In this document: one piece after another, positions 1-54,292 of the stretch
Layout: every line of letters begins with the position of its first letter
Numbering within the stretch: the first letter of the stretch is position 1
Source: Candidatus Woesearchaeota archaeon
GTDB lineage: Archaea > Nanobdellota > Nanobdellia > Woesearchaeales > UBA10216
Assembly (NCBI GenBank): GCA_016188155.1
Contig: JACPIH010000017.1
Span: 1 to 54,292 of the forward strand
DNA length: 54,292 bases
Reading direction: 5' to 3'
The notes under the pieces: generated by a model
Databases searched by the model: none
What the model saw: only the letters and a program-made list of their open reading frames with translations
Told to the model about the DNA's origin: nothing
Position numbers and translations under genes: made by a program

Positions 1-78
1 CAAGCCGACCTTGTCGCAGCAAGGGAAAATCACAATTTTGGCAGCTCTGCGGTCCTCCGAGCCTTACTTAAGAAGTCT

Positions 79-117
79 TTTATATACTCTCGCCGGGCAA
101 TTGTCCAGTGTCCAGTG
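79..117 (-). promoter_or_regulatory. Promoter element copy A: CACTGGACACTGGACAA-N14-TATATAAA
   Basis: On the minus strand reads cactggacactggacaattgcccggcgagagtatataaa; same 39-nt layout as copies at 11493 and 13276. Confidence 0.7.
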
Positions 118-163
118 ACTTCTCGACGTGAAAAGTTTCTGGGTATTTCGGAAGAATTTCAAA

Positions 164-424
164 TTATGACTCAGTTCTGAGGAAAATAACAGATGCAACA
201 ATAACATAAGCAGTGCCCAGCAATGTCAAAATATTGAAAATTTCATATAAGGCGTTGGCGAGTGATGTCATGTTTTCGCAAACATTCCAATGAAAAACGC
301 CTTGCGGTCCGAATCGCCTTTGTTCGCAACCGGAATCTGGAATAAATGTTGTAATTATCCAAAATGCTAATGTAATTAGAGTAATGATGTAGAATGCATT
401 TTTTGAAAAAAAGAATTTGCTCAT
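164..424 (-). CDS. small membrane protein, two hydrophobic segments
   Basis: ORF from ATG at 424 (MSKFFFSKNAFYIITLITLAFWIITTF...). Confidence 0.5.
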   Translation of the reverse strand: MSKFFFSKNAFYIITLITLAFWIITTFIPDSGCEQRRFGPQGVFHWNVCENMTSLANALYEIFNILTLLGTAYVIVASVIFLRTES

Positions 425-475
425 ACGGCTGCTATCGTTTCTGAGGTATTTAAAGATTGTTACAGGTCTTAGGCC

Positions 476-495
476 AAAACCGTCAACATTAAAAA
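476..495 (+). repeat. 20-bp direct repeat copy 1 (aaaaccgtcaacattaaaaa)
   Basis: exact match to 1449-1468. Confidence 0.9.
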
Positions 496-513
496 TTGGA
501 AAAGAACGTATTA

Positions 514-1439
514 TGCCAATGACTACGCTGGAGGAGGTTCTAAGGAGTTCCAAGTATGCTGAAGTTGTAAGGCAAGTCCTGGATATTTTTGTTCCGCTTG
601 CATTACGGCTTCCTCAATTGCGCGATAATCCTGCAGCGATGCTGGAGAAGGTAAAGGCAATCGGGCGAAGCGGCATTACAGATGTCGCAACAAATGCTGA
701 TATTTTCATTCAAGATGAATTGAGGAAACAGGTTGAAGGACTGCATGACGATTGGCAATTCTGGGGAGAAGAAGCCGCTGATAATGCTGTCGTATATGAT
801 GCCACGAAGCGTTACCTGTTTATCACAGACCCAATTGAGGGAACAAACAACTTCAAGGCGAAGAAAGATGAGCAGTGGGGTTCTGTTGTTGCTCTCGTTG
901 ACATAGCCACCAAACAGCCTGTCATTGGTATAATTGCTCTTCCAGCACAAAGAAGATTTTATCTTGGGATAAAAGGAACAGGCGCCTATATTGTTGTGTA
1001 CGGTGAACATGGACGGCCATCCTCCTTCACTCGCATGGCAAGTGAACCTGAACAAGCAGAGTTCACCTACAATAACAGTCCGCACTTTGAAAGCAGGTTA
1101 GTCAGTCAGGTTCAAAAATTCATGGCTATGGGAAAGGTGCAGCCCAGTGCCCGGTTCGCCGACGCTCTTGAGAAATCCAGGAAAAAGATTATAATGCCTG
1201 ATGGTTCTGTGTTTATTGACCCTGAAAGCGGTGCTTTGGAAGTGGTCCGCAACAGGGGGACAATTTACTTCAAAACAGGCAATGAAATGGCGGCTGTGGT
1301 TCCAATCCTTGAAGAGTTGGGAGGGAAAGTAACGGATGCTTACGGAACTATGTGGCATCTTGGAATAAGTACGCTTATTGCTGCGAGGACAAAAGCGGAT
1401 TACCTGTATCTGAGAAGTATTTATGAAAGGACAATTTGA
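514..1439 (+). CDS. inositol monophosphatase-family phosphatase
   Basis: GEEAAD...ITDPIEGTNNFKAKKDEQWGSVVALVD matches the IMPase metal-binding motifs; ATG at 514. Confidence 0.75.
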
Positions 1440-1448
1440 TAATGGTTT

Positions 1449-1468
1449 AAAACCGTCAACATTAAAAA
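1449..1468 (+). repeat. 20-bp direct repeat copy 2 (aaaaccgtcaacattaaaaa)
   Basis: exact match to 476-495. Confidence 0.9.
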
Positions 1469-1491
1469 CAACAGTCGCGAGGGATTCAGTC

Positions 1492-2202
1492 ATGGTCTTA
1501 ATTTGTGCCATTGATGAGGCGGGCAGTTTATTCTTTTAGCAGCTGTTGCAGATGCTAATCGATAAGTCTATAGGCCCCATCATCGGCCCGATGGTAATGT
1601 GCGGCGTGCTGACTGACGAGGAAGGCGCTGCCGAGCTGAAAAAGATTGGTGCGAAGGATTCAAAGCTCCTGTCTCCAAGGCAGCGGCAGCAGCTGTTTGG
1701 CAAGATAGTCAAAATTGTCAAGGGCTACAAAATCGTAATCATAAGCCCTGCCGAGATAGACGCCTCTGTCAAGTCAGATGATGGCATGAACCTGAACTGG
1801 CTCGAGGCGCACAAGTCTGCCGAGATTATCAATGCCCTGAATCCCGAAAAAATAATTATTGACAGCCCGAGCAACAACGTGAAAAATTACAGGAAATACC
1901 TTATTGAGCTGCTGAAAAACAAGAAAATCGAGGCTGTTGTGGAGCACAAGGCTGACGTCAACCATGTTGAGTGCTCTGCCGCGTCAATACTTGCGAAAGT
2001 TACCAGGGATGAGGAAATAGAAAAAATCAAGAAAGTTGTGGTTGAAGACTTCGGCAGCGGCTACCTGGCAGACCCTAAGACTATTGAATTCTTCGACAAA
2101 TACTTTGAGACTTATCCTGACATCTTCAGGAAGAGCTGGGCCCCTTACAGGAAGAAGGCTGATGGCAAGTGGCAGAGGAAGCTGGGCGAGTTTGAAGAAT
2201 AG
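1492..2202 (+). CDS. rnhB: ribonuclease HII, interrupted by a 45-nt in-frame insert (1527-1571)
   Basis: MVLICAIDEAG (1492-1524) then, in the same frame after the insert, GPIIGPMVMCGVLTDEEGAAELKKIGAKDSKLLS...VEHKADVNHVECSAASILAKVTRD. Confidence 0.85.
1527..1571 (+). other. candidate BHB-type mRNA intron within rnhB
   Basis: 45 nt with in-frame TAG; removal gives GCG GGC AGA GGC CCC (AGRGP); flanks GATGaGGC/GCCcCATC, GGGC/GTCT and TTAT/ATAA can pair. Confidence 0.55.
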
Positions 2203-2239
2203 AAAACAATAAAAATACATCTACGGCGGGTGATGTTTC

Positions 2240-2524
2240 ATGGCTAAAGACGAAAACGGTGAGGACGAGCTTGAGGCTAAGGAGCCTGAAGAGGAAGAGG
2301 ACATCTATGAGGAAAAAGAGAGGGAAGAGCTTGAGGAGGAGGATGAGATTTCTCCAACAGAAGAGGCCTTCATGGAGGGCTATGAGGAAGAGGAGAAGGT
2401 TGCTGAGTGCGCAAAGTGCGGCAAGAGCCTCCTTGAAATGAAGGGCGCAGTTGAGCGGGAGTTCAAGGGCAAACACTACAGGTTCTGTTCTGAGAAGTGC
2501 GCCAGGGGCTACAAGTTCAAGTAG
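2240..2524 (+). CDS. acidic protein with C-terminal TRASH-like zinc ribbon
   Basis: Glu-rich N-terminus; CAKCGKSLLEMKGAVEREFKGKHYRFCSEKC. Confidence 0.6.
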   Translation: MAKDENGEDELEAKEPEEEEDIYEEKEREELEEEDEISPTEEAFMEGYEEEEKVAECAKCGKSLLEMKGAVEREFKGKHYRFCSEKCARGYKFK

Positions 2525-2574
2525 CTCTTGATTCTTAGTTAGCTTTAAATTATGCGCCGGATTACCCTTTTTGC

Positions 2575-3822
2575 ATGGCCATTGATGAACATGTGAAAAG
2601 GCTAGGCAACCCGGATACGCTTGTCGAAGCTCTTAAAGCGGCTGGTTCGCCTGGCTTTTCAAATTTTACAGCAGCCGACTTTTTGAGGGGACTGAATCTT
2701 GTGCTGAAAAATGAAGAGTACAGGGCTCTTTTTTTCAAACACATAAGTGCTGCCGATTTAGTTGGACTGTTAAAAGAGCCGCCAGTAAGCCTTAGTTATT
2801 TTGAAACGCTTCAGCTTATGATGCTGCTGCCAACGCCAAAAATCCTGTCCTTCGTTTTTGCAGCTGGCACTGATGCGAAGTCCGATCTTGAGGGCATAAT
2901 CAACGGGATTCACAGTGGCGGTTTTAACCCCTCTGACCGGCTGCATCTGGAGCTGGAGTACTCAAGATATGCTACCAGGTTTTATTCGCCGTTTTTCGAA
3001 ACCACCATACCCTTTCCTTATTGCGATATGCCGTTCGAGAGTTTCGCTAAACTGCCTTTTCTGGATGGGCAAGAGGTAATTCTGACTGACCGGGATTACA
3101 GAGAGGCCGAAAAGACAGCAAAAGAGGCCCTGAGCGTTCTTAACTTTGTCAAAGGCAAAGTAAGTCCTGCAGTTCCTCTTATGGTTATAGGCAACATGCG
3201 CTATGGCAGCCTCTTTGTAGTCAAGCCAATAGAAGATTACCTGGCTGAGCTGGGCGTTAAAGTGGTGCATGATGAATACGTTAGTTCCAGCGATTTTGAC
3301 AGAACTGATAAACGTGTTGGAGATATTTCCAAAGGGACTCTTGACTGGATAGCCGAAAATGCTCCGAATGTAATTGTTGTTGATGGCACTTCCAATAATC
3401 ATGTCTTTGACGAGTGGGAGGTTGGTAAGCCAATAGATGACGCAGTTAGGTTCCCGGCAGCTATGCTTGGCTACATTTATGCGTTCAGGGACTTGAATCG
3501 CTACCATGAACTCAAAGTACCTCACTACGAATTGAATTTTTGGGCTCCCGAAATGCGAGAGCGTGTATTTGTTGGTGAACACGAAGTGCGCTACAAGCCA
3601 GTTGTTGGTGATGGCAGCCGCGAACTTACTATCGTGTGTTCAACTTCACTTGGCCCAGAGTCGTCCCACGGTTACTTTGACAACCCTGAAAAGCGCGCAA
3701 GGAGGTTTGTACTGGGTTTCACAAGCAGCGGATTAAAATGGAGAATGGCTGCATCTACAGATGATTTTGTAGAAGCGGTACAACAGCATATGAAAGTCGT
3801 GATAGCTGAGTTGTTGCGATAG
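2575..3822 (+). CDS. hypothetical protein, 415 aa
   Basis: long intact ORF; no family recognised. Confidence 0.6.
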   Translation: MAIDEHVKRLGNPDTLVEALKAAGSPGFSNFTAADFLRGLNLVLKNEEYRALFFKHISAADLVGLLKEPPVSLSYFETLQLMMLLPTPKILSFVFAAGTDAKSDLEGIINGIHSGGFNPSDRLHLELEYSRYATRFYSPFFETTIPFPYCDMPFESFAKLPFLDGQEVILTDRDYREAEKTAKEALSVLNFVKGKVSPAVPLMVIGNMRYGSLFVVKPIEDYLAELGVKVVHDEYVSSSDFDRTDKRVGDISKGTLDWIAENAPNVIVVDGTSNNHVFDEWEVGKPIDDAVRFPAAMLGYIYAFRDLNRYHELKVPHYELNFWAPEMRERVFVGEHEVRYKPVVGDGSRELTIVCSTSLGPESSHGYFDNPEKRARRFVLGFTSSGLKWRMAASTDDFVEAVQQHMKVVIAELLR

Positions 3823-3852
3823 ATTTAAAATGTAACAATCTAAAGGGGTTTT

Positions 3853-5721
3853 ATGCCTTTCAAGAACCCTGCTGGCTTGTATGCGCTACTGGCACTCATA
3901 CCTTTCATCTTCCTGTATCTGCGAAGGCCGAAGCCGAAGGAGAAAACCATCCCGAGCCTGATGTTTTTCATAAAGGAAGGCGGGGTAACGAAATTTGCCA
4001 ACTTTTTCAAGCAGATATTGAGGAACCTTCTTTTTTTGCTGCAGCTGGCCATAATCCTGTCCGCTGCTTTTGCCATTGCCTCCCCTTTTTTTACAAGCGA
4101 GAAGGCAGCAGCTGCCAAGCATACGGTCCTGGTTATTGACGGTTCTGCGAGCATGAACGCCTTGCTGAGCGATGGCTCAGGCACAAGGTTTGGAAGGGCT
4201 GTTGAGGAAGCCAGTTCGAGGCTTGAGGGCAGGGTCAGCGTAGTTCTGGCTGAGAATATCCCTGTTGTTGCCCTGGATAAGGGGACTGCAACTGAGGCAA
4301 GGAAGATTCTTTCAACCCTGAAGGCAAAAGCCACAAAGACGCACATTGGTGATGGCATGCTTGCTGCTGGCGAGCTTATCGATGACAGCTCAGGGAATAG
4401 CAGGGTCGTTGTCCTGAGCGATTTCCAGGCTGATGAGGGCACTGACGCCATTGTTGCAAAGCGCTCCTTGGCAGCGAGGAAGATTGATGTTGAGCTTGTC
4501 AATGTTCTCGGCAGCGGCAGCGAGGGAAAAGAGGCATTAAAAGGGTTGAGCAATGTTGGCTTTGTTGGCCTGGACATCAACAAGTTCCAGACAACAGCCC
4601 TTGTCAGGAATTATGACGACTCACAGCACAAGGTGGACCTTGAGGTCATGAACAACGGCAATCTGGTTGCAAAGGAGCAGCTGGACATTGGCCCAAGGTC
4701 TGTTGAGCCTTTCAGCTTTGGCACAGTGCATGGCAGCACCCAGCTTGACATTCTGCGCAAGGATGACCTTGAGACAGACAACAGGCTTTTCGTAAGCTCC
4801 CCTGTGAGGAAAATCAGGGCCCTGCTGATAACAAACTCTGACAGCAGCTACCTCATGGCAGCCCTCAGGTCCTCTCCGAATGTTGAGCTTGACATCGCCT
4901 TCCCTCCTGTTGTCAAGGCCTTCAACTATGACGTGATAATAATCCATAATGCCTCTTCGCAGTTCATGCTGCCTGGCTTTTACAGGGAAATCAACAAGGC
5001 CGTAATGAATGGCACAGGCCTTGTGGTGACTGCCCAGCAGGTCAGGCAGGATTTGCCTGTTTATGTAAAGCAGTTTGACATGCCCTTGGAACTCTTTGGC
5101 ATGGGCAATTCTTCAAGGGCTTCTGTGAGGATTGAGGGCTACCTCACTAAGGGTGTTGATTTTGGCGTGGTTGCAGGCTATAACGTTGCAAGGCCTTACA
5201 GTACGGATAAGTTTACAAGCCTTGTCGTTGCTGACGACAACAGCTCGCTGCTTGGCTCTTATTCAAAAGGCAGCGGCATTGTTTTTTACTACGGGCTGCT
5301 TGACGATGCGAGCACATTCAAGAGCTCATACTTTTACCCGGTATTCTGGGACAACCTGCTCAGCTTCCTTACAAGGAGCGAGGACATCGCAAGCTTCAAT
5401 GTCCAGACAGGGAGAGTTGAGGGCATAAGCGAGCAGCAGGTCATGACACCATCAGGCAGGGTCAAGACCGCACGGCTTTTCTTTGACGAAGCGGGTTTTT
5501 ACACAATCGGCTCAAAGGTGATTGCGGCAAACATTGTTGACAAGGCCGAGTCAGACATTGCCTCTGAGAAAGCGCTTGAGCTTGCCAGCTATGATTCCAC
5601 TCTGCTGTCCGCTGCCACAACAGCAAAGAGCGAAATTGAATTTGGCAGCCAGCTTGCTTTTGCAGCTCTCGCGCTGGTCCTGCTTGAGCTGCTTCTGGTA
5701 AAGATGCGGGGTGACTTGTGA
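3853..5721 (+). CDS. BatA-like N-terminal membrane domain plus VWA domain protein
   Basis: MPFKNPAGLYALLALIPFIFLYLRRPKPKEKTIPSLMFF; VLVIDGSASMNA MIDAS motif; C-terminal TM. Confidence 0.8.
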   Translation: MPFKNPAGLYALLALIPFIFLYLRRPKPKEKTIPSLMFFIKEGGVTKFANFFKQILRNLLFLLQLAIILSAAFAIASPFFTSEKAAAAKHTVLVIDGSASMNALLSDGSGTRFGRAVEEASSRLEGRVSVVLAENIPVVALDKGTATEARKILSTLKAKATKTHIGDGMLAAGELIDDSSGNSRVVVLSDFQADEGTDAIVAKRSLAARKIDVELVNVLGSGSEGKEALKGLSNVGFVGLDINKFQTTALVRNYDDSQHKVDLEVMNNGNLVAKEQLDIGPRSVEPFSFGTVHGSTQLDILRKDDLETDNRLFVSSPVRKIRALLITNSDSSYLMAALRSSPNVELDIAFPPVVKAFNYDVIIIHNASSQFMLPGFYREINKAVMNGTGLVVTAQQVRQDLPVYVKQFDMPLELFGMGNSSRASVRIEGYLTKGVDFGVVAGYNVARPYSTDKFTSLVVADDNSSLLGSYSKGSGIVFYYGLLDDASTFKSSYFYPVFWDNLLSFLTRSEDIASFNVQTGRVEGISEQQVMTPSGRVKTARLFFDEAGFYTIGSKVIAANIVDKAESDIASEKALELASYDSTLLSAATTAKSEIEFGSQLAFAALALVLLELLLVKMRGDL

Positions 5722-8120
5722 TGGCTGTTTTCAGTCATCCAAAGCTGATGCTGCTGATTCCGGTAGCGGTTGCAATAATGTTTTTGGCAATTAGGAAGGA
5801 TTTCGTCAAATTAAAAGGTGACAGGTGGGCATTCTACCAGAAGGTCAAGGTAAGAAGGCGCCTTGTCATCTTCGCATTGAGGTCTGCTGTTGTTGCATTA
5901 TTGATTGCTGCCTTGGCCCAGCCAGTGGCGCTGAGGCAGGAGCTATCGTCAGGGGACCCTTCCCTGACAATTTTGGTTGACAGATCAAGGTCATTTGACC
6001 TTTTTGACAGGACTGAAGCTGACAAGCAAAAGGAGGAGCTTGGAGACAATATGCCTGTGAGCATAAGGCAGATAGCAGCGCCTGACAAGTCAGCGATTGG
6101 CGATGAGCTTCTGGCAGCAATGCTTGGCAATGACAATCTGCTGCTGGTATCTGACGGCAGGGTTACCAGCGGGAGAAGCCTGGGCGATGTGATGGTGGTT
6201 GCGTCCTCAATCAATTCCACCATCAATTCGCTGTATCTCGAGCCGGTAAAAACCGACCTTGCGCTGAAGGTTGAGGGGCCCCGCATAACAACGGTTGGCA
6301 TTGACAATGAGTTTCTGGTAAGGGTTGATGAGACAAAGCCGCAGAATTCCATGCCTCTGGGCTATAACGTTGTTGTGACGCTTGATGGCGAGAAGGTTGT
6401 GGACGAAACCTCTTCAGGCACTAACGCGTTCAAGTTCAGCAGGAAGCTCGATGAGGGCTACCACAGGATTGTAGCGCAGCTCAACGCTGCCGATTTTATT
6501 CAGGATAACAACATATTTTACAAGACTGTGAAGGTTGAGAAGAAGCCGAAGGTGCTCCTCATCTCCAAAAAGAACTCCCCTCTCGAAGGGCTGTTCTCGC
6601 CGCTTTACGACCTTAGCATAGCCCAAAGCCTTAATGAGGTGGGTTTGTCAGGCTACTCTGCTGTTGTCCTTAACGATATGCCTGCAAATGAAGTGGATGC
6701 CGACAAGCTTTCCTCCTTTATTGATGATGGCAACGGCATTGTTGTTGTTGGTGGAAGAAGCTCATACGACAAGGGCAGTTACAAAGGCACATTCCTTGAG
6801 AACCTGCTGCCTGTCAATGTTGGCTCAGGTGAGGAGGCTTCCAAGAAGTTTGTCAACGTTGTTTTGCTCATTGACATCTCCGGAAGCACAGGGGAAGGCT
6901 TCAGCACAACCAGCTCAGCAACTGTTGAAGAGGTCGAAAAGGCGCTGGCCCTTGGCTTGGTAAGCGACCTAAGGCCTGAGGACCGGGTGGGGATTGTTGC
7001 GTTTAACGTTGAGCCCCGCACTGTTGCCGAGCTGGAAAGATTATCGGCAAACAGGAATGAGCTTCTCAGCAAGGTTCCAAGGCTTGTCTACACAGGCAGC
7101 ACCCTGATTTCAGAAGGGCTGCGGGGAGCAAGGCAGATGCTTCGCGATGTTGACGGCAGCAAGAACATTGTCCTGCTCTCTGACGGGAAGTCAGGCAGCA
7201 TGGGCGAAGACCTGATTGCTGCAAGGTATGCGTCAGAGCTGGGCATGAAGGTGTATGCTGTTGGAGTTGGCGAGGGAACGAACAGCGAGCACATGCAGGC
7301 AATAGCCAAAGCCGGCAGTGGCGTGTATTTTGAGCCTACTGAAGCGCAGCAGCTGAGGATAATCTTCGGCTCTGCAGAGGCCGCTCCTACAGACAAGATG
7401 AAGCTTGAGAAGCTCAACAATAACCATTTCATAACCAGGAATGTCAAGCTTAATGCGAGGCTTGCGGGCTTTAACCAGGTTGTTCCTAAGCCAAACGCTG
7501 ATGTGCTGGTCGCGACAGCTGAGAACAGGCCTGTAATCACGGTCTGGCGCTTTGGCCTTGGCAGGATTGTTTCCCTTGCAACAGACGACGGCTCAGGCTG
7601 GGCGGCCGAGCTCCTAAACAGGGAAAACTCTGCTCTTGTGACAAGGACAATGAACTGGGCCATTGGCGACCTGGGCAGGAACAAGCGGTTTGATGTCACA
7701 GCCCGTGATGCCTTCCTGGGTGATGAGTTCGAGGTTGATGTCACGGCAGACAGCATGCCCAGTGATGCCAGGATGCCCTTTTCCAAGACTGGCGAGCGCC
7801 TTTACAGCGCGCAGCTTGAGGCTGACAAGACAGGCTGGTACTCGTTTTTCGACGCAACAGCCGCAGCAAATTATCCCCTTGAGCTTTTGAGCACAGGCTA
7901 CGACCCTGACCTTGCCGTCCTTGTACAGGTAACAGGAGGCGAAACATTCAGGCCTGGCCAGAGTGATGAGATTCTGCAAAAGGTAAGGGACGACTCAAAA
8001 AGGCTTGTGACAAGGCAGAAAAGCCTGGCCTGGATTCCCCTCATAATCGCCCTTGTTGTTTTCCTGCTCGACATCGCAATCAGAAAGTTGTGGGAAGGTG
8101 CAGAAAACAAGGTAGCATGA
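5718..8120 (+). CDS. large VWA-domain membrane protein
   Basis: VVLLIDISGSTGEGFS MIDAS motif; TM at both ends; overlaps the upstream ORF by 4 nt. Confidence 0.8.
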   Translation: MMAVFSHPKLMLLIPVAVAIMFLAIRKDFVKLKGDRWAFYQKVKVRRRLVIFALRSAVVALLIAALAQPVALRQELSSGDPSLTILVDRSRSFDLFDRTEADKQKEELGDNMPVSIRQIAAPDKSAIGDELLAAMLGNDNLLLVSDGRVTSGRSLGDVMVVASSINSTINSLYLEPVKTDLALKVEGPRITTVGIDNEFLVRVDETKPQNSMPLGYNVVVTLDGEKVVDETSSGTNAFKFSRKLDEGYHRIVAQLNAADFIQDNNIFYKTVKVEKKPKVLLISKKNSPLEGLFSPLYDLSIAQSLNEVGLSGYSAVVLNDMPANEVDADKLSSFIDDGNGIVVVGGRSSYDKGSYKGTFLENLLPVNVGSGEEASKKFVNVVLLIDISGSTGEGFSTTSSATVEEVEKALALGLVSDLRPEDRVGIVAFNVEPRTVAELERLSANRNELLSKVPRLVYTGSTLISEGLRGARQMLRDVDGSKNIVLLSDGKSGSMGEDLIAARYASELGMKVYAVGVGEGTNSEHMQAIAKAGSGVYFEPTEAQQLRIIFGSAEAAPTDKMKLEKLNNNHFITRNVKLNARLAGFNQVVPKPNADVLVATAENRPVITVWRFGLGRIVSLATDDGSGWAAELLNRENSALVTRTMNWAIGDLGRNKRFDVTARDAFLGDEFEVDVTADSMPSDARMPFSKTGERLYSAQLEADKTGWYSFFDATAAANYPLELLSTGYDPDLAVLVQVTGGETFRPGQSDEILQKVRDDSKRLVTRQKSLAWIPLIIALVVFLLDIAIRKLWEGAENKVA

Positions 8121-8183
8121 CCACGGCGACATAATTTTTTATATAGTAGATGCTTCAAAAAGAGTTAAGTTTGGTGATGAAAG

Positions 8184-8696
8184 GTGTACGTGAAGAAAAA
8201 CGTGAATTTTACGCTGCTGGTATTGGTCATAACAGTCCTCGTTGGCACTGTTGCAATAACAACCTACTTCCAGTCAACCTACAAGGATGTGTCAACAGAC
8301 CTTAAGGAAAAGGCAGAGCAGCTTGAGGTCATAAGCAGCAACTTCACCACCAAAATTAAGGAGCTTAACAAGACCTACAGCGAGCTCCAGATTAAGCAGC
8401 TCGACAAGGAGAAGCTTGACCAGCTTTACACAGACCTGCTGAAAGACAAGGAAAAGGTTGATGCAGAGCTTACAGTGACCAAGGATAAACTCATAGAAAC
8501 GCTTACAGAACTTGAGCGCAAGAAAGACGAGCTTTCTGACGCAAATTACAAGATATTGCTTCAGGAAGACGAGATTACCGACCTCAGGGTAAAAGTCGAC
8601 AATCTGGGCAAGACAATCAACAGCCTGCAGGACCAGGTTAAATCACTCGAGAAGCAGCTGTGCGACGAGAAGACAGCACAGGGCAAGGCGTGCTAG
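8184..8696 (+). CDS. membrane-anchored coiled-coil protein
   Basis: N-terminal TM then Lys/Glu-rich heptad-like sequence; GTG start. Confidence 0.6.
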   Translation: MYVKKNVNFTLLVLVITVLVGTVAITTYFQSTYKDVSTDLKEKAEQLEVISSNFTTKIKELNKTYSELQIKQLDKEKLDQLYTDLLKDKEKVDAELTVTKDKLIETLTELERKKDELSDANYKILLQEDEITDLRVKVDNLGKTINSLQDQVKSLEKQLCDEKTAQGKAC

Positions 8697-8723
8697 CGGA
8701 AAAATGGAAAAGTAAAAGGCAAA

Positions 8724-9530
8724 ATGGGAATATTCGCTGAAGCTCTGAAGGAACTCAAAACATCTTTGCTCAAGGTTTACATGTTTGAGGAACTACTTAA
8801 CGCAATACTGGTTTTCCTGGCCGCATATCTGGCAAGCTCGGTGTTCAGGCTTGGCCTTCTGCTGCCAGTCATTTCAGGATTGGCTTATGTGGCCTTTGCC
8901 ATTTACAGGGAGCTTCGCCTCAGGCCTGACAAGGCTGTTGAATCCAAGTATAAAGACCTCAGGGAGAAGCTTTCAACCGCAGCAGAGTATGCAAGTGTTG
9001 AGAGCAGGGTCGCGAACGAGCTTAAGTCAGAGGTGCTCCAGGGCCTGAGGAAGGTAGAGGAGTCGTCCTTTCTCAGCGAGCGCAGGATTTACGTGAAATC
9101 AATCGCGGCTGTTGCGCTGTGCTTCGTGATACTCCTGCTTTCGCCTGTTTCAATCGGCTTTTTCAAGGCAAACCTTGCCGACCTTTTCTCGCCAGACAAG
9201 TCAAAGCAGCTGCCGACAGGTGATTTCAGGGTTGGCAAGCAAAACCAGAAGGGCGAGCTGCCAATCGCTGTCCAGTCATCAAGGAAGGACATCTATGGCC
9301 AGCCCTCGGTTGCAAAGCTCGGCTCAGAGGAGCTCAAGGTGATACTAAAGCCCGCTGGAACAGAACTCAGCACGAGCAACGTAAAGCCGCCGGAAGAGCT
9401 ACAGTTCACCGAGCAATTCCCCGAAGAGGTTGTCTCTGTAGCTGCCGAGAGCATGGAGGAAAGGATTCCGAAAGAGCAGCAGGAGCTTGTCAGGAGGTAT
9501 TTTAAGAACGTAGTTGAGGCAAACAGGTAA
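8724..9530 (+). CDS. membrane protein of unknown function in the MoxR/VWA operon
   Basis: ORF with several hydrophobic segments between VWA and MoxR genes. Confidence 0.6.
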   Translation: MGIFAEALKELKTSLLKVYMFEELLNAILVFLAAYLASSVFRLGLLLPVISGLAYVAFAIYRELRLRPDKAVESKYKDLREKLSTAAEYASVESRVANELKSEVLQGLRKVEESSFLSERRIYVKSIAAVALCFVILLLSPVSIGFFKANLADLFSPDKSKQLPTGDFRVGKQNQKGELPIAVQSSRKDIYGQPSVAKLGSEELKVILKPAGTELSTSNVKPPEELQFTEQFPEEVVSVAAESMEERIPKEQQELVRRYFKNVVEANR

Positions 9531-9603
9531 CATTTATTAATATGTTATTCAGTTAATGCCACAGTAGATGTTAAGTAGCTCTAAAAAGGAGGTCACATAA
9601 TTA

Positions 9604-10539
9604 ATGCTGGCTTACAAGAAGCTTTTTGATGACGTTTTCGAGGAAGTTGGTAAGGTCATTGTCGGCCAGCAGGAGATGGTCACGCAGATACTCTCCGCCA
9701 TTCTGGCTGACGGGAACGCGCTTGTTGAAGGCTACCCTGGCTTGGCGAAGACCCTGACAGTGCGAACCCTTGCCAGAATCATGGACCTCAGGTTCAGCAG
9801 GATTCAGAACACGCCAGACCTTATGCCGTCTGACATCACAGGCACCTATGTCTTGGAGGAGAGCAACGGCAAAAGGGAATTCAAGTTCCACCCAGGGCCC
9901 GTGTTTGCGAACGTCGTTCTGGCTGATGAGATAAACAGGGCAACGCCCAAAACACAATCCGCTTTGTTAGAGGCAATGCAGGAAAAGCAGGTGACAGTTG
10001 GCAACACAACATACAAGCTTGACCTGCCGTTCTTTGTGCTGGCGACGATGAACCCAATAGAACAAGAAGGGACGTACCCATTGCCTGAAGCCCAGGCAGA
10101 CCGTTTTCTTTTGAAGATAAAAGTAACCTATCCGAGCTTTGATGAGGAGATGGAGATAGTCAACCGCTATACAGCCGAGGACAGGGAAAGGAAGCTCAGG
10201 GTTGTGGTGAGCAAGGAGCAGCTCCTCGACCTCCAGGCACTTACAAGGCAGGTTCCGGTGAGCTCTGACATCAAGCAGTTCATAGTCAAACTGGTTAACG
10301 AGACCAGGAACAGGAAGGACATTATCGAGTATGGCGCTTCCCCAAGGGCCTCAACAGGCCTTGTCCTGGCTTCAAAGGCCAGGGCTTTGATTAGCGGCCG
10401 GAACCACGTAAGCATCGAAGACGTCAGGGCAATGGCTTATCCAGTGCTCAGGCACCGCATCATACTAAACTTTGAGGCAGAGAGGAAAGGCCTAACTGCT
10501 GACGGCGCAGTCAAGCTGCTGCTTGACAAAGTAAAGTAA
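9604..10539 (+). CDS. MoxR-family AAA ATPase
   Basis: VEGYPGLAKT Walker A, VVLADEINRA Walker B, ATMNPIEQEGTYPLPEAQADRF. Confidence 0.92.
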   Translation: MLAYKKLFDDVFEEVGKVIVGQQEMVTQILSAILADGNALVEGYPGLAKTLTVRTLARIMDLRFSRIQNTPDLMPSDITGTYVLEESNGKREFKFHPGPVFANVVLADEINRATPKTQSALLEAMQEKQVTVGNTTYKLDLPFFVLATMNPIEQEGTYPLPEAQADRFLLKIKVTYPSFDEEMEIVNRYTAEDRERKLRVVVSKEQLLDLQALTRQVPVSSDIKQFIVKLVNETRNRKDIIEYGASPRASTGLVLASKARALISGRNHVSIEDVRAMAYPVLRHRIILNFEAERKGLTADGAVKLLLDKVK

Positions 10540-10540
10540 A

Positions 10541-11358
10541 ATGATCACGACAGAATTCTTGGACTACCTTGACAGGTTCAGGCTCATAATAAACAAGAAA
10601 GTGACTTCAAACTACACCGGCAAAAGGACCTCGCTCTACACAGGAACAGGCGCAACGATAAAGGATTACAGGATTTACTCGCCAGGTGATGACTGGCGCC
10701 TCATTGACTGGAAGATTTATGCAAGGACCGACCACCTTTACATCAGGCGGTATGAGGAAGAGCGCAACCTTGTCATGCATGCCCTTGTTGATTCCAGCGC
10801 GAGCATGAACTACGGCTCGCCTGTTACAAAATTTGAGTACGGCGCTATGTTGGGAGTGGGCTTTGCCTACCTTGCCCTGAAAGAGAATGAGAAGTTCCAG
10901 TTCGCGACCTTCTCAGAGGACGTTAAGGTGTTCCAGCCGAGAAGGGGCCTGGGGCACCTTGCCAGCATGATTGACTACCTTAACTCTGTCAGGCCTACCA
11001 GCAAGTCAAGGTTCAAGGACATGATGGTGAAGTACAAGAAGTTCCTCACCAGCAGGTCATACATTGTGCTTGTTTCGGACTTCCTCTTTGACATTGACGA
11101 GATAAGGGAAGGCCTACTGACCCTGGCTTCAGGCAACCACGAGATAAAGGTGATGCAGGTGCTTGACACGACAGCGCTGAGTCAACAGAAACCCTGAGAA
11201 CCTACATAGGCCCGAAGCTCGTTGTGGAGTACGAGAACAAGCTCGAGCAGCACATTGCCAGAATAGGAAAAATCTGCACAGGCATCAAGGCGGACTTCTG
11301 CGTCGCAACAACCGCAACCCCGATTTTCGATATTTTCTATGATGCGCTGAGGAAGTGA
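10541..11358 (+). pseudogene. DUF58 protein, apparently frameshifted near 11174
   Basis: TGTGATIKDYRIYSPGDDWRLIDWKIYARTD...RRYEEERNLV; frame 0 ends at 11197, while another frame continues AESTETLRTYIGPKLVVEYENKLEQHIARIGKICTGIKADFCVATTATPIFDIFYDALRK to 11358. Confidence 0.7.
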
Positions 11359-11492
11359 AATACAATGTTCACTGAAAAAGTGAAGTTGATTGGAAAGAAG
11401 TCCTTCGTTTTCAATTAATATCGTAAATCTTTCGCTTTTCCTGTAGTTTCTCACTGGACATTCCGGAAACTTTTCAAAATTCTCGCAATTAG

Positions 11493-11531
11493 CACTGGAC
11501 ACTGGACAAATGGGCGGCGAGGATTTATAAA
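11493..11531 (+). promoter_or_regulatory. Promoter element copy B: CACTGGACACTGGACAA-N14-TTTATAAA
   Basis: cactggacactggacaaatgggcggcgaggatttataaa, about 26 nt before ATG at 11558. Confidence 0.7.
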
Positions 11532-11557
11532 CAGCAGATGATACCTTGTTGCGGAAA

Positions 11558-11820
11558 ATGGACTCTAGTAATGCAGTAGTGGCATTTCAGGGAAAAGGCA
11601 TCAGAAGAACATGGCACGAGGAGGAGTGGTGTTTCGTGGTAGAGGATGTTGTAGCCACCCTTACTGATTCTAATGACCCTAAGCAGTACATTCAAAAAAT
11701 TAAGCAAAGGGATCCTATTCTGGCTCAAGGGTGGGTACAAATTGTACATACCCTTCCGGTTGACACTGCTGGCGGAAAGCAGAAAATGAACTGCGTCAAC
11801 ACAGGGATGCGCCTGAGAAA
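11558..11820 (+). pseudogene. truncated BRO-N domain protein
   Basis: KGIRRTWHEEEWCFVVEDVVATLTDSNDPKQYIQKIKQRDPILAQGWVQIVHTLPVDTAGGKQKMNCVNT; domain similarity ends before the convergent ahcY gene. Confidence 0.6.
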
Positions 11821-11844
11821 GTTAAAAGAAAGCAGCTGGATTAA

Positions 11845-13107
11845 TTACGTCCCTTCCTGCCAGCTTTCAACGTACTTTTTCTGCTCATTTGTCATGGAAT
11901 CAATCTTTACACCCATAGCTTCGAGCTGCAGCCTTGCAATGTTGTCATCAATACCTTCCGGCAGCGTTATTACAGCGGCTGGGAGTTTTCCTTTATTCTT
12001 CACCAAATACTCAACTGCAAGGGCCTGCCCGCAGAATGACGTTGCCATTACAGCGCTTGGATGGCCCTCGGCCGCTGAAAGATTGACCAGCCGCCCAGAA
12101 GCGGCAACAAATATTGATTTATTGCCAAGCTTGTACTCCTCCAAAAACAGCCTGATTTGCTTTGCCTCTTTGCTCATCTTCTTCAGCGCAACGAGGTCAA
12201 GCTCAATATCAAAATGCCCTGCGTTTGCAAGTATTGCGCCGTCTTTCATCTTTTCGAAGTGCTCTTTTCCCAGAACGTGCTTGTTTCCAGTGACTGTGAT
12301 AAATATATCTCCTGCAGCTGCAGCCTCGGCAATTGGCATGACTCTGTGACCATCGTAAACTGCCTGAACAGCTCTGAAAGGATTGACTTCTGTTACTATT
12401 ATGTTAGAGCCGTGGCCTTTTGCCCTCAGCGCAACTCCCTTGCCGCAGTCACCGTAGCCGCACACTACAACATTTTTCCCGGCAAGGAGCGTGTTGGTTG
12501 CCCGTATGAGGCCGTCAATCGCTGACTGCCCTGTGCCTACATAATTGTCTAGAAGGTGCTTAGTCTTATTGTCATTAACCGCAACAACAGGGTACTTGAG
12601 CGCGCCGTCCTTTTCCATTGCTTTCAGCCTTATTACGCCCGTGCTTGTTTCCTCGCAACCGCCAATTATTTGCGGCATTAGTTGTGGATGCTTGGTATGT
12701 ATTTCAGTAACCAAATCGCAGCCGTCGTCAATCGTAATATTCGGATTGGTTGCAATTACTGCATTGATGAATTTGTAATAATCCTCTTTTGACTCGCCCT
12801 TGTAGCCGAAGACCTTGATGCCGGATTTTGCAAGAGCTGCTGCAACGTCGTCCTGGGTTGAAAGGGGATTGCAGCTGCAGATGGCAACATCAGCGCCTCC
12901 TGCGATTAAGGTTTTGACAAGGACGGCCGTTTCTTTTGTCAGATGAAGGGCCATGCCCACGCGCAGACCTTTCAGCGGTTTCTCCTTCGCAAACCTCTCT
13001 CGCACCTTGAGGAGGGCGCCCATCTCCCTCTCAGCGAATTCAATGTTCTTAAGGCCCTGCTCTGCCAGCGAGAGGTCTTTAACAGCATAATTCTGCCCAG
13101 TATCCAT
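11845..13107 (-). CDS. ahcY: adenosylhomocysteinase
   Basis: VCGYGDCGKGVALRAKGHGSNIIVTEVNPFRAVQA; DDGCDLV; NAGHFDIE. Confidence 0.96.
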   Translation of the reverse strand: MDTGQNYAVKDLSLAEQGLKNIEFAEREMGALLKVRERFAKEKPLKGLRVGMALHLTKETAVLVKTLIAGGADVAICSCNPLSTQDDVAAALAKSGIKVFGYKGESKEDYYKFINAVIATNPNITIDDGCDLVTEIHTKHPQLMPQIIGGCEETSTGVIRLKAMEKDGALKYPVVAVNDNKTKHLLDNYVGTGQSAIDGLIRATNTLLAGKNVVVCGYGDCGKGVALRAKGHGSNIIVTEVNPFRAVQAVYDGHRVMPIAEAAAAGDIFITVTGNKHVLGKEHFEKMKDGAILANAGHFDIELDLVALKKMSKEAKQIRLFLEEYKLGNKSIFVAASGRLVNLSAAEGHPSAVMATSFCGQALAVEYLVKNKGKLPAAVITLPEGIDDNIARLQLEAMGVKIDSMTNEQKKYVESWQEGT

Positions 13108-13275
13108 GTGTTTCAGCCGCTTCTGATTAGAATATAAAGTTTATGCCTTGCCTTGACAAAATCGGGAAAGTTTCGAATTTCCGCAAATAGCACTGGACAT
13201 TCCGCAAACTTTGCGCAATGGCTTCCCAGAGCCTGTAGAGCCAAAATTTGGGCATTCCAGCCTTTCTGAAAAGTA

Positions 13276-13314
13276 CACTGGACAGTGGACAAGTGCCCGG
13301 CTACAGAATATAAA
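13276..13314 (+). promoter_or_regulatory. Promoter element copy C: CACTGGACAGTGGACAA-N14-AATATAAA
   Basis: cactggacagtggacaagtgcccggctacagaatataaa. Confidence 0.7.
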
Positions 13315-13343
13315 CGGGTTCTTGCAGAAGTTTGGAAAAAGAA

Positions 13344-13386
13344 AAACGCGCCGCATAGCCTAGCGCAAGAGGTTGAGATCCGGTAA
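13344..13386 (+). pseudogene. tRNA 5'-half-like fragment
   Basis: cgccgcatagcctagcgcaagaggttgagatcc resembles 5' part of the tRNA at 13419 with 75-nt offset; lacks T-arm and acceptor partner. Confidence 0.4.
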
Positions 13387-13418
13387 ACTAAAAATGTTAA
13401 GTGATATATAAACTTTTT

Positions 13419-13518
13419 GCCGGCGTCGCATAGCTTGGTCATTGCGAGGGGTTGAGATCCTCTTGGCGAAAGCCTCGCGGGTTCAAAACCTTAGTGGGTG
13501 AAACTCCCGCCGCCGGCG
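13419..13518 (+). tRNA. tRNA-Ser(UGA) (alternative reading Leu-GAG) with 17-nt T-loop intron
   Basis: acceptor GCCGGCG/CGCCGGC, G73, D-arm GCA/TGC with GG, anticodon arm GAGGG-GTTGAGA-TCCTC, variable arm GGC-GAAA-GCC, T-stem GCGGG/CCCGC; loop becomes TTCAAAT after removing accttagtgggtgaaac. Confidence 0.75.
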
Positions 13519-13541
13519 CATATTTTCGTAATAGCTGTTTT

Positions 13542-14447
13542 TCAGAACTCCCTTATCCTCTCAAACTCCCTGTACCTTTTTTCTATGTCTGCGGCAGTCA
13601 GCCTTTTCAACCTCTCCAAACTGAAATCCTCAGCATTGAACGATGCGACAACAGAGCCGTAAATGATGGCTTTTCTCAGTTCTTTTTCCTCAGTGCTGCC
13701 TTTGCCCGCAAGGTAGCCTATAAGCGCGCCCGCAAAGCTGTCCCCGCAGCCTGTTGGGTCTTTAATGTTTTCGAGAGGATACCCAGGGGCGCTGAAGTGG
13801 CTGCCATCTCCGAAAAGCAATGCACCGTGCTCGCCTTTTTTTATTATTATAAACTTCGGGCCCAGTTTCAAGACCGCTGCAGCTGCCTTCACTAAACTCG
13901 GTGTTTCAAAAAGCTGCCTTGCCTCGCCATCATTGAGCAGCAGAACATCAACGCTTTTGATTACTTCAAGCAGCTTCTGGCGCTTGTTGTTTATCCAGTA
14001 ATTCATGGTGTCGAGCAGGGTTAATTTCGGCTTCTTAACCTGCTGAAGCACGTTCAGCTGCAGTTCCGGGTCAATGTTTGCCAGAAAAACGTACTCTGCA
14101 TCTTTGTAGCTTTCAGGCAGCTGCGGCTTGAAGTCTGCAAAGACTCCAAGCTCGGTCTTGACAGTCTTTGCCTCGTTCATGTCATACTCATAGTAGCCCT
14201 GCCACCTGAATGTTTTGCCTTTTCCATCAACCTTAATCCCTTCAACGCTTACGCCGCGCTGCTCCAGCAGCCGCAAGTGCTGTTGCGGGAAGTCTTTCCC
14301 GACCACTCCTACTATGGCAGGCTTGGAAAAGAACGAGGCAGAATAGCTGGCATAGGTCGCTGCGCCTCCCAACGCATCTTTTACCCGGCCGAAAGGCGTC
14401 TTTACAGTGTCGAGGGCGAGTGAGCCGACAACGACAAGGTTTATCAT
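13542..14447 (-). CDS. PfkB-family carbohydrate kinase
   Basis: LGGAATYASYSASFF; IKDPTGCGDSFAGALIGYLA. Confidence 0.85.
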   Translation of the reverse strand: MINLVVVGSLALDTVKTPFGRVKDALGGAATYASYSASFFSKPAIVGVVGKDFPQQHLRLLEQRGVSVEGIKVDGKGKTFRWQGYYEYDMNEAKTVKTELGVFADFKPQLPESYKDAEYVFLANIDPELQLNVLQQVKKPKLTLLDTMNYWINNKRQKLLEVIKSVDVLLLNDGEARQLFETPSLVKAAAAVLKLGPKFIIIKKGEHGALLFGDGSHFSAPGYPLENIKDPTGCGDSFAGALIGYLAGKGSTEEKELRKAIIYGSVVASFNAEDFSLERLKRLTAADIEKRYREFERIREF

Positions 14448-14494
14448 GATCTGCCAGAAAAAGCATTACATCTTAAATCTTTTTATTATTAGAA

Positions 14495-15093
14495 TTACTT
14501 AATGCTGTAGTATGCAGAATCCTTGCCTAATATGTTGCCGTTTTGGTCGCTTGCCTCAACGTAGACATAGCACGTGCCCTTGCCTGCTGTTTTGCAGTAG
14601 CCAGGCTCAACCATGAACTCTGTCCTGCACGGCCTCATCCTCCTGTCCCAGGTCACACAGTGAAGCCTGGGCTCAGGGTGCTGTCTTTTTGTGGCTCAAC
14701 TATTTTAATGACAGGGCCTGTCGGTGCAGCTTGCACAGGTGCTGTGGATGTTTGCGCTGCCTGCTTGGTTTCCTTTTTCGTTACTGGTGAGCTTGGTGAG
14801 GTGGTTGCGGTTTGCTGCTGTGGCTGTGTGGTTTGCTCTTGCTGTGCCGTGTCAGAAACCACAAGCCCGGTAATGGCTTGTGTCTGCGATTTCAGAAAAG
14901 AAGGCGTTGAAATCAACTGAAAAACGTACAGGATGGCAAGCATCAGAACCAGTGCGCCAACAAGCTTGAACTCGCTTGGCACGCTTTTGCCGAAAGGCAT
15001 CCCATTTTTGGCTTGAATCTTTGAAAATTTTGGGAATTTGGAAAATGCCATTTGCATCTTTGATGCTTTCCTAGCTGCTTTTTTAGTGCCCAT
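14495..15093 (-). pseudogene. membrane-anchored secreted protein, frameshifted at a GTGTG site near 14653
   Basis: frame 0 ends SPGFTV*; a shifted frame continues TWDRRMRPCRTEFMVEPGYCKTAGKGTCYVYVEASDQNGNILGKDSAYYSIK to 14495. Confidence 0.55.
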
Positions 15094-15205
15094 CTTTTAC
15101 TACCTCGTTTTTGATAACTCTTTCACAACCCTTTTGCAGTGTTTTTCAACTCCGTAAAATGCTGCTGCTCATATATAAATATTTGTTTTTGCTGCCTGAA
15201 AGCGC

Positions 15206-15574
15206 CTAAAAGCCACGAAGCTGCTTTTCTGCCTTTTTCTTCTTCTCTTTTGCAGCCTCTTTTGCTGGCAAATCAGATGTTGAGCTGCCGCAGCTTATGC
15301 ACAGGTTGACCTCCTTGTCAAAGTCGACAAGCGCCAGAGCCATGACCACTGCACTGACCAGCAGGAGGGCTGTCACAACCTCTCCCCACAGGGGGTTTTT
15401 TGTGATAAGAAGGTTAACAGCCCTTGATACCCCTATCATGCCCAGCGCAACCGCAAACCAGAGCCAGAGGTTTGACCTTTTGCCAACCAAAAAATGGTTT
15501 CTGAGGCTCAGAAGGGCAGCTATGGAAAAGGCTGCTGCAGAGATTATCCACAAGGCGTTTAGCTGGAACGTCAT
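15206..15574 (-). CDS. small membrane protein
   Basis: ORF with multiple TM segments; overlaps the next ORF by 4 nt. Confidence 0.6.
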   Translation of the reverse strand: MTFQLNALWIISAAAFSIAALLSLRNHFLVGKRSNLWLWFAVALGMIGVSRAVNLLITKNPLWGEVVTALLLVSAVVMALALVDFDKEVNLCISCGSSTSDLPAKEAAKEKKKKAEKQLRGF

Positions 15575-15876
15575 TTTCCACTCTTCTCCTTTTTAATGAG
15601 CCTCGAAGCTAGTATGAACGCTGAGGCTGCGAATATGCCTGCCACGACAGAGCCTATCGCTTTGATGTTTTCCATGTAAATGCCAAATGGCTCAAGCAAA
15701 ACGAGGAGGGAGTTTATTGCGAGCAGCGCAAGGGCAAGGTTCATAAGGTTCCAGCCGTCCCATGACGTGTCTTTTGAGATTCTGTACATCTTGACAGCGC
15801 TTACCAGAAAAAAGATGGCTGCAAGCAGCCTGGCGAAGTTCGCTATTATTACAGTTTCTGCAACCATAAAACACAA
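15571..15876 (-). CDS. small membrane protein
   Basis: ORF with TM segments, overlapping stop/start with neighbour. Confidence 0.6.
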   Translation of the reverse strand: MCFMVAETVIIANFARLLAAIFFLVSAVKMYRISKDTSWDGWNLMNLALALLAINSLLVLLEPFGIYMENIKAIGSVVAGIFAASAFILASRLIKKEKSGK

Positions 15877-15921
15877 CCTCTTCTATGCGCCTCTATGCTC
15901 AACGCCTCTTCGGCCGATGCA

Positions 15922-16275
15922 CTATTCCTCAAGGTCTTCCAGCAGTTTCTTGATTTTGCCCAGCTTCTGCCTTACCTTCTGGAGGTCTTCCTCAGTGAAG
16001 GATTCCTGGTTCCTGAGGGTTTTTTCCTCCCTCAGAAGCTCGTCAAACCTTTCCTTGATTTTCATGAGGTCTTTCAGGCCTTCTTCAGCCGTTCTTTCCT
16101 CATCCTCAGTAATCCCTATCTTGCCGCGTATTTCATCAAGCCTTTCCTGAAGCTCCTTCTCCTTCAGCTCAAGCTCCTGCTTGCTTTTCCTTACCTCTTC
16201 AAAAGTTGCCTCAAGGAAGCGCGTTTTTTTAGCATCATCCGCAGTGTTTCCTGTTTCGGCTTCTTCATCTGCCAT
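15922..16275 (-). CDS. coiled-coil protein
   Basis: Glu/Lys-rich heptad-like ORF. Confidence 0.55.
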   Translation of the reverse strand: MADEEAETGNTADDAKKTRFLEATFEEVRKSKQELELKEKELQERLDEIRGKIGITEDEERTAEEGLKDLMKIKERFDELLREEKTLRNQESFTEEDLQKVRQKLGKIKKLLEDLEE

Positions 16276-16318
16276 TAATCATCACCAAGCTCTGCTCTTT
16301 CCAGCTGTTTTTAGTTAT

Positions 16319-16368
16319 AGAGGACTTTGAATAACTCCCTTATATTTAACTTTTGTTCAAAGTCCTCT
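16319..16368. repeat. perfect 13-bp inverted repeat agaggactttgaa/ttcaaagtcctct
   Basis: arms 16319-16331 and 16356-16368; loop contains TATA-like ttatatttaa. Confidence 0.85.
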
Positions 16369-16410
16369 TAGACAACTTTGCTATACGACGGGGTTAATCA
16401 AAGTTGTCTA
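16369..16410. repeat. perfect 12-bp inverted repeat tagacaactttg/caaagttgtcta
   Basis: arms 16369-16380 and 16399-16410, directly adjacent to the previous inverted repeat. Confidence 0.85.
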
Positions 16411-16448
16411 TAAATTTATTCCTTCTTGCAGCCACTATGCTGCCATTC

Positions 16449-18560
16449 TCACTGGAACCTTTTAAGCTCTTTTTCTATCTTGAACTTATCTTCGATATAC
16501 GCTTTGGTGCTTACTATGCCTGCCGAGAAGCTTTGCTCGAGGACCCTGAGCTTCTTGTCAAGCTCCTCCCTGCTAACAGAAGATGATGGGGCTTCCGGCT
16601 TTTCTTCTTTCTCTGTAGTCTCTGCTGTAGCCTGTTTGGCTTCTGCTGGCTTGGCTTCGATGACTTTTGTTTCAACGCCCTTTCCTTTCTCAATTACAGC
16701 AGGCAGGGTTGGCACTGAAGGCTTCCTTCCAAACCGGGCAGGCAGGATTCTGGCAAGCCTCTCGCCAAATAGGCCTTTCCGCATCCCTGTCCCTCCCCCA
16801 ACTCCGCCACCAGCACCTGCTCCAGCAACAGCAACATGCCTGTGCGGCAGGTGGTGGGAAACTATCTCTACGACCGAGATTAGGCTGAGCAGTGATGTAA
16901 GGGCGAGTAGCGCCATTATTGCCATGAAGATAATGTTGGTTTCAGTAAAGCCCTTTGCGCCAAGCTGGATTGGGCTGAGGACCTCAAAGGTGTCGCTTCC
17001 AACAGCTACAGCAGTTTTATTCAGCATGAGCTCAGCAAACACGTAATACTGGCCTGGCCTTGCGGACCTCGGCACTTCAAGGACGCCAGTTACGCTCGCC
17101 CTTGTCTCAACAGCGACTGTCTGCTGCTTGCTCGTTATCAGGGTGTCTTCATAATCCTTTATGCCGTATACGACAGTAACGTCAAACCTTCCGGCTCCTA
17201 TCAGGTTGAACATTGCAATGTCTGCAACCACAGACTCACCGGGAAGCACTGATTTTGTTTTTGGGTTTATGCTCACAAGGGCATCGAACAGGCTCTTTAG
17301 AGGAACGACTTGTATCAGGACGTTAACCACTAGCTTATCCCAGTCTCCTTTGGCAATTATCTTGCCAGAATAGGGGCCTGGCTGTGTTTCCTTGCTGACA
17401 AGGACAAGCAAACCGATTGTACGGGATTCTCCTGGTTTCAGTTCTATGTAAGATGTGTCGAGCGATACGAAGCTGCCAATCTTTTCTGCGGTTATGTCAA
17501 GCTTGAGCGTCTTCTCGCCGGTATTCGTTAGCGTGAAAGAAGCTTTTTTGAATTCACCAGGCATGATAAATACAGTTATGAGTTCATCAGAAGCATGAAT
17601 AACGAGCGCATGCTTCGCAGCAGGCGCTTCTTCGGCAGCAGGCGTAACATTAGTCTTCACTGTCGCTACGCCTCCTCCACCTCCCCCACCACCGCCTCCG
17701 CCACCGCTAGTGGTTGATGACGCTTCCGGGCATGCCGAGGACTCTGAAGGCTTGCTGTTCGTTGTGCCGCAGTGGTTGGAGTCAGTGCATGTCCTGGTGC
17801 CGCACTGCTGTGCAGAATCAGACCAGCCTGTGCAGCTCCAGCTTTCAGTGCAGCTAAGGGCTCCCTCAAGCTTGAACAGCACGGTTGATGTGCTGAAGTT
17901 GTCAAACGTTGCTGTGCCACTGGCAACCCTGAGGTTAAACTCAACAGTCTTGTCAACGAACTCCGAGCCGTTGTACCAGAGAAGCGTATAGAACGAGAAG
18001 CTGGTGTTGACTTCTATGCTCGCAGAAGCGTTTTCAAAGCTGTTGTCTGACTCGACTGTGATGTTTTTCTGGAATTTGGTTGAATTCACAAACTCAGCAG
18101 ATTGCGAAAGCGATGGAGGGGCCGCATCGAATATGATTGTTACTGTCTCGGCAGACAGGTTTGCCTCCCACGTCAGCTGGCCTCCGGAAATGGTTATGTT
18201 CTTTACCACGCCGCTTTCGTTTACCTTTACGTTTGTTATCTTCTTCCACGAGGTTGGGATGCTTATGGTAAGGTTTTGCAGCCCTGTGCCGTTATAGCTC
18301 ATTGGCAGCTGGATTGAAATGTTCGTACCGTTGACAGAAGGCGTGGAATTTTGGGTTGGCTGTGACTGGTTAATCACAACCGGCGGTATGGTTATGCCAA
18401 CGTTGACTGTTGCAGCTGCGCTTACATCGGTAGAGCCCGTGATAATGCCGGCAGCTGCCAGAAGCAGCAGCAATATTAGAAACGCAGCACGTGCCGGCTC
18501 TGCATTCTCTGCATTATGTCCAGCATGCCTTGCTTTACCTGAACAGCAGTTTTTTGCCAT
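16449..18560 (-). CDS. secreted surface protein with Gly12 linker and C-terminal TM
   Basis: signal/TM near N-terminus; CTESWSCTGWSDSAQQCGTRTC motif; GGGGGGGGGGGG linker; NEW3-like segment. Confidence 0.65.
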   Translation of the reverse strand: MAKNCCSGKARHAGHNAENAEPARAAFLILLLLLAAAGIITGSTDVSAAATVNVGITIPPVVINQSQPTQNSTPSVNGTNISIQLPMSYNGTGLQNLTISIPTSWKKITNVKVNESGVVKNITISGGQLTWEANLSAETVTIIFDAAPPSLSQSAEFVNSTKFQKNITVESDNSFENASASIEVNTSFSFYTLLWYNGSEFVDKTVEFNLRVASGTATFDNFSTSTVLFKLEGALSCTESWSCTGWSDSAQQCGTRTCTDSNHCGTTNSKPSESSACPEASSTTSGGGGGGGGGGGGVATVKTNVTPAAEEAPAAKHALVIHASDELITVFIMPGEFKKASFTLTNTGEKTLKLDITAEKIGSFVSLDTSYIELKPGESRTIGLLVLVSKETQPGPYSGKIIAKGDWDKLVVNVLIQVVPLKSLFDALVSINPKTKSVLPGESVVADIAMFNLIGAGRFDVTVVYGIKDYEDTLITSKQQTVAVETRASVTGVLEVPRSARPGQYYVFAELMLNKTAVAVGSDTFEVLSPIQLGAKGFTETNIIFMAIMALLALTSLLSLISVVEIVSHHLPHRHVAVAGAGAGGGVGGGTGMRKGLFGERLARILPARFGRKPSVPTLPAVIEKGKGVETKVIEAKPAEAKQATAETTEKEEKPEAPSSSVSREELDKKLRVLEQSFSAGIVSTKAYIEDKFKIEKELKRFQ

Positions 18561-19149
18561 GTTTCCCTTTTTTCCTTTTGTGAATTCTGTACGCCGCATA
18601 GGCTATCACAATCAGGATGATAACCACCCACATCTTCCCTGTTTCCTGGAGGTAATAGCCCAGGTAGAACTTGTCAGAATTCTTCTCTATCTTCACCTTG
18701 AACTTAAGGCTTACCCCAGGCAGCAGGGAAACTATCCCGCCGGGCTCTGACGTTAGCGGCTTGACGCTATACCTGACCTCGTAAACATCTCCAACCCTTG
18801 CGCTGTCAGGCACTGTTATGTTGATGGTTACCTTGGTGTCAACGCTGCCGGCTGGCAGGATATAGACATCTTTGGGATCAACTATCCTTGCTATGTCGCC
18901 ATTGCTGCTTACATCTACTTTAACAGGCACGTCCTCTTCATCAACATTCTGCAGGGTAATCGTGAACATGGCTGAGCCGCCATCCTCTGCAAGCTCCATG
19001 GTGTTTTTTTCAAGGAAAGGCGATGAAACGCCAAGCGCCCCTGCCTCAAGCGGCATTGTCGCAAGGGCAGCCAGAGAAACGGCAAACACAAGGGCTATTG
19101 CTGCGGAAATAAGGGAAAAAAACGGGTGTTGCCTCATGACATGCTTCAT
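18535..19149 (-). CDS. secreted membrane-anchored protein
   Basis: N-terminal signal, C-terminal TM then basic tail; overlaps downstream gene. Confidence 0.6.
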   Translation of the reverse strand: MKHVMRQHPFFSLISAAIALVFAVSLAALATMPLEAGALGVSSPFLEKNTMELAEDGGSAMFTITLQNVDEEDVPVKVDVSSNGDIARIVDPKDVYILPAGSVDTKVTINITVPDSARVGDVYEVRYSVKPLTSEPGGIVSLLPGVSLKFKVKIEKNSDKFYLGYYLQETGKMWVVIILIVIAYAAYRIHKRKKGKHGKKLLFR

Positions 19150-19209
19150 AACATCCTAAAATAAGGTGGCGCATTTATAACTTTTACTGCGTTTGCTATG
19201 CTTTTGCCT

Positions 19210-20154
19210 TTACTCTGTCCATACTTCCCATGCGCGCGATGAGTTGTAGGTTACTCCTGAGCTCAGGCCCTTGTTGCTGGGCACGTCTATGTAGATGTAA
19301 AGTGTCCTGTTTCCTAGCCTGTCACCCTCGTTTGTTGTCTTGTGAGGCAGCGTTGCCGATAGTGGGCCGTTACTGTCTGTAACATTCATTGGAGTTGCGT
19401 TTACCATGCTATCACCAAATCCTGAGCTTGACGATTGTGTTGCGTTGATGCTGAAGTTGCCGCCTCCCAGCTTGAAGAAGTCTGTCAGGCTGGCGTTCAG
19501 GTCGTAGGGCGTAACGTTAATCTGGGTGAAGTCAAAGTTGCCTGTGTTGTTTATGACTATGCCAACTTCCTTGTTGGTGTCGCCAAGGTTGGCGCTTGTG
19601 ATTGACGAGTTCAGCATGAGCTTGAATGCTGAAAGGCTGCCTACGCTCACGTTATGGCCTGCGCCGTTGTTGTTGTTTCCGGCGCTTAGCGAGTCATTGA
19701 AGGCAATAGAGCCTGCATTGTCAGCTGCAGTCAGGTTAATGCTCCAGATTGTGGTTGCGTTGTTGAAGTAGCTGAATGCGACCATGCAGCTGTAAGTCCT
19801 TGTTGTTGAGCTTGCATCCTGTGTCACACAATTGCCGCTGTCATTGGTCAGGGTTATGCCGTTATAGGTTATGTTAACGCGCGATTTGGTATTGTCGATG
19901 TTCGCGGTTCCGTCAGCGTCTGTCACATTAAAGTTTACAGTGAACTGGGTCTTGCCTCCGTCTGTCAGCGATACTGTGCCATTCAGGGCGACACTGCCGT
20001 TAAAAACAACAGGCGCTGTGTTTCCAGTACTGACAGCGATATACAAGGAGTACGGCCCAACACGCGCAGCAACAGCACCGCCAACAAGAACCAGCAAGAA
20101 GACAATAGCAGGAACATAAATATCCCTAAGACGCCCCTCTTTTAACCAATCCAT
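19210..20154 (-). CDS. surface protein, paralogous to the C-terminus of the 2494-aa protein
   Basis: INNTGNFDFTQINVTPYDLNASLTD...LPHKTT..EGDRLGNRTLYIYIDVPSNKGLSSGVTYN shared almost verbatim with 27835-28639. Confidence 0.75.
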   Translation of the reverse strand: MDWLKEGRLRDIYVPAIVFLLVLVGGAVAARVGPYSLYIAVSTGNTAPVVFNGSVALNGTVSLTDGGKTQFTVNFNVTDADGTANIDNTKSRVNITYNGITLTNDSGNCVTQDASSTTRTYSCMVAFSYFNNATTIWSINLTAADNAGSIAFNDSLSAGNNNNGAGHNVSVGSLSAFKLMLNSSITSANLGDTNKEVGIVINNTGNFDFTQINVTPYDLNASLTDFFKLGGGNFSINATQSSSSGFGDSMVNATPMNVTDSNGPLSATLPHKTTNEGDRLGNRTLYIYIDVPSNKGLSSGVTYNSSRAWEVWTE

Positions 20155-20550
20155 CTCTGTAACCTGTTTTAGCGTGATTTATCGGCATTCATGACCATAT
20201 GCTGCTATACACATCTTTAGTTTGATATACGCATCACTATATTAATCTACCCTTCTTTGCAACAATCCATATTTAAACTTTTGGATATTCACCATGGTTA
20301 ACTCGGAACGCGCTAAAGACCAGTTCAAAAGCCATTCAATATCAGTTCAATGTGCTAGGTCACTCGTTCTTACTTCTACACACATAACAAGTAATTTTAC
20401 ATTTTTATTAGGTATTAATTAGCAAAACATTTATAATTAAAACATACAAGATAAGCTATTTCTGAGAGGCAGCCTTTGACAGAAAACTTTAAAAACAACA
20501 CAAATTAGGTTAAAATACATACATTATAGGACAATAATAGGACTTCCTAG

Positions 20551-21171
20551 ATGAAAAAGTCTGGAAAAAGAGGCGTTGGCAGGCGTTTTGCTAGCGATGC
20601 CTCTCCTTCTTCTCCTCAGAAATACCATCCAGCCCTGGTTTCTTCCCGGATAATAAAAAGAGCTGTTGAGGAGCTCTGCGCAAGGCTTGGCTTGAGCGAG
20701 GAGCAGGTTGTCAGGCTGCTTGAGGAAAGGGGCGAGGCAATCCATATCCCTGTTTCTATATTTTCTAATACAAAGCTTAGCGGCCTTGAGCTCGTCTGCA
20801 AATACCTGAAAGAAGAGCTCAGCATCCATTTCTCGGAAATTTCAAAGCTGTTGAACAGGGATTACAGGACTGTCTGGACAACCTACTCAATAGCCAGCAA
20901 GAAGCACAAAGGAGCGCTTTCTGTTCCCAGGAGCAAATACTTCTTTCCAACATTAATTCTGACAGACAGGAGGCTGAGTGTTCTCGAGGCAATTGTTTCC
21001 TACCTGAAAGATGAGCTTGGGCTGCGGTTCACCGAGATAGGCAGCGAGCTGCACCGCGACCAGCGCAACATCTGGACGGTTTACAGGCGAGCCAAGAGGA
21101 AACTGGCCGCATCTGCTGGAGAGAAATCAGGAAAATCAGGTCCAGAAGGAGAAGATGAAAATACCAAGTGA
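20551..21171 (+). CDS. putative DNA-binding protein with internally duplicated HTH-like domain
   Basis: KLSGLELVCKYLKEELSIHFSEISKLLNRDYRTVWTTYSIASKK and RLSVLEAIVSYLKDELGLRFTEIGSELHRDQRNIWTVYRRAKRK. Confidence 0.65.
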   Translation: MKKSGKRGVGRRFASDASPSSPQKYHPALVSSRIIKRAVEELCARLGLSEEQVVRLLEERGEAIHIPVSIFSNTKLSGLELVCKYLKEELSIHFSEISKLLNRDYRTVWTTYSIASKKHKGALSVPRSKYFFPTLILTDRRLSVLEAIVSYLKDELGLRFTEIGSELHRDQRNIWTVYRRAKRKLAASAGEKSGKSGPEGEDENTK

Positions 21172-24100
21172 GTTTGAACTGCGAAGCAGGCTTGAAGCCC
21201 TGCAGCGAGCCAGGGAAGGCTGCGAAGAGCGCAAGATAGAGCTCTTCAAAGCTATCAACAAGCTCAAGCAGGACCTGCAGGAAGGGCTGATAGGTGAGCA
21301 GCGCTACAATGCTGAGATTGCAAAGCTGCCGAAAAGCCCGCAGCAGATAATCTCAGACTGCAACAGCGAGATTGCTGCAATAGATGTAGACATTGACTCG
21401 TGCAGGGAACAGCTGAGCAGCCTGCGTGAGGATAAGAAGAATGAGAGAATCAGGACTGCCGTCATCCTTGCGGCGCTGCTGCTTTTCAGCGTTGGCTTGC
21501 CGCTGCTTACCATAAAGCTGACAGGGTTTGTTGTAAGTGAGGAGGTAACGGCTTACACCCAGGACATCACAACAAACTTCACAGCATCACAGACCTTTGC
21601 GCTGAACATTGAAAGAACCGGAGGCGTTGGTGAGCTTAGAAGCCTGCTGCTTGGAGGAAAGCTTATCGGGGATGGAAAGGCAAGGGTTTACCTGGAAAGA
21701 GGCACTGAGCGCTACCTGATACTTAACGAGTCTGCGATTAAGGAAAAGGGCGTGACAAGCGCAAAGGCCCTGACTTCAATAACAGGTCGTGCAGTAGAAG
21801 AAGTCAAGGAAGCAAAGGCTGGAAAGCCGGAGGAAGCCAAAGAAAAGGCGAAGGAAGAAAAGACAAAAGAGCTGGGTAAAGAAGAAACTGCAGAGAACGC
21901 AACGCAAATACCATTATCGAACGAAACAGAAGCCAATGCGACATCTGAAAATGCCACAGCCGAGATTACGTTGCCTGCTCCAGAACAGGAAGCAGCCTTG
22001 CAGAATGAAACTCAGAACTTGACGCAGAACGAAACCCTGAACCAGACACAGCCGCCAGAGGCAGAGCCTGAGCTGCCGCCTGAGCTGCCTTCTGCTATTG
22101 AAGTTGAGAAAGCAATAAACGTCAGCTTGGCTTACAAGTCGGGCACAATCTTTGATGCCAATGACGATGGCATAGAGCTTGACATCCTGGCAATAGACTT
22201 CACAGTTGAGGGCACAAACTTCAGCTGGGATGCTGACCAGTCCAAGCTGTGCACGAGGTGGGTAACGCACTCAATTGATGACAACTCCGACAGCTCAATC
22301 TGCCATGGCAGCGCCGAGTGCTGCGCCCTGGTTGAGCTGACTCCGTTTGAGGAGAACTGGGATACACCCTTAGATGTTTTCGTTGGAAGGTATGGCGCAA
22401 CCTACAACAACACGGTAAGCAGCCAGGTTATCTTTGCCAATTACAGTCTGGACCCTGAAAACGTTTACTCGGAGATATACTACAGCGAATTCAGCAGCCT
22501 GCCTGCAAAGTTCGCTACTGTTCCTCCGCTTGAAGGAGGCATCATGAATGAAACAAACAAAACCGTTGCTGTTACTGAGTTCAGCAACGTGTGCGTTGAA
22601 ACTTGCTCCTTATCCGGAATTGCTGGCTTGAACCTCAGCGAATACACCTTGGTTATTGAGGTTGAAAACGCCACATTAACGCTTAGCAACGTGACTTACA
22701 CATTGGCAAAGGTTACTGAGATTGACATAGAACCGCCAATAGTGACAATTACTCAGCCGAGAAACACAACATACACTGAAACAATAGCTTCAGGTGAAGT
22801 TAGAAATACCACAACGCTGAGGCTTGACTTCACAGTAAACGAACCAGCAAACTCAGTATGGTACTCGCTGAACAGCCAGGACAGCGTGACCATCGCCACG
22901 GACACAGCCGCAGGCACAACAGCCACAACAATTACAGCAGCTAATGGAACAAACACGCTGCTGCTGTTTGCCAATGACACTTCCGGCAACGTTGGCTATG
23001 CTGTTGCTGAGTTTTTCGTGAACATCACAGCCGTGCCAATAGTAGTAATAGACTTAGAGCCTCCGATAATAAACATCTCATCGCCGCTGCCGAACGCAAC
23101 ATACAACACAACCTTTGTTCCATTGAGCTTCGCGCTTAGCGAGCCTGCAACAGTGAGCTACTTCCTCAACCTACAGAATAAGACTGAAATAGCTTCCAAT
23201 GTGACTTTGGCTGCCGAGGAGGGAAGAAACCGCTTGTTGCTGCTCGCAACAGACATTGCCGGAAACGTCGCCCATGAGTCTATTGTGTTCTTCGTGAACA
23301 CCAGCAACGTAACAGCAGCAAACATTACAGTCAATATTACGCCGCTGCTGAAGTCAAAGAAATCGCACTTCAAGCTTGGCGAAGATGCTGAGCTTGAGTT
23401 TGAGTACATCCAGAAGAAAGAGCTTGTGAAGGCTGGGAAGTGGAAGGACGGGTACGAGGCTTACGAGGACGAAGATGATTATGAGGAATTCCTTGAAACT
23501 GTTTCTGCTGCTAAGAAATCAGCGGTTGAACAGGCTATAGCTGCTGAAAAGGCAAAGCCCAAGCGCAGGCAGGTCGGCGAATGGGCAGCGCCAAACGAAA
23601 CGATAACAGCGCAGCTATTTGACAGCGAAGGAAGGGAAGTGGGCATTGGCGCAGAAATAGAGGAGCTAAGGGAGGGCAGATTCGGCATTAAGCTGCCAAA
23701 GCAGAGAGCATTCAAGGCCGGGTTATACACGTTAATGCTTAGCTTTACAAAAGATGGCACAATTTACACCGAACAACAAGACTTCACCTGGGGAGTCCTT
23801 GCCATTAACACGAACAAGTCAATCTTCCTGCCGAATGAGGATGCGTTCGTTGCGATGGCTGTGCTTGATGACCAAGGGCACATGGTGTGCGATGCTGACG
23901 TAACATTGACCATTACAGACCCGGCAGGCGAAGCAGCAACGTTAACAACAACGAACAGCGAAATAAGCGTTTCAGACGAGTGCAAGGTTCTAGGCGTAAC
24001 CAACCTGCCGGACTACTACACAACCTACAAAGTTAAAGGAGCTGGAACTTACGTGATGAACCTCACAGCAGCAACTGCTAACGGCGTAAGGACAATACTT

Positions 24101-27100
24101 GACAACTTCACAGTCCAAAGCCAAGTTGACTTTGACGTTGCAAGAGCAGGCCCAACCAGAATATATCCGCCAGTGCCTTACACGATGAACTTTACCGTAA
24201 CTGCCAGCGACAGCTACAACGGCCAAATAACAGAATTTGTTCCCGCTTCATTTGTAATAGCGCCGCAGGACGGCTTAACCGTTGCAACAGCTGCCGGTGC
24301 AAAGGTGCTGACGTGGAACAAGGCGCTGAAGAAGGGCGAAACAGCCAGCTTCTACTACCAGTTTGACGCCCCTGACATAAGCCCCGAGTTCTACGTCTTA
24401 GGTGAATTGGGAATAGGAGCGTGGAAGGAAGCAAGGCAGTGGCAGATAGCATCAGACCTTGTTCCTGCCCAAGACGTTAACTTCACAACCCCCGATGCGG
24501 CAGCCCCGGGCATGAACATAATTGTCCAGTTTGTGGGTGCAAGCTTTAACGATTCAGAGATTGTCAAATTAAACGTAAGCTCCTCTGTCATCTTCGTTGG
24601 CCAGCCTATTGTGTCCAATGAGAGCGGGCATGCGAACATAAGCGGCAAGGTTTTGACAGTGCCTTTCTTCATCAACGCCTCTGCCGCTAACCAGGACGTT
24701 CAGGTAAACGTTTCCGGAAAACAGGTGAATGGTGTGTTCAAAATAATCACGCCGGCACCTCAAAGCGGCAACTTTACTGGCCTGAGCGGAAATCGGGTGC
24801 TTGGCAACGTTTCGAATGGCAACAGGACAAAAGGGGGAACAATTGTCCTTGACTCTCTGATAATACCGTCAGGGCTTACTGTCACCATAAACCTGTCTGA
24901 TTCAAACACTGCAAAACAAGGCGACCAGGGCTACCTGCCTGCGGTGCTGGTTGTTGACGGGCCTGTGGATATTCAGGGAATATTGAGCGTTAATGGTTCT
25001 GATGCTGGAGCAGTAAGCGGAGATATTGGAGGCCAGGGTGGAGATGGAGGCCCAGGCGGTGGAGGCGGAGGGGCAGGAGGAGGAGACATAGCAACGCAAA
25101 ACAGGGGAGGCCATGGCTTTACAGGAGGTGGGGGAGGCTCATGCGAAGGTGACCAGGCTCTATGTATTGAAGGCAAGGGTGGGAACGGCACTGGCACTCA
25201 AGGCGGAAACGCAACACAAACAGGCGCTGCCACATCCGGTTGGGGAGGCGATGGCGGTAATTCAACAACACCGTACGCAGTTGGTGCCACAGGCGGAAAA
25301 GGCGACGGCGTTGACGGCTCAGGAGGAGGAGGAGGCACTGGCTTCTTCTTCGGCACCAGCGGAAAAGGCGGTGTGGATACTACTGACGCAGAAGGCGCAG
25401 GAGGATTTGGAGGAGGAGGAGGCTCGTTCGCTGATGCAGGCGGAGGCGGTGGCTACGGCACAGCAGGCGTAACCCTCACCGGTGGCGGCGGCAGTGTTTA
25501 CGGCAATGCGCAGATTGTTCCTTTAACAGGCGGCTCAGGCGGTGGAGGAGGAGGAGCTACAAGCTCAGCAGGCGGAGGCGGTGGAGGAGGAGGAGGGGCA
25601 GTCCTTATCATTGCTTCTGGAAACGTGAGCGTTTCAGGAACAGTTGCATCAATTGGCGGAGCTGGCAGCTCAAACACAGCTGATACTGCTGGTGAAGGTG
25701 ATGGTGGAGGAGGCTCTGGCGGGGCAATTGTCATTCAGTCATCAAACGTTTCAGTAACCGGCACCTTAACAACTCTTAATGGAACTTCAGGAGTAACCGC
25801 CGCGCCTGCTGGCGCTGGCAGAGTGAGGGTTGACGGCTTGGGCGACACAAGCGCCTTCGCAGGAGAGACAATTTCCGGAAGCAACTATACGGGCCCTGCA
25901 ATCAAGGAAGTTACAAGCACAAGCGTAATTGGCGTGGCAAACATAACCTCCGACGTACGGGTTATCGTGCAGAACCTGTCAAACAGCAACAGCTCGTTCT
26001 CAGGCACAACAGACACAGCTGGCAGCTTTAACATTGCAGTTACATGGTACACGGGCACGAATTTCATCACTGTTATCCAGAATACCAGCACGGCAAGCGA
26101 CGTGGTTTCTGTCCACAGTTCTGCTGCCTTGGCAACATACTTTTATACTCCGCCGCCTTCGGACACAACGGTCCCGGACGTCGCCATCATAGTTCCCAGA
26201 CGCGCAGACCTGAACAACACCAACATCTCAGGAAATTTCGTGATTAACGCCTCAGTCAACGACTCGGCGAGCAATGTGCTCCAGGTAAACCTGACAATTT
26301 ACAACCACACAGGCAACGTTACCAAGCTTGTGCCGATGAACATAAGCACAGGCACCAGGCTGAGCGGCTACTGGAACAAGACCTTCGACAGCACAACCTT
26401 GCCGGATGGACGCTACAACTTAAGCGTCAACGCAACAGACTCGGCAGCAACTCCAAACACTGCCATATCAGCAAACGTTTCAATAACAATAGACAATACC
26501 AAGCCTAACGCGACAATAGTCAACCCGCTGAACAACACAAACATCTCAGCAACAATGCTAATCAACGCCTCAGTCAACGACTCGCTCAGCAAGGTGTTCA
26601 ACGTGACATTCATGCTGTACAACAATACGGTAAACGCCACAGGCTGGCTCCTTGCAACCAATGGCGCAAACACCATAGACCAGGGCTACTGGAACACAAC
26701 ATTCAACACAACAACTATCCGGGAAGCAGCATACAACATAACCATCAACGCGACAGACTTCTCAGGAAACCAGCTTGTCCTGAACCTGTCAACTGTAATA
26801 ATAGACAACACCAGGCCTAACGCCACAACTCTCTTGCCAGCCAACCAAAGCAACCTGAGCGGAACAGTGACAATCAGGGCAGGAGCCAACGACTCCCTGA
26901 CAGGCATTCTCAACGTGACGTTCCAGTTCAGGAACAGCACAAACCAGACCAGCAGGGAACTTGCAACATTAAACACAGGAACCATCTACGCTGGAGAGTG
27001 GACAGCAACTTACAACACAGCGCAGCTTGCAGACGGCAAATACAACATAACGTTCAACGCAACAGACTTCGCTGGCAGCAGCAACGTAACAGACGCAGGC

Positions 27101-28639
27101 AATTACCAGAACTTCACAGTAACGATAGACAACACAGCGCCAAACGGCACAGTCATTTCACCGGCAAATGCGACAAACGTCAGGGGCTTCTTCTACGTCA
27201 ACGCTTCCGTAAATGACTCATTGACAAAAGTCCAGAACGTCAGCTTAAGGCTGAGAAGCCCGGGCGTGGAAGGTCCTCTTGTCTACGCAAAGCTGTTAGC
27301 TGGAACAATTGACCAGGGAGTCTGGAACGCTACGTTCAACAGCAGCGCAGTTCCGAATGGGGTTTACAACATCACCCTTAACGCTTCGGACTTTGCAGGC
27401 AGCAGGCTGCTTGTCAACACCTCAAACGTAGTGGTGAACAACACAGGCGTCCTTAACGTAACACTCAACTACGCAGGCAATAATGTTTCGCAGAACAGGA
27501 CGTTCAGCGTTAATGCCACAATTGCCTGCCTGAGCGGCTACTGCCAGCAGGTCAACGCCACAGTCTACTACAACCTCACTTCCATCTCGCCATCTACAAG
27601 GATTAACGCCACAGCGAAAGAAATACCGCTGCACAACGTAACCGCATATGTGAACCAGACCTGCGGCTACATGGAAATAGATGCGGTGTGCAACCTGAAC
27701 TGGACCATTAACGCCACAGGCCCAACCGGAAGCAGCTACTTCCTCAGCATAAACTTCACCAGCAACAACACAGAGCTAGCCCAGAACGGCACAAGGAACT
27801 TCCAGATAAACATCTCAGAAACTGCTGTTGCAAACACTGCCCCAATAGTCTTCAACAGCAGCGTTGCCCTGAACAGCTCGGTAACGCTGACAGAGGGCAC
27901 TACAAAAGTGGTAGCAATAAGGTTCAACGTTACAGACGCTGACGGAACCAGCGACATAGCCAATGCCGCGGTTGGCGTCAATATCTCTTTCAACGGCATA
28001 AGGCGGGCAAACAACTCCGGAAACTGCGCGAATCTGGGAGATTCAGATGCAAATACCAGGCTTTTCAGCTGCAACGTAACGTTCAACTACTTTGACAACT
28101 CAACAACATTATGGGATATTAACATAACAGCTGCTGATGCTTCTGGCGCTGTTGGCTACAATGACTCGCAAAGCCTTGGAGGAAGAGATGGCTCGCACAA
28201 CCTGACTGTAAACAGCCTTTCAGCGCTGTCCCTGGTAACCACATCCGTTGTTAGCACAGCAAATCTTGGCACTACCAACAATGAGCTGTCAATAGTTATT
28301 AACAACACAGGCAACTTTGACTTCACCCAGATTAATGTTACGCCCTACGACCTGAACGCCAGCCTGACAGACCTGTTCAGGCTGAACGGCAACTTCAGCA
28401 TCAACGCAACCCAAAGCACCAGCAGCGGCTTCGGCAGCAACCTGCAGAATGGAACACCCAACAACTTCACAGACAGCAGCGAGACTTCCGCAACGCTGCC
28501 TCACAAGATAACCAGTGGTGAAGGAGACAACCTTGGCAACCGCACCGTATACATCTACATAGACGTGCCGCAGAACAAGGGCTTAAGCACGGGTGTTACC
28601 TACAACATTTCAGCAGCTTGGGAGATATGGGCGGAGTAG
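21155..28639 (+). CDS. giant (2494 aa) surface protein: coiled coil, TM, Ig-like repeats, Gly-rich domain
   Basis: single intact ORF; TM around AVILAALLLFSVGLPLLTIKLTGFVVS; Asn/Thr-rich extracellular sequence. Confidence 0.85.
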   Translation: MKIPSEFELRSRLEALQRAREGCEERKIELFKAINKLKQDLQEGLIGEQRYNAEIAKLPKSPQQIISDCNSEIAAIDVDIDSCREQLSSLREDKKNERIRTAVILAALLLFSVGLPLLTIKLTGFVVSEEVTAYTQDITTNFTASQTFALNIERTGGVGELRSLLLGGKLIGDGKARVYLERGTERYLILNESAIKEKGVTSAKALTSITGRAVEEVKEAKAGKPEEAKEKAKEEKTKELGKEETAENATQIPLSNETEANATSENATAEITLPAPEQEAALQNETQNLTQNETLNQTQPPEAEPELPPELPSAIEVEKAINVSLAYKSGTIFDANDDGIELDILAIDFTVEGTNFSWDADQSKLCTRWVTHSIDDNSDSSICHGSAECCALVELTPFEENWDTPLDVFVGRYGATYNNTVSSQVIFANYSLDPENVYSEIYYSEFSSLPAKFATVPPLEGGIMNETNKTVAVTEFSNVCVETCSLSGIAGLNLSEYTLVIEVENATLTLSNVTYTLAKVTEIDIEPPIVTITQPRNTTYTETIASGEVRNTTTLRLDFTVNEPANSVWYSLNSQDSVTIATDTAAGTTATTITAANGTNTLLLFANDTSGNVGYAVAEFFVNITAVPIVVIDLEPPIINISSPLPNATYNTTFVPLSFALSEPATVSYFLNLQNKTEIASNVTLAAEEGRNRLLLLATDIAGNVAHESIVFFVNTSNVTAANITVNITPLLKSKKSHFKLGEDAELEFEYIQKKELVKAGKWKDGYEAYEDEDDYEEFLETVSAAKKSAVEQAIAAEKAKPKRRQVGEWAAPNETITAQLFDSEGREVGIGAEIEELREGRFGIKLPKQRAFKAGLYTLMLSFTKDGTIYTEQQDFTWGVLAINTNKSIFLPNEDAFVAMAVLDDQGHMVCDADVTLTITDPAGEAATLTTTNSEISVSDECKVLGVTNLPDYYTTYKVKGAGTYVMNLTAATANGVRTILDNFTVQSQVDFDVARAGPTRIYPPVPYTMNFTVTASDSYNGQITEFVPASFVIAPQDGLTVATAAGAKVLTWNKALKKGETASFYYQFDAPDISPEFYVLGELGIGAWKEARQWQIASDLVPAQDVNFTTPDAAAPGMNIIVQFVGASFNDSEIVKLNVSSSVIFVGQPIVSNESGHANISGKVLTVPFFINASAANQDVQVNVSGKQVNGVFKIITPAPQSGNFTGLSGNRVLGNVSNGNRTKGGTIVLDSLIIPSGLTVTINLSDSNTAKQGDQGYLPAVLVVDGPVDIQGILSVNGSDAGAVSGDIGGQGGDGGPGGGGGGAGGGDIATQNRGGHGFTGGGGGSCEGDQALCIEGKGGNGTGTQGGNATQTGAATSGWGGDGGNSTTPYAVGATGGKGDGVDGSGGGGGTGFFFGTSGKGGVDTTDAEGAGGFGGGGGSFADAGGGGGYGTAGVTLTGGGGSVYGNAQIVPLTGGSGGGGGGATSSAGGGGGGGGGAVLIIASGNVSVSGTVASIGGAGSSNTADTAGEGDGGGGSGGAIVIQSSNVSVTGTLTTLNGTSGVTAAPAGAGRVRVDGLGDTSAFAGETISGSNYTGPAIKEVTSTSVIGVANITSDVRVIVQNLSNSNSSFSGTTDTAGSFNIAVTWYTGTNFITVIQNTSTASDVVSVHSSAALATYFYTPPPSDTTVPDVAIIVPRRADLNNTNISGNFVINASVNDSASNVLQVNLTIYNHTGNVTKLVPMNISTGTRLSGYWNKTFDSTTLPDGRYNLSVNATDSAATPNTAISANVSITIDNTKPNATIVNPLNNTNISATMLINASVNDSLSKVFNVTFMLYNNTVNATGWLLATNGANTIDQGYWNTTFNTTTIREAAYNITINATDFSGNQLVLNLSTVIIDNTRPNATTLLPANQSNLSGTVTIRAGANDSLTGILNVTFQFRNSTNQTSRELATLNTGTIYAGEWTATYNTAQLADGKYNITFNATDFAGSSNVTDAGNYQNFTVTIDNTAPNGTVISPANATNVRGFFYVNASVNDSLTKVQNVSLRLRSPGVEGPLVYAKLLAGTIDQGVWNATFNSSAVPNGVYNITLNASDFAGSRLLVNTSNVVVNNTGVLNVTLNYAGNNVSQNRTFSVNATIACLSGYCQQVNATVYYNLTSISPSTRINATAKEIPLHNVTAYVNQTCGYMEIDAVCNLNWTINATGPTGSSYFLSINFTSNNTELAQNGTRNFQINISETAVANTAPIVFNSSVALNSSVTLTEGTTKVVAIRFNVTDADGTSDIANAAVGVNISFNGIRRANNSGNCANLGDSDANTRLFSCNVTFNYFDNSTTLWDINITAADASGAVGYNDSQSLGGRDGSHNLTVNSLSALSLVTTSVVSTANLGTTNNELSIVINNTGNFDFTQINVTPYDLNASLTDLFRLNGNFSINATQSTSSGFGSNLQNGTPNNFTDSSETSATLPHKITSGEGDNLGNRTVYIYIDVPQNKGLSTGVTYNISAAWEIWAE
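25001..25740 (+). repeat. Gly-rich coding region of the giant protein
   Basis: GDIGGQGGDGGPGGGGGGAGGG...GGGGGGGGAVLIIASGNVSVSG. Confidence 0.8.
26160..27450 (+). repeat. four tandem ~100-aa Ig/cadherin-like repeats in the giant protein
   Basis: recurrent xIDNTxPNxTxxxPxNxTNxxGxxxINASVNDSxxxVxNVxxxx...YWNxTFNxxxxxxxxYNITxNATDxxG. Confidence 0.75.
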
Positions 28640-28651
28640 AAACGAAGCAGA

Positions 28652-29032
28652 TTAAGGCTCAATCCTGGGAATGCCCAAGTTGTCAAAGTCCCTGTCATAG
28701 CTTACAATAGAATCACAGCCACTAACAAACGCACAGGCGTAATGAACAAGGTCAAAAATGCTGAGTTTAAGGCGGGCTGTTCTCTTCAACGCCTCAAAAA
28801 CAATGTTGACATCAACTTCAACAATTACAAGGTTGGACTTCAGCAGTCCTTTCACTGCCTTTTGAGCTGATTCCCTGCTGCCGGTTTCTTTCTCAATAAC
28901 AAAGAACGCTTCTGTCAGGTTAAACGTGTCGACAAAGCCGCCTTCCATTATGGCGTTCTGGCATTTAACTGTGTGCACGTTATCGTAAAATGCATAAGCC
29001 AGTATGTTACTGTCCAAGTATCTCATTTTCAA
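28652..29032 (-). CDS. PIN-domain toxin, VapC-like
   Basis: MRYLDSNILAYAFYDN... IFDLVHYACAFVSGCDSIVSYDRDFD. Confidence 0.8.
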   Translation of the reverse strand: MKMRYLDSNILAYAFYDNVHTVKCQNAIMEGGFVDTFNLTEAFFVIEKETGSRESAQKAVKGLLKSNLVIVEVDVNIVFEALKRTARLKLSIFDLVHYACAFVSGCDSIVSYDRDFDNLGIPRIEP

Positions 29033-29246
29033 CCAACTCGTCCATCTGCCTCGCAGTCAGCCTGTATTTAGGCTTTAACTTCTTTGCCTGCTCAAACAGC
29101 TTGCCCAAATCCTCACCAATAGGCTTAATTATTATTTCGCTTCGCCGTTTGACCAGCTCCACTTTGCTGCCTATGCGCAGATTCAAGTCTTTCCTGTACC
29201 GGGAAGGTATTGTTATTTGCTGCCCTTTGCTTACAGTCACTATCAT
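29007..29246 (-). CDS. AbrB/SpoVT-type antitoxin, VapB-like
   Basis: MIVTVSKGQQITIPSRYRKDLNLRIGSKVELVKRRSEIIIKP; overlaps the PIN gene. Confidence 0.8.
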   Translation of the reverse strand: MIVTVSKGQQITIPSRYRKDLNLRIGSKVELVKRRSEIIIKPIGEDLGKLFEQAKKLKPKYRLTARQMDELVENEILGQ

Positions 29247-29311
29247 TTTAATCGCCTCCTAATGCTTAATTATTCATTAATCATTATACGTTTATAAAGT
29301 TTTCTGCGGTT

Positions 29312-30385
29312 TTATTCGTGAACATTGTTGTCACCATAGATCTGGTTGAATTCTTCAGCGTAAGCATTCGCAAGCCCTTTGTTGCGAATAATGATTATGT
29401 TCTCGTCATTCCTTTCATCCGCATTCCTTGTCGGGTTAAAGCTTCCTGTTATCACGGTTTCGTTGTCTATGACGAAGAACTTATGGTGCATCAGCCTTTT
29501 TGACGATTCAAGCCTAATGCCAATGCCATTTGCTGCCATTGCTGCGTGCTTCGAATATTTGCTGCTTGTTGTGCTCTTTTCTATTATTCCGGCAACAGCA
29601 ACCCCTTCTGAAGCCTTGATGATAAGTTCGCTGGCTATTTCAGGATGGGTGAATGAGTAAGCTGCAAAGGCAATGCTGCTCTTCGCTTCCCTTATCCTTT
29701 CTTTAACAGCTGCTGCGCAGTTGTCTTCAGGGCAAAAATAGGCTTTGACAAGTGTGTTGTTGAGGATTGCCATTTTGGGCTTGGCATTAACCTTTTTAGC
29801 TGCGACAGCTGCAGCTGCGGTTATTTTTTGCCCTCTGCTGCCTTTGTTGCCTTTTAGCCTCTCAAAGTTGCTGCCGTAAAAAGCTGCCAAGCTTGTAGAA
29901 TTGATGATGATCAGATTGTTGTAGTCGTTCCTGGCTGCAGCTACAGGGTTGAACGAGCCAGTCAGTATTGTTGTGTTGTCTATCACGCAGTATTTGTTGT
30001 GCATTATGCCTTTTGACTTTGACTTGTAAACTGTTTTATTGGCAAAATTTACAATATCTGCAATCTTGGCTTTTTCGTCAAAAACGATTTCTGCAGCAGC
30101 GGTTGCCGGAATATTGTCAATGAGCTGCTCGTCCATCCTGTAGAATGCACACCTGGCAGAGCTCTTGGCATTGTTCAGCTGTGAAATTATCGTTTGCAGG
30201 CAGTCTTCCCTGCTGCAGAAATGCAGGGTGCTGTTAAAAAATTCTTCCTGGGCAACTGTCTGCCCCTTTGCCAAGTTGCCCGTTACAGTGCAGCCATAAG
30301 CCAGCAAGGCAGCCAAGACAGCAATAAACGCCATAGCTGGTATAGCTGGTGCCGCGGCCGGTAAATTCGGCTCTTTCATTCTCAT
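29312..30385 (-). CDS. secreted phospholipase D-like protein with two PLD motifs
   Basis: MHNKYCVIDNTTILTGSFNP and MHHKFFVIDNETVITGSFNPT; lipobox-like AYGC. Confidence 0.85.
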   Translation of the reverse strand: MRMKEPNLPAAAPAIPAMAFIAVLAALLAYGCTVTGNLAKGQTVAQEEFFNSTLHFCSREDCLQTIISQLNNAKSSARCAFYRMDEQLIDNIPATAAAEIVFDEKAKIADIVNFANKTVYKSKSKGIMHNKYCVIDNTTILTGSFNPVAAARNDYNNLIIINSTSLAAFYGSNFERLKGNKGSRGQKITAAAAVAAKKVNAKPKMAILNNTLVKAYFCPEDNCAAAVKERIREAKSSIAFAAYSFTHPEIASELIIKASEGVAVAGIIEKSTTSSKYSKHAAMAANGIGIRLESSKRLMHHKFFVIDNETVITGSFNPTRNADERNDENIIIIRNKGLANAYAEEFNQIYGDNNVHE

Positions 30386-30540
30386 AATCGCTATGATAGA
30401 ATTTCAGGTTCTTATCCTTAAGCCGGAAATTTCAGGAAATAATCCGGCGCTTTGGGAATTTTTACTGCCGGCAAAGCAAATATTGCGGAAAAAAGGCAGA
30501 AAATTGAAATGTTTGCGGGAATTCCGGAAATTCACTGCGC

Positions 30541-30774
30541 TTATTTTTTCCCTTCCAGCTCAAGCCCCGACTTGTACATGGTTTCGTAGCCCTTGTGCAG
30601 CTTTATCCAGACAGTATAGAGGATTATGAACACAACATCGGTTATGACAACATTCCTTACGAGCAGCGGGATTTTCGGCTCAAGAAAGGCTAATGTTCCG
30701 ATAACCGTCAAGAAGCTGACAATTACCAAGCCTCCAAGAAAAATCAGTATTCGCCTTATTGTGTTCTTACTCAT
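30541..30774 (-). CDS. small membrane protein
   Basis: ORF with two hydrophobic segments. Confidence 0.55.
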   Translation of the reverse strand: MSKNTIRRILIFLGGLVIVSFLTVIGTLAFLEPKIPLLVRNVVITDVVFIILYTVWIKLHKGYETMYKSGLELEGKK

Positions 30775-31472
30775 TTGTCAACCAGCCTTTTTACGCTGCT
30801 GCCCGCCTTGGCAAGGGCCTCTATCGTTCCTGGATACTTCCCATTAAGCTCAAGTATTTTCTGCTTCAGCCAGCCTCCAGTGGATTCTGCGTATTTAAGG
30901 TTTTTTATATTTGCATAGAGCCTGAGCTCTTTTTCGGTTATCGACTTGAAAATGTTTGCTGCACTTGCCTGCTTCTGTTGCTTCTGCAGCGGCATGAACT
31001 GCTGAGGCTGCTGCCGTCCTTCCATGGAAATCACCGTTTCCAAGAACTCTGTCGCAAGTTCATCGGCGCATTTGGCCAGTATAACAGCTGTAACAGCCGC
31101 ATTTTTGGGCATTTGCAAGGCACTTCCCGGAGTTACCGTTCCAAAGCCAAAGCCCGGCCTGCAAAGCTTTTTGACGAGGTAAGATGCTGCAACGCACTGC
31201 AGCGAGCTTTTGCTGCCGCAGACAATTGCAATCCTGTAGCCGGCATTGCTGCTTCCTGCTCCCCTGCTGCTTATGCCGCCTATGCCAGTGCCCGAAAGCT
31301 CTTTTTTGGCGCGCTTCTCAACAACATCGCACAGGCATTGCCTGCAGTATTCTATGCCTGCCATCCTCGCGTTTTTCCCGCATCTGCAGCAATTCCCAGC
31401 CAAATTTTTTCTCATGGTTGATGATGCTAAGGCTGCTGTTAGATAAGGCTTTTGGTGCAGCATATTCACCAT
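30771..31472 (-). CDS. zinc-ribbon protein, possibly CTU2/NCS2-like
   Basis: CCRCGKNARMAGIEYCRQCLCDVVEKRAKKEL...YRIAIVCGSKSSLQ; family assignment tentative. Confidence 0.4.
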   Translation of the reverse strand: MVNMLHQKPYLTAALASSTMRKNLAGNCCRCGKNARMAGIEYCRQCLCDVVEKRAKKELSGTGIGGISSRGAGSSNAGYRIAIVCGSKSSLQCVAASYLVKKLCRPGFGFGTVTPGSALQMPKNAAVTAVILAKCADELATEFLETVISMEGRQQPQQFMPLQKQQKQASAANIFKSITEKELRLYANIKNLKYAESTGGWLKQKILELNGKYPGTIEALAKAGSSVKRLVDK

Positions 31473-31674
31473 AGGAAGGTTGTTACTACTTTTATATACT
31501 CAACAATCGAAAAGTTTATATATTTGCTATACCACTAAAAAGTAGAAAATAAGGTGTTAAGGGGAGTTATAGGGTAAGGCATAAAATTCGCAATCACCTC
31601 TTTTTGCCCAGGGCATCCCTTTCTCGCGAAGGGGCTGCCCCAGGGTTTAACTCTGTTCCTGTCCTGTTTGTCCC

Positions 31675-33654
31675 TCATTTCTTGTTTATTGCCTTTGTCC
31701 TTGCCCTGACCATGAGCCTTTTCTTCCCGGCAAAAGGTTTTTTTGCTGCGAGGACTGCGAGAATTATCAGGGCAAATGCAATGCCTGCGGCGAAGCCTAT
31801 GGCGCCTGTTGCCAATGCTGCAGTAATCTTGGGCCTTGCCGTTTTCTGTGCTGAGGCTGTGGCGGCTGTGCTTTTGGATTTTTTAAGATAGATGCCCAGA
31901 TTGCTCAGCTCGAGGGCATACTCGGAGAACAGCAGCGCTGACGGCTGGTCTGACTGCTTCAGGGTGCCTGCGTATTCGTAGTAGCTGTAGCTTACTATTG
32001 GGAATTCTCCGTTGTTTGTTTGCCTAGTTATGCTGGCCTTTGCTGCTTCCAGTTTCTTTTCTATCAGCGAGGTCAGGTTTTGGCTGCCGCTTAACGCGCT
32101 GAGCATCGCGTTGGCTTTGGCCTTTGCAATACTGGCTCGGTATATGCATGATGAGTGGTCCTTCTGCCTCAGGTAAGCGTAAGCCTGGCCCAGTTCGTCT
32201 TTGCTTTGCAGGGCGCCTGGAAGGTAAAGGTCAAGGTATTGCATATGTTCCTCTGCCTCGTGCAGCCTTGTGATGCACCCTTCCCTTAGTGATTCCTCGT
32301 ATCCGTTGTATGCCTGGGCAGGTTGGGTAGGCTGGGCGCTCTGCTGTGGTTGTGCAAGGAACTGGTTCCATGCTGCTGCGCTTCCAAGCCTTTCCCTTGC
32401 AAACGCAAGCTGGTATATGCCGTCCTCGTAGCTTCCCTTGTCCAGGCTGGCTGAGCTTTGCTCCAGCAGCTCCCTTGCTTCCTCAAGCCTTTCCCTGACC
32501 AGACCCCTGATCTGGAGCCCTGCGAGCGTTTTTGCTTCTGTGATGCTTTTTTCAAAGTCGGTTATTGCGTCATGGGTGCGGTTAATCTGCAGCAGCGCCT
32601 CCGGGGTGCTGATGTTTTCCTGCAGGAGCCTGACATAGCCGTATCTCACATTGGCTCCGAAGCACATGCTGGCTGCCGAGTAGTAGCTTTGGCTTTGCTT
32701 TTTCTCCATGCCTTCTGATGTGAGGTTTTTTGCCGCTTCCAGTATGCTTTGGGCTGTTTCGTTTTTGGTGCTGCCAGAACCTGTGCGAAGGGGCAGGTTT
32801 GCCAGGTTTGCGCTTTGGCTGCAGATTTCATCAGCCAGGGCGCCCATTGTTTCAGAATAGCTCCTGCTGATTTCTATGTTTTCTGGGATTTGCCCGTATG
32901 TTTTTCCAGTAAGGTAAAAAAGAGCCTCGCGGATGTCGCTGACCTCAGCCACTTCTATGCCGAGCGATTTTCCGTATTCCACGAGGTCCATGGTTTCAGG
33001 TGTTGAGTTTGACCTGCCTGTCTTGATGAAGCGCTCCCCGCTTGGAATGAGCACCAGCTTCAGGCCCTCCTTGGCTGCGGCTGCAATTTTTTCCTTCAGG
33101 CCGCCAACATTCCCTATGAGGCCGCCTGAATTTATTGTTCCTGTTACTGCCACTGAGCTGTTGATTGGCGAGTTTTCGGCTGCTGCTATTGCGATGGCAG
33201 CTGCTGCGGCGCCTGCGCTTGGCCCTCCAACCAGTGATGCGTTTGCCTCTATCCTGAAGAAGAAGTCGGTTGCGTCGCACTTCGCGGTTATGCCGATGCT
33301 TTCGCAGGCGATGTCTTTCGCGAGCCTTGTTGAGATCCTTGTGTCAAGCTTTGTCACCGGCTCTGTTTCTATGAACACGTTGCCTGCTCCGGGCGATACT
33401 TTCAGGAAGAGGTCTGCTGTTATTCCCTGTGCCTGCTGCCGGCTGCCATTCCCTTCTTGCTCTCCGTCTTTCTCTTCGTCTGATGACACTGCCAGCAGCT
33501 TGAGGTGGTATTCTTTTTCGCTTTGCAACTCTCCCTGCAGGTTTGCGGCGCTTGCGGCTGCACCCGGGCCAGAATTTAAGACGGTCAGTAGAAGCAGCGC
33601 AGCAAGGGTTAAAGCTGCAGCCACGAATGGTGCTGTTTTTTGATTTTGCATCAA
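31675..33654 (-). CDS. membrane-anchored Lon-like (S16) serine protease
   Basis: NASLVGGPSAGAAAAAIAIAA...VAVTGTINSGGLIGNVGGLKEKIAAAAKEGLKLVLIP; TM at both ends. Confidence 0.85.
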   Translation of the reverse strand: MMQNQKTAPFVAAALTLAALLLLTVLNSGPGAAASAANLQGELQSEKEYHLKLLAVSSDEEKDGEQEGNGSRQQAQGITADLFLKVSPGAGNVFIETEPVTKLDTRISTRLAKDIACESIGITAKCDATDFFFRIEANASLVGGPSAGAAAAAIAIAAAENSPINSSVAVTGTINSGGLIGNVGGLKEKIAAAAKEGLKLVLIPSGERFIKTGRSNSTPETMDLVEYGKSLGIEVAEVSDIREALFYLTGKTYGQIPENIEISRSYSETMGALADEICSQSANLANLPLRTGSGSTKNETAQSILEAAKNLTSEGMEKKQSQSYYSAASMCFGANVRYGYVRLLQENISTPEALLQINRTHDAITDFEKSITEAKTLAGLQIRGLVRERLEEARELLEQSSASLDKGSYEDGIYQLAFARERLGSAAAWNQFLAQPQQSAQPTQPAQAYNGYEESLREGCITRLHEAEEHMQYLDLYLPGALQSKDELGQAYAYLRQKDHSSCIYRASIAKAKANAMLSALSGSQNLTSLIEKKLEAAKASITRQTNNGEFPIVSYSYYEYAGTLKQSDQPSALLFSEYALELSNLGIYLKKSKSTAATASAQKTARPKITAALATGAIGFAAGIAFALIILAVLAAKKPFAGKKRLMVRARTKAINKK

Positions 33655-33703
33655 GCAGCGCTAATCGCCGGTGGTTTAAGAAGTTTATGAAGGTTAATTC
33701 CTT

Positions 33704-33976
33704 TTAGTCGTATCCTGCGAACCTTGGCGTGATGGACATCATGGATGCGATGAACATCAGCGCAAATACTAGGTCAAAAGCGACTCCCCAGCTGAGTTCT
33801 ATCCTGCCTGACACAGTGAATACTGTGGTTATTATCATGCCGAGTATAGATATCAGCGTGAACGTTGCCGGCAGGGGCTCCATGCGGTAGAAGCTTTTGA
33901 ACGGCTTCTGGCTCAGGTGCTTTTGTACCTGCCGCGGGATTTTTGCTGCAGCCACAGCTTTTTTTGCCTTTTTCAT
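33704..33976 (-). CDS. small membrane protein
   Basis: ORF with two TM segments after a basic N-terminus. Confidence 0.5.
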   Translation of the reverse strand: MKKAKKAVAAAKIPRQVQKHLSQKPFKSFYRMEPLPATFTLISILGMIITTVFTVSGRIELSWGVAFDLVFALMFIASMMSITPRFAGYD

Positions 33977-34064
33977 TTTCCTCTTTTTGGTGCTCTGACC
34001 TTTTAGCTAATGGCAGAATTGTTTTATAAATCTTTTTATAAAAACAAGAAATCAAGCCTCCGTA

Positions 34065-35129
34065 TTATTTTCTCACATACGCCACATTTTTTACAATTTT
34101 GCCGATGCCGAGTGATGCATTCGTCAGTGCGATTGACTCCTCGGCAGGCATTGTGCCGAACATTGCCCTGATGGCGTCGATGTTTTCCGGCACGACATCG
34201 GCCTGCTGGTCTATTGCCATGTGCAGCCCTATCTCGCCGTCAGGGTCCACCCCTATGCCTTCTTTCCAGACACACACCTCGTAGAGGTTGCCGTTTCTGC
34301 CGTTAAGGGAAAACAGGTCTTTGAGCTTGGCTGTTGATGTCAGCCCCTTCTCGGTGGAGCACAGGAGTATTCTCGGGTTCTGCTTAAGGGATTCTGTTAC
34401 CGCTTCTGCCGTTGCATTGCAGTTTTCCATTTCTATGAACAGCATGTGGCCGTGCATGAGTGTCATTGGCGCTTCCCCTGCCAGGGTTGTTATCTTCAGG
34501 CCGGGCATTATTGTTCTGACGTCAGCGGAGTGGTGGCTTGGGAAGCCTTTGCTTGTTTCAGGAACCCATGCGTTGAGCACGCTTTTTTCGCTTTCAGACT
34601 GATCAGAGCTTCTCCTTACAAGGGTGGCTCTGACCTTCCTTATCTGAAAGCTGGTGTTGAGCGTGCTTATTATTCTGCACAGGGCTGTTGTGTTGCATGA
34701 AACAACCCTTAGGAACCTTTTGCCTGCTGCCAGCTCAAAGTTGCAGTCGCTGTTAAAGGAAAAACCTGTGAGGTCATGCTTCTCCCCACCCTGGAATACC
34801 GACTTAAGCCCGGGGTAGTTGCTGTAGATAGCGAGGTTTTCTTTTCCCTTGCCCTTTGGGGCGCAGTCAACAACAGCATCACATCCGTCAAGAAGCTCCT
34901 TCAGGCTTCCCTCGGCATAGTAGCCTGCTTCATCAAACTGCTTCCTGTCGCTTTCGTTCAGGCAGAATACTTTTATGCCTTTTTCCTGAGCCTCATCCAC
35001 CCTGTAGTCTGCTGTTGCCTTTGTAACGCCAACAATGTCCATGTCTGGCTGCTTCATGACAGCATCAGCAACCCTTCTGCCGATGGTGCCGTAGCCGTTA
35101 ATACCAATCCTGAGCTTTGAAATCAGCAT
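34065..35129 (-). CDS. gap: archaeal-type (type II) glyceraldehyde-3-phosphate dehydrogenase
   Basis: LRIGINGYGTIGRRVADAVMKQPDMDIVGVTKA; VVSCNTTALCRI. Confidence 0.93.
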   Translation of the reverse strand: MLISKLRIGINGYGTIGRRVADAVMKQPDMDIVGVTKATADYRVDEAQEKGIKVFCLNESDRKQFDEAGYYAEGSLKELLDGCDAVVDCAPKGKGKENLAIYSNYPGLKSVFQGGEKHDLTGFSFNSDCNFELAAGKRFLRVVSCNTTALCRIISTLNTSFQIRKVRATLVRRSSDQSESEKSVLNAWVPETSKGFPSHHSADVRTIMPGLKITTLAGEAPMTLMHGHMLFIEMENCNATAEAVTESLKQNPRILLCSTEKGLTSTAKLKDLFSLNGRNGNLYEVCVWKEGIGVDPDGEIGLHMAIDQQADVVPENIDAIRAMFGTMPAEESIALTNASLGIGKIVKNVAYVRK

Positions 35130-35154
35130 TCACCCTTGCGCTTTAGCTTGTGTG

Positions 35155-36330
35155 TTATCTCGCGTGCAGGAGCTTTTCCATCTCCTGCTCTTTCTTCAGA
35201 AGCTTTTCCATCTGGCGCTCTTCTTTCTTGAAGTCCTCCCTTATTTTGAACCTGGGCTCGAGTTTTGCAAGTATCTCCATTACACCGGTATACTCAAGCT
35301 CGTTCATGCCAAGCATTGCAGGCCCTGAAAAGCCCTGTTCCCTGAGAGCTAATGCTTTCTCAGCTGCCTTCGCCCTTACAGAGTCCCAGACAGGGTCAGC
35401 GTCAAACATGTCAACGCCGTCAGTGAGCTTGCCATTGTGCACGCAAAATCCTTGCGCGCAGACTATTGGCGGCCCGTCAAAGAAGCTCGCACCCTGACCG
35501 ACCTTTACAGGCGTCAATGGCCCGTTATGGCTGCCTCTCATAAATCCTGCTACGTAATGGCATATCTTGAACGGAGACAGAACCTCGCCTGTTGCCGGGA
35601 ACTGGCTTTGAGTCCTTACGAGCATCGGCGGGTCGTCCTTTCCGGTATATTTGCCTGCAATGTTGTGCAGCCTTGTTGTGCCGACGGCTACCGCCTGCTC
35701 GCCTGTAGCCCTGCTGTAAATGCCCTCAATTACAAACCTGTCATTATCCCTGATTAATGCGGCAAGCTCATAAAGCTCCTCTGGTGTGTTCAGCTCGATA
35801 ACCCTGTCGCCCTCAGTATACGTTACATCCATCACCTTAAACTTGAACCCCTGGCTCAGCTTCGAGCTTAGCAGCAGGCCTGCGCAGTTCATCGGGTCTG
35901 CAAACCCAAGATAAAGCGGCAGGTTAAATGCGCCAGCATCGCACTTGTCTGCTGCGAAAACAATGAATGGCTCGTTAGGCCTTTCCTCAATCCCCATCTC
36001 AGCTACTGAAGGCCCCATTCCCTTGACGTTGCCTGAAAAAGCATCCTTGAGCATGTCCTGCCCCGCTCCATAGAGCCCCTGCTCCTTGGCAATCTTTGTC
36101 GCAAAGGTGAAAGCGTCCCATGCAATCTTGTGCACTTCAGGGCTGTCCTTGCCCTGTGCGTGAGTCATCAGGATTCCTATGTCATCACCGATTGAAAAGA
36201 CCCTGTAATCCATTGCCCACTGGCTTTTCCCAACAAAATCCTTGATTGCAGCCAGGACCTCCTTGCTCGGCCTTACATGCCCGCCGATGGAGCCAATGTC
36301 AGCTTTTATCAACGTTATAGTAGTCTTCAT
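35155..36330 (-). CDS. fbp: fructose 1,6-bisphosphate aldolase/phosphatase
   Basis: MKTTITLIKADIGSIGGHVRPS; HGPL/NGPLTPVKVGQGASFFDGPPIV. Confidence 0.93.
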   Translation of the reverse strand: MKTTITLIKADIGSIGGHVRPSKEVLAAIKDFVGKSQWAMDYRVFSIGDDIGILMTHAQGKDSPEVHKIAWDAFTFATKIAKEQGLYGAGQDMLKDAFSGNVKGMGPSVAEMGIEERPNEPFIVFAADKCDAGAFNLPLYLGFADPMNCAGLLLSSKLSQGFKFKVMDVTYTEGDRVIELNTPEELYELAALIRDNDRFVIEGIYSRATGEQAVAVGTTRLHNIAGKYTGKDDPPMLVRTQSQFPATGEVLSPFKICHYVAGFMRGSHNGPLTPVKVGQGASFFDGPPIVCAQGFCVHNGKLTDGVDMFDADPVWDSVRAKAAEKALALREQGFSGPAMLGMNELEYTGVMEILAKLEPRFKIREDFKKEERQMEKLLKKEQEMEKLLHAR

Positions 36331-36551
36331 TCAAACACACCTCCACAACAACCTTTTTACATATTTCAACGGCTCATCACCATAGTGTATGATGAAGTAA
36401 GATAAAATATGAGCTTATATTTAAAGATTGTTGTGCTGTGGTGCAGCATTGTGTGCAAAAAAAACGTATGGAGGAATATAGAAACGTATTTATACTTGTC
36501 TTTGGAGAAGATTGCTTTAATCACAATTTAGTTTAACTTAGTGGCTTTATA

Positions 36552-39500
36552 GTGCAAATAGTGCAAAAGGGGTGTGCGTTTTTGGTTAAGCCAGTCAGAC
36601 AAAGAATTGGTTTTATTTTCCTGCTTCTGCTGCTTGTTGCCATCTTGGCTTACTCTGCTCCTGTTTTTGGTGTTGTAAGCAGCGGCACGGCAAGTCTGAA
36701 TGTTTCCAGCTACATCAGCTTAAGCGACGGCACAGTAAGCAACCTTTCAGGCCACGTAAAATGGGACAACAGGTCAGGCATACAGGCAAGCACCTGGGCT
36801 GCAAGCACGCAGAACGGCTTTTTCAACGCAAGCCCTGGCAAGATTCATTCTCTCGGCCCCAAAAGCAACCTAAGTATCTACAGCGTGCCTAACGGTTCTG
36901 ACTTGTTCTACGGCCACTTGTATTACGAGAACCTTACTGAAACCATCTGGGCTGTTGGGGACAGTTTTGCTGTTATGACCAATAACAACACTTATGGATT
37001 CATAGAGGTTAATAGCATAGCGTTTGGCAGCCACGTTAACATAACATGGAAGTTCCAGAGCAATGGCAGCAGCTCGTTCAGTGCCGGCTCTGGCGATTCT
37101 CAGCTTACAGGCTGCCTTAGGCACACGACAGAAGCCGCTTGCTGGAATGCCAGCACTAATGGTGAGACGTGCTACTGGGATAATTTCATAAAATCGTGCC
37201 AGCAAACTGTTGGCGGAGGGGGCACTGGAGGCGGTGGCGGGGGAGGGGCAGGTGCCAGTAACAAGACAGACTGCTTTGTTTTTGATGGCAATAAGGCGGG
37301 CTGCGGAAACATAACTGTCTGCAAGTGGTTCGATTCCGAAAGCATTTGCGACCCTAATCCCAGCTTCGACTATGCCAAGGGCGTGACGTGCCCGGACTTT
37401 GTTAACAAAACCGCTTGCAACAACCAGCCCTTCACCTCTCCGTTGTGCACATGGAACGGCACAGGTGCTGGGGAACTTCCAGTGGGGAATTGCAGCGCTA
37501 ACATCACTAAAACGTTCAACAGCTTTCCTGCTGCGCCGTATACTAACTGCGAGGCAGCCCCGAACCAGGGCAACTGCACCTTGCTGACCAACACTTATTT
37601 CATGCCGTGTGAGTGGGATGGCAACAAGAACGAGTGCAAGGCTGCGCTTCATGGCATCTTCGGCGGAGATTCAGGAGGCAACTATTTTGACATAAGCACA
37701 AAGTCATCTTGCGAGGCATCTGGAGGCACTTGGAAGACAGAGCAGTACACCTATACCGACCAGTACGGCAATACTCAGACTTCCAGTGGCTCGTGGTGCG
37801 AGGCTTCATTCGGCAATTTCGGGAAAGAAAGCTGTAACGATGCCTGCTGGGCTTGTGAGAAGCAGAGTGACGGCACTAACTGGGCTGATGCTGCAACCGC
37901 TGCGCAAAAATGCACGAACTCTACGCTCGGCTTTTGCAAGTTCATATCAGATACAAATGCCTGGAACGGCCAGGGCTGGTGCGAGCCTGAGAGCTATATA
38001 GGGTTTGGGTTTGCGGACTGCAGCACCAACTGCTTTGGCTGCTTCAAGAACAACACGTGCGGGACAAGCGCTGCAAACTGCTCCTGGGTTCCTGACACGT
38101 TCAGCTATGACATAAATGGCGATGGCAAGTTCAACTCTTCGGAAGACGGCTGGTGTGACAAAAAGCTTGTAGCTGACAAGAAGGACTGCAGCAAGACATG
38201 CATGGCCTGCCAAACCTCTAACGCCTGCACAACAAGCGCCTCAAACTGCACGTGGAACACCACAGGCTCTTTCGCGCAGTTCTGCCACCTGAACTCTACC
38301 CTGCAGGAGATTTGCTTCCTGCCCGGCGATGAGGACAACGACGGGCAGTTTGACTGCGCTGACGTTGATAGTTGTAATCAGGACCCGTTCTGCGGCTTCG
38401 GATTCGGCAGTGGCGCCGGAGGTTCTGGACTGGGCGCTGGAACCGTGAACAACACAGCATGCATACAGCATGACAACAACCAAGCTAACTGTCTCCTCCA
38501 AAACGGCACGGGAATTATGAACCTCACGCCTGTGTGCTACTACCATCCTGCTCCTGGTCAGGAAACATCATTCCCGACTGTTGGCTGGTGCGACCCCGTA
38601 TTCGAGCAGAACATGATTGGCGGTATGCTCGTCGACACCCCTCCTGAAATTATAGGCGTTGATAACCTTAATGACAACATCTCAGGCCAGAACTGGACCG
38701 ACATTGGCGGCGTGGGCATTCACGAAAGCCCGGGAGCGCAGGAGAAGCTTGACCTGGGCATAGGCATGAAGAACCTCTCGCACTTTGCCGGCTGTAACAA
38801 GGTCGGCAGCTTCAAAACTACCAGTAAGAACCTCACGACAAAGTTTTACCGCTTTATTGATTCTGACAATAACGCAAGCTCTGGCTGCGCTGTAAACGGC
38901 ACACTGCCTGAGGGCGCGCAGTTCAACGAAACAGGCTTTGACTACAAGTTCTTCTACTCGGAGAACACAACAAGCGGCGAGTTCAAGGTTGCTTTCAAGT
39001 GCTACTCAGGAACGTGGATTCCTTTTTCAGCACAGCTTGCTGTTATGAAGGAGCTGTGCGTGCTGCCACCCGGAAGCCTGGGGCTTGATGTGCCAAGCGA
39101 GTTTGTCCCAAGCAGCGCCCAGGTGCTTGTCATCAACAAGGTTGACATAGGCAGCCCGAAAAATGCTATAAGAATCATGGTTATGACTGCTAACAGCAGC
39201 GGCAACCACACCGACCTTGCCGAGGCAGGCGCTGGAAGCAACGAATCAAACCCTGTTGACATTGCCGGGCCATTCTACTACACTCCCGGGAGCATTGACA
39301 AGAAGTTTGAGAACTGCCAGGCAACTGGACAGGACCTTGACGGCGATGGCCTGACAGCTGACAACGACCCTGACTGCACCTTGTTCAAGAAGTTCGGGTT
39401 CGTGCCCTTTGAGGGCGGCCCGCAATGTAAAGACGGCAAGGACAACGACAACAACGGCAACATTGACTGCAATGACGTGAGCTGCAAGTATGACCCATTC

Positions 39501-41126
39501 TCCGGATGCCCGGGAGGCTTTGGCATGAGCTGCGACCCGACTGACAAAAGCCCGCCAGGCCAGAAGTGGCTTGATGCCAGCATTTTCCCGGAAGGCGCAT
39601 CAATCTCGTTTGATTCCGACGAGCCCAGCAACGGCACAATCGCATTTTACGGCAACGATAGCAAGTGCTTAACCCTCAACTCAACGATAAAGGACTACGG
39701 GCTGACAGATGCAACCACGGGCAACGAGTACAAGTCGTGGCACGACGCAGTAATAGACAGGTACAGCGTAAACGCCACATTGAGCAGCAACAAAACGTAT
39801 TACTACAAGTTCAAGATGTGCGACCTGTGCGGCAACTGCTTATCAGGCGCCTGCACGAACTTCACGACCACTGCGAGCTATTCAGATTACGTGTTCAAGC
39901 CTGTTCCGAACTCATGGCTTCAGATAGACATCCCCCAGTTGGGTGTGTCTGGCGATAGCATGACTTACGGCAAGAAGGTAAACGCGTCCAATGCCCAGAA
40001 CATTGACATAACAGTCAAGGACCCGACCATTGGCTACAACATCACACTGCACAACGTTTCGGTTTTCTCTGCAGCAACGATCAACATAACCACGCTGTAC
40101 AGTTCAAACTCTAGCAACAAGTACGTCGGCATAAATACCACAAGCTGGAATACAATTATGCAAAAGCTCGGCGTTAAGTACATTACAATAACAATACCCG
40201 ATAACGGCACCCAGCTTTGGAAGTGCGACGATGATAACCTGTCAAACTGCTTTGACCTGACCAGCAACGCCTCATGCACCTTCGGCACAGGAGTTACGAA
40301 CTGCACAATGTCGATTAGCACAGGCCTGGGCTTCTCCTATTATGGGGTGGGAGGCACAAAAACTTACACAAGCGGAGGAGGCAGCCCGTCATCAAGCAGC
40401 AGCGGAGGCGGTGGCGGTGGGGGAGGAGGAGGCGGGGGCTCTGCGCTTGTCTCTGAAAGCTCGCTGCTGCAGAAGACTTTAAGCACTGGTGACTCAGGAA
40501 CCTTCACGTACAAGAAATTTGCCAGCTTGGGTGTTTACGAAATAATTGCTGTAGCGGGGGCAGCCGCGACCAACCCGTCAGTTACCGTCAGGGAAACAAA
40601 CCTGGCTGTAAATGTTGCAGTGCCAATCTCAAAGGAAACCGGAAACGTGTATAAATACCTGTCAATAACAAAGACCGACCTTGCAAGCGTTACAAAGGCA
40701 ACAATAAAGTTCTCTGTTCCAACCAGCTGGTTCGCCAACAACAGCTTAGACCCCTCAACCACGGCCATGAACAGGCAAGTATCCAATAGCTGGGTTAAGT
40801 TGCCGACTAAGCAGGTAGCATCGGCAGATGCCAAGTTCACGAGCTACGAAGCAGCCACTGAGGGCTTCTCAATCTTCTCTATAACTGCCGAGAAGGCAAA
40901 AGCTGCAGCTGCACCAGCAGCCAAACCTGCAGAAACGCCAACAGGCGCCGTTGTTCAGGAAGTGCCCGCGCCACAGGCAACAGTGGAAGCGCCTGAACAG
41001 CAAGTAGCAGCACCTGCCAAAGAAGGCGGCCTTGGCTTCGCAGCTAAGACCCTAATTACATTAATTCTGGTAATAGTAGGGGCGCTTGTGCTCCTAGAAG
41101 TCCTGCACAAGATGCATAAGATTTGA
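36552..41126 (+). CDS. large Cys-rich surface protein with Ca-binding-like repeats and PGF-pre-PGF-like C-terminal domain
   Basis: repeated C..xC.AC....C....xNCTW blocks; DLDGDGLTADNDPDC; IKFSVPTSWFANNSLDPSTTAMNRQVSNSWVKLPTK...YEAATEGFSIFSIT; C-terminal TM. Confidence 0.75.
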   Translation: MQIVQKGCAFLVKPVRQRIGFIFLLLLLVAILAYSAPVFGVVSSGTASLNVSSYISLSDGTVSNLSGHVKWDNRSGIQASTWAASTQNGFFNASPGKIHSLGPKSNLSIYSVPNGSDLFYGHLYYENLTETIWAVGDSFAVMTNNNTYGFIEVNSIAFGSHVNITWKFQSNGSSSFSAGSGDSQLTGCLRHTTEAACWNASTNGETCYWDNFIKSCQQTVGGGGTGGGGGGGAGASNKTDCFVFDGNKAGCGNITVCKWFDSESICDPNPSFDYAKGVTCPDFVNKTACNNQPFTSPLCTWNGTGAGELPVGNCSANITKTFNSFPAAPYTNCEAAPNQGNCTLLTNTYFMPCEWDGNKNECKAALHGIFGGDSGGNYFDISTKSSCEASGGTWKTEQYTYTDQYGNTQTSSGSWCEASFGNFGKESCNDACWACEKQSDGTNWADAATAAQKCTNSTLGFCKFISDTNAWNGQGWCEPESYIGFGFADCSTNCFGCFKNNTCGTSAANCSWVPDTFSYDINGDGKFNSSEDGWCDKKLVADKKDCSKTCMACQTSNACTTSASNCTWNTTGSFAQFCHLNSTLQEICFLPGDEDNDGQFDCADVDSCNQDPFCGFGFGSGAGGSGLGAGTVNNTACIQHDNNQANCLLQNGTGIMNLTPVCYYHPAPGQETSFPTVGWCDPVFEQNMIGGMLVDTPPEIIGVDNLNDNISGQNWTDIGGVGIHESPGAQEKLDLGIGMKNLSHFAGCNKVGSFKTTSKNLTTKFYRFIDSDNNASSGCAVNGTLPEGAQFNETGFDYKFFYSENTTSGEFKVAFKCYSGTWIPFSAQLAVMKELCVLPPGSLGLDVPSEFVPSSAQVLVINKVDIGSPKNAIRIMVMTANSSGNHTDLAEAGAGSNESNPVDIAGPFYYTPGSIDKKFENCQATGQDLDGDGLTADNDPDCTLFKKFGFVPFEGGPQCKDGKDNDNNGNIDCNDVSCKYDPFSGCPGGFGMSCDPTDKSPPGQKWLDASIFPEGASISFDSDEPSNGTIAFYGNDSKCLTLNSTIKDYGLTDATTGNEYKSWHDAVIDRYSVNATLSSNKTYYYKFKMCDLCGNCLSGACTNFTTTASYSDYVFKPVPNSWLQIDIPQLGVSGDSMTYGKKVNASNAQNIDITVKDPTIGYNITLHNVSVFSAATINITTLYSSNSSNKYVGINTTSWNTIMQKLGVKYITITIPDNGTQLWKCDDDNLSNCFDLTSNASCTFGTGVTNCTMSISTGLGFSYYGVGGTKTYTSGGGSPSSSSSGGGGGGGGGGGGSALVSESSLLQKTLSTGDSGTFTYKKFASLGVYEIIAVAGAAATNPSVTVRETNLAVNVAVPISKETGNVYKYLSITKTDLASVTKATIKFSVPTSWFANNSLDPSTTAMNRQVSNSWVKLPTKQVASADAKFTSYEAATEGFSIFSITAEKAKAAAAPAAKPAETPTGAVVQEVPAPQATVEAPEQQVAAPAKEGGLGFAAKTLITLILVIVGALVLLEVLHKMHKI

Positions 41127-41147
41127 TTATTTGATTATTTGATTATT
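41123..41147. repeat. 8-bp tandem repeat (ttgattat, three copies)
   Basis: ttgattatttgattatttgattatt spanning the convergent stop codons. Confidence 0.8.
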
Positions 41148-42075
41148 TGGATATGCCTTCCAGATACCTTTCTGCCTCAAGCGCTGCCTGGCAGCCCATC
41201 CCAGCAGCCGTAACCGCTTGCCTGTATACCTTGTCGTAAACATCACCCGCAACAAACACACCAGGCAGCTTTGTCCTCATCCTGCTGTCGGCTTTTATGT
41301 AGCCGTTCTCGTCAAGATCAAGAATTCCATTGAATGCTGCGCTGTTTGGTATGTGACCTATTGCAAGGAACATGGCGCTTGCCTTGAGGTCGGTAACTTT
41401 CCCATCATTTACACTCTTTATCCTAACGCCCGTAACTCTCCTATCCTCTCCCAGCACTTCCACAACCTCAGAATTCCAGATAACCTTTATTTTAGGGTTT
41501 GAGAGCGCCCTTTCCTGCATTATCTTGCTAGCCCTGAACTCATCCCTCCTATGCACTATGGTGACAAAGTTCGTGACCTTAGAAAGGAACAAGGACTCCT
41601 CGCAGGCGCTGTCCCCGCCGCCTACGACAACAACGTCCTTGCCCCCATATAGAGGGCCATCGCAGGTTGCGCACGTGTGCACTCCCCTATTGAAGTATCT
41701 CAGCTCGGACTCCAACCCCAACATCTTGGCAGAGGCGCCAGTCGCGATAATCACAGTCAGCGATTCAACCTTCTCGCCATCAACCACAATCTCGTAGAAA
41801 TTGTTTTTCACATCATTTTTGACCGAAAAAGACTCAACATTGCCATCCATGAACCTTGCGCCAAAGCGCTTGGCCTGCTCCTTGCACTTGGTAACAAGAA
41901 CAGGACCCATGATACCTTCAGGAAAGCCCGGATAATTCTCAACGTCAGTGGTCAGCATAAGCTGCCCGCCTTCATCCTTCCCGGAAATAACAAGCGGGCT
42001 CAAATTTGCCCTCGCAGCATAAATTGCAGCTGTCAAGCCAGCTATGCCTGCTCCGATTATTACGAGTTTTTCCAT
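41143..42075 (-). CDS. trxB: thioredoxin reductase
   Basis: GAGIAGLTAAIYAARANL; HTCATCDGPLYGGKDVVVVGGGDSACEE. Confidence 0.95.
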   Translation of the reverse strand: MEKLVIIGAGIAGLTAAIYAARANLSPLVISGKDEGGQLMLTTDVENYPGFPEGIMGPVLVTKCKEQAKRFGARFMDGNVESFSVKNDVKNNFYEIVVDGEKVESLTVIIATGASAKMLGLESELRYFNRGVHTCATCDGPLYGGKDVVVVGGGDSACEESLFLSKVTNFVTIVHRRDEFRASKIMQERALSNPKIKVIWNSEVVEVLGEDRRVTGVRIKSVNDGKVTDLKASAMFLAIGHIPNSAAFNGILDLDENGYIKADSRMRTKLPGVFVAGDVYDKVYRQAVTAAGMGCQAALEAERYLEGISK

Positions 42076-42169
42076 ATCGGCTGCGGCTACTGCGGCTAGT
42101 TTAAATTATTATCGCCAAACCGGATATGGCAGCCAGAGACTAGAGGCAGGAGGCATAACTTCCACTATG

Positions 42170-42742
42170 CTATGCCTTCTTCCGGCAAGTCGCTATATGG
42201 TCATCCACCATACCAACTGCCTGCATGAATGCGTAGCAGATTGTCGAACCAGCAAACTTAAACCCCTTCTTCTGCAAATCCTTGCTCATGGCATCACTCT
42301 GCGCGGTCCTGGCGGGTATTTCCTTCAGCACTTTCCAGCGATTAACAATTGGTTTTCCCTCAGTAAAGCGCCATATGTATTTATCAAAACTGCCGAATTC
42401 TTCCTGCACTTTCAAGAATGCCTTTGCATTTTGAATTGCTGCCAGTATTTTGAGCCTATTTCTGATAATTCCCTCATCCTGAAGCAGCCGTTCAACTTTC
42501 TCCACACCATACTTGGAAATTTTCATCGCATCAAAATTGTCAAACGCTTTTCTGTAATTCTCACGCTTCTTAAGCACGATCAGCCAATTTAAACCAGCTT
42601 GGGCTCCTTCGAGAATGAGCATTTCAAATAAGCGCCTGTCGTCATGCACAGGCTTTCCCCACTCATAATCATGGTAGCGGGCAAATAATTCGTTTTCATT
42701 CCCAAAACAGCGATTCGTCAGAAGTCTAGAAGGCGGGGTCAT
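42170..42742 (-). CDS. tag: DNA-3-methyladenine glycosylase I
   Basis: YHDYEWGKPVHDDRRLFEMLILEGAQAGLNW...GFKFAGSTICYAFMQAVGMVDDH. Confidence 0.93.
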   Translation of the reverse strand: MTPPSRLLTNRCFGNENELFARYHDYEWGKPVHDDRRLFEMLILEGAQAGLNWLIVLKKRENYRKAFDNFDAMKISKYGVEKVERLLQDEGIIRNRLKILAAIQNAKAFLKVQEEFGSFDKYIWRFTEGKPIVNRWKVLKEIPARTAQSDAMSKDLQKKGFKFAGSTICYAFMQAVGMVDDHIATCRKKA

Positions 42743-43479
42743 TAATCCGTATCCACTCTCGGAGCCAGTATGAATGCCATCATGACCTTGTCAACTGTGC
42801 TGTAGGTAATCCTGAGCGGGTAGTCCTTGTTGAACTGGACAAGAACGCGGTCTGAAAGCTTGCTGCCCTCAATCATCTTCTTGAGGTATTCAATGGAGTA
42901 CTTTGCCTTTGTTTTTTCCTTCGCAACCACCTTCGCAGATTCAGAATCCCTAATCTCAATAGCTGCGCTGTTGAGGTCGCCCTCAGCCTGCAAAGTAAGC
43001 TTGCCGGGCTCAGCCACAAGGTTCACAGACTCAGAAACTATGTCAGCGTCATTAACCGCCTCGTTGAAAACAGTTGAGTCAAGCTCGATGTTTACGGGGA
43101 AAGAAAGCTCAGGCACCTTCTGGTCCTTGTCCTCCATGTCAATTATTGGAAGGCTAAAAGTCCTTGTTGAAGATGACTTAAGCTGCACCTTAAGCTTGTT
43201 GCTGTCAAGCTCCAAAGTAAGCATGTCAGAAGGCCCGGCCCTGCGCATAATCTGCCTGAGATTCGCAAGGTTTATCGCAATGTCCGCTGGCTTCTCAACA
43301 TCATACTCTGTAAAAGCAGTTGGAAGAAGCTTGAAAATAACCATGGCAACATTAGCCGGGTCCATGGCTACAAGCTCAATGCCATCCCTGGAAATCTTCA
43401 GCTTTGCCTCATTGACGAGCTCAGAAATGATTGAGATGCTATCCTTCAAGTACTTAGGCTCTGAAAGTGTCAGCCTCAT
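42742..43479 (-). CDS. pcn: DNA polymerase sliding clamp (PCNA)
   Basis: ISRDGIELVAMDPANVAMV...LANLRQIMRRAGPSD...FILAPRVD. Confidence 0.94.
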   Translation of the reverse strand: MRLTLSEPKYLKDSISIISELVNEAKLKISRDGIELVAMDPANVAMVIFKLLPTAFTEYDVEKPADIAINLANLRQIMRRAGPSDMLTLELDSNKLKVQLKSSSTRTFSLPIIDMEDKDQKVPELSFPVNIELDSTVFNEAVNDADIVSESVNLVAEPGKLTLQAEGDLNSAAIEIRDSESAKVVAKEKTKAKYSIEYLKKMIEGSKLSDRVLVQFNKDYPLRITYSTVDKVMMAFILAPRVDTD

Positions 43480-43579
43480 GTTTTACCCCCAAACAACAAC
43501 TTACCAATGCCCTTTGCCGTTTCTGCCGCTATTTAAAAATTTTTTGACAAAATACCACCTCGGAAGCAGCAGCCAGTAC

Positions 43580-44920
43580 TTACGCCAGTACAATGCGCTG
43601 GCCGTCATGGGCAAGGTGCACCTGCTTTTCGCCGTAGCCCAAAGCGGAAGCCGCGTGCTTAACAGCTTCCTTAGACCTCCTCTCGCCATGAGAAGGGATT
43701 ATGTGCTTCGGCCTGAGAAGCTCAAGAAGATACCTCACATCCTGCCCGGAAGCATGGCCTGACTGGTGGACGTCCTTGAAAATCCTGACATTCGTCCTCC
43801 TTAGAAGGGATTCCAGCCTTTCCCTGTTCTTCCTATTGGTTGGCGTTGGAATTACCCTGCACGAAAAAACTATGGCATCCTTCGGGCCAAGGTTGAAATG
43901 AAGCAAGCCAGAAGCAATCCTGGACAGGACTGACTTGGGTTCGCCCTGGTGCCCTGTGCAGATTACCAGGTATTTTTCCTTGCCATCCCGGTCAATCTTC
44001 CTGAGCCTCTCGCCAACCTTGGCCGAAAATTTCACAAGCTCTGCCTTGTCAGAAAAGTTAACAAGATTAATCTCCTCAGCAGCTGCGATGTACTTGGCCA
44101 TGCTCCTGCCCAGAATGACAACCTTCCTGCCAATCTTCTGGCCAAGCTCAATGACGCTCTTCAGCCTGGCTATGTGAGAGGAGAACGTTGTAACGATAAT
44201 GCCCCTCCCGTCATGGTTCTGGCTCAGCAGCACATCAGCAAGCATGTCCTTCGCAACCTTCTCAGAAGGCGTCTTTGCATCAACATAAGCGTTTGTGCTG
44301 TCAACAAAAACAGCCAGCACGCCTTCCTTCCCAATCTCCTTAATGCGCTCATAATTCGGAGGCTTGCCCAAAGTTGGGGTGTCATCAAGCTTGAAATCAT
44401 TCGCGTAAACAACAGCGCCAGCAGGGGTATGAATGACAACCATGGCAGTATGAGGGGTTGAATGCGTGATACTGACTAATTCAACCTTGATCTTCTTGGA
44501 AATCGCGACCTTGCCGTTCAAGTCCACAACCTTGAGCTTGTTGCTGATGCGAAGCCCTGCGTCTTCAATGATGTGCCTCAGGACCTGAATCGTATAAGGA
44601 GTCCCCAGTATGGGAGCGTCGTAATGGTGGGCAAGGTAAGGAATCGCCCCGAGATGGTCAAGATGGGCGTGGCTGGGCACAATAGCCTTAACCTTAGGCA
44701 TCCAATCCCTGATAAGATCATCATCAGGAACAGCCCTCGCCTTAATAAGAACATCCCTGTTTAGCTTGACAACGCCCTCTTCCTCATCATCAGTTACCTT
44801 AATGTAGTTCTCAAGGTGAAGCCCCATGTCGCAGATGATAACCTCATCATCAACCCGAACGGCAATCATATTCCTGCCAACTTCATCAAACCCAGAAACA
44901 GTGCAAATCTCAACAGCCAT
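43580..44920 (-). CDS. archaeal RNase J-type beta-CASP ribonuclease
   Basis: IVPSHAHLDHLGAIPYLAHHYDAPILGTPYT; VICTGHQGEPKSVLSRIA; IIPSHGERRSKEA. Confidence 0.9.
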   Translation of the reverse strand: MAVEICTVSGFDEVGRNMIAVRVDDEVIICDMGLHLENYIKVTDDEEEGVVKLNRDVLIKARAVPDDDLIRDWMPKVKAIVPSHAHLDHLGAIPYLAHHYDAPILGTPYTIQVLRHIIEDAGLRISNKLKVVDLNGKVAISKKIKVELVSITHSTPHTAMVVIHTPAGAVVYANDFKLDDTPTLGKPPNYERIKEIGKEGVLAVFVDSTNAYVDAKTPSEKVAKDMLADVLLSQNHDGRGIIVTTFSSHIARLKSVIELGQKIGRKVVILGRSMAKYIAAAEEINLVNFSDKAELVKFSAKVGERLRKIDRDGKEKYLVICTGHQGEPKSVLSRIASGLLHFNLGPKDAIVFSCRVIPTPTNRKNRERLESLLRRTNVRIFKDVHQSGHASGQDVRYLLELLRPKHIIPSHGERRSKEAVKHAASALGYGEKQVHLAHDGQRIVLA

Positions 44921-44984
44921 TTTGTAATCAACACATCTTCCCAAAAGCGGCTTATTTTAAAACTTTTCTATCCCAAAAAAGTCA

Positions 44985-45180
44985 TGCGGGGGACGTGATT
45001 CGAACACGTGTACCCACTAAGGGACAAGCTTTTCCGCGACCTCGCTTCCCACGTCGCCATTGCGGCGACGGGGCCCAATCGGCTGCTGCCGATTTGGGTT
45101 TGGTCGAGCTTTTTGTGAGCAGCAGCGAACAAAAAGGTCGTCTGAAGCTTGCGCATTTGACCGGGCTCTGCCACCCCCGC
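44985..45180 (-). tRNA. tRNA-Leu(CAG) with 110-nt intron (45031-45140)
   Basis: GCGGGGG/CCCCCGC acceptor, A73, anticodon loop TTCAGA|A at 37/38, class II variable arm tcccttagtgggta, T-loop TTCGAAT. Confidence 0.9.
45110..45139 (-). repeat. intron hairpin module, copy in tRNA-Leu intron
   Basis: gaccTTTTTGttcgctgctgctCACAAAAA; ~30 nt nearly identical to 47150-47180. Confidence 0.85.
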
Positions 45181-45198
45181 GCAACCCTTTTCGCAAAA

Positions 45199-45253
45199 GC
45201 CCAAGTCGTGGCAAAGCACGACTGGGCACAGTCGACTGCGGTCGACTTGTGGG
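45199..45253 (-). repeat. double-hairpin module in 5' flank of tRNA-Leu
   Basis: cacaagtcgaccgcagtcgactgtgcccagtcgtgctttgccacgacttggg; stems conserved with 47101-47149. Confidence 0.8.
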
Positions 45254-45350
45254 TTGATCCAAAAACGAACCGTGGAGACTTCTTAAATTTAACGTAAATT
45301 CAGCCAGCGTGGCTAAAATATAAAAAGAAGCCTGCATTACCTCTCTTGAA

Positions 45351-46457
45351 ATGGTAAGGGAAACAAGCGCTTCTCAAGGCAATTTTCAGGAAAAGGCTTC
45401 TATGGCTCCTATGATGCAGAGCAAGGAATCTACGATGAAGGCAATGCGCTTTCACGAGTTTGGCGGACCTGAGGTCTTGTGCTACGAGGACGTTCCCAAG
45501 CCTGTTCCCGAGTTTGGACAGGCTCTTGTGAGAGTCAAGGCTGCTTCCATCAACCGCATAGACATTTGGGCTGAGAAAGGCATTTACTACAAGCCAAGCC
45601 TTCCTCACATTCCAGGCAGTGATGCTGCAGGCGTTGTTGAGGAAGTCAATGCCGGCGATGAGTCCTTTATTGGCGGGAAAGTAATAGTCTACCCCACTTT
45701 GGCTTGCTTTCACTGCAGGCTATGCATTGAGGGCAGCCACAACCTCTGCACCAATCGCAAGACTTTAGGAGCCCATGTTAACGGCAGCTATTCAGAATAC
45801 ATCACTGTCCCTATTAAGAACCTTATGCGAATGCCTGAAGCTTTGAAGTTTGAAGAAGCCGCAGCATTGCCTTTAACATTTACAACGGCCTACCATATGC
45901 TGGTTGACAGGGCAAAGCTTCAGCCGCACGAAACTGTCCTGGTCCTGGGGGCTGGCTCTGGAGTTGGCTCTGCCGCAATCCAAATCGCTTCTTTGCTGGG
46001 TGCAAATGTTATTGCAACTTCGTCAACAGAGGAAAAGCTCAGGAAAGCGCAGAGGATTGGTGCGGACGTTGCTGTAAACTACGCTGAAGAGGGCTGGGTT
46101 GACGAGGTCATGGCAGCTACGAACAACAAAGGTGTTGACGTCGTTATTGACCACATAGGAGCGGCAACATTCGCGAAAAGCATAAAGTGCCTGGCAAAGA
46201 ACGGCAGGCTGGTGACGTGCGGGGTAACTTCAGGAAATGAGGCCACAATTGATATCAGGGAGCTGTTCAGCTCTCAGCGCTCAATCCTTGGCTCGGTGCA
46301 AGGCACCATGAAAGACTTCATAGCGGTTGCAAAGTTAGCCGCTGATGGAAAGATCAAGCCGCTGCTTGACTCTGTTTACCCGTTGAGGGATGCAAGAAAG
46401 GCCCAGGAGCGCCTGCTCTCAAGGCAGTCGTTTGGAAAGATTGTGCTGGTGCCTTGA
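45351..46457 (+). CDS. zinc-type alcohol dehydrogenase / quinone oxidoreductase (MDR family)
   Basis: GSDAAGVVEEV; CFHCRLCIEGSHNLC; VLVLGAGSGVGSAAIQIASLLGANV. Confidence 0.92.
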   Translation: MVRETSASQGNFQEKASMAPMMQSKESTMKAMRFHEFGGPEVLCYEDVPKPVPEFGQALVRVKAASINRIDIWAEKGIYYKPSLPHIPGSDAAGVVEEVNAGDESFIGGKVIVYPTLACFHCRLCIEGSHNLCTNRKTLGAHVNGSYSEYITVPIKNLMRMPEALKFEEAAALPLTFTTAYHMLVDRAKLQPHETVLVLGAGSGVGSAAIQIASLLGANVIATSSTEEKLRKAQRIGADVAVNYAEEGWVDEVMAATNNKGVDVVIDHIGAATFAKSIKCLAKNGRLVTCGVTSGNEATIDIRELFSSQRSILGSVQGTMKDFIAVAKLAADGKIKPLLDSVYPLRDARKAQERLLSRQSFGKIVLVP

Positions 46458-46492
46458 TAAAGTTTTTAAAGATAATCACATGAATTAGCTCT

Positions 46493-47035
46493 ATGCGATT
46501 TCATTTAGCATTACTGCTACTCTCCGTATTTATTTCTGCATGTACAGCAGGTAACGAGTTAAGTGATGAAGAGAGTGAACTTGATAATTGTGATTCTATA
46601 AACGATACGTTTCAAAAACAACATTGCCTTGCCAAGTTAGCAGTAGATGAAGGTGATGTCACTATTTGTGATCAGATTGAATTAGGTCGTGTAAGAGAAA
46701 ACTGTTATAATGATGTGGCAGGCAGATTAAGCGATGTAAAAATTTGTGATACAAAGTATCCGGATGAAGACATATTCCGTGTCGAATGCTACTCAAACGT
46801 AGCTGTAGGCAGCAAAGATACAACTGTGTGCGATAAAATATCAAACCCCGCTCTCGCAGCTGTCTGTTATAGCGATGTTGCAGCAGCAGAGCGCGATATA
46901 GAAATATGCAACCAAATTAAAGACGTCCAAGGGAAAGAAGAGTGCATGTCTAAATTGAATTTCTTATTGGGTAATTGCGATGCTCTCAGATTTGAAGCAT
47001 CAAGAGCCTATTGCAAGAGTGTGCATGGTAGTTAG
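46493..47035 (+). CDS. secreted lipoprotein with ~31-aa Cys repeats
   Basis: lipobox FISAC; repeated xxCYxDVAxxxxDxxICDxI blocks. Confidence 0.7.
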   Translation: MRFHLALLLLSVFISACTAGNELSDEESELDNCDSINDTFQKQHCLAKLAVDEGDVTICDQIELGRVRENCYNDVAGRLSDVKICDTKYPDEDIFRVECYSNVAVGSKDTTVCDKISNPALAAVCYSDVAAAERDIEICNQIKDVQGKEECMSKLNFLLGNCDALRFEASRAYCKSVHGS

Positions 47036-47100
47036 TGGGGCTGCTGGGATTCGAACCCAGACTACAGCGTTTTTCTTCCCTTTTCATTTTTGGTTGAGCC

Positions 47101-47149
47101 GCAAGTCGCTTTCAGCGACTGCGCACAGTCGAGCTATGCTCGACTTGTG
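47101..47149 (-). repeat. double-hairpin module in tRNA-Pro intron
   Basis: cacaagtcgagcatagctcgactgtgcgcagtcgctgaaagcgacttgc. Confidence 0.8.
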
Positions 47150-47180
47150 TTTTTGTGAGCATCAGCGAAACAAAAAGGTC
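47150..47180 (-). repeat. intron hairpin module, copy in tRNA-Pro intron
   Basis: gaccTTTTTGTttcgctgatgctcACAAAAA. Confidence 0.85.
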
Positions 47181-47276
47181 ACCCGAACGCTGTGTGTTAC
47201 CAAGTTGCACTACAGCCCCTTGAAGCCCATGGCTATTTCGGATAATATTTAAAGGTATAGAAATCCAATTTGCTTC

Positions 47277-47411
47277 ATGCCTATCAAACTCCGCTGTGAT
47301 TGCCAAGTTTCAGATGATGGAAAATTTACTGTCTCAGAAAGGTGCAAGAGCTGCAGGGAATGCAATCTTGCTGCGACGATGCACCCTTTTGGCAACAGAA
47401 GGCTGTCTTAA
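47277..47411 (+). CDS. 44-aa Cys-rich miniprotein (zinc ribbon-like)
   Basis: MPIKLRCDCQVSDDGKFTVSERCKSCRECNLAATMHPFGNRRLS; below ORF-track size cutoff. Confidence 0.45.
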   Translation: MPIKLRCDCQVSDDGKFTVSERCKSCRECNLAATMHPFGNRRLS

Positions 47412-48958
47412 AGCTTGGCAAAGCTTGTCTTCCCAGAAAGAAGCTCCCACACGACATGCGGAAGGTCCTTGATTTTTACCCTTGCCTGCTTCGTGCTATC
47501 CCTCTCCCTAATTGTGACGTCGTGCTTTGCCAATGAGTCAAAGTCTATGGTAATGCAAAATGGCGTTCCGGACTCGTCCATGCGGGCATACCTTTTTCCG
47601 ATACTTCCTGCCTCGTCATATAAGCAGCTGAAATCTTCCCTTAACTCATCATAAACCTTCTTTGCCGCAGCAACCAATTCATCCTTATTAGACAGCAGCG
47701 GGAAGACAGCCACTTTGATTGGAGCCAGTTTTGGATTCAGGTGCAGGACAATGTTCTCCCTTTTGATGTCGTACTCGTAAGCATCAAAAAGGAACACAAG
47801 GAAAGTGCGGTCAACGCCAAGCGACGGCTCTGCAACAACATGAGGCACAACTTTCATGCTGGTTTCAGGGTCAAAATAGCTAAGGTCCTTGCCCGATGCC
47901 TTTATGTGCTGCTGCAAATCATAATCAGACCTGTTTGAGATGCCTTCCAGCTCCTTCCAGCCAAACGGAAAGCTGAATTCCAAGTCCCAAGTATCGGTTG
48001 CGTAGTGGCTTTTCTCCTCCTTCACGTGCTGCCTTATCCTGAGGTTTTCCGCTTTAGCTCCCAAGTTTACAAACCACTGGTGCTCAAACGCCAGCCAGTA
48101 AGCATGCCATGGCAGAATAAGGCTCTTGTCAAGCATTTCCTTCACTTTCATCTTCTTAGGCTGCTCCTCTTTCTTCTTTTGCATTTCACTCGTTAATACG
48201 CTCAACTCATGGCTGTAATACTCTGCAACGTAAGGGCATTCCTCAACCTTTTTAGGATGCACAAAATACTCTATCTCCATCTGTTCAAACTCGCGGCATC
48301 GGAAAAGGAAGTCCCTCGGCGCTATCTCATTTCGGAATGCCTTGCCAATCTGCGCTATCCCGAAAGGCAGCTTCATCCTTGCGTTTTCCTGAACCAGCCT
48401 AAAGTTAGTGAATATGAGCTGCGCGGTTTCAGGCCTGAGGTAAGCCTCTGACTCCTTGCCTTCACTGGGGCCAACCGCTGTTTTGAACATCAGGTTGAAT
48501 GGCTGGGCAATCTTCAGCGCATCTGCTCCGCAGCGTGGGCATTTCACCTTGTGCTTTGCAATCAGCTCCCCAAGCTGCTGGGCGCTCATACCTGCTGTAG
48601 AAACTTTAGCCTTGTCTTCAACAGCATGGTCAGCCCTTGTTGTGTTGCCGCACTTACCGCACTTTGCCATTATGTCGGTGAAGTTTGCAACGTGGCCAGA
48701 AGCCTCCCAGACCTTCGGATGCGTTATGATGCTGCCGTCAATGCCAACGACATCGCTCCTGCCGCGTACATGTGCCTTCCACCACTCATGCTTGATATTG
48801 TTCTTCAGCTCAACGCCCAGTGGCCCGTAATCAAAGAATCCTGAAAGCCCTCCGTAAATCTCAGAATTCGGGTAAACAAAGCCCTTCCTCTTGCAGAACG
48901 TAGCCAGTTCATCTATCGTGAGCTTTTTCGTCTGCGGCTGCTTTTTCTCAGCTGTCAT
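47408..48958 (-). CDS. glyS: glycyl-tRNA synthetase
   Basis: IYGGLSGFFDYGPLGVELKNNIKHEWW; YLRPETAQLIFTNF; FRNEIAPRDFLFRCREFEQMEIEYF. Confidence 0.96.
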   Translation of the reverse strand: MTAEKKQPQTKKLTIDELATFCKRKGFVYPNSEIYGGLSGFFDYGPLGVELKNNIKHEWWKAHVRGRSDVVGIDGSIITHPKVWEASGHVANFTDIMAKCGKCGNTTRADHAVEDKAKVSTAGMSAQQLGELIAKHKVKCPRCGADALKIAQPFNLMFKTAVGPSEGKESEAYLRPETAQLIFTNFRLVQENARMKLPFGIAQIGKAFRNEIAPRDFLFRCREFEQMEIEYFVHPKKVEECPYVAEYYSHELSVLTSEMQKKKEEQPKKMKVKEMLDKSLILPWHAYWLAFEHQWFVNLGAKAENLRIRQHVKEEKSHYATDTWDLEFSFPFGWKELEGISNRSDYDLQQHIKASGKDLSYFDPETSMKVVPHVVAEPSLGVDRTFLVFLFDAYEYDIKRENIVLHLNPKLAPIKVAVFPLLSNKDELVAAAKKVYDELREDFSCLYDEAGSIGKRYARMDESGTPFCITIDFDSLAKHDVTIRERDSTKQARVKIKDLPHVVWELLSGKTSFAKL

Positions 48959-48990
48959 AGCGACTACTCTTTTGGAAAGGTATAAATTGT

Positions 48991-49800
48991 TTGCGGTTTT
49001 CTTACTCAGATATGCTCAGTCTTTCAGCAGAAGCAGGCACAGCAAAGACCGTAAGGGGAGTAAGGTCTTATTGTGTTCCGCACTACTACCATTCCAAAAC
49101 CGGTCCACTCGCTGCTGCCAGGAAGCTCTCCAAAAGCTGCAAAGACATCACCTACACCCAGGTTTGCAGGGGCTTTAAAAGCATAGCAGCAGTGAAAGAA
49201 GCCCTGGCCGCTGCTGCGAAGATAAGTAGCATAAAAACAATCCTGTTCGTTACAGGAGACCACGCCTCAAAGTCGGACATAAGCATTTTTGACTTGCTAA
49301 GGGCAGTTGACAGGAAGAGGTTCAAAAAAGCTGCGGCAATCGTTTTCACAAGGAAAAATGAGGCGGCCAGAATAGTAAAGAAAATAGGGGCAGGGGCTAC
49401 AGAGTTCTACACGCAGCCCGTATTCCCGGGCAACGCCGGGGCACTTGTTAACGTACTCCAGAAGCTGCCACACAATGTTCGCTGCAGTGTAAGAATAGGG
49501 GTTATGATACCTTTTTCAGCAGCTGCCTGCAGAAGGATTGCAAAAGAAAAGCCCGGCTTTATATCAGGCAAAACACTGGTTGAACGGCTGGCTGCCGCGG
49601 AAAGGAAAAGCCCGGAAGCGGCTTACGCAGAAACAGCCAAAATAGCCAAGGAAGCAATGGCATTAGCTGGTGAGCTTGCTGAGAAAAATCCCAGAGTCAC
49701 CGGAGTACACCTGTTCGGGCTTACAGGCAGAACCTTTGGCAAAGGGAAGAATATGACCCGGGTTACGGCAGGGCAACTGCTCCGGAGGATTCTGCACTAA
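48991..49800 (+). CDS. methylenetetrahydrofolate reductase-like protein
   Basis: FVTGDHASKSDISIFDLLR...GATEFYTQPVFPG...RIGVMIPFSAAACRRIAKEKPGF; weak resemblance. Confidence 0.4.
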   Translation: MRFSYSDMLSLSAEAGTAKTVRGVRSYCVPHYYHSKTGPLAAARKLSKSCKDITYTQVCRGFKSIAAVKEALAAAAKISSIKTILFVTGDHASKSDISIFDLLRAVDRKRFKKAAAIVFTRKNEAARIVKKIGAGATEFYTQPVFPGNAGALVNVLQKLPHNVRCSVRIGVMIPFSAAACRRIAKEKPGFISGKTLVERLAAAERKSPEAAYAETAKIAKEAMALAGELAEKNPRVTGVHLFGLTGRTFGKGKNMTRVTAGQLLRRILH

Positions 49801-49841
49801 AAAACCATAAGTTTAATAAAAGAGCTGAATTCCTTCAGGCA

Positions 49842-50003
49842 ATGGAAGCAAAAAGACCTGCAAGGCCCAGGCGCATCATGTACAAGACAATGGGCACATG
49901 CAGGCTGTGCAAGTTAAGGTTTGTTGTTGAGAAGGAAAAAGGCCACTACTCAAGCAACTACTGCCCCATTTGCATAAAAAAATTCAACCAAGCGGAGGAT
50001 TAG
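49842..50003 (+). CDS. 53-aa zinc-ribbon miniprotein
   Basis: MEAKRPARPRRIMYKTMGTCRLCKLRFVVEKEKGHYSSNYCPICIKKFNQAED. Confidence 0.55.
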   Translation: MEAKRPARPRRIMYKTMGTCRLCKLRFVVEKEKGHYSSNYCPICIKKFNQAED

Positions 50004-50007
50004 AAAA

Positions 50008-50202
50008 ATGGTCAACGGCACAGTGAAATTCTTTAACGACGCAAAGCACTTCGGCTTTGTAAAGGCAGATGACGGCAACGAATACTTTGTCCACTCAAGC
50101 GGCATAAAGCCAGGCGTTACAATAGCCCAGGGCGACAAGGTATCCTTCAAGGTCGTGCAGGGAGACAGAGGCGAGAAGGCAGAAGAAGTGGAGAAGATTT
50201 AA
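50008..50202 (+). CDS. cold-shock domain protein (CspA-like)
   Basis: VNGTVKFFNDAKHFGFVKADDGNEYFVHSSGI. Confidence 0.93.
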   Translation: MVNGTVKFFNDAKHFGFVKADDGNEYFVHSSGIKPGVTIAQGDKVSFKVVQGDRGEKAEEVEKI

Positions 50203-50209
50203 AACTGGC

Positions 50210-51469
50210 TTAGCCCTGCCTTGTGAGCCACTCAACCTCCTCGTCAGCGAGGTCGAGCTCAGAAGCTATTTTGCCAAGCTTTTCCTTATCTTTTTCCTTT
50301 GAGAAAATCACTTTCATGAAAGGCAGAGTGTCAGAAATGACTGCTGATTTAGGGGAGTGAAGCCTGCCAGCTATCTTCTCGGCAATGTCAAGCTTCTTCT
50401 GAAACCTTGCCTTCGCGATAAACACCTTCAATCCCCGATTGGGCTGCTTCAGGACAGAAATGCCATCATATTTTTTCTCCTTGGCTATTGCCGTGCCGAT
50501 TGTCATAACCTGGATAAAATAGCTGAGAAGCCGCCAGTGCTGCCTTCTCATGATGCGGCCTCGGAACACATCAGCCCGGGACAGCGCATCATACGCCTCT
50601 GCCAGCTCTTCCGGCTTCTTATACTCGCTGGGCAGGTTCTCATCCATCCAGGCAAAGCACTCCTCAGGCTGCATCTCAACATTCTCAAAAGCACCCGCGG
50701 CTATTGAAACATCGGTTGTCTTGAAAACCCTGAGCAGAGCAGATTCCACTTCCTCAGCCCTGTTGCGCTCGGAAAGCTCATCCACCATTTCCCTGGTCAG
50801 TTTACCGGTGCCTGAGCAAAGCAGCTGCAGGTCAGTAATGGAGCCCCTCAAGTCACCTGCCGAGCGGTTCGCAAGCTTAGCCAAAGTGCAATCCTCAACC
50901 TTGACCTTCTCAGAAGCGGCCACTTTTGCCAAGGCATCCTTTACAGCAGCTGAAGAGAGCTGCCTGAACTCAATCATCGCAGAGGCCTTCCTCAAAGGAG
51001 AAAACTTCTTGTCAAAAGGGTCATTTGCTGTCATCACAACAGGGAAAGCAGAGCCCTCAATGACATCCTGAATAGCGCCCACACCGCCCCTGTCCTGCTG
51101 CCCTGAAATGCCGTCAAGCTCGTCAATCAGGATAATCTTGCCACGGCTGAACAAGCTAAGCTGCCTGCTTGCATTTCCGGCAACAGAATTAATTCCATCA
51201 GCATTGCGGAAGTCAGAAGCGTTAGTTTCGAGAACTTCCAATCCCAATTCTGTAGCAACAGCATAAACCGTGCTTGTCTTACCGCAACCAACAGGCCCGT
51301 AAAGCAGCGCTGCCTTCTTCTTAGACCGCTTACGGTCAAAATCCCTCACAAACTTAATCAGGGCCTCGGCTGCCTCAGACTGCCCAACAACGTCCTTAAA
51401 AGACTTAGGCTGGTGCTTCCTAGTCCACGGAATTGAATCGTTCTTATCAGCCACTTTTGCCCCCATCAA
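50210..51469 (-). CDS. rfcL: replication factor C large subunit
   Basis: WTRKHQPKSFKDVVGQ; LLYGPVGCGKTSTVYAVATELG; ILIDELDGIS. Confidence 0.94.
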   Translation of the reverse strand: MMGAKVADKNDSIPWTRKHQPKSFKDVVGQSEAAEALIKFVRDFDRKRSKKKAALLYGPVGCGKTSTVYAVATELGLEVLETNASDFRNADGINSVAGNASRQLSLFSRGKIILIDELDGISGQQDRGGVGAIQDVIEGSAFPVVMTANDPFDKKFSPLRKASAMIEFRQLSSAAVKDALAKVAASEKVKVEDCTLAKLANRSAGDLRGSITDLQLLCSGTGKLTREMVDELSERNRAEEVESALLRVFKTTDVSIAAGAFENVEMQPEECFAWMDENLPSEYKKPEELAEAYDALSRADVFRGRIMRRQHWRLLSYFIQVMTIGTAIAKEKKYDGISVLKQPNRGLKVFIAKARFQKKLDIAEKIAGRLHSPKSAVISDTLPFMKVIFSKEKDKEKLGKIASELDLADEEVEWLTRQG

Positions 51470-51515
51470 CTGCGCAGCTGCTGTTCAGCGGCTTTATATT
51501 GTTTTTCGTGATGCG

Positions 51516-51980
51516 TTACTTCGATAGAATCTCTGTATTAAGAAAGAACTTCTTTTGCCTTCTTGAAAAATGAATGTCATATAAGCTGAAGATCGAGTCC
51601 TGCCCCAATATGATTGGAAAGTCGTTTCTCGGGTCCAACCTCTGCTTTAGCCACTTTATCACTACGGTTTCTTCTCTCCCGTTAAAAACCACTTTTGCAG
51701 GGGCAGTATACGCCTCGCAGCTGCCTGTCAGCCCTTCGATTCTGTCGAGAAACTTCATTCCCCTGCCTTCAATTTCTGAAGCGAGTCTGGTATCGCTGAA
51801 GTCAATCCCTAAAGCGTTACCAACTTCTACGAAAGATATTGTAATATCAGAGCCGGAGTCAACGAGTGCCTGAAAGCCTGCTGTGCTTTCCCTGTAGCAA
51901 AGCCCGACTTTAATCATGGGCCTGTATTTTTCAGTTTCACCTGGCGGGTATAACTGATAGCCGAATGAAAAAACAGTCAT
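51516..51980 (-). CDS. retropepsin-like aspartic protease
   Basis: FQALVDSGSDITISF active-site-like motif; FPIILGQDSIFSLYDIHF. Confidence 0.7.
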   Translation of the reverse strand: MTVFSFGYQLYPPGETEKYRPMIKVGLCYRESTAGFQALVDSGSDITISFVEVGNALGIDFSDTRLASEIEGRGMKFLDRIEGLTGSCEAYTAPAKVVFNGREETVVIKWLKQRLDPRNDFPIILGQDSIFSLYDIHFSRRQKKFFLNTEILSK

Positions 51981-52004
51981 CGCAACAACTCCAGAATCAG
52001 GGCT

Positions 52005-52220
52005 CTATTTTACCATAACAGCATTCCTGCTCGGAACACAAGCGAAGGTTATCTCATCTCCTTTGCCCTTGGTTAACAGTTCCCGCAGTACTTTTCCAGC
52101 ATTTTTTCCGGAAGCAACCACTTTGCCATTTTTAAGCCCTATACACTTGCCTTCATACCTTTTCATAAGTTCAGGGCCGAGGTTAAAGCTCATGCTGTTT
52201 TCTTTTATTCCGGATTTCAT
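52005..52220 (-). CDS. DUF5678-like small protein
   Basis: ELMKRYEGKCIGLKNGKVVASGKNAGKVLRELLTKGKGDEITFACVPS. Confidence 0.6.
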   Translation of the reverse strand: MKSGIKENSMSFNLGPELMKRYEGKCIGLKNGKVVASGKNAGKVLRELLTKGKGDEITFACVPSRNAVMVK

Positions 52221-52440
52221 TTCTTTTCCACGTCTTCTGCTTAGGGGTTAATCTTTATAAGCTTTTCGCAGGAAATTTCACAAGTCTTCCGACGCAATCG
52301 CAATAATTCCGGCTAGTGCCGGGAAGTTTTTGCTAATTCTGCGTTATACCGGAAAAATTGCGGGAATCATGAAAATTCCACAAGCCCCCAATTTTCTCTG
52401 CAGGACTAGATTTTTATACTCCATAACAGGCTATGTGGGC

Positions 52441-52929
52441 ATGGCAAAGTTAAGGCTGGAAAAGGCCACCTTCGCTGCAGGCTGCTTCTGGCACGTTGAG
52501 GCAATGTTCCGCCAGATTAAAGGCATAACCTCAACGCAGGTTGGCTACAGCGGAGGGGAAATGCCCAACCCCACTTATGAGGACGTCTGCTCAAGCCATA
52601 CTGGCCACGCAGAATCAGTAGAGGTAACCTTTGACCCTGAGAAAGTTTCTTACGAAAAGCTGCTGGACATTTTTTGGAACAACCACGACCCGACCCAAGT
52701 GAACAGGCAGGGCCCTGACATCGGCAGCCAGTACCGCTCAGTCATTTTCTACAACAGCGCAAAACAAAAGGCAGCAGCCATGAAGTCAAAGCAGCAGCTG
52801 CAAAAATCCCTAAAATATAAAAACAGAAAGATTGCCACAGAAATAATCGCTGCCAAAACGTTTTACCGCGCTGAGGAATACCACCAGCAGTATCTTGAGA
52901 AGCGGGGATTGTCAACGTGCCGCATGTAA
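52441..52929 (+). CDS. msrA: peptide methionine sulfoxide reductase A
   Basis: KATFAAGCFWHVEAMFRQIKGITSTQVGYSGGEMPNPTYEDVCSSHTGHAESVEV. Confidence 0.96.
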   Translation: MAKLRLEKATFAAGCFWHVEAMFRQIKGITSTQVGYSGGEMPNPTYEDVCSSHTGHAESVEVTFDPEKVSYEKLLDIFWNNHDPTQVNRQGPDIGSQYRSVIFYNSAKQKAAAMKSKQQLQKSLKYKNRKIATEIIAAKTFYRAEEYHQQYLEKRGLSTCRM

Positions 52930-52944
52930 AAAAGGTGTAGCGCC

Positions 52945-53439
52945 ATTAAAAACAACCAAAAACCAAGCATCCCGAAACTTGTTGCCTCTATCGCGCTTTG
53001 CCAACTAGCTGGCATTATAGGCTCAGTTTTTACTGCCTCTTCAGTCAGCACATGGTATGCAACGCTTCAAAAGCCCTCTTTCAACCCGCCAGGCTGGGTT
53101 TTCGGCCCTGTCTGGACACTACTCTACCTCCTGATGGGCATCTCATTCTACCTAATCTGGAACAAGAGCGATAATTTCAGAAAAAAAGGGGCAAAAGTCG
53201 CAGCATCAGCCTTTGGCATTCAGCTGGCCCTGAACGTCCTGTGGTCGCTGCTGTTCTTCGGGCTCAAGTCACCAGTAGCGGCATTCGTCTGCATCGTTGC
53301 GCTGTGGGTTGCGGTTTTGGTCACGATAATGAAATTTCACAGGATTTCAAAAGCAGCTGCAATGCTTTTAACGCCTTATCTCCTGTGGGTGAGCTTTGCT
53401 GCGCTGCTTAACTTCTCCATAGTCCTGCTGAACATTTGA
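52945..53439 (+). CDS. tspO: TspO/MBR-family membrane protein (no ATG/GTG/TTG at N-terminus)
   Basis: WYATLQKPSFNPPGWVFGPVWTLLYLLMGISFYLIW; frame opens at 52930, ATT at 52945. Confidence 0.85.
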   Translation: MKNNQKPSIPKLVASIALCQLAGIIGSVFTASSVSTWYATLQKPSFNPPGWVFGPVWTLLYLLMGISFYLIWNKSDNFRKKGAKVAASAFGIQLALNVLWSLLFFGLKSPVAAFVCIVALWVAVLVTIMKFHRISKAAAMLLTPYLLWVSFAALLNFSIVLLNI

Positions 53440-53442
53440 GCA

Positions 53443-54292
53443 TCATTTTCCCTTCCTGAAAAACTCTCCAATCGCCTCCTCATAGAACTCGGTCATTTTC
53501 GGAGTCATGTCCTGAGGGAAACACCGGTAATAGCTTTCCAAGGCGTAGCGCTCGTCAACGAAAACAATAACGCCCCTGTCTGTTTCTGTTCTTATGCACC
53601 TTCCGGCTGACTGGAGAGCTTTCGTGAATGCTGGAAAGACATAGCCATAATCCCAGCCCCTACTGAACTTGCCATCATAATACCTTATCAGCTCCTTTGT
53701 CTCGAGGTCAGGCTGGCCAAGCGGCAGGCCGACAATTATCACGCCATTCAGGAGAGTTCCTGGAAGGTCAATGCCCTCGCTGAAGCTGCCTCCAATGACA
53801 GCAAGGAGAACCCCGCCGGCAAGGTGGGTGTTTTTGAATTCCTTCAGCAGCTTCTGCTTTTCCTCCTTTGAAAGGTCAGCATGCTCCTTAAGCACCTGCT
53901 TCTGGATTTTGCCGTGAATGTGCTTGTGAACCTCCTCCATTACTGTGTAGCTGGGAAAGAACAGGATAACGTTGCCAGGAATTGCCGTGGAAGCCCTGAT
54001 GCACACCTCAGCCAGCTTTGCAAACTGGCCCGAGCTGCGCTTGCTGAACTTCGTGGTTGCTGCTGTGACAACCAGTGCAAGCCGGTTTTCCCTTGGCATG
54101 GGATTCCTGTACTCCTTCAGCACAGTTTTTTCAGGAAGAAAGCCAAGAATATCACGGTACATGGCGGTTGGCGTCAAAGTTCCAGACATCATGATGACAG
54201 AGTGCGCCTGCCTTATGACGCCTGAAGAAGCAAGCGAAGGGTCAAGGCACTTGTACGAGACCGAAACAACCTTGCCTTTCTGGCCCTGGCCA
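53443..54292 (-). CDS. XPD/Rad3-family DNA helicase, partial (continues beyond window)
   Basis: VIMMSGTLTP; GSFSEGIDLPG; QSAGRCIRTETDRGVIVFVDERY. Confidence 0.88.
   Translation of the reverse strand, partial: GQGQKGKVVSVSYKCLDPSLASSGVIRQAHSVIMMSGTLTPTAMYRDILGFLPEKTVLKEYRNPMPRENRLALVVTAATTKFSKRSSGQFAKLAEVCIRASTAIPGNVILFFPSYTVMEEVHKHIHGKIQKQVLKEHADLSKEEKQKLLKEFKNTHLAGGVLLAVIGGSFSEGIDLPGTLLNGVIIVGLPLGQPDLETKELIRYYDGKFSRGWDYGYVFPAFTKALQSAGRCIRTETDRGVIVFVDERYALESYYRCFPQDMTPKMTEFYEEAIGEFFRKGK

Follow-up and report, generated by a model that had tools for sequence, protein, structure and literature searches.

A BHB intron in the cbf5 pre-mRNA was reportedly described by Watanabe in 2002. The cbf5 gene encodes the archaeal dyskerin (a pseudouridine synthase), and its intron-bearing pre-mRNA is found in Sulfolobales and Desulfurococcales; both gain and loss of the intron have been described, and the comparative prediction of others has been called for (Yokobori 2009, PMC2738675). 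As of 2020, cbf5 was the only other BHB intron reported in archaeal mRNA in a paper that itself added one intron in a 5' UTR (PMC7714728). An earlier note on the DNA studied here had held that BHB introns in coding genes are rare, with cbf5 as the classic case and none known in rnhB. That statement fits our literature search, which found nothing relevant in open-licence papers on RNase HII genes (rnhB) with BHB introns or on such introns in DPANN or Asgard archaea; in those papers, confirmed cases in archaeal mRNAs are limited to cbf5, the one coding gene, and the 5' UTR intron. (An earlier notice elsewhere is possible.)

A 45-nt insert splits the active-site motif of a woesearchaeal rnhB gene

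The DNA that we analyzed, referred to below as the window, is a stretch of 54,292 nucleotides from a Woesearchaeota archaeon. The sequence of its rnhB gene (1492-2202) is exactly as the earlier note had claimed. In particular, the frame that begins with the ATG at 1492 reads MVLICAIDEAGS-LFF-stop, the codons that follow MVLICAIDEAG being AGT TTA TTC TTT TAG, and GPIIGPMV picks up again in the same frame at 1573. The 45-nt insert, which occupies 1527-1571, thus sits within the DEAG/RGP motif. When the insert is deleted, GGC AG is joined to A GGC CCC and the product is a 221-aa RNase HII with DEAGRGP; the predicted protein aligns along its core, DEAGRGP included, with solved archaeal RNases HII (best 1uax_A, E 9.6e-44). 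Exon 2 alone is matched by PF01351 (1573-2142, E 1.2e-35), which identifies the host gene as that of RNase HII, a DNA-repair enzyme, and the frame contains no further lesions. The catalytic Asp-Glu is located in exon 1, which is conserved in all intron-bearing relatives. Note that the codon split by the insert specifies the Arg of the Gly-Arg-Gly motif; this motif and a tyrosine together recognize the ribose 2'-OH where RNA meets DNA (PMC3025331). The features of the locus, as we read them, are as follows.

1492-1526, + strand: rnhB exon 1, reads MVLICAIDEAG and ends with the AG of the split Arg codon
1513-1520, + strand: putative outer (exon-exon) helix, 5' strand GATGAGGC, pairs with 1574-1581 GCCCCATC with one A.C mismatch
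1521-1524, + strand: putative 4-bp central helix, 5' strand GGGC (Ala-codon wobble base plus Gly codon), pairs with 1566-1569
1525-1527, + strand: putative 5' bulge AG^T, 5' splice site after 1526; AG invariant in 41 of 41 aligned sequences
1527-1571, + strand: putative BHB intron of 45 nt, in-frame TAG at 1537-1539; excision would give DEAGRGP
1528-1531, + strand: putative inner helix, 5' strand TTAT, pairs with 1562-1565 ATAA
1562-1565, + strand: putative inner helix, 3' strand ATAA, pairs with 1528-1531
1566-1569, + strand: putative central helix, 3' strand GTCT (3' end of the intron), pairs with 1521-1524
1570-1573, + strand: putative 3' bulge AT^AG, 3' splice site after 1571; NN^AG in every case
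1572-2202, + strand: rnhB exon 2, A of the Arg codon, then GPIIGP through to the stop; PF01351 match, dN/dS ~0.055
1574-1581, + strand: putative outer helix, 3' strand GCCCCATC, pairs with 1513-1520

The helices and bulges that the earlier note had proposed can all be found in the window RNA: an outer helix GAUGaGGC/GCCcCAUC, a central helix GGGC/GUCU with two G.U pairs, an inner helix UUAU/AUAA, and the bulges AG^U and AU^AG. The minimum free energy fold of the element is -22.1 kcal/mol (z = -2.1 against shuffled sequences), and shuffled window inserts attain 8/8 pairs in the BHB register at p ~0.001. Taken alone, the fold of this single insert is only suggestive of a BHB. Because its significance is weak (z of -2.1), we placed our reliance on comparative evidence.

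Inserts of differing sequence occupy the same codon in many archaea

Initial candidates were RNase HII genes whose Pfam match lacked the first 8-9 positions or that contained stops, a choice that involved no structural assumption; they came from a Pfam scan of 40 relatives and then from 16 more genes of the window's order. Every such truncated or stop-bearing gene that we read carries an insert at exactly the same codon, differing in sequence and length. A search of 85,462 genomes, bacterial as well as archaeal, with a DNA pattern that allowed a gap of 15-45 nt returned 34 matches. All 34 are rnhB genes from which an insert can be cleanly excised, and 33 of them are labelled archaea. The titles of the matching records name Woesearchaeota, Lokiarchaeota, Aenigmatarchaeota, Thermoplasmatales/Thermoplasmata, Thermoproteota and Bathyarchaeota, with one "archaeon" and one "bacterium". 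(The record titled "bacterium", L118, is probably mislabelled, because it holds an archaeal rnhB with the intron and its neighbor in the tree is a Woesearchaeota sequence.)

Insert lengths range from 16 to 45 nt and, for 42 distinct inserts, fall into the three classes modulo 3 as 16/16/10. This lack of preference for multiples of three argues that the inserts are not translated, or at least not constrained as peptides. Excision always produces AG^AGG, restoring Arg, and in all cases read the resulting motif is DEAGRGP, DESGRGP, EEAGRGP or a close variant. (The introns of Lokiarchaeota, L126-L152, from the Asgard phylum, are nearly all exactly 30 nt and usually have an in-frame stop a few codons in, whereas lengths vary elsewhere.)

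Covariation supports a BHB structure

We put 42 distinct cases in one fixed register and used 41 sequences to measure covariation. In this register the outer helix is formed by GAUGAGGC with the first codons of exon 2, the central helix by the Ala wobble base and the Gly codon with intron positions -6 to -3, and the inner helix starts from intron position 2; the bulges are AG^N on the 5' side and NN^AG on the 3' side. Across the 41 sequences, 89.8% of cells are paired over the whole BHB, and the covariation score is 0.552 compared to 0.191±0.015 in shuffles (0/500), falling to no more than 0.12 once the partner strand is slid by 1-3 columns. The central helix (columns 9-12:24-27) is paired in 97% of cells, with compensatory changes; its first pair (9:27) occurs as AU in 12 sequences, CG in 10, UA in 6 and GC in 4, so that all Watson-Crick types are represented. 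In the inner helix 94% of cells are paired, with compensatory changes at 4/4 pairs. (Two Lokiarchaeota inserts, L115 and L121, have no inner helix in the strict register.) On the 3' splice side, A30-G31-G32 is invariant in alignment A1. The 5' bulge is 3 nt (AGN), and the 3' bulge (NN^AG) always has 4 nt, one more than the canonical 3 nt. The predicted BHB substrate is slightly relaxed in that it combines this 4-nt 3' bulge with an imperfect outer helix, which has the A.C mismatch in the window and is 83% paired across the set. Note that a wobble-position preference can be seen in the outer-helix codons of exon 2, where the third base of CCN is never G in 42 intron-bearing genes but is G in 11 of 59 intron-less ones; the preference is modest, and we kept it out of the main evidence.

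A covariance model (R1) built from the register set was then run on whole genomes. It matches the window at 1513-1581 with 35.5 bits, the window itself being in the training set. Counted by genome, there are matches in 27/232 of the Asgard phylum, 26/359 of the window's own order, 5/393 of Thermoplasmatota (2 of them false) and 5/400 of Thermoproteota (1 of them false). Matches outside the training loci number 31 and comprise 26 new true rnhB inserts (25 by regular expression and one, L188, read by eye), 2 repeats of known inserts and 3 false matches. (The matches L156, L157 and L162, all below 27 bits and not rnhB-like, were discarded.) In the strict 8-bp register, at least 7/8 pairs form in 72% of the 25 new inserts compared to 1.2% of shuffled inserts. 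These counts are minimum values, since weak matches do not pass the strict filters; the intron-bearing genome G176, for example, was missed. Altogether there are 67 distinct same-site insert sequences besides that of the window, making 68 at one codon, in metagenome-assembled genomes of Woesearchaeota, Aenigmatarchaeota, Lokiarchaeota, Thermoplasmatota, Thermoproteota and Bathyarchaeota. We regard this comparative evidence, 68 distinct inserts in the same codon and strong covariation, as decisive for a BHB.

Selection on rnhB and the presence of a splicing endonuclease gene

When exon 2 of the window gene was compared with two intron-less relatives, dS was ~0.82 and dN/dS was 0.055-0.059. As judged from these alignments, exon 2 is under strong purifying selection and the gene is inferred to be functional. 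One PF01974 endonuclease gene each is present in G000 (the bin that holds the window contig), G005, G007 and G010, and PF01974 detected only one EndA subunit. The closest PDB entry to the G005 protein is 3iey_A (E 1.6e-37), the catalytic subunit of the (alpha-beta)2 enzyme of Nanoarchaeum equitans, which belongs to a class that has a broad substrate range and is reported to accept relaxed BHB substrates (PMC6379350). By analogy, the 4-nt 3' bulge would fit an enzyme of this class.

Two features of the surroundings of rnhB may be recorded here. Many genomes of the order have a second, divergent RNase HII-like gene (E ~1e-17 to 1e-28), often adjoining rnhB; they include G031, G032, G025, G038, G021, G176 and G184. 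In addition, a small helix-turn-helix-like frame ends just upstream of rnhB in L033, L034, L036, L074 and L083, and in several Woesearchaeota its stop overlaps or lies near the rnhB start (ATGA).

Alternative explanations for the insert

Bin G000 also contains an intact rnhB, on contig C1, the DNA of which is 86% identical to that of the window gene. This copy would be expected if the interrupted gene were a decaying pseudogene with a random insertion, the functional copy being elsewhere, and it literally meets what the earlier note had named as a possible refutation (a second intact rnhB in the genome, with the window copy decaying). The decay, however, was not borne out. The window contig (C38 of G000) is ~100% identical over 7.5 kb to contig C36 of G005, a genome that is ~82% complete and in which no RNase HII other than the interrupted gene was found, and the objection from a second copy falls away for that reason. 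G000, in turn, has its own divergent copy of the downstream VWA locus on C12 (69% identity), and its C1 region is no more than 86% identical to G005. Given the near-complete identity to C36 of G005 and the diverged copies that G000 has of its own on C12 and C1, the window contig was probably, indeed almost certainly, mis-binned into G000 from a sister species, and synteny and identity indicate that the intact C1 gene belongs to a species other than that of the window contig. Moreover, the low dN/dS and the absence of other frame lesions speak against decay, as does the interruption of the same site in dozens of species, for most of which no other RNase HII was found: G007, G008, G010 and G012, like G005, have no match but the interrupted gene, and this holds for 16 of 23 further intron-bearing genomes as well. 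A pseudogene is in our judgment extremely unlikely. That all the cases seen appear to come from metagenome-assembled genomes could point to an artefact of assembly or sequencing, but with the same site and the same architecture, in covarying sequences, present in assemblies from many sites and projects, such an artefact is next to inconceivable.

Two further readings would leave the insert in the message. In their shortness, their hairpin and their early stop the inserts are reminiscent of bypass elements, and in Lokiarchaeota many of them keep the frame with a length of exactly 30 nt; ribosomes might thus hop over the insert as in T4 gene 60, or shift frame in a programmed manner, with the hairpin acting in the message and no splicing. 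However, covariation is seen in just the pairs that make up a BHB, among them pairs of exon wobble bases with the 3' end of the intron; there is no matched take-off and landing codon that would give DEAGRGP, a Gly-to-Gly hop deleting the Arg-Gly of the motif; and the inserts occur only in archaea, where BHB introns are excised by EndA. Bypassing is accordingly ranked by us as very unlikely. The in-frame inserts with a single stop, such as those of 30 nt in Lokiarchaeota, might also be explained by stop-codon readthrough or an expanded genetic code, which would yield a protein with 7-15 additional residues in the motif. For the out-of-frame inserts this idea is refuted, and roughly two in three of the 42 lengths are not divisible by three; the inserts also differ in their stops and encode unrelated peptides, and the added residues would break up the Gly-Arg-Gly that binds the substrate beside the catalytic Asp-Glu (PMC3025331). 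We find it hardly credible.

A model for the excision of the rnhB intron

We are highly confident that the rnhB insert is a minimal archaeal pre-mRNA BHB intron that is removed by the tRNA splicing endonuclease, with the exons rejoined, although splicing is inferred and there are no RNA data. The BHB reading of the earlier note, including both of its cut sites, is supported by the differing inserts at the identical site in many archaea. What carries it is evidence from sequence: insertion at the same site, BHB covariation with compensatory changes in the central and inner helices, exact restoration of the frame and of DEAGRGP or a close variant, selection on the protein as seen in exon 2, and the presence of an EndA gene. 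Cleavage and ligation in vivo, and the identity of the enzymes acting on the rnhB substrate, are likewise inferred.

In the transcript, the codons flanking the site in DEAG/RGP(I/V) would pair with each other as the outer helix, the Ala wobble base and the Gly codon would form the 4-bp central helix with the four paired bases nearest the 3' end of the intron, and the intron would be closed by its own inner hairpin. The tRNA splicing endonuclease would cut both bulges, AG^N and NN^AG, and a tRNA-type ligase, presumably RtcB, would join the exons, rebuilding the AGA codon for the Arg of Gly-Arg-Gly and hence an active RNase HII. Unspliced rnhB message would meet an early stop or be read in the wrong frame.

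Gain and/or loss at a single site

In a tree of 125 exon 2 proteins, parsimony requires 25 changes to account for the distribution of the intron (mean for shuffled data 41.7), at least 7 of which are forced by well-supported branches, and one genus can include both intron-bearing and intron-less genes (the window and G004; L074 and L066). This patchy distribution implies repeated gain and/or loss at one site, a site that is used in several archaeal phyla. The split Arg codon is always AGA in intron-bearing genes and is AGA, AGG or CGN in intron-less relatives; the empty sites nearest the window have CGC and CGT, and set against the AGA-only use of intron-bearing genes they are unlike the traces that a very recent loss or gain might leave. 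Note that the intron-less sample comes from the window's order only, and that the tree does not separate an ancient origin from transfer or repeated insertion.

Our inference is that the rnhB site may be a ready-made landing place for BHB introns, because its near-invariant coding motif already contains both halves of the outer helix and one half of the central helix. A broader proposal is that this one site is a hot spot for BHB introns across Archaea (from a very early ancestor or through repeated mobility), with active-site codons serving as the exon half of the substrate and with RNase HII output dependent on, and possibly regulated via, the tRNA splicing enzymes. We are evenly divided on whether this proposal will hold.

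Implications and comparison with known systems

That a second coding gene is interrupted, at one codon and in lineages that range from DPANN to Lokiarchaeota, suggests that many archaea splice pre-mRNA with tRNA enzymes. The richness in introns of Lokiarchaeota at this site is also relevant to the kinds of splicing present in the closest archaeal relatives of eukaryotes. The rnhB introns are a ready set of mRNA substrates for EndA, and their gains and losses at one position form a natural series from which it might be learned how BHB introns arise, move and disappear. Of practical concern, gene callers can truncate intron-bearing rnhB, and the catalytic residues are then lost from the annotation.

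Like the cbf5 intron, the rnhB intron appears to be an EndA-type BHB intron in a protein-coding gene, with a patchy distribution and lineage-specific loss. The cbf5 intron, however, occurs in two crenarchaeal orders, whereas the rnhB intron occupies one exact codon in several phyla, including Lokiarchaeota and DPANN; the host genes also differ, and the rnhB intron is very short (16-45 nt). The intron of HVO_1309 in Haloferax volcanii is similar in being a BHB cut from mRNA by EndA, but it lies in a 5' UTR rather than in coding sequence and was studied in one species (PMC7714728). With the BHB introns of archaeal tRNAs the rnhB introns share shortness, a central 4-bp helix between the bulges and predicted cuts within the bulges; unlike them, they reside in an mRNA, use a protein-coding motif as the exon half and have a 3' bulge of 4 nt. 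The kind of intron, an EndA/BHB intron in pre-mRNA, is thus known, whereas the host gene, the recurrence at a single codon across phyla and the minimal size are, as far as can be told, new.

Follow-up and report, generated by a model that had tools for sequence, protein, structure and literature searches.

Dispersed palindromic elements enriched at the tRNA genes of a groundwater woesearchaeon, with tRNA introns as probable tolerated sites

Introduction

The mitochondrial DNA of Allomyces contains double-hairpin elements. Double-hairpin and repetitive hairpin-forming elements (RHE) of mitochondria are short, occupy spacers and occasionally RNA and protein genes, exist as structurally divergent copies, and vary between close relatives (PMC2800124). 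Rickettsia palindromic elements (RPE) insert in frame into protein genes (PMC10969869). Among archaea, the route by which tRNA introns are gained has been described as unknown (PMC4090602). Transposition of tRNA introns has been proposed for Thermoproteales (Fujishima 2010, as cited in PMC4090602), and a mobile-element model of tRNA disruption for Caldiarchaeum (PMC3293823).

Here we analyse a 54,292-nucleotide stretch (the window) of a Woesearchaeota genome, G000, in which the introns of two unrelated tRNA genes open with almost the same hairpin. A preliminary description attributed this module to intron transposition or to a conserved function. We instead consider it probable, at roughly 0.75, that the module is part of a dispersed and still-turning-over family of palindromic (hairpin) DNA elements in the genus of this groundwater woesearchaeon, for which tRNA introns are tolerated sites. 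Our literature search found no published account of these elements in Woesearchaeota.

Results

Two tRNA introns with a common hairpin

A tRNA-Leu(CAG) gene (44985..45180) and a tRNA-Pro(CGG) gene (47036..47219), both on the minus strand as are all of their features described below, were read from the sequence, the latter with a syntenic orthologue in the sister genome G007. Each is interrupted in the anticodon loop after position 37, by an intron of 110 nt in tRNA-Leu (45031..45140; exon pairing CAAGC/GCTTG in the anticodon arm) and of about 111 nt in tRNA-Pro (approximately 47071..47181; exon pairing CAGCG/CGCTG), the intron ends having been placed by eye from exon pairing and the anticodons and isotypes likewise read by eye. 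The exons of both genes join to a normal cloverleaf once the intron is removed, as is characteristic of archaeal tRNA introns. Folding of the introns yielded no clear-cut bulge-helix-bulge (BHB), the structure cut by EndA, at the splice sites, and the genome holds one EndA-family gene of about 198 aa. At default settings, ARAGORN found no tRNA in the window and Rfam, at gathering score, returned no match; both genes were missed because of their introns. With introns allowed, ARAGORN placed both (tRNA-Leu at the same coordinates as our reading) and assigned their anticodons wrongly. Elsewhere in the window, a tRNA-Ser(UGA)-like gene (13419-13518, plus strand), also missed by ARAGORN defaults, carries a T-loop insert of about 17 nt without a hairpin element, and just upstream (about 13348-13384, plus strand) lies a partial repeat of its 5' half, possibly a tRNA fragment.

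Both introns begin with [C/T]GACCTTTTTGT(T)TCGCTG[C/A]TGCTCACAAAAA, and the Leu and Pro copies differ by one substitution and one indel, exactly as the preliminary description had it; their near-identity is borne out by repeat family D11 as well as by direct reading. The predicted TTTTTGT/ACAAAAA hairpin folds at the intron start, with a further GC/GC inner pair, and we agree that neither intron encodes an endonuclease. In tRNA-Leu this module corresponds to a tip cassette, TTTTTGTTCGCTGCTGCTCACAAAAA (45110..45135), recovered as a repeat and by pattern and R1 searches, R1 being a covariance model of the tip. It is carried on a basal frame that we term type I, CGACC...GCTCGACC (45102..45140), as indicated by an R1 match at 45105-45140 and by covariation of the frame. 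Matches to R2, a covariance model of the double hairpin (DH) neighbouring the tip, place one DH inside the same intron (45048..45098) and a second in the 5' arm of a hairpin directly upstream of the gene (45200..45251). In tRNA-Pro, where the tip cassette TTTTTGTTTCGCTGATGCTCACAAAAA (47150..47176) was recovered by the same repeat, pattern and R1 searches, an R2 match reveals a DH (47100..47149) that splits the module, with the A-run of the tip on one side and the type I frame's GCTCAACC on the other; G004 (L091) shows the type I consensus unsplit.

Structure and inventory of the tip

Searching the genome for the module core, a check that the preliminary description had proposed together with a covariance model, yielded 15 matches to a 19-nt pattern (at most 3 mismatches), where the reversed pattern used as a control matched once. 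R1 extended this to about 21 places in the 1,075,335-base genome (E <= 0.12), with strong pair covariation: 11 inside tRNA genes, 4 abutting tRNA ends and 6 elsewhere. The tRNA genes concerned are Trp, Val-CAC, Pro-TGG and Tyr-GTA (all in the T-loop), Leu-CAG, Pro-CGG, Leu-GAG, Pro-GGG, Ala-CGC, Arg-TCG and, probably, Glu-TTC. Three of the tips at tRNA ends begin a few bases from the 3' end and one adjoins the 5' end; one of the six remaining tips lies about 100 nt upstream of tRNA-Gln. The places inside tRNA genes are anticodon-loop and T-loop introns, and the module is not confined to introns. The preliminary description held that occurrence at many unrelated intergenic sites would mark a generic repeat, and copies do lie in spacers, tRNA 3' trailers and one 5' leader, which bears out this reading in part; the family is strongly enriched at tRNA genes.

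The tip stem combines the T-run/A-run pairing with a symmetric, conserved UC/UC internal mismatch, the GC/GC inner pair and a variable loop of about 4 bases. In tip and DH alike the pairs are strongly conserved and carry compensatory changes. Pairing extends to 98.7% of the alignment cells of the tip, with 49 two-sided changes, and to 746 of 759 cells of the DH when each place is counted once; these counts are biased to structure because alignments A3 and A4 were built against their own models, and the seed alignments agree with them. We considered whether the tip loop might be a kink-turn or C/D box and dropped the idea, the loop being variable and the internal mismatch symmetric. Separately, the tRNA-Trp(CCA) gene (L016/L003; G000:C36, about 23.2 kb, minus strand) has, besides the T-loop intron that contains its tip and DH, an anticodon-loop intron with C/D-box-like motifs. 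A type I hairpin (L030, G000:C24:1720-1749) lies inside a possible gene for a small RNA whose end is C/D-like.

Separable frames, tips and double hairpins

The element is made of separable parts, namely a basal frame, an exchangeable tip and, often, an inserted DH of about 50 nt. Frames fall into three types, YRACC...GCTYRACCAAAAA (I), GGACC...GCGCCCCCGGAAAA (II) and CAGCC...GCCCTGGGGGAAAA (III), and at the type I foot three bases covary pairwise (TGA/TCA, CGA/TCG, CAA/TTG, TAA/TTA, CCA/TGG, GAA/TTC). One and the same tip may sit on several frames, as does TTTTGTTCGCAGCGGCTCACAAAA on type I (L023, L093) and type III (L020, L096). A further subfamily, TTCTTTGG with the tail CCAAGAAATCCACA, is represented six times: the introns of tRNA-Gln and tRNA-Gly each hold one copy, and the other four are at non-tRNA places. 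Near TATA-like boxes in the window we also observed a repeat, GTCCAGTGTCCAGTG (79-117, 11493-11531, about 13270-13300); the same leader stands ahead of the hairpin elements at L008, L012, L036, L232 and L233.

R2 locates the DH at about 50 places in the genome, in spacers, tRNA introns, open protein frames and other hairpins. It often follows directly upon a hairpin's A-run, the tRNA-Pro intron being one case, and also occurs in loops and in other DHs. Nesting is seen both within type I hairpins and within another DH; at L232, for example, it interrupts a TTCTTTGG hairpin in its loop, and an undisturbed copy of that hairpin, L233, is found in the same genome. Copies within long open frames fall, by Pfam, in a D-aminoacyl-tRNA deacylase (dtdA), an FtsY/SRP54-type GTPase, an Elp3-like radical SAM protein, an OGG-type glycosylase, ACPS and others. 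The dtdA-type gene provides the cleanest case, a DH of 48 nt in phase 0 that is absent from G007 between flanks about 90% identical; comparison of this filled site with the empty one revealed no target-site duplication.

Distribution among genomes

Of the 8 genomes of the genus, 6 have R1 tip matches, and the 51 other genomes searched have almost none. R2 matches are present in every one of the 8, and three more genera of the same family also have them. G010, from another genus of that family, has 37 matches to the DH model and none to the tip module; the DH is therefore older or wider than the tip. A pattern search of genome contigs matched mainly Woesearchaeota MAGs, with a few isolates accounting for most matches, and gave scattered single matches in Haladaptatus, Thaumarchaeota, Diapherotrites, Micrarchaeota and Aenigmatarchaeota that may be due to chance. 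Genomes of the genus that lack the tip were expected to have fewer introns, but counting the tRNA hits in each genome failed to set them apart from the others, so this tip may not be something on which the genus's tRNA introns depend. Y1_Tnp (PF01797) is absent from G000 (88.7% complete) and present in only 2 of the 8 genomes of the genus, G002 and G004.

That these hairpins are ordinary transcription terminators, or chance palindromes of AT-rich spacers, is hardly credible. Such structures would indeed bring the T-runs and A-runs that flank the stems, and several copies do stand directly after a gene or tRNA. However, they would not be expected to display long identity between copies, common tails, nested insertions, a location inside tRNA genes and restriction to one genus, and as the main explanation they are refuted by the copies in tRNA introns and open protein frames.

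Filled, empty and remodelled sites in relatives

Orthologous tRNA loci were located via the neighbouring RNase J and GlyRS genes. All genomes are MAGs of 67 to 92% completeness, in which single sites could be misassembled, and a one-gene tree resolved only the pairing of G000 with its closest relative, the sister species G007, leaving gain versus loss unpolarised in the comparisons that follow. The tRNA-Leu(CAG) gene is intronless in G002, and has a D-loop insert together with a type III hairpin in G007 and a type I hairpin in G005; the upstream hairpin lacks its DH (45200..45251) in G007 and bears a different one in G005. At the start of the tRNA-Leu region of G005 (L179), a tRNA-Leu(CAG) without its 3' part stands beside the start of an alcohol-dehydrogenase-type gene, which could reflect a fragment, a split gene or an assembly break. 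In G007, tRNA-Pro(CGG) has inserts in the D-loop, anticodon loop and T-loop, the last two with DHs, and the anticodon-loop hairpin and DH differ from those of G000. More broadly, in the stretches of G000 and G007 that were compared, tips or whole introns have been replaced in tRNA-Tyr, Ala, Arg, Leu(TAA) and others, with exons nearly identical; G000 was covered by searches and by such stretches. In tRNA-Tyr and at L192 the tip is swapped while frame and splice site are kept, and at L026 the whole tip is replaced, with both arms changed at once. At other sites, the DH at C29:7145 is, as in dtdA, cleanly absent from G007, further ones are absent, and three sites are common to both genomes; the hairpins at L023, L025, C12:22562 and C12:9586 are little changed.

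These comparisons bear upon both explanations offered by the preliminary description. The first, along the lines proposed for Thermoproteales, has recombination or reverse splicing carry whole tRNA introns, or the intron RNA, from one tRNA gene to another, and the module is a piece of the moved intron. The 11 of about 21 tip copies inside tRNA genes, the common type III boundaries of T-loop introns (TTCRAA|CAGCCC), and the same frame at the opening of the Leu and Pro introns are all consistent with this. The part of the claim that stands is that the module has spread between unrelated tRNA introns; transposition of the whole intron as a unit is unlikely, as hairpins are also found just outside tRNA genes and in tRNA-free spacers, trailers and a leader, DH copies lie within open protein frames, tips are exchanged over a constant frame and splice site (Tyr, L192), and tips and frames assort independently. 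The second explanation, a functional RNA hairpin (a binding site, processing signal or guide) conserved under selection in pre-tRNAs and other transcripts, is less likely still. Strong compensatory change, the conserved UC/UC internal mismatch and the hairpins adjoining tRNA ends would suit it. However, orthologous tRNAs of close relatives lack the hairpin or carry a different one, which tells against a purely conserved function; moreover, the module at L003/L016 is oriented opposite to its tRNA, two genomes of the genus are without any tip module, and the window gave no Rfam match.

Discussion

The element is best read as a palindromic repeat, dispersed but strongly enriched at tRNA genes, rather than as an intron transposing as a unit; its distribution, its paired and covarying structure, its nesting, and its presence or absence and tip replacement at orthologous sites are directly observed, and the strong covariation of its pairs would likewise be compatible with selection on an RNA structure. 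Anticodon-loop and T-loop introns and tRNA ends are favoured, presumably because splicing or end processing removes the insert, making it of low cost; the predicted splicing-out of introns would allow tRNA introns to tolerate inserts. The DH in turn inserts in genes and tRNA introns as well as in spacers and other hairpins. Copying would take place at the DNA level, by gene conversion, by transposition in trans or by repair templated on a hairpin. Because replacement of a whole tip in both arms, as at L026, is hard to achieve by point mutation, we infer that hairpins are copied or converted from one another, or else transposed in trans. A REP/RAYT origin is unsupported for G000, where the PF01797 search found no Y1_Tnp.

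We propose tentatively, and at somewhat less than even odds, that this palindromic family causes tRNA introns in the D, anticodon and T loops to be rapidly gained, lost and remodelled, with tips replaced as units, perhaps by copying guided by hairpin structure without a classical transposase. If so, then the hairpin-guided route would be a mechanism of archaeal tRNA intron gain absent from the papers we found, and the family may show how such introns are gained and remodelled. The genus permits direct comparison of filled and empty sites, as sisters about 7% apart (in one neighbouring protein) share the same tRNA genes with different introns or swapped hairpins, and a further relative is intronless. 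The two window genes also serve as a warning that tRNA finders miss intron-bearing genes of this sort.

Among known systems, Thermoproteales transposition and the Caldiarchaeum model are nearest in outcome. Unlike in either, the common part here is a palindrome that is dispersed and not restricted to tRNA genes; transposition of the Thermoproteales type would entail similar sequence confined to tRNA introns, whereas our copies extend to spacers and trailers. MITEs are similarly short, non-coding, built of inverted repeats and present or absent at orthologous sites, but the cleanest empty site, in dtdA, shows no target-site duplication. REP/BIME elements with RAYT (Y1) share the paired, inverted, imperfect hairpins in many copies in spacers, yet G000 is without Y1_Tnp and has copies in tRNA introns and open protein frames. 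Mitochondrial DH/RHE elements and RPEs are nearest in kind, and we claim no homology with any of these systems. The former resemble the Woesearchaeota family as dispersed short double hairpins of conserved structure and divergent sequence that vary between relatives, but ours resides on an archaeal chromosome, is concentrated at tRNA introns and ends, and has separable frame, tip and DH. RPEs are likened by kind, not by sequence, through the DHs that sit in the open frames for dtdA, FtsY, Elp3, OGG and ACPS-type proteins; at about 150 bp they differ from double hairpins of about 50 nt, or hairpins of about 40 nt, that invade tRNA introns. The kind of hairpin element described from mitochondria and Rickettsia is now extended to an archaeal chromosome.
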